Both the position numbers and the translations under genes were made by a program. Below are positions 1 through 40,002 of a DNA stretch of 40,002 bases, piece after piece. Numbering within the stretch: position 1 is the stretch's first letter; the number at the start of each line of letters is the position of its first letter. Origin of the DNA: Kiritimatiellia bacterium (GTDB taxonomy: Bacteria > Verrucomicrobiota > Kiritimatiellia > JAAZAB01). Below the pieces are notes generated by a model. That model was not told the origin of the DNA. It saw only the letters and a list, made by a program, of their open reading frames with translations, and made no database searches. The stretch lies in the NCBI GenBank assembly GCA_028715905.1, contig JAQUQV010000023.1:1-40002 (forward strand), read 5' to 3'.

Positions 1-1027
1 CGTATACGCCCGGCTCAAATTCCAGGTAGAGCCAGTCCTTGTAAATCTGGCGGCGGTAACGGATGGAAAACCAGGCCCTTTCAATGAAATTGTCGGGATG
101 ATCGTAACCATTGGCATCATAATCGTAAGGGTGGCTACGGGTCGTTATTTCAAACAAGGGCGAGACCGCGTCCCAGTCGGTCCGCAGCCAATGAAGGGAA
201 AAATCCTGCACAAAATAGATGCCCGCCTCGCTCTCCAGCCAGGAGGCCTCGGTGTATGATTTGAGCCAGAGCCGCGGCACCAGTTCCCGCTGGATTTCAA
301 ACGGCGACTTGGCGCCGAACCCGTCGTCCCGCTCCCACGAAATCTGCCCCGTCAAGCGGGGAGTCCATGGCCCCCATGGACTGCTCCAACTGGCGTTGGC
401 GCGCACGTAAGGAATGACATTTGGAAAACTGAATCCGACATCCAGATGCCGGCTTATATTAGTGGAAACAATATCAACGAAGCGCATGCCGACCTGGGTG
501 CGGTTGTCGGTCCGGTCGCGGCGGTCGTTGAAATCCCGCTCGCCGGCCGGCATGGTTTCATTGCTGAAACGGTCCAGAATAATCTGGTAACGGCGCTGGG
601 TGTAGGGAATGGCCAGCCGCAGTTTGCAAGCGGGGTGAAAACTGAATTCTTCATCCATGTACTGCGTCGTCAGGGACAGTCGCAACCGGCTGACGTCGCT
701 TTCTTCCAACGCCAGATCATTGGCGCTCAGCCAGCGGTCGGTCTTTTTGGCGTAAAGGATGAAATTCCGGTTGATATATTCGTGAGTGTGATCAGCCCAG
801 CGTTTTATTTTTTTGCCGGCCGTCTGGCCGGATTGTTCCGTTGCGGCCGGCGGCCGATTTGTGCCGGCATATTCAACAACGGCGGCAGGCGGCGGGCCGT
901 TCGTTGCCGCCGGCGGCTTGCCGGGCTCGGGCAACATTTCGGAGGATGCCAAAGTCGCCAGCATCAGGCATTCCGACACGAGCAACAACTTTATTCCCGG
1001 GATAAACAATGCGCCGCCTTTACTCAT
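1..1027 (-). CDS. Putative outer-membrane beta-barrel protein, 3' end cut by window edge
   Basis: Reading the minus strand from the ATG at 1027-1025 gives an uninterrupted frame of 342 codons that runs off the left edge, so the C-terminus is missing. Residues 1-30 look like a signal peptide: a Lys near the start, then a hydrophobic stretch (FIPGIKLLLVSECLMLATLA). A Pro/Ala-rich linker follows to about residue 70. The rest is rich in alternating aromatic and polar strands (for example FSFHPACKLRLAIPY, RAWFSIRYRRQIYKDWLYLE), the look of a transmembrane beta barrel. I recognise no family. The gene diverges from mlaE with about 100 bp between the starts, so an envelope role is plausible. The Shine-Dalgarno match (GGCAG) is weak. 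A plus-strand frame over 446-1051 is a composition shadow. Confidence 0.6.
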   Translation of the reverse strand, partial: MSKGGALFIPGIKLLLVSECLMLATLASSEMLPEPGKPPAATNGPPPAAVVEYAGTNRPPAATEQSGQTAGKKIKRWADHTHEYINRNFILYAKKTDRWLSANDLALEESDVSRLRLSLTTQYMDEEFSFHPACKLRLAIPYTQRRYQIILDRFSNETMPAGERDFNDRRDRTDNRTQVGMRFVDIVSTNISRHLDVGFSFPNVIPYVRANASWSSPWGPWTPRLTGQISWERDDGFGAKSPFEIQRELVPRLWLKSYTEASWLESEAGIYFVQDFSLHWLRTDWDAVSPLFEITTRSHPYDYDANGYDHPDNFIERAWFSIRYRRQIYKDWLYLEFEPGVY

Positions 1028-1131
1028 AAGCTGCCAGATTTAAGCAGGTAACGGCAAAGCTTTTCAACCACAAAATATTCCTCGCCACAAAAAACTTGAA
1101 TGCAGGCCGGCGAAACGATATTTTGAACGAA

Positions 1132-2262
1132 ATGTCTTCCGGAAAAATAGACTTTGACTATTCCCTGCCGAAGACGCTGCGCATCAAATTAAGCGGGGAT
1201 TGGCAGATTGCCGCGGGAATCCCGGCGGTTGACGATGCCGCCGCGCAAATAGCGGCGCACGCCGGACTGGAAAAAAATGTTTTTGAAATTTCCGAACCGT
1301 TCCGATGGGACAGCGCTTTTCTTGTTTTCCTGATCCAACTGCACAAAGAATGCCGGCGCAAAAATATCTATATCGCGCCGGAAGGGCTGCCGCCGAAAGC
1401 CCGGAAACTTTTCGCGCTTGTTTCGCCGGCGGTTGACAACGCGGTTCTGCCGCGCCAGGCCGGCAATAAATCGTTTTTTGAAACGGCCGGGAGCAGGATA
1501 ACACGGATTTATTCCGGCATCCGCCTCCAGCTTGATTTCCTAGGAGAAATTGTGCTTGCTTTCGGCCGCCTGTTCGCGGGAAAAGCTTCTTTCCGGCGGG
1601 ATGATTTTTTGTGCATCCTGCAGAAATGCGGCGTTGACGCCCTCCTGCTTGTTTCGCTGATCAGCGTGCTGGTCGGCATGATTTTCGCCTTTGTGGGCGC
1701 GATCCAGCTTAAAATGTTCGGGGCGCAGATTTTCGTCGCGCACATCGTCGGCATCGCCATGGTGCGCGTGATGGGGGCGATCATGGCCGGCATTCTTATG
1801 GCGGGACGCACCGGGGCTTCCTTCGCGGCGGAACTGGGCATCATGCAGACCAACGAAGAAATAGACGCGCTCAAAACCCTCGGCGTTGCGCCGGTTGATT
1901 TCCTGGTCGTGCCGCGCATGCTGGCCTTGATCATCATGCTGCCCCTCTTGACGGTTTACGCGGACATCATGGGCATCCTGGGCGGCCTGATAATCGGCGT
2001 GGGCATGCTTGACATCAGCGCCCTGGAATATTGGCACCATACCCAGATGGCCGTCAAACTTAACAACATCTGGGTGGGACTGGTCAACAGCCTGGCCTTT
2101 GGCATAATCATTGCAATCGCCGGATGTTATCACGGGATGCAATGCGAACGAAGCGCCGCCGGCGTGGGGAAAGCAACCACGGCCGCCGTGGTTTCGGCCA
2201 TTACCGGCATTGTGATCGCAACCGCCATCATCACTTTTATCTGCCAGATTCTGGAGGTGTAA
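1132..2262 (+). CDS. mlaE: MlaE-family ABC lipid transporter permease with N-terminal STAS-like domain
   Basis: This is the inner-membrane permease of an MCE/Mla system, which moves phospholipids between the inner and outer membranes. From the ATG at 1132 it is 376 residues; a TTG at 1096 in the same frame would add 12. Neither start has a strong Shine-Dalgarno sequence. The first 100 or so residues are soluble and resemble a STAS domain, the fold of MlaB, here fused to the permease. The permease domain follows with about five membrane segments and the MlaE hallmark region: an RVMGAIMAGILMAGRTG stretch, then a Glu/Asp-rich cytoplasmic loop (TNEEIDALKTLGV) that contacts the ATPase. It is the first gene of mlaE-mlaF-mlaD; its stop is 1 bp from the mlaF start. 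No mlaC or mlaA is in the window. Confidence 0.9.
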   Translation: MSSGKIDFDYSLPKTLRIKLSGDWQIAAGIPAVDDAAAQIAAHAGLEKNVFEISEPFRWDSAFLVFLIQLHKECRRKNIYIAPEGLPPKARKLFALVSPAVDNAVLPRQAGNKSFFETAGSRITRIYSGIRLQLDFLGEIVLAFGRLFAGKASFRRDDFLCILQKCGVDALLLVSLISVLVGMIFAFVGAIQLKMFGAQIFVAHIVGIAMVRVMGAIMAGILMAGRTGASFAAELGIMQTNEEIDALKTLGVAPVDFLVVPRMLALIIMLPLLTVYADIMGILGGLIIGVGMLDISALEYWHHTQMAVKLNNIWVGLVNSLAFGIIIAIAGCYHGMQCERSAAGVGKATTAAVVSAITGIVIATAIITFICQILEV

Positions 2263-2263
2263 C

Positions 2264-3043
2264 GTGCATTCAGACTTGCCGGCGGTTATTGAAACGCGTA
2301 ATCTTGACTTGAATTACGCGGACTATTTCGTCATGCGCAACCTCAACTTCCGGGTGCGCAAGGGCGATATTTTCATCGTCATGGGAGGAAGCGGATGCGG
2401 CAAGAGCACCCTGCTGAAAGCGCTGGTCGGCCTGCTGGCTCCCGGGAAAGGGGAAGTTTTATACGACGGCCGCAACTTCTGGGATGCGGACGAGGCGGAA
2501 CAACAGCGGATTATGCGCCGGTTCGGCGTCCTGTACCAGGGCGGAGCGCTCTGGAGCTCCCTGACGCTCCGTGAAAACATTGCTCTTCCGCTGCAGTTAT
2601 ACTCAAAACTTTCCGCCGCCGATATACGGGAAATGGCGGAATTAAAACTTGCCCTGGTGGGCTTGCGGGGTTACGGCGATTTTTATCCGGCGGAAATAAG
2701 CGGAGGAATGCGAAAAAGGGCGGGCCTGGCGCGGGCCATTGCCCTGGACCCGGACATTATTTTTTTTGACGAGCCCTCCGCCGGGCTTGACCCGGTCAGC
2801 GCCAAGATGCTGGACGACCTGATCCTGCAGCTGCGGGACACATTTGACGCCACTATCGTGGTTGTAACGCACGAGCTGGCCAGCATCTTCGCGGTGGGAA
2901 CCAACGCGGTTTTTCTTGACGGAGAAAGCAAAACCATGATTGCCGCGGGCGCGCCGCAGGAATTGCTGGCCAATTCCAAAGACCCGCGCGTTATCCGGTT
3001 TCTGACCAGAGGCGCGGAAAAAAGAGAGAGAGTTAAACAATGA
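2264..3043 (+). CDS. mlaF: MlaF-type ABC transporter ATP-binding protein
   Basis: This 259-residue ATPase subunit powers the MCE lipid transporter at the cytoplasmic face. The start is GTG at 2264, preceded by a good ribosome-binding site (GGAGGT, about 7 nt upstream) inside the end of mlaE. It has a Walker A motif (GGSGCGKST), a Q-loop region around the YQGG stretch, an ABC signature variant (ISGGMRKR, the usual form in Mla ATPases), a Walker B motif (DIIFFDEPSAGLDP) and a switch His (VVTHE). Length is normal for the family. The stop overlaps the mlaD start by 4 bp (ATGA), implying translational coupling. Confidence 0.93.
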   Translation: MHSDLPAVIETRNLDLNYADYFVMRNLNFRVRKGDIFIVMGGSGCGKSTLLKALVGLLAPGKGEVLYDGRNFWDADEAEQQRIMRRFGVLYQGGALWSSLTLRENIALPLQLYSKLSAADIREMAELKLALVGLRGYGDFYPAEISGGMRKRAGLARAIALDPDIIFFDEPSAGLDPVSAKMLDDLILQLRDTFDATIVVVTHELASIFAVGTNAVFLDGESKTMIAAGAPQELLANSKDPRVIRFLTRGAEKRERVKQ

Positions 3044-3735
3044 GTAAAAAAGCGAATAAAACGGCCATCGGCGCATTCGCCGTGGGGGCATTGGCGCTGC
3101 TGGTGGCGGGCATCGCGGTTTTCGGATCGGGCTTGTTGTTCAAGAAATCGGATAAATATGTCCTCTTCTTTGATGGATCCGCCAAAGGCCTCTCCACCGG
3201 CGCGCCGGTCGTTTTCCAGGGGGTTAAAATCGGCCAGGTCAAGGAGGTCAATTTGCTTTACAACGCCAAATCCGAAACCGTCCACATTGCCGTGGTTATT
3301 GAAGTGGAATTATCCCGCGTCAATGGGACGCCCGAGCACGTGGGCTATCCCGATTATAACCACCTGATCAGCCACGGCTTGCGGGCGCGGCTTGAAATAC
3401 AGAGTTTTGTCACGGGGCAGCTCATGGTTGCGCTTGATTTTTATCCCGACACGCAGCCGAAACTTCTGGGAATCGTTGAACAATATCCCGAACTGCCCAC
3501 CCTGCCCGCGGCGCCGGGCATTGCCGGAATGCTGGACGCGATCCCGATCAAGCAAATCTCCAGAAACCTGCAGGAAGCCACGGCGGGAATCAACAAAATG
3601 TTAAATGCGGAATGGACATGCCGGCTGGATGACGCGCTCAAGGAAATAACCCTCTCAGCGCGCGCCGTCCGGCTTTTCATGGAATACCTTGAACAGCATC
3701 CCGAAGCGCTGCTGAAAGGAAAAACCGTTCCCTAG
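3040..3735 (+). CDS. mlaD: MCE-domain lipid-binding protein (MlaD family)
   Basis: This 231-residue protein is the membrane-anchored, substrate-binding MCE component that forms a ring on the MlaE-MlaF core. A short cytoplasmic Lys-rich start is followed by one membrane helix at about residues 8-32 (GAFAVGALALLVAGIAVFGSG). The MCE domain covers roughly residues 38-125 and shows the characteristic pattern of a hydrophobic strand, then FDGSAKGLSTGAPVVFQG and VKIGQV. The C-terminal third is probably a helical needle or tether. It overlaps mlaF by 4 bp. The operon ends here, facing gpmI; no T-run terminator is visible in the 50 bp between them. Confidence 0.9.
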   Translation: MSKKANKTAIGAFAVGALALLVAGIAVFGSGLLFKKSDKYVLFFDGSAKGLSTGAPVVFQGVKIGQVKEVNLLYNAKSETVHIAVVIEVELSRVNGTPEHVGYPDYNHLISHGLRARLEIQSFVTGQLMVALDFYPDTQPKLLGIVEQYPELPTLPAAPGIAGMLDAIPIKQISRNLQEATAGINKMLNAEWTCRLDDALKEITLSARAVRLFMEYLEQHPEALLKGKTVP

Positions 3736-3785
3736 TGATGGCCGGAACCGCGCGGGCATAGGGCCGCGCACCCGGCCCGCCTAGC

Positions 3786-5441
3786 CTATTCAATTTCCAC
3801 GATACTCTTATCGTAATCTTCCGGCGGATTGAACCCGAGCAGTTGCATGCAGGTTGCCGCCAGGGAGCTTATGCCCATATTGTCGTTTCCCGCGAGCCGG
3901 ATGCGGCCGGCGTCGGCCGGCGCATAGATATAGACCGGGACCGGATTGAGAGAATGGCTCGTCTTGGCCTTGATTTTGCCGGTCAGCGGGTCGGTTTTTA
4001 CCGCGCCGTTTTTTTTATCATGCTCAAACATATCATCCGCATTGCCGTGATCGGCGGATAAAACCAAGATGCCTTTCGCGGCATGGACAGCCGCCATGAG
4101 GCGCCCCACGCACAGGTCAACCGCTTCCACCGCGATTTGGGACGCTTGATAAACGCCGGTATGGCCGACCATGTCGCCGTTCGGATAATTCAATCTGATA
4201 AAACGGAATTTACCCCCCAGGATTTCCTTCACGACCCGGTCGGTTATTTCGGCGCATTTCATCCAGGGGCGCTGTTCAAACGGCACTATGTCGGACAATA
4301 TTTCAACATATTCCTCCAATTGGCCGTCAAACTTGCCGGAACGGTTGCCGTTGAAAAAATAGGTTACATGGCCGAATTTCTGGGTTTCGCTGACGGCCAG
4401 CTGCCTGACGCCGGAGCGGCAAAGCAGTTCGCCCATGGTGCGGCTGATAGCCGGCGGGCTCACCAGAAAATTCTTCGGAATTTTCAAGTCGCCGTCATAT
4501 TGCATCATGCCGGCGTAGCAAACCTTCGGACGCGGCGCGCGGTCAAACTTGTTGAAATCATCGTCCTCAAAAGCGCGGCTGATTTCCAGCGCGCGGTCGC
4601 CGCGGAAATTGAAATAAATGACGCTGTCGCCGTCAACAATCGGACCGAGCGGGCGGTTGTTTTCGGCAATGACGAAAGGCGGCAAATCCTGGTCAATTAC
4701 TCCCGGATTTTCCCGGCGTAACGTTTCAATGGCCTGGCGCGCCGAAGGAAACCGTCGCCCCACCCCTCTGACGTGGATATCCCAGCCAAGTTTCACCATA
4801 TTCCAGTCGGCGTTATAGCGGTCCATGGTGATGCGCATCCGCCCGCCGCCGGATGCGATACGGAAATCAACTCCGCTGGCGGCGTTCAAATCCGCCAGAA
4901 ATTTTTCAAACGGATCCACATAATCAAGGGCCGAGGTTTCCCCGACGTCGCGTCCGTCCAGCAAAGCATGCACTCTGGCCCGGCGGACGCCTTCCCTGGC
5001 GGCCTGGGCCAGCATGGCTTTGAGATGATCAAGGTGGCTGTGCACGTTGCCGTCGGAGAATAAACCGATGAAATGGAGCGCGCTCTTATGGGCCCGGCAG
5101 TTGGCGATCAGCATTTGCCATGTTTTATCCTTGAACATCAAGCCCGAAGCGATGGCCCGGTTGACCAGCTTGGCGCCCTGATCATAAATCCGGCCGCAGC
5201 CAATGGCATTATGGCCCACCTCGCTGTTGCCCATATCGCCGTCGTCCGGGAGGCCGACCGCCTTGCCGTGGGCTTTCAGCCGCGAATAAAGGCCATGCTT
5301 TGCCAGCCAGTCCATGTTAACCTTCAAGGCCGAACAAACGGCATCGCCTTCCCGGTATTTGCCGAGCCCGACGCCGTCCATGATGGCCAGCACAACCGGT
5401 CCGGCCGGACCTTTAAATTCGGTTTGTTTCAATTTTTCCAT
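3786..5441 (-). CDS. gpmI: 2,3-bisphosphoglycerate-independent phosphoglycerate mutase, long form
   Basis: It interconverts 3- and 2-phosphoglycerate in glycolysis and gluconeogenesis through a phosphoserine intermediate in the cytosol. The N-terminal metal site (MDGVGLG), the nucleophilic Ser in DMGNSEVGHNAIG and the C-terminal metal site (SADHGNADDM) are all present. At 551 residues it is longer than typical bacterial GpmI (about 510). The central stretch (LDGRDVGETSALDYVDPFE, ASGGGRMRITMDRYNADW, PIVDGDSVIYFNFRGDRA) resembles the long plant/trypanosomatid-type enzyme. I chose the ATG at 5441 over an in-frame GTG at 5447 because a GGGGT ribosome-binding site at 5448-5452 is about 7 nt from the ATG but abuts the GTG. 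It converges on mlaD and diverges from the glycosyltransferase gene. Confidence 0.93.
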   Translation of the reverse strand: MEKLKQTEFKGPAGPVVLAIMDGVGLGKYREGDAVCSALKVNMDWLAKHGLYSRLKAHGKAVGLPDDGDMGNSEVGHNAIGCGRIYDQGAKLVNRAIASGLMFKDKTWQMLIANCRAHKSALHFIGLFSDGNVHSHLDHLKAMLAQAAREGVRRARVHALLDGRDVGETSALDYVDPFEKFLADLNAASGVDFRIASGGGRMRITMDRYNADWNMVKLGWDIHVRGVGRRFPSARQAIETLRRENPGVIDQDLPPFVIAENNRPLGPIVDGDSVIYFNFRGDRALEISRAFEDDDFNKFDRAPRPKVCYAGMMQYDGDLKIPKNFLVSPPAISRTMGELLCRSGVRQLAVSETQKFGHVTYFFNGNRSGKFDGQLEEYVEILSDIVPFEQRPWMKCAEITDRVVKEILGGKFRFIRLNYPNGDMVGHTGVYQASQIAVEAVDLCVGRLMAAVHAAKGILVLSADHGNADDMFEHDKKNGAVKTDPLTGKIKAKTSHSLNPVPVYIYAPADAGRIRLAGNDNMGISSLAATCMQLLGFNPPEDYDKSIVEIE

Positions 5442-5585
5442 TTTCACACCCCGTCAATTTTACAAGGCAATGCAGAACCCCTTCCGACAACCGGCGCCGC
5501 CTCCCTTCCGCCGGTGTGGCATAAAATACCCGCGCCGGTCTCGCATGGCAAGCTTAACCTGCTATTTTCGCCCCGCAATCTGATA

Positions 5586-5613
5586 TTGACAATCGCGCGA
5601 TTTTGAACATACT
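5586..5613 (+). promoter_or_regulatory. Probable sigma-70 promoter for the glycosyltransferase gene
   Basis: There is a perfect -35 box (TTGACA, 5586-5591), a 16-bp spacer and a -10-like CATACT (5608-5613, 4 of 6 matches). Transcription would begin near 5620. That falls inside the upstream extension of the glycosyltransferase frame, which supports its later start at 5690. Confidence 0.45.
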
Positions 5614-5689
5614 GACGGAATTTTGTTTCCCAGATTGGGAAACGGCTTGGTTTTTTCCCCGGCCAGGCGATTTGCAGGAAAGGACAGGA

Positions 5690-7159
5690 TTGAATTCCAT
5701 ACTTACCATCAGCTTGCTGGCTTTTTACGCCGGGCTTCTGGTTGTGCTGACCGTTTATGCTTTCCATGCCTACCTGATGATATTTCTCTTCAATCGCCGC
5801 CGGCCGGACCATTCCTCGCCCCCCCCGCCCCCGGAAGAATGGCCGCTGGTTACCGTGCAGTTGCCGGTTTATAACGAACAATACGTGGTGGAGCGCCTCA
5901 TTAAAAACGTCTGCCGGCTTGATTATCCGCGCCATAAACTTGAAATCCAGGTTTTAGACGATTCCACCGATGAAACCCGCGCAAAGGCCGGAGCGCTCTG
6001 CGATCATTACCGCCGACAGGGAATCAATATTCATTATATTCATCGCGCCGACCGCGCGGGTTTCAAGGCCGGCGCGCTGAGAAACGGACTGCAATCCGCC
6101 GGCGGGGAATTTATCGCCATTTTTGACGCAGATTTCATGCCGCCGGAAGATTTTCTCAAAAATATGATCCCTCATTTTTCGGCGCCGGAAATCGGCGTCG
6201 TCCAGGCGCGCTGGGGCCACCTGAACGGCAATTTTTCACTGCTCACCAAAAGCCAGACCATATGCCTGGACGCGCATTTTGTGCTGGAACACGGGGCGCG
6301 CAATGCCGGCGGAATTTTCATTAATTTCAACGGAACGGCCGGCATCTGGCGCAAAGCGGCGATTTTGGGCGCCGGCAACTGGCAAGATGACACTTTAACG
6401 GAAGATATTGACATTTCCTACCGGGCGCAGCTTGCCGGCTGGAAATTCAAATACGTCAACGAGGTGGTCTGTCCGGCGGAGGTCCCGGCCGAAGTCTACG
6501 GCCTTAAGAACCAACAATACCGCTGGGCCAAGGGCGCCGTGCAGACCGCCAAGAAACTTCTGCCGGTGATCTGGAAAAACAAAACTATTTCGCCGCTGGT
6601 TAAATTTGAAGCCACCATTCACCTGACCAATCACTTCGTGTTCCCGGCTTTGCTTATGATTGCGTTGTTGTTGTTCCCCATTTTGGTGATAAAAATCAAC
6701 TGTCCCGGCACGGACGTTTTTTTCGCGGCAATTTCCTTTTTCACGATCAATGCGTTCAGTTACCCTTTATTTTACATTTACGCGCAGAAAAAGATTTACC
6801 CCGACTGGAAGCGGCGCGTTTTATTTGTGCCGATTCTCATGGCCGGCGCCATCGGACTGGCGGTGATCAACACCCAGGCGATCTTCAGCGCCTTGCTCGG
6901 CCGCAAAAGCAATTTCCACCGCACACCAAAATACAGCCTGACCAACCGTCCGGCCGATATTTCATGGAGCGGCAAGAGTTACCGGGCCAGATTCAACGCA
7001 ACGGTTTTAATTGAGCTTGCCCTTTTCCTTTATGTTTCCGCCACGCTCTATTATGCTTTCCAGGGCGTCCAGTATCTCGCCATCCCCTTCATTTTCTTCT
7101 ACTGGATGGGTTTTGCCTTCATCGGCGGTCTCTCCCTGATGCACATGGTCAGGAACTGA
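5690..7159 (+). CDS. Processive family-2 glycosyltransferase (cellulose-synthase-like), membrane-bound
   Basis: This 489-residue integral membrane enzyme should transfer sugar from a nucleotide sugar to a polysaccharide or lipid acceptor. It has an N-terminal membrane helix (about residues 3-30), a GT-A catalytic domain from about residue 50, and four or more membrane helices after residue 300. The processive GT2 signature is complete: D,D in VLDDSTDE, DAD in AIFDADFMPP, TED in DDTLTEDIDIS, and QxxRW as QQYRW. There is no PilZ domain, so it is nearer beta-glucan or ceramide-glucosyltransferase-like GT2 enzymes than BcsA; the substrate cannot be told. The start is TTG at 5690 with AGGA just upstream; an extension to 5603 would begin before the mapped promoter's start site. 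A C8-G-C5 tract at 5819-5832 encodes a proline run before the catalytic domain. Confidence 0.82.
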   Translation: MNSILTISLLAFYAGLLVVLTVYAFHAYLMIFLFNRRRPDHSSPPPPPEEWPLVTVQLPVYNEQYVVERLIKNVCRLDYPRHKLEIQVLDDSTDETRAKAGALCDHYRRQGINIHYIHRADRAGFKAGALRNGLQSAGGEFIAIFDADFMPPEDFLKNMIPHFSAPEIGVVQARWGHLNGNFSLLTKSQTICLDAHFVLEHGARNAGGIFINFNGTAGIWRKAAILGAGNWQDDTLTEDIDISYRAQLAGWKFKYVNEVVCPAEVPAEVYGLKNQQYRWAKGAVQTAKKLLPVIWKNKTISPLVKFEATIHLTNHFVFPALLMIALLLFPILVIKINCPGTDVFFAAISFFTINAFSYPLFYIYAQKKIYPDWKRRVLFVPILMAGAIGLAVINTQAIFSALLGRKSNFHRTPKYSLTNRPADISWSGKSYRARFNATVLIELALFLYVSATLYYAFQGVQYLAIPFIFFYWMGFAFIGGLSLMHMVRN

Positions 7160-7193
7160 ACCGCCGCCCGGCGGCCGCAGAATCGCCTCAAAT

Positions 7194-7754
7194 TCAAGCG
7201 GCCAGGTGGGCAACCAGAATCTTGAAGGCAATTCCGATCAATATCAGTCCGCCGGCCGTTTCCAGTTTGTTCTCAAAAATATGACCGCAGCGGTGTCCCA
7301 GCCAGACGCCGGCAAAAGAAAGCGCAAAGGTTACCGCCCCGATGATCAGCGAAGGCAGCAGAATTTTTTCCTTCAGAAACGCGAAACTTAAACCGACCGC
7401 CAGGGCATCAATGCTCGTTGCCAGCGATAAAATCACCAGCGCCCCCGTGGAAACCGGAGCAGAACATGAACTCTTTTCCCCCTTCGTGAACGACGCGTAA
7501 ATCATCCTGCCGCCCGCCGCCACAAGCAGAATAAACGCGAGCCAGTGGTCAAAGGCGGCAATAATCGCCTGCAGGGCGCTCCCCGCCGCCCAGCCGGCGA
7601 CGGGCATGGCGAACTGAAAGAAACCAAAAAAGAACGCGATCCGGAAGGCATAAAGCGGCCGCAAAGGCCGGACGGCCAAACCACAGGCCACCGCCACGGC
7701 AAAGGCATCCAGCGCCAGGCCAACGGCAATCAGAAAGACAGAAATTATGGTCAT
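7194..7754 (-). CDS. mntP: MntP-family manganese efflux pump
   Basis: This is a 186-residue six-helix membrane protein of the MntP/YebN family, which exports Mn(II) from the cytoplasm. Two repeats each carry the family motif: GLALDAFAVAVACG near the N-terminus and SLATSIDALAVGLSFAF after the middle. The Asp residues in these motifs are the metal ligands of the family. The start is the ATG at 7754, giving the usual family length; an in-frame upstream extension to 7817 adds a non-family stretch. It lies 72 bp downstream of thrC on the same strand, too close for the Mn-sensing yybP-ykoY riboswitch often found before this gene, and I see no such structure. Confidence 0.88.
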   Translation of the reverse strand: MTIISVFLIAVGLALDAFAVAVACGLAVRPLRPLYAFRIAFFFGFFQFAMPVAGWAAGSALQAIIAAFDHWLAFILLVAAGGRMIYASFTKGEKSSCSAPVSTGALVILSLATSIDALAVGLSFAFLKEKILLPSLIIGAVTFALSFAGVWLGHRCGHIFENKLETAGGLILIGIAFKILVAHLAA

Positions 7755-7826
7755 GGCGCAATTAATTCGCCCCGTTTGCCAGCCAGATTGTTCAACAAAA
7801 CATATCCCCGCAAACAAAACGCTTGT

Positions 7827-9212
7827 TTACGCCATCCGGCTCCGGGCGGCGATAAATTCTCTGATTTTCTCATCATCCGCCGGCAAAACAAAACGCCGGG
7901 TCTTCCTCTTTTTCAGCGCCGCAATGGCCTTATGCGAAACAGCCCGGCCGATGGCGCGCGCGACCGCCTTTTCAAATTTGGCCGGATGGGCCGTGGCCAG
8001 ACAGACCGTCGGCACACCTTTCTCCAGAAACCGGCGCGCCACTGCCGCGCCGACCGCTGTGTGCGGGTCAAGAATATAATTGTCCTGCCGGTAACAGCGG
8101 CGGATTTCCTTCAGGGTGGCGGCGTCATCGGCCGAACCGGAACAAAACAGCGGATCGGGGCGCGGCATCCCCGCATCGCGGGAACTTATTTTTCCGTCAC
8201 GCGCGAATTTGCGCATTAAACGCCGCACCTGGGCCGGATTCTTTCCGAGGCGGTAATAAAGATAACGCTCAAAATTACTGGCAATTTGAATATCCATGGA
8301 AGGACTTAGTGTCCGGCGGACATTTCCGCGCATATAAATTCCCTGCCCGAAATAATCCGCCAGAACCTTATTGCGGTTGGTCGCCAGGATAAGCCGGGAA
8401 ATCGGCAGCCCCATCCGCCGGGCGATATAACCGGCGAAAATATCGCCGAAATTGCCGGTGGGAACCGCGAAATTCACTTTCGCACAACCGGTCCGGAGTT
8501 GCACCCGGAAATAAGCGTAAAAGTAATAAACGATCTGCGCCATGATTCTCGCCCAGTTGATGGAATTGACCGCGCCAAGATCGTAATCCGCCCGAAACCG
8601 CAAATCCCCGAGTAAATTTTTGACAATCCGCTGACAGTCGTCAAAACTGCCCCTGACGGCCAGGCAGTAGACATTTTTATCCCGGACGCTGGTCATCTGG
8701 CGTTCCTGGGCGGCGCTTATCCGGCCGAATGGATAAAGCACGAATATTTTTATTTTCTTCTTGCCTTTCACGCCCGCAATGGCGGCGCTCCCCGTATCCC
8801 CGCTGGTGGCGGCCACCAGATTCAGCCGGCTGTCCCCCCGCCGCAGGAAGTATTCAAACAGGTTGCCGAGAAACTGAAGGGCGAAATCCTTGAAAGCCAG
8901 CGTCGGCCCGTTGAAAAGCTCCAGAACAAAACACTCGCGCAAAGCAACGAGCGGGGCCGGGTCCGGATGCGGAAATGCCGCGCAGCTCTTCCGGATAATA
9001 CGCCGCAGTTCGCCGTCCGGCGCATCGCAGAAAAGACGGATGATTTCAAAGGCAAGCCGGGGATATGAAAGCCGCCGCCAGTCGCCGAGCCGTCCCCGCA
9101 CCCTGGGAATACGGGACGGAAGAAAGAGACCGCCGTCAGAAGCCAGACCGTTCATGACCGCCGTTTCAAAATCAACCGGCGTGCTTTTACCCCGCGTGCT
9201 GATATATTTCAT
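7827..9212 (-). CDS. thrC: Threonine synthase
   Basis: This PLP enzyme converts O-phosphohomoserine to threonine in the cytosol. The 461-residue sequence begins with the family signature YISTRG. The PLP Schiff-base lysine is Lys108, in FNGPTLAFKDFALQF. The phosphate-binding loop AATSGDTGSAA follows at about residue 150, and PTGNFGD lies further on. Length and motifs fit the type shared by fungi and enterobacteria. The ATG at 9212 has a purine-rich ribosome-binding site (AAGGGGAAGG) and overlaps the stop codon of the upstream kinase gene by 4 bp (ATGA). A metabolic enzyme coupled to a receptor-like kinase is unusual. Other thr-pathway genes are not in the window. Confidence 0.93.
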   Translation of the reverse strand: MKYISTRGKSTPVDFETAVMNGLASDGGLFLPSRIPRVRGRLGDWRRLSYPRLAFEIIRLFCDAPDGELRRIIRKSCAAFPHPDPAPLVALRECFVLELFNGPTLAFKDFALQFLGNLFEYFLRRGDSRLNLVAATSGDTGSAAIAGVKGKKKIKIFVLYPFGRISAAQERQMTSVRDKNVYCLAVRGSFDDCQRIVKNLLGDLRFRADYDLGAVNSINWARIMAQIVYYFYAYFRVQLRTGCAKVNFAVPTGNFGDIFAGYIARRMGLPISRLILATNRNKVLADYFGQGIYMRGNVRRTLSPSMDIQIASNFERYLYYRLGKNPAQVRRLMRKFARDGKISSRDAGMPRPDPLFCSGSADDAATLKEIRRCYRQDNYILDPHTAVGAAVARRFLEKGVPTVCLATAHPAKFEKAVARAIGRAVSHKAIAALKKRKTRRFVLPADDEKIREFIAARSRMA

Positions 9213-12200
9213 CGCCTTCCCCTTCTTTTCCAGTCCCAGAGCGGAGCGCCGTTGATGATTCGCAGGCGCGGCATTTTATGCAGTATGGCCAAAACACCGC
9301 GCGTTTTTTCGGCGCGCTCCTGGTTGTCAAACACATCCAGCCATATTTCCTCCACGGGCAGATTTTCCAGGGGCGTCAGGTCGGCGATGCTGGTGTCACG
9401 CAGATCAAGCATTTTCAAAGGCGTGTTTTTCAGAGGCGCAATGTTCTTGACGGCACTTCCGTTTAATTTCAGCGCCTCCAGGGGCATGTTTTCCAGAACG
9501 CTTATGTCTTTCACTTTCGTGTTGCGCAAATCAAGATCGCGCAAACGCATCCCCTGCAACGGCAGAATATCGCGGACATTGGTATCGGAAAGGTCAAGGG
9601 ATTCCAGAGGCATCCCCTGGAGGGGAGCAATATCGGTTATATCCGTTCCGCGAAGCACCAGGCGAATGAGCGGCATGGCGCGAAGAGGGGTTAAATCCCT
9701 GGCGCGCGTGAACGCGGCCGAGAGCGTTTTCAACGGCATACCGAGCAGAGCGCCCAGGTTGGAAACATCCGTGCCGTTGATGTTAAGATTAACCAGGGGC
9801 AGTCCCGCCAGGGGGCGCAGATCGCGCACCTGGGTAAAACTGACATCAAGCTGCCGCAGCGGCATGTCCTTCAAGGGCTGCAAATCGCCGACCCGGGTGC
9901 GCGCCAGATTAAGACTGGTCAGCGGCATCCGGCTTAAGACCGAGATATCCCGGATCCGGGTATGACTGCCGATAAACTCGCTTAACGACATCTGTTTAAG
10001 CGGAGTTAAATCGGAAAGCTGGGCCGGCATTGACATCTCCGGCCAGACATGAAGGCGCGTGCCGGCGCAAACCAGTGTTTTCAGATGCGGCAGGCTCTCC
10101 AGCGGCTGAATATCCTTCAGATGCACGGAAACTATGTCAGCGCTCACAATCCGGCCGGAATTATCCGTCTGGAAAACCATCTGATTTTCCCCAAGTCCCG
10201 GATTTTTCGTCATCATCTGCTCAATAATTGATTTTTCAGACGTTTGGTCCGGCGGTAGCGCGGCTTCGGTTCCTGTTTGCGTTGACGCAGCCAAACCGCC
10301 GGCGGAACCAGCCAGCGCCTCCAGAACAGCCGCATAACGCCGGGCAGTTTGCGTGGAGCCGAATTTTACCCGGAATTGATCAATCATCCATCCCGCGGCG
10401 GGTCCGTTCTGGGGAAAACGGTTTTTATCCCGCAGAATATCAAGACAGGAAGCGGGATCGGGCATACGGACGTGATAGGGAATTATGCCGGTCCGGCACA
10501 TGATATAGGCCAGAGTCTGCGTTGCGCGTTCTTCAGCGGTATCCCGGTCTTTGCATTTAATGGCCGCGGCAAGCTTCGGGGCAAGGAGCGGGCCGGTTCC
10601 GGCGGCCGCGTCGGCCGCCTGCTGATAGTCGCCGTCCTGGATGGCCAACATGGCGCGCATCAGGGCAAACTCCGGCCCGGCGCCGGCGCCAAGACGGTTC
10701 AACTTTTCAGACAGCGTTAAATCGCGCGCCCTGAAGATTTTCTGCAGGCCGATCTTGCCTTCTTCCATCGTCACCACTTTTTCCGCAAGCACCACATCGC
10801 CCTGGACATCGCGTATATGAAGCGTCTGCGGCCCCTGTAAAAAGGCAATGCTGATTTCCTCGTTTTTCTGCCGTTGAAATGAATCCATGATTCGTTTGCC
10901 GGCGCCGGATGACTTCTCCAACATGGCGGCCATGGCTTTGAACTCCGGTTTTCCGGAAATCAAGGGCAGATCAACCGCCAGCGCTTTTATCCGTTGCCGG
11001 GCGGCCTCCAGATCGTCTTCAACCAAAATCACCGCGATTTCATCGGCCGCGTGCATCAATTGAAGTTCCGCCAGCTCCCGTTGCCGCCTCTGTGCTTTCA
11101 CGCGATCGGCGTGTTTCGCCGAAAAAAGCCGCTCTTTTTTTCCGCGCTCCGCGGCGGTTTCCGTTTCAAACGCACCGTGATATTTGCCGTAAACCGCGGC
11201 CGCCTCCTGAAAGCGACCCCGGTCGGCCAGCTGGCCGGCTTTTTTATCCAGTTCAACAATAATTTCCGCGGTTTTTTTTCCGCGCTGCTCAATTTGCCGG
11301 ATATCATCCTTGGCCATTTCCGCGTATTTGGTGCCGACCGCGTCTTCCGCCAGCTTCCGGAAACGCGTTATGGTCTCAACGTGCGCGGACGGGTGGGCCT
11401 TTGCCCATGAAGTAATTTCATCATATTGCTCCATGGCCGCGCGTTCGCGGTCAACCGGGGGGGGCGCGCGGCCGACTTCCGCGGATTGCGGCGCCGGCAA
11501 AGGTTCAGGAACGGCCGGGATCTCGGTTTTGCGCGCCAAATGAAACATGCCCCAGCCGGCCGCCAGAACCAGCGCCCCAACGGCGGTTGCCAAAGCCAGC
11601 TTCCGCCTTAAATTGGACGGGGCCCGGCAGACGACCGGCGCTTGAATCACCGGTTGGAGCGCGGCCTCCTCCAGCCGGCGGCCGCGCAGCGGACTGCGCT
11701 TGACAGTGCTGAGAACATCGTCAGGCAGCGAACCTTGCGGCATCATTTCGGAACGGGCGTTGGAAATATCGCGCAAGGTTTCGTTCCAGTCCGTTTGCCG
11801 GAATTTTCTGTCCTTCGCCATCATTTTTTCAATGAGACAGGCCGACCAGACGGAAATACACGGATTAACATCCTGGGGATCGGGTACGAAATCGGTAATC
11901 TGGCGGTCCATAACCTCCAGCGGCGGCTGTCCCTCAAAAGGCATCACCCCCGTCATGCAGTGATAAAGCATGGCGCCGAGCGAATAAATATCGGCCCGGC
12001 AGTCCAGGGACTCGCTGCCGTGCGATTGTTCGGGGGAAATATAATTGGGGGTGCCAAACACCTGCCGGTCATCCGGCCGGGCGTGTTCCATGATGGATTG
12101 CACGCTCCTCGCCAGCCCCAGGTCGGCCAGTTTGACGGTGCCGTCGTCGTCAATGATGACGTTATCGGGCTTAATGTCGCAGTGCACAATGCGGTTCTTT

Positions 12201-12568
12201 TGCCAGGCATAACTCATGGCCGCCGCGACGCTCAGGGCGCACAGGAGCGCGTTTTCTTCCGAGAGATATTTTTTGCGGTGGATCCAGGCGGCAACGCTGT
12301 AACCCGAAATGTATTCCATCACAAAATAGCAGACCCCGTCGCCGGTTTTGCCGAAATCATACACCTGGACAATATTGGGATGTTTCAAACTGGCGGTGAT
12401 TCGCGCCTCCGCCATGAATTTCTCCACATCGGCCGCGGCCCCCATGGCGGGCGGCAGGGCCTTGATCGCCACGATGCGGTCCAACGAAAGCTGGCGCGCT
12501 TTGTAGACGGCGCTCATCCCGCCGGCCGGCAGCACTTCCAGTATTTCATATCCGTTAATATTGATCAT
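9209..12568 (-). CDS. Membrane-anchored Ser/Thr protein kinase with coiled-coil linker and C-terminal leucine-rich repeats
   Basis: From the ATG at 12568 the product is 1119 residues. The N-terminal kinase domain (about 5-270) has a Gly-rich loop (LPAGGMSAVYKA), Lys36 in AIKAL, Glu in EARI, a catalytic loop IVHCDIKPDN (Asp131, Asn136; Cys replaces the usual Arg of HRD), DLG with Asp149, and GTPNYISPEQ. One membrane helix lies at about 323-345 (LALATAVGALVLAAGWGMF). A charged, partly coiled-coil region and a region resembling tetratricopeptide-type helices follow. The last 250 residues are about ten 22-23-residue leucine-rich units of the form PLxxLxLxxTxVxDxxPLxxM. The topology puts the kinase in the cytoplasm and the repeats in the periplasm. 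AAGGA lies about 10 nt before the start. It is divergent from the Tad operon, and its stop overlaps the thrC start. Substrate unknown. Confidence 0.88.
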   Translation of the reverse strand: MININGYEILEVLPAGGMSAVYKARQLSLDRIVAIKALPPAMGAAADVEKFMAEARITASLKHPNIVQVYDFGKTGDGVCYFVMEYISGYSVAAWIHRKKYLSEENALLCALSVAAAMSYAWQKNRIVHCDIKPDNVIIDDDGTVKLADLGLARSVQSIMEHARPDDRQVFGTPNYISPEQSHGSESLDCRADIYSLGAMLYHCMTGVMPFEGQPPLEVMDRQITDFVPDPQDVNPCISVWSACLIEKMMAKDRKFRQTDWNETLRDISNARSEMMPQGSLPDDVLSTVKRSPLRGRRLEEAALQPVIQAPVVCRAPSNLRRKLALATAVGALVLAAGWGMFHLARKTEIPAVPEPLPAPQSAEVGRAPPPVDRERAAMEQYDEITSWAKAHPSAHVETITRFRKLAEDAVGTKYAEMAKDDIRQIEQRGKKTAEIIVELDKKAGQLADRGRFQEAAAVYGKYHGAFETETAAERGKKERLFSAKHADRVKAQRRQRELAELQLMHAADEIAVILVEDDLEAARQRIKALAVDLPLISGKPEFKAMAAMLEKSSGAGKRIMDSFQRQKNEEISIAFLQGPQTLHIRDVQGDVVLAEKVVTMEEGKIGLQKIFRARDLTLSEKLNRLGAGAGPEFALMRAMLAIQDGDYQQAADAAAGTGPLLAPKLAAAIKCKDRDTAEERATQTLAYIMCRTGIIPYHVRMPDPASCLDILRDKNRFPQNGPAAGWMIDQFRVKFGSTQTARRYAAVLEALAGSAGGLAASTQTGTEAALPPDQTSEKSIIEQMMTKNPGLGENQMVFQTDNSGRIVSADIVSVHLKDIQPLESLPHLKTLVCAGTRLHVWPEMSMPAQLSDLTPLKQMSLSEFIGSHTRIRDISVLSRMPLTSLNLARTRVGDLQPLKDMPLRQLDVSFTQVRDLRPLAGLPLVNLNINGTDVSNLGALLGMPLKTLSAAFTRARDLTPLRAMPLIRLVLRGTDITDIAPLQGMPLESLDLSDTNVRDILPLQGMRLRDLDLRNTKVKDISVLENMPLEALKLNGSAVKNIAPLKNTPLKMLDLRDTSIADLTPLENLPVEEIWLDVFDNQERAEKTRGVLAILHKMPRLRIINGAPLWDWKRRGRR

Positions 12569-12595
12569 GTCCCGACAATCCTTCAACTGCCGGAT

Positions 12596-12624
12596 ATTAT
12601 GGCATAGATTTCTTTTAATTTCAA
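12596..12624 (-). promoter_or_regulatory. Sigma-70-like promoter of the kinase gene
   Basis: On the minus strand, TTGAAA (12624-12619) and CATAAT (12601-12596) are separated by exactly 17 bp. Transcription would start near 12589, about 20 nt before the kinase ATG. The -10 region (TGCCATAAT) is the mirror copy of the one in the divergent pilus promoter. Confidence 0.6.
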
Positions 12625-12630
12625 ATCTTC

Positions 12631-12659
12631 TTGATTTTGAATTTTCAGTGTGCCATAAT
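12631..12659 (+). promoter_or_regulatory. Sigma-70-like promoter of the Tad pilus operon
   Basis: TTGATT (12631-12636) and CATAAT (12654-12659) are separated by 17 bp. The predicted start near 12666 leaves only about 13 nt before the first pilin ATG at 12679, with no Shine-Dalgarno sequence. The -35 boxes of this promoter and the kinase promoter are 6 bp apart. Confidence 0.6.
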
Positions 12660-12678
12660 GCCAAATAAACAATAACTT

Positions 12679-12900
12679 ATGATAAAAACCTTCTACGGCC
12701 AGCCAAACGCTCCTTTTCGCCCGCCGACGGGCGGCCGGCCCGGCCATGTTATCGCCGCTTGCGGCGGGCAGGCCACCATTGAATATGCCGTCACGGCCGG
12801 CGTCTTAATGGCGGTGGCGATCATCATGGGAATTTTCCTGACGACATTCGGCGAATACGGCGAACGCCTGCTGGCAATAATCGCCTCCGATTATCCATAG
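12679..12900 (+). CDS. flp: Flp-like type IVb prepilin 1
   Basis: A 73-residue prepilin. A 30-residue, Pro/Arg-containing leader ends in CGG, and cleavage before Gln would give a mature protein starting QATIEYAVTAG with Glu at +5 and Tyr at +6, the hallmark of Flp pilins. About 20 hydrophobic residues (VTAGVLMAVAIIMGIFLTTF) form the assembly helix, followed by a short tail. The leader is longer than in typical Flp proteins (10-20). It is the first gene of the Tad operon. It has almost no 5' UTR and no ribosome-binding site, so it may be translated in a near-leaderless manner, or the promoter call is wrong. Confidence 0.75.
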   Translation: MIKTFYGQPNAPFRPPTGGRPGHVIAACGGQATIEYAVTAGVLMAVAIIMGIFLTTFGEYGERLLAIIASDYP

Positions 12901-12971
12901 ACAAATTTTGATGGCGGGCGCCAAGCGCGCTTTAAACCGCATCAGAAACAAAAAAGAAGGAGATAAATCGC

Positions 12972-13196
12972 TTGAAACCAAATATTAAATCATGCGGCGG
13001 GCAGACCATGACGGAATACATCATCATCGTTGCCATTATTGCGCTGGCGGCGCTGGCGGTTTTCGGACTTTTCGGAGACCAGATCCGGAAGATGATCGGC
13101 GGGGCCGTAACCGAGCTGGGCGGCGACGAAACCGAGGTTGAGGAGGCAACCGAGACCAAATCGGTTGATTATCTGAAAACCCTGGGGAACGAATAA
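12972..13196 (+). CDS. flp: Flp-like type IVb prepilin 2
   Basis: A 74-residue prepilin with a 10-residue leader (MKPNIKSCGG), then QTMTEYIIIVAIIALAALAVF: Gln at the cleavage site and Glu5-Tyr6 as in Flp pilins. The mature tail is acidic (ELGGDETEVEEATET). The start is TTG at 12972, chosen because AAGGAG at 12956-12961 sits about 10 nt upstream. This ribosome-binding site is the best in the operon, so this is probably the major pilin, while prepilin 1 may be minor. It differs enough from prepilin 1 not to be a recent copy. Confidence 0.78.
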   Translation: MKPNIKSCGGQTMTEYIIIVAIIALAALAVFGLFGDQIRKMIGGAVTELGGDETEVEEATETKSVDYLKTLGNE

Positions 13197-13213
13197 CCGC
13201 CTGAAGAAAAGGC

Positions 13214-13248
13214 AGAATGCAAAGTGCCGCATGCAGAATTAAGAGGCC
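13214..13248 (+). repeat. Degenerate 7-bp-periodic repeat at the 5' end of the first TadE-like gene
   Basis: Five consecutive heptamers can be read: AGAATGC, AAAGTGC, CGCATGC, AGAATTA, AGAGGCC. The ATG start of the TadE-like gene (13217) is inside the first unit. The same first and last units appear in the array at 15365-15413. Confidence 0.6.
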
Positions 13249-13846
13249 GGCCGGCCGAAGGCGGGAAGCTGTTTGCCATCTTTTTTTAATCCGGCCCGCG
13301 CCATATTTCCCCCGCCTTTCCGCCGGACGCCATTCTTGCCGCGGCCAGGCCCTGATTGAATCCTGCCTGGTTGTCGCGCTCATCTGCCTCATCCTCGCCG
13401 GCCTGTTTCAGCTCCTGCAGCTTTATGCGGCGAAGGAAATACTTTCCTATGCCTGCGCCCGCGGCGCCCGGGCCAGAACAGTCGGCTTTAATGATTTCAT
13501 GGCGCGCAAATCGGTCATGGCGGCCGCCATTCCCAACGCGGGCAACATGATATTCCCCGAAACGGCGGGCGGGCCGGCCGCCCAGATGGCAATGGAACAC
13601 GCCCGCATCCCGATCTATCTGAGCGCCGAATGGAGCCGCCTGAACGGCATTCTGCAATATGAAGACTGGGAAACAATCAATTATAATTACACTGAAGACA
13701 GTTCGCATCTCCTCCGCTTTGCCGTTTCCCAGGATTTCCCCCTGCGTTTCTTTCCCGTTTTTTTCCGCGCATTCTACGGCGCCGATTCGGTCCCGCTCAA
13801 TACGGAACTTTATCTGGATAACCACGCCGCCCTCTACCTTGAATAA
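13217..13846 (+). CDS. TadE-like minor pseudopilin 1
   Basis: This 209-residue protein resembles TadE-type pseudopilins of the Tad system. An Arg-rich leader of 43 residues ends at SCRG; the mature form would begin QALIESCLVVALICLILAG, with Glu at +5 and a single membrane helix. The rest is periplasmic with no cysteine pairs that I can identify. The leader is encoded by the heptamer array and further repeat-like sequence. A 33-bp stretch (13329-13361) at the leader/mature junction matches 15501-15533 in TadE-like gene 2 at 32 of 33 positions. The stop is followed within 5 bp by the next start. Confidence 0.7.
   Translation: MQSAACRIKRPAGRRREAVCHLFLIRPAPYFPRLSAGRHSCRGQALIESCLVVALICLILAGLFQLLQLYAAKEILSYACARGARARTVGFNDFMARKSVMAAAIPNAGNMIFPETAGGPAAQMAMEHARIPIYLSAEWSRLNGILQYEDWETINYNYTEDSSHLLRFAVSQDFPLRFFPVFFRAFYGADSVPLNTELYLDNHAALYLE
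13329..13361 (+). repeat. 33-bp direct repeat, copy 1, at a prepilin cleavage-site coding region
   Basis: This 33-bp stretch encodes the end of the leader and the first mature residues (HSCRG then QALIE). It is identical to 15501-15533 except for one base, and in the same reading frame, which suggests duplication or gene conversion. Confidence 0.8.
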
Positions 13847-13850
13847 TGAA

Positions 13851-15356
13851 ATGAGAACCGCAGGCCGGCAACAAAATACGGCAGCGCGCCGGAATGGCGT
13901 TTGCCAGCGCCGCGGAGGCCTGTCTTCCGCCTCCCGCTTTTGCCGCGGACCGGTCCGCCGGCGGCGCGGCGCGGGCGACGGCGGGCAGGTCATGATTTTT
14001 CTGCTCATGGTCATCCTCTTCCTTTCCATCGTGCTTATCTGGAAATTTGACCTGCACAACGCCGTTCACCTCAAAATGCGCGCCCAAAATGCGGCGGACG
14101 CCGCCGCCCTGGCCGCCGCCCGCTGGCAGGGCATCACACTGAATCTGATCGGCGACCTTAATATCATGCAGGCCGCGGCCTTGAGCGCCGCCGACAACGA
14201 CCTCGCCGCGCGCATCGCCGAAATACAGGCCCGCCTCTGTTTCGCCGGTCCGATCATCGGGCTCCTGGCCTCCCAGCAGGCCGCCAAAAACAACGGCATT
14301 TATGTCAACCCGGCTTTCAGCGAACGCCTCGCGGGACACGCCGGCCAAACCTTCGCCTACCCGGTTGACGAAGAGCCATACCCGGACTGCTGGCGCGAAT
14401 ACGGTGAAATGCTCATGAGTATCGCCAGCGCCGGCGTGGCCGCCGGGCCGGATAATACCTGCTTGTACAACCTGAATTATTCAGGAGACCATCCGCTGCT
14501 GAACATGAATTTTTACGACGCGATTGCCGGCCAGCTGTGGTGCTGGTTCTGGATTGACCCCGCGCGCTACAGTTTTCTCAGGGATTACAAAGACTTCACT
14601 GACTGGGAACCGCTGCCGCCGCCCGAAGAAATTCGCCCCGAAAACAGCGAAGTTTTCGGGCTGGGACTGCAAACTTTTCCGTCTCTCCCCGGCGGGGAAC
14701 CCATGGTTGCAATCATGAACACGCTGCGCGCGCAAAGGAGTCCCGGCCCGCAGGTTATCAGCAATGAGATTGTTTCCGCCGAAGCCAGATGGTTTGTTTA
14801 CCAGCCGGAAAAATGGAGCGACTGGACAATCATGAAAGATTCTTCTTTCCCCGTCTTCCCGGAAAAACAGGTGAAGCCGCAGTATGATTATACCGGCGCC
14901 GACGCCGTTGCGCGGGTGGAAGCCGTCGCCGAACGGCACATGCCCGGAAAAGCAGACCGCACCATTTCCTGCACCGCCGCCGCAAAACCGTTCGGCTGCC
15001 TGATTTCCGCCGCCGGCGAAAAAATCCGGCCCGACGCCTACGGCCTCGTCCTGCCCGCCTTTCATGATGTCCGCCTGATTCCGGTTGACGCCTCATCCTC
15101 TCCCAGCGGCGGCGCCTATGATTTGCAATGGCGCGAGCATATTGAAATCCACCTTGCCCCCGAAAACGGCTATCCCGCGCACGGCATTGAGGTCCTGGAC
15201 GCGGACTGCTGGTACTGCCAGCAGCTTATTGCCTGGGAAAACGCCGCCTTCCGCCAGACCGGCATTGACTGGCTGAGCGACACGAACAATTCCAATTCCT
15301 GCGAAATATATTCCCCCGGACCGGGTCCCGGCGGGGGAACGCGGAGAGGACATTGA
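13851..15356 (+). CDS. TadG-like pilus-associated protein
   Basis: The 501-residue product from the ATG at 13851 matches the TadE/TadG-like architecture. An Arg-rich leader of about 45 residues ends in GDGG, then QVMIFLLMVILFLSIVLIWKF forms one membrane helix. The typical TadG segment NAADAAALAAARWQG follows, then a long periplasmic domain with scattered Cys and Trp residues. Unlike the pilins it has no Glu at +5, as is common in TadG. The open frame extends back to 13659, but that part overlaps the preceding gene. TadG proteins may anchor or tether the pilus at the envelope. Its end overlaps nothing; the next gene starts 12 bp later. Confidence 0.7.
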   Translation: MRTAGRQQNTAARRNGVCQRRGGLSSASRFCRGPVRRRRGAGDGGQVMIFLLMVILFLSIVLIWKFDLHNAVHLKMRAQNAADAAALAAARWQGITLNLIGDLNIMQAAALSAADNDLAARIAEIQARLCFAGPIIGLLASQQAAKNNGIYVNPAFSERLAGHAGQTFAYPVDEEPYPDCWREYGEMLMSIASAGVAAGPDNTCLYNLNYSGDHPLLNMNFYDAIAGQLWCWFWIDPARYSFLRDYKDFTDWEPLPPPEEIRPENSEVFGLGLQTFPSLPGGEPMVAIMNTLRAQRSPGPQVISNEIVSAEARWFVYQPEKWSDWTIMKDSSFPVFPEKQVKPQYDYTGADAVARVEAVAERHMPGKADRTISCTAAAKPFGCLISAAGEKIRPDAYGLVLPAFHDVRLIPVDASSSPSGGAYDLQWREHIEIHLAPENGYPAHGIEVLDADCWYCQQLIAWENAAFRQTGIDWLSDTNNSNSCEIYSPGPGPGGGTRRGH

Positions 15357-15364
15357 GGAAATGT

Positions 15365-15413
15365 AGAATGCAGAATGCAGAATTAAGAAGTCATAGATCA
15401 GAGATCAGAGGCC
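15365..15413 (+). repeat. Degenerate 7-bp-periodic repeat at the 5' end of the second TadE-like gene
   Basis: Seven heptamers in register: AGAATGC, AGAATGC, AGAATTA, AGAAGTC, ATAGATC, AGAGATC, AGAGGCC. The ATG start at 15368 lies at the same place in the first unit as in the array at 13214. Confidence 0.7.
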
Positions 15414-16012
15414 GAACGGTCCGATTTTCTCAATTTAATATCCGCCATCTCTTATCCGGAGATCTTCACCCGGCCTTCCGCCTTCTGCCTTCTGCCTTCC
15501 GCCATTCTTGCCGCGGCCAGGCCATGATTGAATTCACGATCGCGCTGGTCGCGGTTATGGCGGCAATGATCGGAGCCATGCTCCTGAACCGGCTGGAACA
15601 GGCCCATACGCGCGCCATGTTAACCGCCCGCGCCGACGCCGGCGAACTGGCCATGGCCCCCGTCTACCAGCGCTCGCTGGAAGAAAAATTCATCGCCGAC
15701 TGGGAAACCGGCGGCGACAACACGCGCTATACGGCGGACGACGAACCAGTTCTGGAAGCGGCGGCCGGATCATTGGCCGGAGGCGTCGCCGCCCGGGCCG
15801 AACTGGACACCCTGCTCTCCGCACCGACCAACGCCGTCTCCCAATTGCAGACTTCCCCCGCCCCGGTCAACGAATTTTATCTCGTAAAGGGCTCAAAAAC
15901 CACGGCGGTTAATTTATCTTTTATCCCGGCCATCCGCCGCCTTATCAGCGGCGCGCCGGCGGTTTCCGTAAAAAGCGACGCATGGCTGGCATGGACCGGA
16001 GGGATATATTGA
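15368..16012 (+). CDS. TadE-like minor pseudopilin 2
   Basis: A 214-residue TadE-like protein. The start is ATG 15368, with GAGGA 8 nt upstream; a TTG at 15353 would have poor spacing. The 50-residue Arg/His-rich leader, encoded by two heptamer arrays, ends at SCRG; the mature form begins QAMIEFTIALVAVMAAMIGAM with Glu5. The soluble part is about 145 residues and is unlike TadE-like protein 1 beyond the helix. The only strong similarity between the two is the leader/mature junction, which is near-identical in DNA. Its stop (TGA 16010-16012) overlaps the next start. Confidence 0.7.
   Translation: MQNAELRSHRSEIRGRTVRFSQFNIRHLLSGDLHPAFRLLPSAFRHSCRGQAMIEFTIALVAVMAAMIGAMLLNRLEQAHTRAMLTARADAGELAMAPVYQRSLEEKFIADWETGGDNTRYTADDEPVLEAAAGSLAGGVAARAELDTLLSAPTNAVSQLQTSPAPVNEFYLVKGSKTTAVNLSFIPAIRRLISGAPAVSVKSDAWLAWTGGIY
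15474..15508 (+). repeat. Second heptamer array within the leader of TadE-like gene 2
   Basis: Five heptamers: CCTTCCG, CCTTCTG, CCTTCTG, CCTTCCG, CCATTCT. Read on the minus strand these are CAGAAGG-type units related to AGAATGC, so it looks like the inverted counterpart of the array at 15365. Confidence 0.65.
15501..15533 (+). repeat. 33-bp direct repeat, copy 2
   Basis: Matches 13329-13361 at 32 of 33 bases and encodes the same leader/mature junction (HSCRG then QAMIE). Confidence 0.8.
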
Positions 16013-16806
16013 AACTTTTTAATCATCCGGTTCCCCGGATTTCCGGCGCGGGCGAAAATTACGCCGCCGGAAAATTGCCGAAAAAAATGCCGGCGGCCGC
16101 GCGGAACAAAAAAAACGGTTTGCCCGGAATCATTCTGTTCCTGGCCATCCTTCTTCTGCCTTTCATTTCCTCTTCCGGCAAAGTTTTCTGGCGTTGTTTG
16201 CCGGATCAGGATCGGCCCGGATACGGCCCGGCCGGCGGGGCAAACCGGATTTACCAGGCTCCGCTGGTTATTAACGGCGCGCGGTTTCTCCTTGCGGTTT
16301 ACGGGTATGACGAGCCGCCGGAACAGGCGCGCGCGAAAATCAAGCGGCATTTTGAAAAGGAAAACACCGCATCCATTCTGCTGACAGCCGCCGCGCCCGG
16401 ATCGGAACGCGCGCTGGCTTTTGTCTTTTCGCGGTTCGCGGCCGAAACTGCAAGGCCACCCCCCCCACCCCCGGGCGGGATTTGCGCCGGGTATCCCCTT
16501 TTCACGGGAAAAGAGCCGGAAACCAGAATCAGAAACGAGGAAACCGGAGTTGTCCTGGAAAGCGGAACGATTGCCGGCGCGCCGGAAATGATCGCCGCGG
16601 AAATCACCGCCAAACTGGAGCGGAACAACTGGCAACCGGCCTATCCGGCCGTCCGCCCGCCCGGCCGCGGCAATTCCGGGAAATATTTCATGATTTTCAG
16701 GAAGGGCAAGGCGCTTTGCGCGCTCATAACCGGCCCGGCCTTGCGCGAAAATGAAACCTGTGTTACCCTTCTGCTCAAGGAAAAAACAGACGATATGGGG
16801 GAATAA
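16009..16806 (+). CDS. Unrecognised single-pass membrane protein within the Tad operon
   Basis: I do not recognise a family. The likely start is TTG at 16009: GGAGGG at 15998-16003 is 5 nt upstream and the start overlaps the previous stop. An ATG at 15982 in frame would overlap the previous gene by 31 bp. The 265-residue product has a basic N-terminus, one membrane helix at about residues 38-58 (GIILFLAILLLPFISSS), and an alpha/beta-looking soluble domain of about 200 residues interrupted by a six-proline run coded by C8-A-C5 (16459-16472). The position between a TadE-like gene and cpaB suggests a pilus-assembly or quality-control role. It could be a divergent periplasmic Tad accessory protein. 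Confidence 0.6.
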   Translation: MKLFNHPVPRISGAGENYAAGKLPKKMPAAARNKKNGLPGIILFLAILLLPFISSSGKVFWRCLPDQDRPGYGPAGGANRIYQAPLVINGARFLLAVYGYDEPPEQARAKIKRHFEKENTASILLTAAAPGSERALAFVFSRFAAETARPPPPPPGGICAGYPLFTGKEPETRIRNEETGVVLESGTIAGAPEMIAAEITAKLERNNWQPAYPAVRPPGRGNSGKYFMIFRKGKALCALITGPALRENETCVTLLLKEKTDDMGE

Positions 16807-16812
16807 AGCAAT

Positions 16813-17616
16813 ATGAAACAGAAAATTATACTGCTGATCGCGATTGCCGCCGGCATTGCGGCCTTCTGGCTGACCGGCAGATATCTGCGCCATGAGCGCG
16901 AGCGGATTCTAGGCAGTGCGAAAAGAATTTTCGTGGTCGTCGCCGAGCGCGATCTTCCGGCGGGCACCATTTTGAAAAACATAGACCTGGCCAAGGCGCT
17001 TGTCTTTCAAAGCAGCGTCGGCGGACGCGCCATCCTCCCGGAATCGGCCCGCGAAATCATGGGGAAAAAATTGCTTTATAACATCGGCCGGGGCGACCCG
17101 ATCCAATGGTCGGACGTTGATGTCCCCTACAAGGGCGACGCGGGGTTGTCCGCAATGGTCAATCCTTCCATGCGGGCGATTTCCATCGCCGTTGATGTGG
17201 TTTCTTCGGTCAGCGCCATGATCCAGCCCAACGACCGTGTTGATATCCTTGGCACGTTCACCTTCCCGTCGCCGGCCGTCACCGGTTCGTTTGAAACCGT
17301 AACCCTGACCGTGCTGCAGGATGTTACCGTTCTGGCCACCGGCCAGACAACGGCCGACCGGGCCTCCGCGTACGGCCGCGCCGAAAGAGCGCCGCGCGGA
17401 TACAACACCGTTACTTTTGAGGTAACGCCGCATGAGGCGGAATTGCTGGTCTTCGCCCAGTCAGTGCGCGGAAAGTTGAGCCTGGCCCTGCGCAATCCTT
17501 CCGATGTCACCTATATCACCAATATGCCAACCGTCAACTTTGAACACCTCCAGAAACAATTGCCGGCTCTGAACATAATCCGGCAACGGGACATAAGACA
17601 CAAAAAGGATATTTAA
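16813..17616 (+). CDS. cpaB: Flp pilus assembly protein CpaB/RcpC
   Basis: The 267-residue protein has an N-terminal membrane helix (about 5-24) and a SAF domain (IFVVVAERDLPAGTILKNIDL), followed by the RcpC/CpaB beta-rich domain (MRAISIAVDVVSSVSAMIQPNDRVDIL). In Tad systems CpaB/RcpC is periplasmic and works with the secretin at the outer-membrane pore, with SAF-type domains thought to contact peptidoglycan or polysaccharide. Length is typical. It is 6 bp downstream of the unknown membrane protein. In most Tad loci cpaB is followed by the secretin gene cpaC/rcpA; here it is followed directly by the motor ATPase. Confidence 0.88.
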   Translation: MKQKIILLIAIAAGIAAFWLTGRYLRHERERILGSAKRIFVVVAERDLPAGTILKNIDLAKALVFQSSVGGRAILPESAREIMGKKLLYNIGRGDPIQWSDVDVPYKGDAGLSAMVNPSMRAISIAVDVVSSVSAMIQPNDRVDILGTFTFPSPAVTGSFETVTLTVLQDVTVLATGQTTADRASAYGRAERAPRGYNTVTFEVTPHEAELLVFAQSVRGKLSLALRNPSDVTYITNMPTVNFEHLQKQLPALNIIRQRDIRHKKDI

Positions 17617-17688
17617 AGGAGCCGGGACCAACCTGATCCGCGCCGGAAACGCCGCCCGCACCCGGAAAAACCAGGAAACAATATTAAG

Positions 17689-19374
<1,686 letters not shown>

Positions 19375-19417
19375 GGAGAGCAACGTCGTCAATCAATTGC
19401 CGGAAGGCGAAAATGTT

Positions 19418-20299
19418 ATGCCATTGAATCATCTCATCCCGGGCCTTTACATGGTCTGTTTCGGCGGCCTCGCCTATTACATTATCCACGCCTTCCGGGA
19501 CGGAATGGAGACCTACAACCGCATCCATACCGAGGAAACGGCGCGGCAATTCGCCGATATTTTCCTTTTCATCCCGCCGCGCCGCATTTCCGAGCTGGCT
19601 TGGTCGGCCGCCATCGCCGCGTTTCTGCTTTTTTTCTTCCTGGCCGGCAATTTCAGCTCTCCCGCCGGGACCATCCGGGGCGGAGTTATCGGCGCGCTGG
19701 CCGGCGGGCTTACGCTCAATTTTCCGCGCTGGTACCTGGGAATGCTCAAACGCCGGCGCCGGGAGAAATTCAACGAACAACTGGTTGACGCCCTGATGAC
19801 GATGAGCAACGCCCTGCGTTCCGGGTCAAGCATCACCCAGACCTTTGAACACATCGTCCGCCAGAACATGCCGCCGATTTCGCAGGAATTCAACCTTTTT
19901 CTTCAGGAAATGCGGCTGGGAGTGAGATTTGAAGAGGCGCTGGGCAACCTCGACGCGCGGGTCAACAGCGAGGATTTGACCATCATGATCCGGGCCATTG
20001 AAATCGCGCGGCAGACCGGCGGCAACCTGACGGAAGTTTTTGACAAAATATCCGCCATGATCAGGGAACGGATGCGGATCCAGAAACGGATCATGGCGCT
20101 CACTTCGCAGGGACGTTTGCAGGGAATTGTCGTCGGCATCATGCCGGTTTTCCTGGTAACCGCCATGTTTGTCCTTGACTCCGAAATGATGATTTCATTT
20201 TTCACGGCGCCGGTTGGAATCATCATCGCGGCCGCGGCGGTCATTCTGGAAGTCGCCGGCGCCTTGATGATACGCAAAATAATCAACATTGATATCTGA
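19418..20299 (+). CDS. tadB: Tad pilus assembly inner-membrane protein TadB
   Basis: This is one of the paired GspF-like membrane platform proteins of the Tad machine. From the ATG at 19418 it is 293 residues, with N-terminal and central membrane helices, a cytoplasmic GspF/T2SSF domain (LVDALMTMSNALRSGSSITQTFE, RAIEIARQTGGNLTEVFDKI in pieces), and two C-terminal helices. AAGG about 11 nt upstream supports this start; the frame is open back to 19256 inside tadA, which is not needed. It runs directly into tadC (TGA then ATG with no gap). Confidence 0.9.
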   Translation: MPLNHLIPGLYMVCFGGLAYYIIHAFRDGMETYNRIHTEETARQFADIFLFIPPRRISELAWSAAIAAFLLFFFLAGNFSSPAGTIRGGVIGALAGGLTLNFPRWYLGMLKRRRREKFNEQLVDALMTMSNALRSGSSITQTFEHIVRQNMPPISQEFNLFLQEMRLGVRFEEALGNLDARVNSEDLTIMIRAIEIARQTGGNLTEVFDKISAMIRERMRIQKRIMALTSQGRLQGIVVGIMPVFLVTAMFVLDSEMMISFFTAPVGIIIAAAAVILEVAGALMIRKIINIDI

Positions 20300-21226
20300 A
20301 TGACCAATGCCCTGAACATCGTCGTTGAATCCGGCATCGCCCTTCTCGCCGCCCTTTTTCTGGGCGGCCTGGCCTGGCATATCGCCAGCGCCGCCTCGGC
20401 GATCACCTATGTTACCGCGGCGGACGGACGGCGCCGGGAGCGCCGTCTGCCGCTCATATTCCGGGCGCTGTTGCCGCTGACCCCGGTCATGGCAAACTAT
20501 TTCAAAAAACAGCGGTTTAAAAAACTGCGCGAGCGGGTTTCACAATCGCTTGTTTCAGGGGGGTTTGACGATTTGCTCGCGCCGGAGGAGTTTTTAGCCC
20601 TGCGCCTCATGATGCCGCTGGTTGCCGGGCCGTTTCTGGCCTCGTTCGCCGCCGCTCTTTTTGCGCTTATCCGGCATTTTCCCGGCGGACAGCCGTTGAT
20701 TTTCGCGGCGGCCATCATTTTATGGAGCGCGTTTTACCCGGGACAATGGCTCAAACAGTCAATCGCCCTGCGCCATCGGCAGATTATGAAGGCTTTGCCT
20801 TACGTCATTGACCTCCTGACCCTCTCGGTGGAAGCAGGGCTGGATTTCATGACTTCCCTTAAAAACATCGTGGAAAAGCGCGCGCCGGACGCCATCGCCG
20901 AGGAATTTTCGCGCATGCTTTTTGAAATTCAACTCGGCAAGACGCGGCGCCATGCCCTCCAAAGCATGGGCAACCGTATCCGCCAGCCGGACGTGCAGGC
21001 GCTCGTCAACGCGCTGGTCCAGGCCGACGAAATGGGCGTGAGCATCGGCGCGATCCTGCGGATTCAATCGGGCGAAATCCGCAACAAACGTTTCATGCGG
21101 GCCGAAAAGCTGGCCAACGAGGCGCCGGTCAAAATGCTTTTCCCGCTGGTGGCCTTTATTTTTCCAGTCGTCTTTCTGATCATGCTCGGCCCCATCGTCG
21201 CCCGCATGTTCCAGAACGTGTTTTAA
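20300..21226 (+). CDS. tadC: Tad pilus assembly inner-membrane protein TadC
   Basis: A 308-residue GspF-like platform protein that pairs with TadB beneath the pilus. It has the family pattern: N-terminal helix, two more helices near residues 115-155, a T2SSF domain (LPYVIDLLTLSVEAGLDFM, NALVQADEMGVSIGAILR) and two C-terminal helices (PVKMLFPLVAFIFPVVFLIML). Start ATG 20300 abuts the tadB stop, so translation is probably coupled. It is the last gene of the operon in this window; 314 bp follow before the next gene, with no clear T-run terminator. Confidence 0.9.
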   Translation: MTNALNIVVESGIALLAALFLGGLAWHIASAASAITYVTAADGRRRERRLPLIFRALLPLTPVMANYFKKQRFKKLRERVSQSLVSGGFDDLLAPEEFLALRLMMPLVAGPFLASFAAALFALIRHFPGGQPLIFAAAIILWSAFYPGQWLKQSIALRHRQIMKALPYVIDLLTLSVEAGLDFMTSLKNIVEKRAPDAIAEEFSRMLFEIQLGKTRRHALQSMGNRIRQPDVQALVNALVQADEMGVSIGAILRIQSGEIRNKRFMRAEKLANEAPVKMLFPLVAFIFPVVFLIMLGPIVARMFQNVF

Positions 21227-21540
21227 ACAACCCCCGGCATGTAGACGCGAATTTCAATAAAACGCAGGCCGGCAAAACAATTTTCCACTTCCTGACGGGC
21301 ACGCGCGGGGCATCTTGTTTAGGGTCAGCCCTTAAAAACTAAATTCTCTCCAGACCATCTCTTTCCCTGCCAGTTTTCCTCACGCCGTCCAGTGCGCAAA
21401 CTTCAGTTTTTCGCCGACACAGAAACGGCGGCCGGCCCGCACCGGATTTCCTGGCGCTTGGTATGGATCGGGAATAGGGATCAGGCATTATATTGACTTC
21501 CGCGCGGGCAATGATAATTTAACCGCCGGACAAACATGCG
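21227..21540. other. Intergenic region between tadC and the sigma-54 activator gene
   Basis: This 314-bp stretch holds no convincing reading frame. A small inverted repeat (TTAGGG-TCAG-CCCTTAA, around 21319-21335) and a sigma-70-like promoter at its right end are all I can see. Confidence 0.5.
21493..21520 (+). promoter_or_regulatory. Probable sigma-70 promoter for the sigma-54 activator gene
   Basis: TTGACT (21493-21498), a 16-bp spacer and TAATTT (21515-21520), preceded by TGA. The predicted start near 21527 leaves about 14 nt before the ATG at 21541, again without an evident ribosome-binding site. Confidence 0.4.
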
Positions 21541-23874
21541 ATGAATAAAAAAACCGACAGTTTGAAAGCAAAATCCGCCACCACCGGAGCGACGGAAATA
21601 GACCGGCTTCTGGGCGGCGTCATCGCCGGGGACAACATTGTCTGGGAAGTTGATTCAAGCGCCCCGGTTGAAAACCTGATTTCCTGTTTTCTGACCGCCT
21701 GCCGGAATGAAGAAATGCCGGTGGTCTACGTCAGTTTCAATCATTCGCCGCAGACCATCATCAACCGCTACAACCCAATCCTGCCCCCCCATTTGTTTAC
21801 GCTGATAGATTGCTTTTCTTCCGGAAAGGGAAACAACGATAAAATGTTCACGGGCTTTTTCAAATCGTCCGCCAACGCGAAAATCCCCAGGGCAAAACAC
21901 ATTGGCAATCCCGCCGACCCGGCAAACCTTCAGGATGCCCTGATCCGGCTGGGCGCCGAAAGCAATAAAACTTCCCGGTATGTCTTTGACAGTCTGACCG
22001 GCATGCTGGACTTATGGAAAGATGAAGACCAGGTGGTCAGATTTTTCGGCCATTTTTGCCCGCGGCTCTTTGACCTGAATACGATCGCCTGCTGGCTGCT
22101 TGAAAAAGACGCTCATTCAAGCCATTTCCTCGCCAAAGTGCGGCATATCACCCAGGTCGTGCTGGAAATCGCCCTGACCGACGGACGTTCCACCATTACC
22201 GTCAGAAAATCCTCCGGCCGTAAATGCGCTGAAATCGGAATTCCACTACGGTTTGATATGGACGGCGGACTTCTGGTTATCACGCCGGAATCGCGCGAAG
22301 GGCGCGAACTGGGCTTGTTACGGCGCGTAAGCGAAGTGCTGGGCAACGCCCTGACCCTGAACTCGTTTTTTGAGGGCATTATGGAAGCCATCGCCAACGA
22401 GCTGGGCATGATCAGGGGCACGCTGGTTACCCTGGACAAATCTTCCAATAAAATCAGGATCGCCTCCGCGCATGGTCTGTCGCGCGAAGAAAAAATGCGC
22501 GGAGAATACGCGTTCGGCGAGGGCGTGACCGGAAACGTCGTCAAGACCGGTATCCCGGAAGTGGTTCCGGACATCCTAAAAGACCCGCGCTTTCTTGACC
22601 GCACAATGACCCGCAAGCTTGACTTGTCGCAACCCATCGCCTTTATCTGCGTCCCGCTCCGCGTGGACAACGAAGTCGTCGGCGCCATCAGCATGGACCG
22701 GCCGTTTGCGGTCGCCGAAATACTGGAAAAGGACCTGCGGCTCCTGTCCATCGTTGCCGCGATTGTCTCGCAGGTCCTCAAGATCAACCGCATGATTTAC
22801 CTGGAAAAGGAGGAAATTCTCGCCCGGGACAAGACGCATTTGCGGGAACTGCGGAGCCGCTACCGGCTGGACAATGTTATCGGCGAAAGCAATGAAATCA
22901 AAAGGGTCCTCAACACGGCCGCCACGGCCGCAAAATCGCGCGCTTCCATCCTCGTTACCGGGGAAACCGGCACCGGCAAGGAATTGATCGCCAACGTTGT
23001 GCATTATAACAGCACGCGCGCCAACGGTCCGTTTGTCAAGGTGAACTGCGGCGCCCTGCCGGAAACACTGCTGGAATCGGAACTTTTCGGGCACGTCAAG
23101 GGCGCTTTTACCGGCGCCCTGCGGGACCGCGCGGGCCGTTTTGCGCTGGCCGGCGGCGGCACTATTTTTCTGGATGAAATAGGAGAAATGAGCCCGCGGC
23201 TTCAGGTTAAACTCTTGCGTATCCTCCAGGAAAGGGAATTTGAGCCGGTCGGAAGCATGCGGACGCTCACAACGGACGTGCGCGTGGTAACGGCAACCAG
23301 CCGAAATCTCCAGGATGAAATTAAAGCGGGGCGTTTCCGCGAAGACCTTTATTATCGGCTCAATGTCATTCCAATCCATCTGCCGCCGCTACGCGAACGC
23401 CGGACGGATATCCCCCTGTTGGTGAACTTTTTCCTGGAAAAATACAACCGTGAAAACAAAAAAAACGTCCGGAAAATGTCCCAGGAACTGCTGGACATCC
23501 TTCTGGATTATCCCTGGCCGGGCAACGTGCGCGAACTGGAAAACTGCATTGAACGCGCGGTCGTCTTGAGCACCGGCGACGCGCTCACGGAAAGCATGCT
23601 TCCCGCGGAAGTGCGCGATCACAAGCATATCGGGGGACTGCGGCGGATGAAAATTGCGCCGTCCAATGCCACAGCGATTGCCGCGGCAACCGAGCAGTTC
23701 TGCGAGGACGCCGGCGATCTGGCCGGGACGCGAACGCTCCTGCTCCAGACGGTTGAAAAATCCATTCTATCCTTCGCGCTCCGCCAGCGAATCAGCCAAC
23801 GCGAATTGGCCGGAAAACTGGGTTTAAGCCGGATGACTCTGCAAAACCGGCTGAAAAAATACGGCCTGAAATAA
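21541..23874 (+). CDS. Sigma-54 activator with degenerate KaiC-like domain, GAF, AAA+ and Fis-type HTH
   Basis: A 777-residue bacterial enhancer-binding protein. Residues about 1-245 resemble the RecA/KaiC/RAD55 fold: the opening TGATEIDRLLGGVIAGD matches the KaiC pattern (TGxxxLDxLLGGG), but the P-loop GxxGxGKT is replaced by VDSSAPVEN, so it probably cannot bind ATP normally. A GAF domain follows (about 260-415), as in NifA. The AAA+ domain (about 445-680) is intact, with Walker A GETGTGKE (about 475-482) and GAFTGA at 521-526, the loop that contacts sigma-54. The last 35 residues are a Fis-type helix-turn-helix (QRELAGKLGLSRMTLQNRLKK). It lies just upstream of a sigma-54 promoter and glnA on the same strand, so control of ammonium assimilation is the best guess. 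Confidence 0.88.
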   Translation: MNKKTDSLKAKSATTGATEIDRLLGGVIAGDNIVWEVDSSAPVENLISCFLTACRNEEMPVVYVSFNHSPQTIINRYNPILPPHLFTLIDCFSSGKGNNDKMFTGFFKSSANAKIPRAKHIGNPADPANLQDALIRLGAESNKTSRYVFDSLTGMLDLWKDEDQVVRFFGHFCPRLFDLNTIACWLLEKDAHSSHFLAKVRHITQVVLEIALTDGRSTITVRKSSGRKCAEIGIPLRFDMDGGLLVITPESREGRELGLLRRVSEVLGNALTLNSFFEGIMEAIANELGMIRGTLVTLDKSSNKIRIASAHGLSREEKMRGEYAFGEGVTGNVVKTGIPEVVPDILKDPRFLDRTMTRKLDLSQPIAFICVPLRVDNEVVGAISMDRPFAVAEILEKDLRLLSIVAAIVSQVLKINRMIYLEKEEILARDKTHLRELRSRYRLDNVIGESNEIKRVLNTAATAAKSRASILVTGETGTGKELIANVVHYNSTRANGPFVKVNCGALPETLLESELFGHVKGAFTGALRDRAGRFALAGGGTIFLDEIGEMSPRLQVKLLRILQEREFEPVGSMRTLTTDVRVVTATSRNLQDEIKAGRFREDLYYRLNVIPIHLPPLRERRTDIPLLVNFFLEKYNRENKKNVRKMSQELLDILLDYPWPGNVRELENCIERAVVLSTGDALTESMLPAEVRDHKHIGGLRRMKIAPSNATAIAAATEQFCEDAGDLAGTRTLLLQTVEKSILSFALRQRISQRELAGKLGLSRMTLQNRLKKYGLK

Positions 23875-23897
23875 CCTCCCCCATCGCCGCCGCAAAA

Positions 23898-23918
23898 ATC
23901 GCCGAACAAGGGTTCGGC
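23898..23918 (-). repeat. Hairpin after the activator gene; fragment of the 32.6-kb palindromic element
   Basis: GCCGAAC-AAGG-GTTCGGC forms a 7-bp stem 27 bp after the stop codon. Reverse-complemented, 20 of 21 bases match 32629-32649, the first hairpin of the palindromic element there. It might also act as a terminator, since a T5 run follows 14 nt later, but that spacing is poor. Confidence 0.55.
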
Positions 23919-23937
23919 ACGTTTGCGCGTATTTTTA

Positions 23938-23962
23938 AAATTCCTATGCATTTAATTAGACC
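23938..23962 (+). repeat. 25-bp direct repeat, left copy
   Basis: AAATTCCTATGC followed by ATTTAATTAGACC; repeated at 24091-24115 with one mismatch. The two copies bracket the cloverleaf-like element. Confidence 0.75.
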
Positions 23963-24005
23963 CCCGATCGCGAAGCGCATCGGGGGCAACTATTATCCCG
24001 TTCGA

Positions 24006-24102
24006 CGTAGGGGCTTCGCTTGCGAAGCCCTTCCGGCGGGCGCCGTCAAGCGACGCCCCTACGGGATTTTCGGACGAACATATGTCTTTGAAATTACTAT
24101 GC
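24006..24102 (+). repeat. Cloverleaf-like palindromic repeat, copy A
   Basis: CGTAGGGGC (24006-24014) pairs with GCCCCTACG (24055-24063). Inside, GGGCTTCGC-TT-GCGAAGCCC (24011-24030) and GGGCGCCG-TCAAG-CGACGCCC (24038-24058, one mismatch) form two hairpins that compete with or stack on the outer stem. A conserved tail runs to 24102. Positions 24007-24102 match 39549-39644 at 93 of 96 bases. It contains no coding sequence, so if mobile it would depend on a transposase elsewhere. Confidence 0.8.
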
Positions 24103-24115
24103 ATTTAATTAGACC
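24091..24115 (+). repeat. 25-bp direct repeat, right copy
   Basis: Matches 23938-23962 except for one base (ATTACT versus ATTCCT). Its first 12 bases are also the end of the conserved tail of the cloverleaf-like repeat. Confidence 0.75.
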
Positions 24116-24161
24116 AGGTCTATTTGTTAGACCAGAAAACTAGACCGCCCGGCGTCGGCGC

Positions 24162-24181
24162 CAATAATAAATTTATTGTTG
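24162..24181. promoter_or_regulatory. AT-rich imperfect palindrome upstream of glnA
   Basis: A 20-bp imperfect palindrome around a perfect 12-bp core (AATAAATTTATT, 24166-24177), with CAAT at the left and GTTG at the right. It may be a second activator site or a bend site; this is inference. Confidence 0.35.
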
Positions 24182-24185
24182 TAAT

Positions 24186-24201
24186 TATTTGCCGGCAAAT
24201 A
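24186..24201. promoter_or_regulatory. 16-bp perfect palindrome, candidate activator binding site for glnA
   Basis: TATTTGCCGGCAAATA is a perfect palindrome whose centre is about 80 bp upstream of the predicted sigma-54 start site. That is the usual distance for an enhancer-binding-protein site. The Fis-type regulator encoded just upstream is the candidate binder. Confidence 0.55.
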
Positions 24202-24248
24202 TCTTAAATTACAGACAAAGCAAAGGAGCGGCGTCATTTTTCCGGACT

Positions 24249-24264
24249 TGGCATAGTTCCTGCT
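24249..24264 (+). promoter_or_regulatory. Sigma-54 (-24/-12) promoter of glnA
   Basis: TGGCATAGTTCCTGCT matches the sigma-54 consensus TGGCACG-N4-TTGCW, with GG (24250-24251) and GC (24262-24263) exactly 12 bp apart. It is preceded by CT as is common. The predicted start is near 24275, about 70 nt before the glnA ATG. Confidence 0.75.
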
Positions 24265-24343
24265 TTTACTTAAATAGTAAATATTTTATCTGCCAATGGA
24301 ATCAAACGATCCAAAACAATCAGTCATGAGGTAAAAACAAAAA

Positions 24344-25678
24344 ATGAAAAACACGGATGCCAAGGAAAAAGTTCTGAAAAAAGCGCACGATCAAAAGGTC
24401 AGGTTTATCAGGCTCTGGTTCACGGACGTGCTGGGCGCCTTGAAAAGTTTCGCCATCACCATTGACGAACTTGAAGGAGCGCTTGACGAAGGAATGGGGT
24501 TTGACGGCTCATCCATAGAAGGTTTTGCGCGCATTCACGAAAGCGACATGATCGCGCTTCCGGATCCGAACACCTTTGCCATTCTCCCCTGGCGCACCAC
24601 GGAGGACGGCACGGTGGGGCGGATGTTTTGCGACATTCTTTGCCCGGACGGATCGCCCTTCGCGGGCGATCCGCGGCATGTTCTCAAACGAAATATCGCC
24701 AAGGCCGCCAGAATGGGTTATACGTTCTACGTCGGGCCCGAGCTGGAATTTTTTTATTTCAGAAATTCAAGCAACGTGGAGCCTATTGACCAGGGAGGAT
24801 ATTTTGACCTGACGCCGCTGGATGTCGCCAGCGACCTGAGACGCGACACTATCCTGAGCCTGGAGGCCGTGGGAGTTAAAGTTGAGTACAGCCACCATGA
24901 AGTTGCCCCAAGCCAGCATGAAATAGATTTGCGCTATACGGACGCCCTGACCATGGCCGATAACGCCATGACCTACCGGCTCATTGTCAAGGAAATTGCG
25001 CTGAAACACGGGCTTTACGCGACCTTCATGCCGAAACCGATATTCGGCAAAAACGGAAGCGGAATGCACGTGCATCAATCCCTGTTCAAGGGCAACAAGA
25101 ATGTTTTTTTTGACCCGACGGATAAATGCCATCTTTCCGCGCAGGGCCGGTCATATATTGCCGGATTGCTGACCCATTCGCGCGAAATATGCGCGGTGGC
25201 GGCACAATGGGTGAATTCATACAAAAGACTCGTGCCCGGATACGAAGCGCCGGTTTATATCGCCTGGGCGCAGCGCAACCGCTCGGCGCTTGTCAGGGTG
25301 CCGATGTATAAGCCCGGCAAAGAAAAAGCAACCCGGGCCGAATTCAGGTGTCCCGATCCGGCCTGCAACCCTTACCTGGCTTTTTCGGTGATGCTTGCCG
25401 CGGGACTGAAGGGCATGGAAAACAACTACGAGCTTCCAGGCCCAATTGAAGACGATATCTTCAAAATGTCGGAGAAGGAACGGGAAAAGCGCAAAATCGC
25501 CTCGCTCCCCGGAAGCCTGGCGGAAGCGCTGGCGGAAACGGAAAAAAGCGAACTGGTGCGCGAAGCATTGGGAGAGCACGTCTTTGAGAAATTCATAGAA
25601 AATAAAAGAATAGAATGGGATAAATATCGCACCCATGTCAGCCAATACGAGATTGACCAATATCTTTCCCTCCTGTGA
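24344..25678 (+). CDS. glnA: Glutamine synthetase type I
   Basis: It makes glutamine from glutamate, ammonium and ATP. The 444-residue enzyme has the beta-Grasp opening region with GMGFDGSSIEGFARI, the metal/substrate motif GPELEFFYF, the ammonium/glutamate loop region HHEVAPSQHEIDLRY, the KPIFGKNGSGMHVHQS stretch, and the C-terminal NRSALVRVP and EFRCPDPACNPYLAF motifs. The short length and the lack of the NLYDLP adenylylation motif place it with GSI-alpha enzymes, whose activity is usually controlled by feedback rather than covalent modification. The Arg in EGFARI corresponds to the residue tied to feedback inhibition in GSI-alpha. GAGG lies about 13 nt before the ATG. Transcription is probably from the sigma-54 promoter at 24249. 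It heads the glutamate synthase cluster, 30 bp before the next gene. Confidence 0.95.
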   Translation: MKNTDAKEKVLKKAHDQKVRFIRLWFTDVLGALKSFAITIDELEGALDEGMGFDGSSIEGFARIHESDMIALPDPNTFAILPWRTTEDGTVGRMFCDILCPDGSPFAGDPRHVLKRNIAKAARMGYTFYVGPELEFFYFRNSSNVEPIDQGGYFDLTPLDVASDLRRDTILSLEAVGVKVEYSHHEVAPSQHEIDLRYTDALTMADNAMTYRLIVKEIALKHGLYATFMPKPIFGKNGSGMHVHQSLFKGNKNVFFDPTDKCHLSAQGRSYIAGLLTHSREICAVAAQWVNSYKRLVPGYEAPVYIAWAQRNRSALVRVPMYKPGKEKATRAEFRCPDPACNPYLAFSVMLAAGLKGMENNYELPGPIEDDIFKMSEKEREKRKIASLPGSLAEALAETEKSELVREALGEHVFEKFIENKRIEWDKYRTHVSQYEIDQYLSLL

Positions 25679-25708
25679 GGCCGGCGCCGCCGCAACAAGG
25701 AATGACAA

Positions 25709-26842
25709 ATGTGGAATTACGATTTCCAGGATGAAAAAGACACAAGCGGCTGCGCAATTTCCGGCATCATGTCCGAGACGGGGCAACGGTTCTCCAGCGA
25801 TCTCATCATCCGTTCCATTGCCAACATGCGGGAAAGGTCAAACGGTCTCGGGGGAGGCTTTGCCGCCTACGGCATATATCCTCATAATCCCGATGCTTAT
25901 GCGCTCCACGTCATGTTTGATCAACCAGGCGCGCAAGAAAATACCCGGCAGTATCTGAAACAAAATTGCGAGATTATCGGTGACGAACCGATCCCGACCA
26001 AACCGAGCGAAACCGTCAGGTCCCGCCCCCTGCTCCACCGTTATTTTGTCAAGGCGGGCGCGCTCCTGAAGGAACGTTATTACGATGAAGACGAAAACGA
26101 CCTGATCGTGCGGGTGGTCATGCACATCAACAGGTTCGTTGAGGGCGCCTTTGTGTTTTCCTCCGGAAAAAACATGGGGATATTCAAGGGCGTGGGATAC
26201 CCTGAAGACATCGGACGTTTTTTCCGGCTGGAAGAATACCGGGCCTATCTCTGGCTTGCCCACGGCCGGTTCCCCACCAATACCTCCGGCTGGTGGGGCG
26301 GAGCGCATCCATTTGGACTCCTGGACTGGGCCGTGATTCACAACGGTGAAATTTCATCCTATGGGATCAACCGGCGCTACCTGGAAAATTTCAACTATTT
26401 CTGCTCGTTGCGCACCGACACGGAGGTCATCACATACCTTTTTGACCTGTTGATGCGGAAACAGAAACTGCCGCTTGAAATCACGGCCTGCATCCTCGCG
26501 CCCCCCTTCTGGACGCAGATCGGCCGCCGGAGCCGCGAGGAGCAAAAACTGATTGCCGCCCTCCGGATGGTCTACGGAGGAGCGCTTTTGAACGGCCCTT
26601 TCAGCATCCTGGTCGGCGGGCCGGACGGCATGATCGGCCTGAACGACCGAACCAAACTGCGCCCAATGGCGGCCGCCCGGAAAGACGACATGGTTTATAT
26701 CGCCAGCGAGGAAGCGGCCATCCGTTCGGTCTGCCCCGCTCCGGACAGCCTCTGCCGCGCCGAGGCGGGAAAACCGCTTACGGGAACATTGAGAGAAAAG
26801 CCCCATGCAAACAAAAAAATGGCTTGTCCAGCCCGAATTTGA
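25709..26842 (+). CDS. Glutamate synthase amidotransferase subunit (class II, GltB domain 1)
   Basis: The 377-residue protein matches the stand-alone glutaminase domain of split (archaeal-type) glutamate synthase. It hydrolyses glutamine and passes ammonia to the synthase subunit. The nucleophile should be Cys15 (SGCAISGIM), implying removal of a 14-residue propeptide. Class II features follow: HGRFPTNTSGWWGGAHPF (Arg and substrate loop) and HNGEISSYG. The ATG at 25709 has an AAGGAA ribosome-binding site. The C-terminal tail overlaps the next gene by 38 bp. Related stand-alone domains occur in N-methylglutamate synthase and GlxB proteins, but the glnA neighbour favours glutamate synthesis. 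Confidence 0.87.
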   Translation: MWNYDFQDEKDTSGCAISGIMSETGQRFSSDLIIRSIANMRERSNGLGGGFAAYGIYPHNPDAYALHVMFDQPGAQENTRQYLKQNCEIIGDEPIPTKPSETVRSRPLLHRYFVKAGALLKERYYDEDENDLIVRVVMHINRFVEGAFVFSSGKNMGIFKGVGYPEDIGRFFRLEEYRAYLWLAHGRFPTNTSGWWGGAHPFGLLDWAVIHNGEISSYGINRRYLENFNYFCSLRTDTEVITYLFDLLMRKQKLPLEITACILAPPFWTQIGRRSREEQKLIAALRMVYGGALLNGPFSILVGGPDGMIGLNDRTKLRPMAAARKDDMVYIASEEAAIRSVCPAPDSLCRAEAGKPLTGTLREKPHANKKMACPARI

Positions 26843-28331
26843 AGTTACCCGCGACCCGGAACGTTGTATCCGCTGCCAGGTATGCGTCCGGCAGTGCGCC
26901 AACAACGTGCATCAATACGACGAAGAAGACGAGATGGTTTCTTCCGAAGGCGCCTTCTGCGTGGGATGCCACCGCTGTGCCGCGCTCTGTCCGACCGGCG
27001 CGATCAAAATCAACCAGTCCGAATTAAACTTCCGGCCCAACGCCAACTGGACGCCGGCCATGATCAGAAACGTCTATAAACAATCCGAGGGGGGCGGGAT
27101 ACTGCTCAGCTCAATGGGAAACGACCGCCCCTTTAAAAACTACTGGGACATGATCGTGCTGAACGCCGCCCAGGTCACGAACCCCTCCATTGATCCGCTC
27201 CGCGAGCCGATGGAACTAGCAACCAGTCTCGGACGGAAACCAGATATGGTTGAGGTTGAAAAAAACGGGCGCGGCTTCAGTCTCAAAACGAAGCTGGCGC
27301 AACAGCTTCACCTGGAAATTCCAATAATGTTTTCCGCCATGTCCTACGGCTCCATCAGCCTGAACGCCTCCGCGGCCCTGGCGCGCGCCGCCATGGAAGC
27401 CGGCACTTTTGCCAACTCCGGCGAAGGCGGACTGCACTGGTCGCTTCATCCTTACGCCGAACACATGATTGTCCAGGTCGCTTCCGGCCGTTTCGGCGTG
27501 AACGCCGAGTATCTGAACCGCGCCGCGGCCGTTGAAATCAAAATTGGGCAGGGCGCCAAACCCGGCATCGGCGGCCATCTGCCCGGAGAAAAAGTTGATG
27601 CTTCCATATCGGAAACCAGGATGATTCCGGAAGGAACCGACGCCATATCCCCGGCCCCGCATCACGACATTTATTCCATTGAAGACCTCCGCCAGCTGAT
27701 TACGGCCCTGAAGGAGGTAACCCGGAACGCAAAACCGGTCCTGGTTAAAATCGCGGCCGTGCACAACGTGGCGGCCATCGCTTCGGGATGCGTGTATGCC
27801 GGGGCCGACATCGTAGCCATTGACGGGTTCCGCGGCGGCACCGGCGCGGCGCCCGCCATGATCCGCGACAACGTCGGCATCCCCATTGAATTCGCGCTCG
27901 CGGCCGTGGACGAACGTCTGCGCCGGGAAGGCATCCGCAACCGCGCCTCGCTGGTCGCGGCCGGGGGATTGCGCTGCAGCGCCGACATCGTCAAGGCGAT
28001 CGCCCTGGGAGCCGACGCCGTTTATATCGCCACCGCCGCGCTCGTGGCCATGGGATGCCACCTGTGCCAGAAATGCTACACTGGAAAATGCAACTGGGGC
28101 ATCGCCACCCAGGACCCTTATCTGATGAAAAGATTGAATCCTGACACGGCCGTCAGAAGGCTGAAAAACCTGCTCCGCGGATGGGAACTGGAAATCAAGG
28201 AAATGCTCGGCGGCATGGGAATAAACGCCATTGAAAGCCTGCGCGGCAACAGGGAACACCTGCGCGGAGTCGGGCTGAACCAGACGGAACTGGACGCGCT
28301 TGGAATCAAAACGGCGGGAGCGGGAGCATGA
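26805..28331 (+). CDS. Glutamate synthase FMN-binding synthase subunit with N-terminal ferredoxin domain
   Basis: This is the catalytic subunit that reduces the 2-iminoglutarate intermediate to glutamate. It has 508 residues. The first 80 carry two 4Fe-4S ferredoxin motifs (CIRCQVCVRQC and CVGCHRCAALCPTG). The rest is the FMN (alpha/beta)8 domain with SAMSYGSISLNA, GEGG, KIGQGAKPGIGGHLPG, DGFRGGTGAAP and the Fe-S region CHLCQKCYTGKCNWGIATQ. The architecture is the archaeal/anaerobe form rather than the large proteobacterial GltB. Electrons probably arrive through the ferredoxin and FAD proteins encoded next. It overlaps both neighbours (38 bp upstream, 4 bp downstream). Confidence 0.92.
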   Translation: MQTKKWLVQPEFEVTRDPERCIRCQVCVRQCANNVHQYDEEDEMVSSEGAFCVGCHRCAALCPTGAIKINQSELNFRPNANWTPAMIRNVYKQSEGGGILLSSMGNDRPFKNYWDMIVLNAAQVTNPSIDPLREPMELATSLGRKPDMVEVEKNGRGFSLKTKLAQQLHLEIPIMFSAMSYGSISLNASAALARAAMEAGTFANSGEGGLHWSLHPYAEHMIVQVASGRFGVNAEYLNRAAAVEIKIGQGAKPGIGGHLPGEKVDASISETRMIPEGTDAISPAPHHDIYSIEDLRQLITALKEVTRNAKPVLVKIAAVHNVAAIASGCVYAGADIVAIDGFRGGTGAAPAMIRDNVGIPIEFALAAVDERLRREGIRNRASLVAAGGLRCSADIVKAIALGADAVYIATAALVAMGCHLCQKCYTGKCNWGIATQDPYLMKRLNPDTAVRRLKNLLRGWELEIKEMLGGMGINAIESLRGNREHLRGVGLNQTELDALGIKTAGAGA

Positions 28332-28765
28332 AACGCATCTACGTCAGGGAAGAATATTGTCTCGGATGCCGGTTGTGCGAAATAAACTGCATGGTCCGGC
28401 GCTCCAGGTCAAAGAAAATCATCAAGGCGTTCACCAGGGAACGCGATACGCTCCAGGCCTCCCTGCGAGTGGAAAACACCGGTCCGCTTTCCTTTGCCGT
28501 CCAATGCCGCCATTGCACCGACGCCCCCTGCATCGCGGCCTGCATAACCGGCGCCATGCGCCGCGACCCGCAGACAGGCGCGGTCGTCTGCGACGAAACC
28601 CGCTGTGCCGGATGCTGGAGTTGTATCATGGTCTGCCCCGCCGGCGCCGTCCAGCGCGGCCGGGAACACAAAGTTGTCTCAAAGTGCGATCTGTGCATGA
28701 GCGAAAACACGCCCGTTTGCGTCGTCAATTGCCCCAACGAGGCCCTGGTTTATGAAGAACGTTAA
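28328..28765 (+). CDS. Four-cluster 4Fe-4S ferredoxin-like electron transfer protein
   Basis: A 145-residue polyferredoxin of the HycB/DmsB type: four cysteine groups (CLGCRLCEINC, CRHCTDAPCIAAC, CAGCWSCIMVC, CDLCMSENTPVCVVNC) could hold four clusters. It most likely carries electrons between the FAD reductase encoded next and the Fe-S/FMN synthase encoded before. The start overlaps the upstream stop by 4 bp (ATGA), and the end overlaps the next gene by 14 bp, so equimolar expression is likely. Confidence 0.88.
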   Translation: MKRIYVREEYCLGCRLCEINCMVRRSRSKKIIKAFTRERDTLQASLRVENTGPLSFAVQCRHCTDAPCIAACITGAMRRDPQTGAVVCDETRCAGCWSCIMVCPAGAVQRGREHKVVSKCDLCMSENTPVCVVNCPNEALVYEER

Positions 28766-30059
28766 GACCGATTGCCTGATCATGGGAAATTCAACCGCGG
28801 CCATCGCCGCCGTGGAAGGGATACGTTCGCTGGACGGAAAATCATCCATCACGATCGCATCCCGGGAACGCCGCCGCGCCTATTCCCGCCCCCTGATTTC
28901 CGCCCTGCTCTCCGGCGGCATGGACGGCGAAAAAATGTATTACCGCTCGGAGGAATTCTACGCGGACCACAACGTCCGGCTGAAACTCGGCGCGGAAATT
29001 GTGCGCGTTGACGCGCAGAAACACCTGGCCTGGACGGCCGGCAACGGCGCCATTGAATTCGGAAAGTTTTTAATCGCTTCCGGCAGCCGGCCTTTCATTC
29101 CCCCGATTGAGGGCGTAAAAGCGCGCGGGATTTTCACGCATATGGATTGGGACGGCGCGCAGGCGGCGGCGGATTACATTGCGGACAACAACATCAACGG
29201 GCGCGAAAAATCACGCGCGGTCGTGATCGGCGGCGGCTTGATCGGCCTGAAGGCGGCGGAAGCCCTGCGCCGGCGCGGCCTGAACGTTGTTGTGGTTGAA
29301 ATGGCGGAACGTCTGCTTGCCTCCTGCCTCAACGCCCGCGCCGCCGGGATAATCGGGGAAACCATGGAGGCGGCGGGCGTTGAAATAATGTGCGGCGAGA
29401 CGATGGAACGCATTCTTGAAAAGGACGGCGCCGCGGACGGAGTGCGGCTGAAAAAAGGCGGCGAAATTCCGGCCCGGCTGGTTCTCATCGCCGCCGGCGC
29501 GGTACCGAACGTTGACATCTTCAGGGAAACGGAGATGAAAATTGACCGGGGGATTTTAATTGACGAGTATTGCCGCGCTTCCGTTCCGGATATATATGCC
29601 GCCGGAGACGCGGCGCAATACCGCGACACCATCAGCGGCCGTTCCTGCGTCATCCCCATATTTGCCAATGCCTTCAGTCAGGGCAGAACGGCCGGCATCA
29701 ACATGGCCGGCGGCCGCGCGGCGATCATGCATAATTTCGCCATGAATTCCGCGGAAATATTCGGCCTGCCGCTGGTTGCGCTGGGATTGAGCGCCGCCGC
29801 GCCGGCAAACGCGGAGGTGCTGGAAAAAACCGGCCGGAACGAACGGGCTTATAAAAGATTTGTACTTGACAACAACCGCATTGTCGGCGCGATTTTTGCC
29901 GGCGACATTGACCGGGCGGGCATCATTGCCGGAATCATGCGCCGGAAACTGGATATCGGCGGAATAAGAGATTTGCTTCTGACAAATGAATTCGGTCTGC
30001 TTTCACTGCCGGCCGAATACCGCAAATGCGTCGCCGCCGGGGAGGGAATTGAAGTATGA
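28752..30059 (+). CDS. FAD-dependent pyridine nucleotide oxidoreductase, likely glutamate synthase electron donor
   Basis: The 435-residue flavoprotein has the two-dinucleotide-fold plan of NirB-type/rubredoxin reductases. The first fold (CLIMGNSTAAIAAVEGI) is an FAD site with a degenerate GxGxxG. The second (VVIGGGLIGLKAAEAL) is a proper NAD(P) site. An FAD-contacting YAAGDAAQY lies near residue 285. It presumably plays the part of the GltD small subunit, passing electrons from NAD(P)H to the polyferredoxin. It is sandwiched by overlaps (14 bp upstream, 4 bp downstream) within the glutamate synthase genes. Confidence 0.87.
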   Translation: MKNVKTDCLIMGNSTAAIAAVEGIRSLDGKSSITIASRERRRAYSRPLISALLSGGMDGEKMYYRSEEFYADHNVRLKLGAEIVRVDAQKHLAWTAGNGAIEFGKFLIASGSRPFIPPIEGVKARGIFTHMDWDGAQAAADYIADNNINGREKSRAVVIGGGLIGLKAAEALRRRGLNVVVVEMAERLLASCLNARAAGIIGETMEAAGVEIMCGETMERILEKDGAADGVRLKKGGEIPARLVLIAAGAVPNVDIFRETEMKIDRGILIDEYCRASVPDIYAAGDAAQYRDTISGRSCVIPIFANAFSQGRTAGINMAGGRAAIMHNFAMNSAEIFGLPLVALGLSAAAPANAEVLEKTGRNERAYKRFVLDNNRIVGAIFAGDIDRAGIIAGIMRRKLDIGGIRDLLLTNEFGLLSLPAEYRKCVAAGEGIEV

Positions 30060-30808
30060 AAAAACGCTCCGCCGCGGAAATAAACGCCCGGGGATTTTCC
30101 TCGCAGGCGCTTAACGCCGGGGTGCGCGCGGCCGCGCAGGCCGGGACGGAGAAAATCATCCTGCGGAACGTCTGCGGACAACGTTACATCGGCGCCGGTT
30201 TGATGAACAAAACGGAAATCATCGTGGAGGGCACTCCGGGCAACGACCTGGCCTGCTTCATGGACGGCCCGCGCGTGGTCGTCCACGGCAACGCGCAGGA
30301 CGCGGCCGCCAACACCATGAGTTCCGGCGAACTCATAATTCACGGCGATGCCGGGGACGTGCCGGGCTATTCCATGCGCGGGGGCCGCCTGTTCATCAGG
30401 GGCGACGCCGGTTATCGCGTCGGCATCCACATGAAGGCTTACGCAAATCAGAGTCCCGTTATCGTGATCGGCGGCAACACAAAGGATTATCTCGGAGAAT
30501 ATATGGCCGGCGGAACGATTGTCGTGCTGGGATTGAATCAAACCAATGGAACTCCCCTGATCGGTGATTTTGTCGGGACAGGCATGCACGGCGGCGAAAT
30601 TTTTCTCCGCGGCGCGGTCAATGATTGTCTGCTCGGCCGCGAAACCGGCATCGCGGCAATATCCGGGACGGAACGCAGCCGGCTGACGAATATACTTATG
30701 GATTTTGCCGGGGAATTTAATATGATTCCAACCCAGCTGACCGGCCTTGATTTTATCAGGCTGGGTCCCGTTTCCTGCCGGCCCTACGGCCGGATTTACG
30801 TCTATTAG
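30056..30808 (+). CDS. Glutamate synthase GXGXG (GltB domain 3) subunit
   Basis: A 250-residue stand-alone version of the C-terminal beta-helix domain of GltB, a structural subunit. The repeated Gly-rich turns of the right-handed helix are clear (GAGLMNKTEIIVEGTPG, SSGELIIHGDAGDVPGYSM, AGGTIVVLG, GTGMHGGEIFLRG). It overlaps the FAD protein by 4 bp. With the amidotransferase and FMN subunits it completes the three parts of glutamate synthase alpha. It is the last gene of the coupled cluster; 78 bp separate it from pyrG. Confidence 0.9.
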   Translation: MKKRSAAEINARGFSSQALNAGVRAAAQAGTEKIILRNVCGQRYIGAGLMNKTEIIVEGTPGNDLACFMDGPRVVVHGNAQDAAANTMSSGELIIHGDAGDVPGYSMRGGRLFIRGDAGYRVGIHMKAYANQSPVIVIGGNTKDYLGEYMAGGTIVVLGLNQTNGTPLIGDFVGTGMHGGEIFLRGAVNDCLLGRETGIAAISGTERSRLTNILMDFAGEFNMIPTQLTGLDFIRLGPVSCRPYGRIYVY

Positions 30809-30886
30809 CATCCCATTTGAAGATATGTTCTCAAAATGGCTTAATATTATTGCGAAAGAAAAATCATTCTGGCAAATTACAAACCC

Positions 30887-32515
30887 GTGAATAAATCCGC
30901 CTCCATACCAAAAAAACACGTGTTTATTACCGGCGGCGTGGTTTCCTCTCTCGGCAAGGGCATAACCGCCGCTTCCATCGGGCTCCTGCTCTCGCGCCGC
31001 GGCTACCGGGTCCGCCTCCAGAAAATGGACCCCTACCTCAACGTTGACCCCGGCACCATGTCGCCCTACCAGCACGGCGAGGTTTACGTTACCGACGACG
31101 GCACCGAGGCGGACCTTGATCTGGGGCATTACGAGCGCATCGCCGGCGTAACCTGCGCCCGTAACAGCAATTTCACAACGGGCCGTATCTACAGCACCGT
31201 CATTAACCGTGAACGCGAGGGCGGATATCTGGGCAAAACCGTCCAGGTAATCCCGCATGTCACCGACGAAATAAAAAACGCCGTCCGCTCGGCGGCGGAC
31301 GATGAGACCGATATCGTCATAACCGAAATCGGCGGCACGGCCGGCGATATAGAATCCCTGCCGTTTCTGGAAGCCATCCGCCAGTTCCGGCACGAAATCG
31401 GAAGAAACAACGGCGTGTTTATTCATTTGACGCTCGTGCCCTTCATCAAGGCGGCGGGCGAGTTCAAGACCAAGCCCGCCCAGCAGTCGGCCGGCATACT
31501 GCGCGCCATCGGCATCATTCCAGATATCCTGATCTGCCGCTGTGAGAAGCGGCTGGAACAGGCGCACAAGGAAAAACTGGCGCTCTTCAGCAACGTGGCA
31601 AAAGACCTGGTGATTGAAGAGCCCGACGTCCGGCATTCAATTTACGAAGTGCCGGTGGACCTGGCCGAACAGGGGCTGGATGTATATATCCTGGAGATGC
31701 TCGGACTGCACGTGAAACCGCTCCGGATTGAGGACTGGAAACAAATGCTCTCCGCCCATTTCCATCCGGAGAACGGCGAGGTGGAAATCGCGGTGGTCGG
31801 CAAATACATCAGCCTGAGGGACGCTTACAAGAGCGTCTATGAAGCCCTCATCCACGGCGGCATAGCCAACAAACTCCGGGTCAACATCAGGATGGTTGAG
31901 GCGGAAAAAATTGAAAACGGGAGCGTTCAAAAACTCATTGGAAACGTTCACGGCATCCTCGTCCCCGGCGGTTTCGGCGACCGCGGCATCGCGGGGAAAA
32001 TTCAGGCCGTGCAATACGCGCGCGAAAACAAAATACCCTTCTTCGGAATTTGCCTCGGGATGCAGTGCGCGGTGATGGAATTTGCGCGCAATGTCTGCGG
32101 CCTGGCCGACGCCAACAGCACGGAATTCGCACCCGCCGCCGGGACCGCGGTGATTGACCTGATGGAAGAACAGAAAAAAATCAGCGCCAAGGGGGGCACC
32201 ATGCGGCTCGGCGCTTATCCCTGCGCGCTTACCCCCGGAACAAAATCGCGGGCGGCGTATGGAACGGACAATATTCAGGAAAGACACCGCCACCGCTATG
32301 AATTCAACAACATCTTTCGCGAAAAACTGGAACAAAAGGGAATGGTTGTTGCCGGCGTATGCCCGGAGGGCCAGCTGGTTGAAATCGTGGAATTGAAAGA
32401 CCACCCCTGGTTCGTGGGATGCCAGTTTCATCCGGAATTCAAGTCAGGGCCCCTGAAGGCCCACCCGCTTTTCCGTGAATTTGCGGCCGCCGCGATGAGG
32501 AAAGCAAAGAAATAA
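30887..32515 (+). CDS. pyrG: CTP synthase
   Basis: It aminates UTP to CTP with glutamine as nitrogen donor. The 542-residue protein has the N-terminal synthase domain ([19 protein letters not shown]-loop, [32 protein letters not shown]) and a class I glutaminase domain with nucleophile Cys in FFGICLGMQ and the His/Glu pair in [10 protein letters not shown]. The start is GTG at 30887, with no clear ribosome-binding site. A weak promoter (TTGAAG 30817, TAATAT 30842, spacing 19) may lie upstream, otherwise it is read with the glutamate synthase genes. Confidence 0.95.
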
Positions 32516-32812
32516 GAAAAAAAATATTTCTCACAGAGAGAAGAAAATGATTTTCTACAAAGAGCATAAAGCATATGGGAAAGGGCGTCAACCGAGCAGG
32601 CATAACCGGAAAATTTATCAAGGTAGGAGCCGAACCCCTGTTCGGCGATGTATGTTTTGTCGTCCGGAATCGCCCGGCAGTGCCGGGCTCCTACAGCGGT
32701 CAAATACAGTTGCCGCCTTTGGCGGCTTAATTGATCGCGCCGTTCTCCGTGAACTTCCATGAGCTTCGCGAGCGGGTAATAGAGAATCAGAAATTCAGGA
32801 ACATTAAACGTC
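32516..32812. other. Intergenic region between pyrG and carB containing a palindromic element
   Basis: A 297-bp stretch without a credible gene. It holds the palindromic element at 32623-32694 and a small GCCGCC-TTT-GGCGGC hairpin (32712-32726). A minus-strand frame across this region (32428-32871) spans the element and looks like chance. Confidence 0.6.
32623..32694 (+). repeat. Palindromic element C, cloverleaf-like
   Basis: GTAGGAGCC (32623-32631) pairs with GGCTCCTAC (32686-32694). Inside are two hairpins: GCCGAAC-CCCT-GTTCGGC (32629-32646) and GCCCGGC-AGT-GCCGGGC (32672-32688). The plan is the same as copies A and B (outer stem, two internal hairpins that overlap it), but the sequence differs. 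Confidence 0.75.
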
Positions 32813-35800
32813 ATGCCGAAAAGAGAAGACATAAAGAAAATAATGTTGATCGGCTCCGGCCCGATCGTCATCGGGCAATCCTGCGAATTTGATTATTCCG
32901 GTGTGCAGGCCTGCAAGGCGCTCAAGGAGGAAAACTATGAAATTGTCCTTGTCAACAGCAATCCCGCCACAATCATGACCGACCCCGAATTTGCCAACCG
33001 GACATATCTTGAACCTCTGACCGGGGAAATACTGGGCGAGATCATCCGCCGGGAACGCCCCGACGCGCTCCTGCCGACCCTGGGGGGACAAACCGCGCTG
33101 AACCTTGCCATGGAACTGCACCGGAACGGAACCCTCGGGCGCTACAATGTGGAGATCATCGGAGCCAAACCCGAAGCCATCCGCAAGGCCGAAGACCGCC
33201 ATCTCTTCAAGCAGGCCGTCCTTAAAACCGGATTGGAAGTTCCGCAAAGCATATCCGCCCGGTCCCGGGAAGAGGCCGAAAAAGCACGGAAAGAATTGAA
33301 CGTTTTCCCGCTCATCATCCGCCCCGGTTTCACCCTCGGCGGCACGGGCGGCGGCATAGCCCATAACGGGGAAGAATTTGAAAAAATCGTTGAACGCGGC
33401 CTTTTTCTCAGCCCCACCGGCGAGGTATTGATTGAAGAATCGGTGCTCGGCTGGAAGGAGTTTGAACTGGAGGTGATGCGCGACCATAAGGACAACTGCG
33501 TGATCGTCTGTTCCATAGAAAACATTGACCCGATGGGCGTGCATACCGGCGACAGCATTACCGTGGCCCCGGCCCAGACCCTGACCGACCGCGAATACCA
33601 GCAGATGCGGGATGCCGCCATCGCGGTCATGCGCGAAATCGGCATTGATACCGGCGGCTCCAACGTGCAATTTGCCGTCCATCCGCGCACCGGCCGCATG
33701 CTTGTCATTGAAATGAACCCGCGCGTTTCGCGTTCCAGCGCCCTGGCCTCCAAGGCAACCGGCTTCCCCATCGCAAAAATAGCGACAAAGCTCGCGGTCG
33801 GCTATGCCCTGGACGAAATCCGCAACGACATCACCCGCGAGACGCCCGCCTGCTTTGAGCCCGCCGTTGATTACGTGGTTACAAAAGTCCCGCGCTTTAA
33901 TTTTGAAAAATTCCCCGGCGCCGACGACACGCTCGGCACCCAGATGAAATCTGTCGGCGAAACAATGAGCATCGGCAAAACATTCAAGGAATCCCTGCAG
34001 AAAGCGCTTCGTTCCCTGGATAACGGCCGGGCCGGGTTCGGCGCCGACGGCAAGGATTCCCCTTGCGAATCATTGAGCGATGAAGGTTTACGAAAAACAC
34101 TCGCGCGCCCAAACGCCCAGCGCCTCTTTTCCATCCGCGCCGCCTTCCGGCGGAATTGGAGCGCGGCGAACATCGCGAAGCTGACCGGCATTGATCCCTG
34201 GTTCCTGCGCCATTTTGAGGAACTCGCCGCCTACGAAGATGAAATCAGAAACACCCGCTCGCTGGCAAACCTGCGGGACAACCCGCCCCTTTTCAGGCAG
34301 GCAAAGGAGTTCGGCTATTCCGACCGCCAAATCTCTTTCCTGCTCCGCACTTCCGAAGAAGAAGTTTTCAAGGCCAGGGAAGCGGTCGGGATCAGGCCCG
34401 ACTACGGCCTGGTCGACACCTGCGCCGCAGAATTCACCGCATTTACGCCCTATTTTTATTCAACCTACGGAGAAACCGCCGGCCAGCCGAATAATAAACA
34501 GGCAGGCGCCCGCAAAAAAATAATGATCCTGGGGGGCGGGCCCAACCGCATCGGACAGGGGATTGAATTTGATTATTGCTGCGTTCACGCCAGCTTTGCT
34601 CTGCGCGAGGCCGGCTTTGAAACCATCATGGTCAACAGCAACCCGGAAACGGTCAGCACCGATTACGACTCCAGCGACCGCCTCTATTTTGAGCCGTTGA
34701 CCCTTGAGGATGTTCTGCACATTTACCGGCACGAACAATGCCGGGGCGCCATCGTGCAATTCGGCGGCCAGACTCCGTTAAATCTGGCCAAAGACCTTGA
34801 AAGAAACGGGGTCAACATCATCGGGACCAAACCGGAAAGCATTGAAGCCGCCGAAGACCGCAAATACTTCCAGGCGCTGGCCGAAAGATTAAAGATCAAA
34901 CAGCCCGCCAGCGGCACCGCCGCCGGTCTGGCGGAGGCCGAAAAAATCGCCGCCCGGATCGGTTATCCCATCCTGATCAGACCGTCCTTCGTGCTCGGCG
35001 GCCGGGCCATGGCCATCGTCTATGACAAAAAAACGCTCAAAAAATACATGGCCGCGGCGGTGGAAGTCTCGGAAAAACGGCCGGTCCTTATTGACCAATT
35101 CCTGGAACGCGCCGTGGAAGTTGACGTTGACTGCATCGCGGACGGGCGAAACTCCGTGATCGGCGCCATCATGGAACACGTGGAACTGGCCGGAATCCAT
35201 TCAGGCGACAGCGCCTGCATGATCCCCGCGCCGAATCTTTCAGAACATATCAAGGAAGCGATCCGCCGGCATACCTGCGCGCTGGCGAAAGAGCTCAATG
35301 TCCGCGGCCTGATGAACATCCAGTTCGCCGTGCAGGACAATGAAGTTTACCTGCTGGAAGTGAACCCGCGCGCCTCGCGCACGATTCCTTTCGTCAGTAA
35401 AACCATCGGCGTGCCGCTGGCCAAACTGGCCGCCCTGGTCATGGCCGGAAAAACACTGCAGGAACTCGGCTTCACCCGCGAGGTGCAGCCGCGCCATTAC
35501 GCCGTGAAAGAAGCCGTTTTTCCTTTCAACCGCTTCCCCGGCATTGACGTTCTGCTCGGTCCGGAAATGAAATCAACCGGCGAAGTGATGGGCATTGACA
35601 CCTCCCTGGGATTGGCATTCCTGAAAAGCCAGACCGCCGCCGGCAGCGCGCTGCCGGTTTCCGGCAATGTGTTTTTGAGTGTGCGCAACGAGGACAAACC
35701 GGACGCCATTCCGCTGGCAAAAAAACTGGTTGATCTCGGCTTCGCCATCTATTCAACCGCGGGCACCAGCACCGTGTTACGCGACCACGGCATCAAGAGC

Positions 35801-36097
35801 CAGGCCGTCTTCCGCATCTCCCGGGGCCGGCCGAACATTATTGACTTGATTGAAGAAAAAAATGCAGGCTGGATCATCAGCACGCCCTCCAGCGGCGCCC
35901 TCCCCAACCTTGATGAAGTCAAGATGCGCGCGCACGCCGTCATCCGCAACGTTCCGATAACCACGACCTTGAACGGACTCCGCGCCGCCGTGGCCGGACT
36001 GGAAAAGCTGGAGGAAATGAAGCGGATGGAAATCTGCAGCCTGCAGGAGTATCACCGCCACGCCCCGAAACTGAAACCGGAAAAAAGCAGGGGTTGA
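32813..36097 (+). CDS. carB: Carbamoyl-phosphate synthase large subunit
   Basis: It makes carbamoyl phosphate from bicarbonate, ammonia (from CarA) and two ATP, for arginine and pyrimidine synthesis. The 1094-residue sequence has both homologous halves: two PreATP/ATP-grasp units, each with a start motif ([37 protein letters not shown]), ATP-grasp loops, and NPR motifs ([36 protein letters not shown]), followed by the C-terminal MGS-like regulatory domain (from about residue 950). Length is close to the E. coli enzyme (1073). AGGAA is about 11 nt before the ATG. carB precedes carA, the reverse of the common order, with a 3-bp gap. Confidence 0.96.
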
Positions 36098-36100
36098 AAC

Positions 36101-37267
36101 ATGCGCTCAAAAAAATGGAACTGGACGGCCCAACGCGCGAAAGAGGCGTTCATCGCCCTGGAGGACGGCGCCTTGTTTCGCGGTTATTCCGTCGGCGCCA
36201 GAAAGGACGCCCTGGGTGAAATCGTTTTCAACACCGGCATGACCGGCTACCAGGAAATCATGAGCGACCCCTCCTACGCCGGCCAGCTGGTCGTCATGAC
36301 TTTTCCGGAAATCGGCAACACCGGCGTAAACGCGGACGACATGGAATCAAAGCGTTTTTTCGCAAACGGCTTCATCATGCACAACCTCAATGAATCAAGC
36401 AGCTGGCGCGCGGAAAAATCCCTTGCCGAGGCCTTTTGCCGGGCGGACATCCCGTCCCTGGCCGGCATCGCCACGCGCGCCCTGACAACCAAACTGCGCA
36501 CGCACGGGACAATGAAGGCTTATCTTTCCGTGAGCGGAATTCTTGACGAGCGGGCCGCCGTTGAAAAAGCGCGCGCCTGGAGCGGCCTGGACGGCCAGGA
36601 CTACGCCCGGCGCGTAAGTTGCAAAAAAAAATACCGCTGGGACGAAAACGATGAATTGAGCCGGTCGTGGGGAACCGGCGGCCGTCTTCCGGCCGCCGAT
36701 TTGAAAATTGTCGCTTATGATTTCGGCATTAAATGGAATATTTTGCGGCGCATGCGCGCGCAGGGAGGGGAAATAACGGTCGTCCCCGCGGCAACCCCGG
36801 CCAGGGATGTCCTCGCGCTGAAACCGGACGGGGTCATTTTATCAAACGGGCCCGCGGACCCGGCCGCGCTGACTTACGCGATAAAGGCGGCCCGCGAACT
36901 GCTGGGAAAAATTCCGCTGATGGGAATCTGCCTCGGCCATCAAATCCTGGGCCTGGCCCTGGGCGGTAAAACATGCCGGCTGAAATTCGGGCATCACGGC
37001 TGTAATCATCCGGTCAAGGAATTGTCAACCGGGCGGGTGGAAATAACCTCGCAAAACCATAATTTCGCCGTCCAGGCCGATTCGCTGGATAAAAACCTCG
37101 TTGAAATAACCCACCTTAATCTCAACGACAATACGATTGAAGGCTTCCGGCACAAGAAATTCCCGATGCTTGCCCTGCAGTATCATCCCGAGGCCGCCCC
37201 GGGGCCGCACGACGCCTCGTGCTTTTTCAATAACTTCCGCTCCCTGATTGAAAGGTCCCATGGCTAA
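36101..37267 (+). CDS. carA: Carbamoyl-phosphate synthase small (glutaminase) subunit
   Basis: It hydrolyses glutamine and channels ammonia to CarB. The 388-residue protein has the N-terminal CPSase domain ([34 protein letters not shown]) and a class I amidotransferase domain with nucleophile Cys in [25 protein letters not shown], and the His/Glu pair in QYHPEA. Length is typical. It starts 3 bp after carB and its last 8 bp overlap the guaA start, so the three genes form one translationally linked unit. Confidence 0.95.
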
Positions 37268-38864
37268 AATCAAAAATCCTCCGGCAAAAAAATCCAAAAT
37301 TGGAAATCGGCAATTGAAAATCGGCAGGGAGTGGATTGCGGTCCTTGATTTCGGCTCGCAGTACACCCGGCTGATCACGCGCCGCATCCGCGAACAAAAG
37401 GTTTATTCTGAAATAATTCCGTTCAATATTTCGCCGGCCGCGCTTCAACGCCGCCGGCCGGCCGGAATTATTCTCTCGGGCGGTCCCGCCAGCGTTTTCG
37501 CCCAAAACGCCCCGGCCTGTTCTGCCGGACTGTTCCAACTCGGCATTCCGATCCTGGGCATCTGTTACGGCATGCAGTTGACCGCCAAACTGCTCGGCGG
37601 CGCAGTCAAGCCGGGGCAGGCGCGGGAATACGGCCAGGCCCGGCTTGCGCTTCGTCCGGAACGCGCCGCCCTTTTCAAAGGACTGCCGCGAAAAATAAAA
37701 ATCTGGATGAGCCACGGCGACCAGGTTGCAAAAATGCCGCCGGGCTTCAGATGCCTCGCCGCCACGCCGGCTTGCGCCGTCGCCGCCATGGCGGACCCGG
37801 CCCGCAAAATTTACGGCCTCCAGTTCCATCCCGAGGTCGTCCATACGCCGCAGGGCGGGGATATTCTGCATGAGTTTCTTTTTTCCGTCTGCGGTTGCAA
37901 AGGCAAATGGGCCATGGCCAGGTTTGTGAAAGAGAGCATCAAATCAGTCCGGAAAAGGCTCGGAAAGGCGCACGTCATCTGCGGCTTGAGTGGCGGGGTT
38001 GATTCTTCCGTGGTTGCCCTGCTCCTCCACCGGGCCGTCGGCCGGCAATTGCATTGCATTTTTGTTGACAACGGATTATTGCGGGCGGGCGAGGTTGAGC
38101 AGGTTGAGAAGATGTTCCGCCGGCATTTCGGGCTTGACCTGCATGTCGTCCGCGCCGCGCCGCTTTTCCTGAAAGACCTGGCGGGCATAACCGACCCGGA
38201 GACAAAACGCAAACTCATCGGGAAACGCTTCGTGCAAGTTTTCAGCGCTGAAGCGCGGCGGTTCGGCCGGGCCAAATATCTAGCCCAGGGCACGCTTTAT
38301 CCGGACGTGATTGAAAGCTCCCCGCCCAACGGCGGGCCGGCAGCCACCATCAAAAGCCATCACAACGTCGGCGGTCTTCCGCCGGACCTGAAATTCAATC
38401 TCATTGAGCCTTTGCGCGAACTCTTCAAGGACGAAGCGCGCGCCGTCGGCCGCGAACTCGGCCTGCCGCCGGAAATAGTCAACCGCCAGCCGTTCCCCGG
38501 TCCGGGCCTGGCCGTCCGCATCATCGGCGAAGTGACGGCCGCGCGGGTCGCCATCCTGCAGAAAGCCGACCGGATTATCCAGGAGGAAATATCCGCGCAT
38601 AAATCCGCGCCCGAACTCTGGCAGGCCTTTGCCATCCTTTTGCCCGTCAAGACCGTCGGCGTCATGGGCGACGGGCGCACTTACGAAAACGTATGCGTCC
38701 TGAGGGCCGTTACCAGCCGGGACGGCATGACGGCCGACTGGGCGCGCCTGTCCCCCGCCCTGCTGGCGCGCATCTCCGGCCGGATCACCAACGAAGTCAA
38801 GGGCATCAACCGCGTGGTCTACGATATCAGCTCAAAACCACCGGCCACGATTGAATGGGAGTGA
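37260..38864 (+). CDS. guaA: GMP synthase (glutamine-hydrolysing)
   Basis: It converts XMP to GMP using glutamine and ATP. The 534-residue protein from the ATG at 37260 has the glutaminase domain ([18 protein letters not shown], Cys in [14 protein letters not shown]), the ATP-pyrophosphatase P-loop ([15 protein letters not shown]), and the C-terminal dimerisation domain ending in IEWE. GAAAGG precedes the ATG, which overlaps carA by 8 bp. The enzyme normally begins a few residues before the DFGSQYT motif; here about 25 extra Lys-rich residues are encoded by a 7-bp-periodic repeat. An in-frame TTG at 37314 would shorten this. Confidence 0.95.
37267..37329 (+). repeat. 7-bp-periodic degenerate repeat forming the 5' end of guaA
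   Basis: Nine heptamers in register: AAATCAA, AAATCCT, CCGGCAA, AAAAATC, CAAAATT, GGAAATC, GGCAATT, GAAAATC, GGCAGGG. The later units are alternating GGCAATT/GAAAATC types, similar to those at 38885. Confidence 0.6.
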
Positions 38865-38884
38865 TCCGGGCATGAAACATGTCT

Positions 38885-38919
38885 GAAACCAGCAATCGGC
38901 AATCAGGAATCAGGACGGC
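38885..38919 (+). repeat. 7-bp-periodic degenerate repeat after guaA
   Basis: Units GAAACCA, GCAATCG, GCAATCA, GGAATCA, GGACGGC. It lies in the 153-bp gap between guaA and the deaminase gene and is not translated. Confidence 0.6.
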
Positions 38920-39017
38920 ATTGGCCGGAAGAGAATAAGATGAGAGCCAGGTTCCGATGTGCGGGAATATCTATGCTAATGCAAATACCATGATGATGTT
39001 CCATAAAAAATAGAGCC

Positions 39018-39542
39018 ATGCAGTACAGATTAAATCCTAAATATATGAAGCTGGCGGTGAAGGCGGCCCAAAAAAGCATAAGGACTTTGCGTGGAGGCCC
39101 TTTCGGCGCCTGCATAGTCAAGTCCGGCAAGGTGGTGGCTGTCGCCGGGAACACTGTATTTAAGGAAGACGCGACCTGCCACGCTGAAGTTAATGCGATC
39201 AGGATCGCCTCCAGGAAGTCAGGGACATATGATCTTTCCGGATGTGTTATTTATACCACTACTGAGCCCTGTCCGATGTGTTTCAGCGCTATCCATTGGT
39301 CCGGGATAAACTGCATTGTTTACGGCACACGCATTGCCGACGCGGCAAGGGCAGGATTCAACGAGCTGTCCATATCGGTCCAGAGTTTGAAGCGGCAGAG
39401 CGGCGCCCGCATCAAGATCTGCGCGGGTTTTCTTGCAGAGGAGTGCGGACAACTTTTTCAGGAATGGAAAGAGCTGGCAAACAAAAAACCTTTTCTGATC
39501 AATCACCGGGCGCCCTATTTTGCCAAAGGCCCGAAAAGATAA
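39018..39542 (+). CDS. Guanine-deaminase-like nucleoside/base deaminase
   Basis: A 174-residue zinc-dependent cytidine-deaminase-fold enzyme. The zinc/catalytic motifs are CHAEVNAI (His ligand, catalytic Glu) and TTEPCPMCFSAIHWSG (two Cys ligands). The downstream stretch GTRIADAARAGFNE resembles the DAAxAGF segment of Bacillus-type guanine deaminase (GuaD, about 156 residues), so conversion of guanine to xanthine plus ammonia is the best guess; tRNA adenosine deaminase is less likely. Codon use is visibly more A/T-rich than neighbours (AAA, ATA, AGG are common), and it is flanked by a heptamer repeat and palindromic copy B, which suggests a later arrival. No strong ribosome-binding site precedes the ATG. 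Confidence 0.82.
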   Translation: MQYRLNPKYMKLAVKAAQKSIRTLRGGPFGACIVKSGKVVAVAGNTVFKEDATCHAEVNAIRIASRKSGTYDLSGCVIYTTTEPCPMCFSAIHWSGINCIVYGTRIADAARAGFNELSISVQSLKRQSGARIKICAGFLAEECGQLFQEWKELANKKPFLINHRAPYFAKGPKR

Positions 39543-39735
39543 GGAGATGTAGGGGCTTCGCTTGCGAAGCCCTTCCAGCGGGCGTCGTCAAGCGACGCCC
39601 CTACGGGATTTTCGGACGAACATATGTCTTTGAAATTCCTATGCCTAAATCTACCTGTTGCGATTATGGTTTGCGAGCAAAGCTTTGATTTGCGAAGAAA
39701 ATTGCGCTTTAACCTGAACCCAGGACATTGCTTCT
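39543..39735. other. Spacer after the deaminase gene carrying palindromic copy B
   Basis: Contains repeat copy B (39549-39644) and then about 90 bp of AT-richer sequence with no feature that I can support. Confidence 0.5.
39549..39644 (+). repeat. Cloverleaf-like palindromic repeat, copy B
   Basis: GTAGGGGC (39549-39556) pairs with GCCCCTAC (39597-39604); the two inner hairpins are GGGCTTCGC-TT-GCGAAGCCC and GGGCGTCG-TCAAG-CGACGCCC, here with perfect stems. It matches copy A (24007-24102) at 93 of 96 bases, and the T at 39585 restores pairing that is broken in copy A. Confidence 0.8.
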
Positions 39736-40002
39736 ATGCAAATCTTCGCTGGAACGGGGAAATCTTTTCCCCGTTCACTTGCAACAACTCCACATAACCA
39801 TGAAAAAAATAGGCAACAATATGTTCTTTGTCAAATCCTATTTGCGCTGAAATTGCAAGAGGGTGTAGGACAAATTTCTCCTGGTGGGAAGGGCGCCGGC
39901 CAGGCTCCGCCGTGGCGCTACGCCCAGGCGAGCGCGCCGCGATCGTCGCCGTACATGGTTCTTGCCGATATGGCCGCTCTGAATAGAATCAGGACCCGGA
40001 TT
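39736..40002 (+). CDS. Possible 5' end of a gene running off the right edge
   Basis: A frame from the ATG at 39736 stays open for 89 codons to the window end. I recognise no family and see no ribosome-binding site. It contains a perfect 10-bp inverted repeat (39753-39775, loop TCT), which argues that the first part may be non-coding. If the gene is real, a later start such as the ATG at 39955 or 39970 is as likely. Confidence 0.2.
   Translation, partial: MQIFAGTGKSFPRSLATTPHNHEKNRQQYVLCQILFALKLQEGVGQISPGGKGAGQAPPWRYAQASAPRSSPYMVLADMAALNRIRTRI
39753..39775. other. Perfect 10-bp inverted repeat with 3-nt loop
   Basis: AACGGGGAAA-TCT-TTTCCCCGTT. It would form a strong hairpin, but no T-run follows, so I do not call it a terminator. 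Confidence 0.5.

Follow-up and report, generated by a model that had tools for sequence, protein, structure and literature searches.

The stretch from 21541 to 24264 of the window (the whole 40,002-nucleotide piece of DNA from a Kiritimatiellia bacterium) is probably a local sigma-54 control cassette, in which an activator acting at an inverted repeat (24117-24133) would drive glnA and a set of glutamate synthase genes from a promoter at 24249-24264. The activator encoded in this cassette is most likely a local nitrogen-responsive enhancer-binding protein. Its likely binding site, as judged from comparison with related genomes, is the conserved dyad GGTCTA-N5-TAGACC and not the palindrome that a preliminary description of this DNA had singled out. 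The features of the region are listed in Table 1.

Table 1. Features of the putative control cassette and of the genes behind it (positions in the window)
Feature	Position	Strand	Evidence or remark
Sigma-54 activator, 777 aa	21541-23874	+	P-loop-less KaiC/RecA-fold, GAF, AAA+ with GAFTGA, Fis-type HTH; Pfam, translation
Predicted N-terminal KaiC/RecA-fold domain, residues ~11-250	21571-22290	+	Foldseek, weak PF06745, alignments
GAF domain	22357-22776	+	PF01590, E 3e-14
AAA+ sigma-54 interaction domain (Sigma54_activat)	22876-23379	+	PF00158, E 1e-70
Fis-type HTH	23743-23868	+	PF18024 and PF02954; recognition helix SRMTL conserved (alignment)
Multicopy repeat between regulator and candidate enhancer	23963-24092	.	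23 core copies in genome
TAGACC half-site at edge of multicopy repeat	24110-24115	+	
Candidate enhancer (UAS), perfect dyad GGTCTATTTGTTAGACC	24117-24133	.	GGTCTA-TTTGT-TAGACC; exact copy unique in genome
Additional TAGACC half-site	24141-24146	+	
Palindrome TATTTGCCGGCAAATA	24186-24201	.	unique in window; not conserved
Sigma-54 -24/-12 promoter TGGCATAGTTCCTGCT	24249-24264	+	GG 24250-24251, GC 24262-24263; predicted start ~24275
glnA, type I glutamine synthetase, 444 aa	24344-25678	+	
Split glutamate synthase, class-II amidotransferase subunit	25709-26842	+	PF00310
Split glutamate synthase, ferredoxin-like plus Glu_synthase subunit	26805-28331	+	PF01645, E 9e-141
4Fe-4S protein of operon	28328-28765	+	PF13247
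Pyridine-nucleotide-disulphide oxidoreductase of operon	28752-30059	+	PF07992
Split glutamate synthase, GXGXG subunit	30056-30808	+	PF01493

Promoter, regulator gene and proposed target genes

A -24/-12 promoter had been described in front of glnA, and it is found there: the box reads TGGCA-N7-TGC, with GG and GC ten bases apart as in sigma-54 promoters. A sigma-54 gene was also sought, and the genome of the window (G000) does encode rpoN (at C43). For the TGGCAYNNNNNNTGCW pattern, 0.26 matches would be expected in 40 kb, and the window contains two. The one outside the cassette, a sigma-54-like box (TGGCATAATCATTGCA, 2100-2115), lies within an open reading frame and is probably there by chance.

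The gene upstream of glnA had been taken for a sigma-54 activator, which its GAF, Sigma54_activat and Fis-type HTH domains bear out. Its translation contains GETGTGKE, GAFTGA, and FLDEIGE, i.e., the GAFTGA and Walker motifs of bEBPs, and the C-terminal HTH is of the Fis type that bEBPs carry. Other sigma-54 activators are also encoded in this genome.

Glutamate synthase is encoded in 25709-30808 by separate amidotransferase, Fe-S/FMN-type, ferredoxin, oxidoreductase, and GXGXG genes. While GltB of the relatives is a single protein of 1500 aa, the glutamate synthase of the window is split and lies behind a 444-aa GlnA, for which no close relative was found within the family. The GSI usual in the family is encoded in G000 by a separate 483-aa open frame (at C5). 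amt was sought in this genome and not found.

Conservation of the cassette in related genomes

Orthologues of the regulator exist in four genomes of the same family. They are nearly full length in G005, G006, and G007 (65-67% identity) and split over two contigs in G003. In all five family genomes, which cover three genera, the regulator gene lies immediately upstream of a TGGCA-N7-TGC box and nitrogen genes. Part of the similarity of the four relatives is due to descent. A near-perfect sigma-54 box, TGGCACGAnTCGTGCT, directly follows the regulator in each of the four relatives. In G005, the box is followed by genes for an unknown protein, amt, GSIII, and gltB. G006 has amt and GSIII there, G007 has GSIII together with gltBD-like genes, and G003 has a GSI of 470 aa. 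As different genomes carry different target genes (GSI, GSIII, amt), the cassette of regulator, site, and promoter is more conserved than the operon behind it. The operon would have been exchanged behind the conserved cassette. The self-contained regulator-site-promoter unit proposed in the preliminary description thus recurs in four relatives, with a site other than the palindrome.

Two side observations concern the relatives. Their sigma-54 box is itself nearly palindromic (GCACGAnTCGTGC; L054 3430, L055 3507, and, on the reverse strand, L056 4006 and L057 2106), which may be either plain consensus or an overlapping operator. A protein of ~253 aa is encoded near amt in both G005 (L054 3496-4257) and G008 (L143 1831-2598) with the common motif ATPSTTYWTP; the G005 protein has no match in Pfam or NCBIfam.

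Distant orthologues of the regulator (G336, G337, G070, and G142) were dropped as extra support, as no dyad-type site or nitrogen gene was found nearby; three of the four are on contigs of ~3-4 kb, and the G142 gene is cut off before the downstream region.

A candidate enhancer at a fixed distance

The five upstream regions were aligned on the sigma-54 box, with -122 within 2 bp taken as the matching distance. The only word of at least 6 bp common to all five at this distance is TTAGACCA. TAGACC is located at -121 from the -24 box in G000, G005, and G007 and at -119 in G003 and G006. When the window sequence was shuffled, a shared 8-mer was found in 0 and a shared 7-mer in 1 of 5000 shuffles. 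The exact dyad GGTCTA-N5-TAGACC is present in the window and in G007. Elsewhere the left half-site is imperfect (GGTATA in G005) or shortened (GG-CTA in G003 and G006). Since 5-19% of shuffles contain a dyad with such an arm and spacer by chance, only the conservation of the site carries weight. Note that this dyad, ~60 bp upstream of the palindrome, is absent from the preliminary description.

Among 346 genomes of the class, the exact dyad with a sigma-54 box at 85-115 bp is found in two, both times beside the orthologous regulator, and the reversed control pattern has no match. Patterns of half-site plus promoter find the cassette in 5/5 genomes, along with a few other matches. In three genomes of the family where the regulator was not detected (G002, G004, and G008), sigma-54 boxes exist at amt with no TAGACC upstream. 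A wider regulon in G000 was considered and rejected: the nearer mismatched copies of the dyad inspected outside the cassette are all inside open reading frames.

It is reported that enhancers are typically found at 80-150 bp (PMC4987338) or at 100-250 bp, and that 65% of activators have one target operon (PMC6615313). The conserved dyad lies at a distance fitting bEBP sites (80-250 bp upstream of a -24/-12 promoter). Both this distance and the apparent one-operon regulon of the cassette would be typical.

The palindrome and the multicopy repeat

The perfect 16-bp palindrome is present as first described, with its centre ~81 bp upstream of the predicted start (~24275). It is mildly unusual: among dinucleotide shuffles, a perfect palindrome of at least 16 bp is present in 1.9% of those made from the 469-bp intergenic region and in 0.3% of those made from 24100-24249. 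It had been proposed as the recognition site of the regulator, with its conservation in related genomes as a check. No counterpart was found at the matching position upstream in any of the four relatives (4/4). The only other perfect copy of TATTTGCCGGCAAATA in the genome (C102:573) lies in a coding frame, where it is translated as IFAGKY, and the near copies that were inspected are also mostly within open reading frames. It was rejected as the regulator site on the grounds of this coding copy and the missing conservation. The upstream regions of G005 and G007 also contain TTGCC/GGCAA words, at other spacings.

The palindrome may bind something else. It could serve as an operator for another regulator or have a structural role in tuning the promoter, with the activator using the GGTCTA dyad. 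Its low chance expectation is consistent with such a role, and so is its location, as a repressor or a DNA-bending protein would act in the interval from enhancer to promoter. But it is not conserved in the relatives, and the genome has no second perfect copy that is clearly intergenic. We regard this role as unlikely.

Another alternative involves the multicopy repeat. Near-identical 23-bp direct repeats flank 23963-24092 and end in TAGACC, which makes the repeat a possible source of the half-sites at 23957 and 24110. The stretch 23963-24092 belongs to a dispersed stem-loop repeat with a CGTAGGGGCTTCGCTTGCGAAGCCC core (23 genome copies within 2 mismatches), which is also found at 39546-39644 of the window. 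If the TAGACC words belonged to this mobile repeat, their alignment with the relatives would be coincidence and glnA would be under another activator or a sigma-70 promoter. The half-sites at the repeat ends and the other sigma-54 activators encoded in the genome would fit. However, the dyad lies outside the repeat, its exact sequence is unique in the genome, and it is missing from the flanks of the other repeat copies examined. Furthermore, the relatives carry TAGACC at -119/-121 in an aligned region that has no repeat copy, and the simple sigma-70 patterns tried have no match in the intergenic region. A repeat origin of the whole signal is therefore improbable, more so than a second role for the palindrome.

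Binding of the activator to the palindrome itself is the least probable alternative and can nearly be set aside: the distance would be acceptable, the chance expectation in the 150 bp before the promoter is low, and related words occur in G005 and G007, but the site has no counterpart in the relatives and its second copy, like most near copies, is coding.

Comparison with NifA, AnfA, and NtrC

GAF, AAA+, and Fis-type HTH domains are shared by the regulator and NifA/AnfA. In Rhodobacter anfA-anfH, the regulator gene directly precedes its enhancer and sigma-54 promoter (PMC7294313), and the regulator gene of the window is likewise directly upstream of the candidate enhancer and the promoter. Unlike NifA/AnfA, the regulator has an additional N-terminal KaiC-like domain, and while NifA/AnfA target nitrogenase, the cassette of the window would target ammonium assimilation. 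The best NCBIfam model for the regulator is TIGR01817 (NifA), with a score of 495.4 bits against a curated cut-off of 528.85 bits.

NtrC enhancers of glnA are TGCACC-(A/T)4T-GGTGCA, a 17-bp dyad of the form 6-N5-6 upstream of a -24/-12 promoter (PMC4987338). The candidate enhancer has the same 6-N5-6 form with an A/T-rich spacer, and sigma-54 control of glutamine synthetase and amt genes would also be common to both systems. The half-site of the window, however, is GGTCTA instead of TGCACC, the regulator has no response-regulator receiver domain in Pfam, and one local target was found for it rather than a regulon. The known enhancer types were rejected for this region: there is no NifA-type TGT-N10-ACA in 23875-24343, and neither TAC-N6-GTA nor GCAC-type (NtrC) half-sites occur in the intergenic region. 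Because the regulator failed the NifA cut-off and site tests and lacks the receiver and site of NtrC, it is classified here only as a putative sigma-54 enhancer-binding protein, one of unusual predicted architecture.

The KaiC-like domain

The first 250 residues of the regulator have no Pfam family above the cut-off; PF06745 (KaiC) matches four of the five regulator orthologues weakly, below it. A model of the N-terminal domain alone, built from nine sequences, has medium confidence (pTM 0.72). A Foldseek search with this model finds FlaH, PH0284, and KaiC (E 2e-7 to 1e-5, probability 1.00), pointing to a RecA/KaiC fold at a TM-score of ~0.5 on a medium-confidence model. Like these RecA-superfamily ATPases, the domain keeps the DSLTG motif (DSLTGM in the regulator of the window). 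Unlike them, the regulator family has no P-loop. Walker A (GxxGxGK[ST]) is absent in all nine aligned N-terminal domains, and its position is occupied by VDSSAPVE, as in the window, or VDSGVPVE. The domain also differs in matching below the Pfam cut-off and in being fused to a transcription activator. A literature search for a KaiC-like sigma-54 activator found none, a negative result of little weight.

A protein with a PPDK_N domain starts with a related domain (27% identity, E 3e-21 when the two sequences were compared). In G012, the gene of this protein overlaps with the last part of the gene for a GAF-type sigma-54 activator. This overlap suggests that the KaiC-like domain and GAF-type sigma-54 activators may be functionally linked. 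Proteins of ~850 aa with a PPDK_N domain are encoded at L188 3465-5996 and L190 3280-5892. The L188 protein has the related N-terminal domain, and its gene overlaps that of a GAF-type sigma-54 activator. Weak matches to the KaiC-like domain are found in more than 100 genomes of the class.

It is conceivable, if rather doubtful, that a distinct class of nitrogen regulators exists in which the P-loop-less KaiC-like domain, joined to GAF, serves as a sensor without catalytic activity, its signal being possibly adenylate or the energy state. The domain would be fused to the activator in the family of the window, or carried by an adjacent PPDK/PEP-synthase-type ATP-binding protein in other families of the class, and non-orthologous nitrogen operons would have replaced one another downstream of a cassette that retained its own enhancer.

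Proposed mechanism and implications

In the mechanism proposed for the cassette, activator dimers would bind the GGTCTA-N5-TAGACC dyad via the Fis-type HTH, and the extra TAGACC half-sites beside it would perhaps be bound too. DNA looping would then bring the activator to sigma-54 RNA polymerase at the promoter, the dyad centre being ~150 bp from the predicted start. The AAA+ domain would open the promoter, so that glnA and the split glutamate synthase genes would be transcribed, presumably together. The GAF domain and the P-loop-less KaiC-like domain would probably gate this activity by nitrogen status. In relatives, the same cassette would drive GSI, GSIII, or amt.

By analogy, the cassette would operate in the manner of systems of the NifA/AnfA and NtrC types, through a candidate enhancer that is newly defined here. 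A guess from a single genome is hereby replaced by a concrete, testable candidate enhancer, GGTCTA-N5-TAGACC, and a regulator of unusual predicted architecture. The family would provide a case of a regulator, an enhancer, and a promoter that remain linked to each other in front of differing nitrogen genes.
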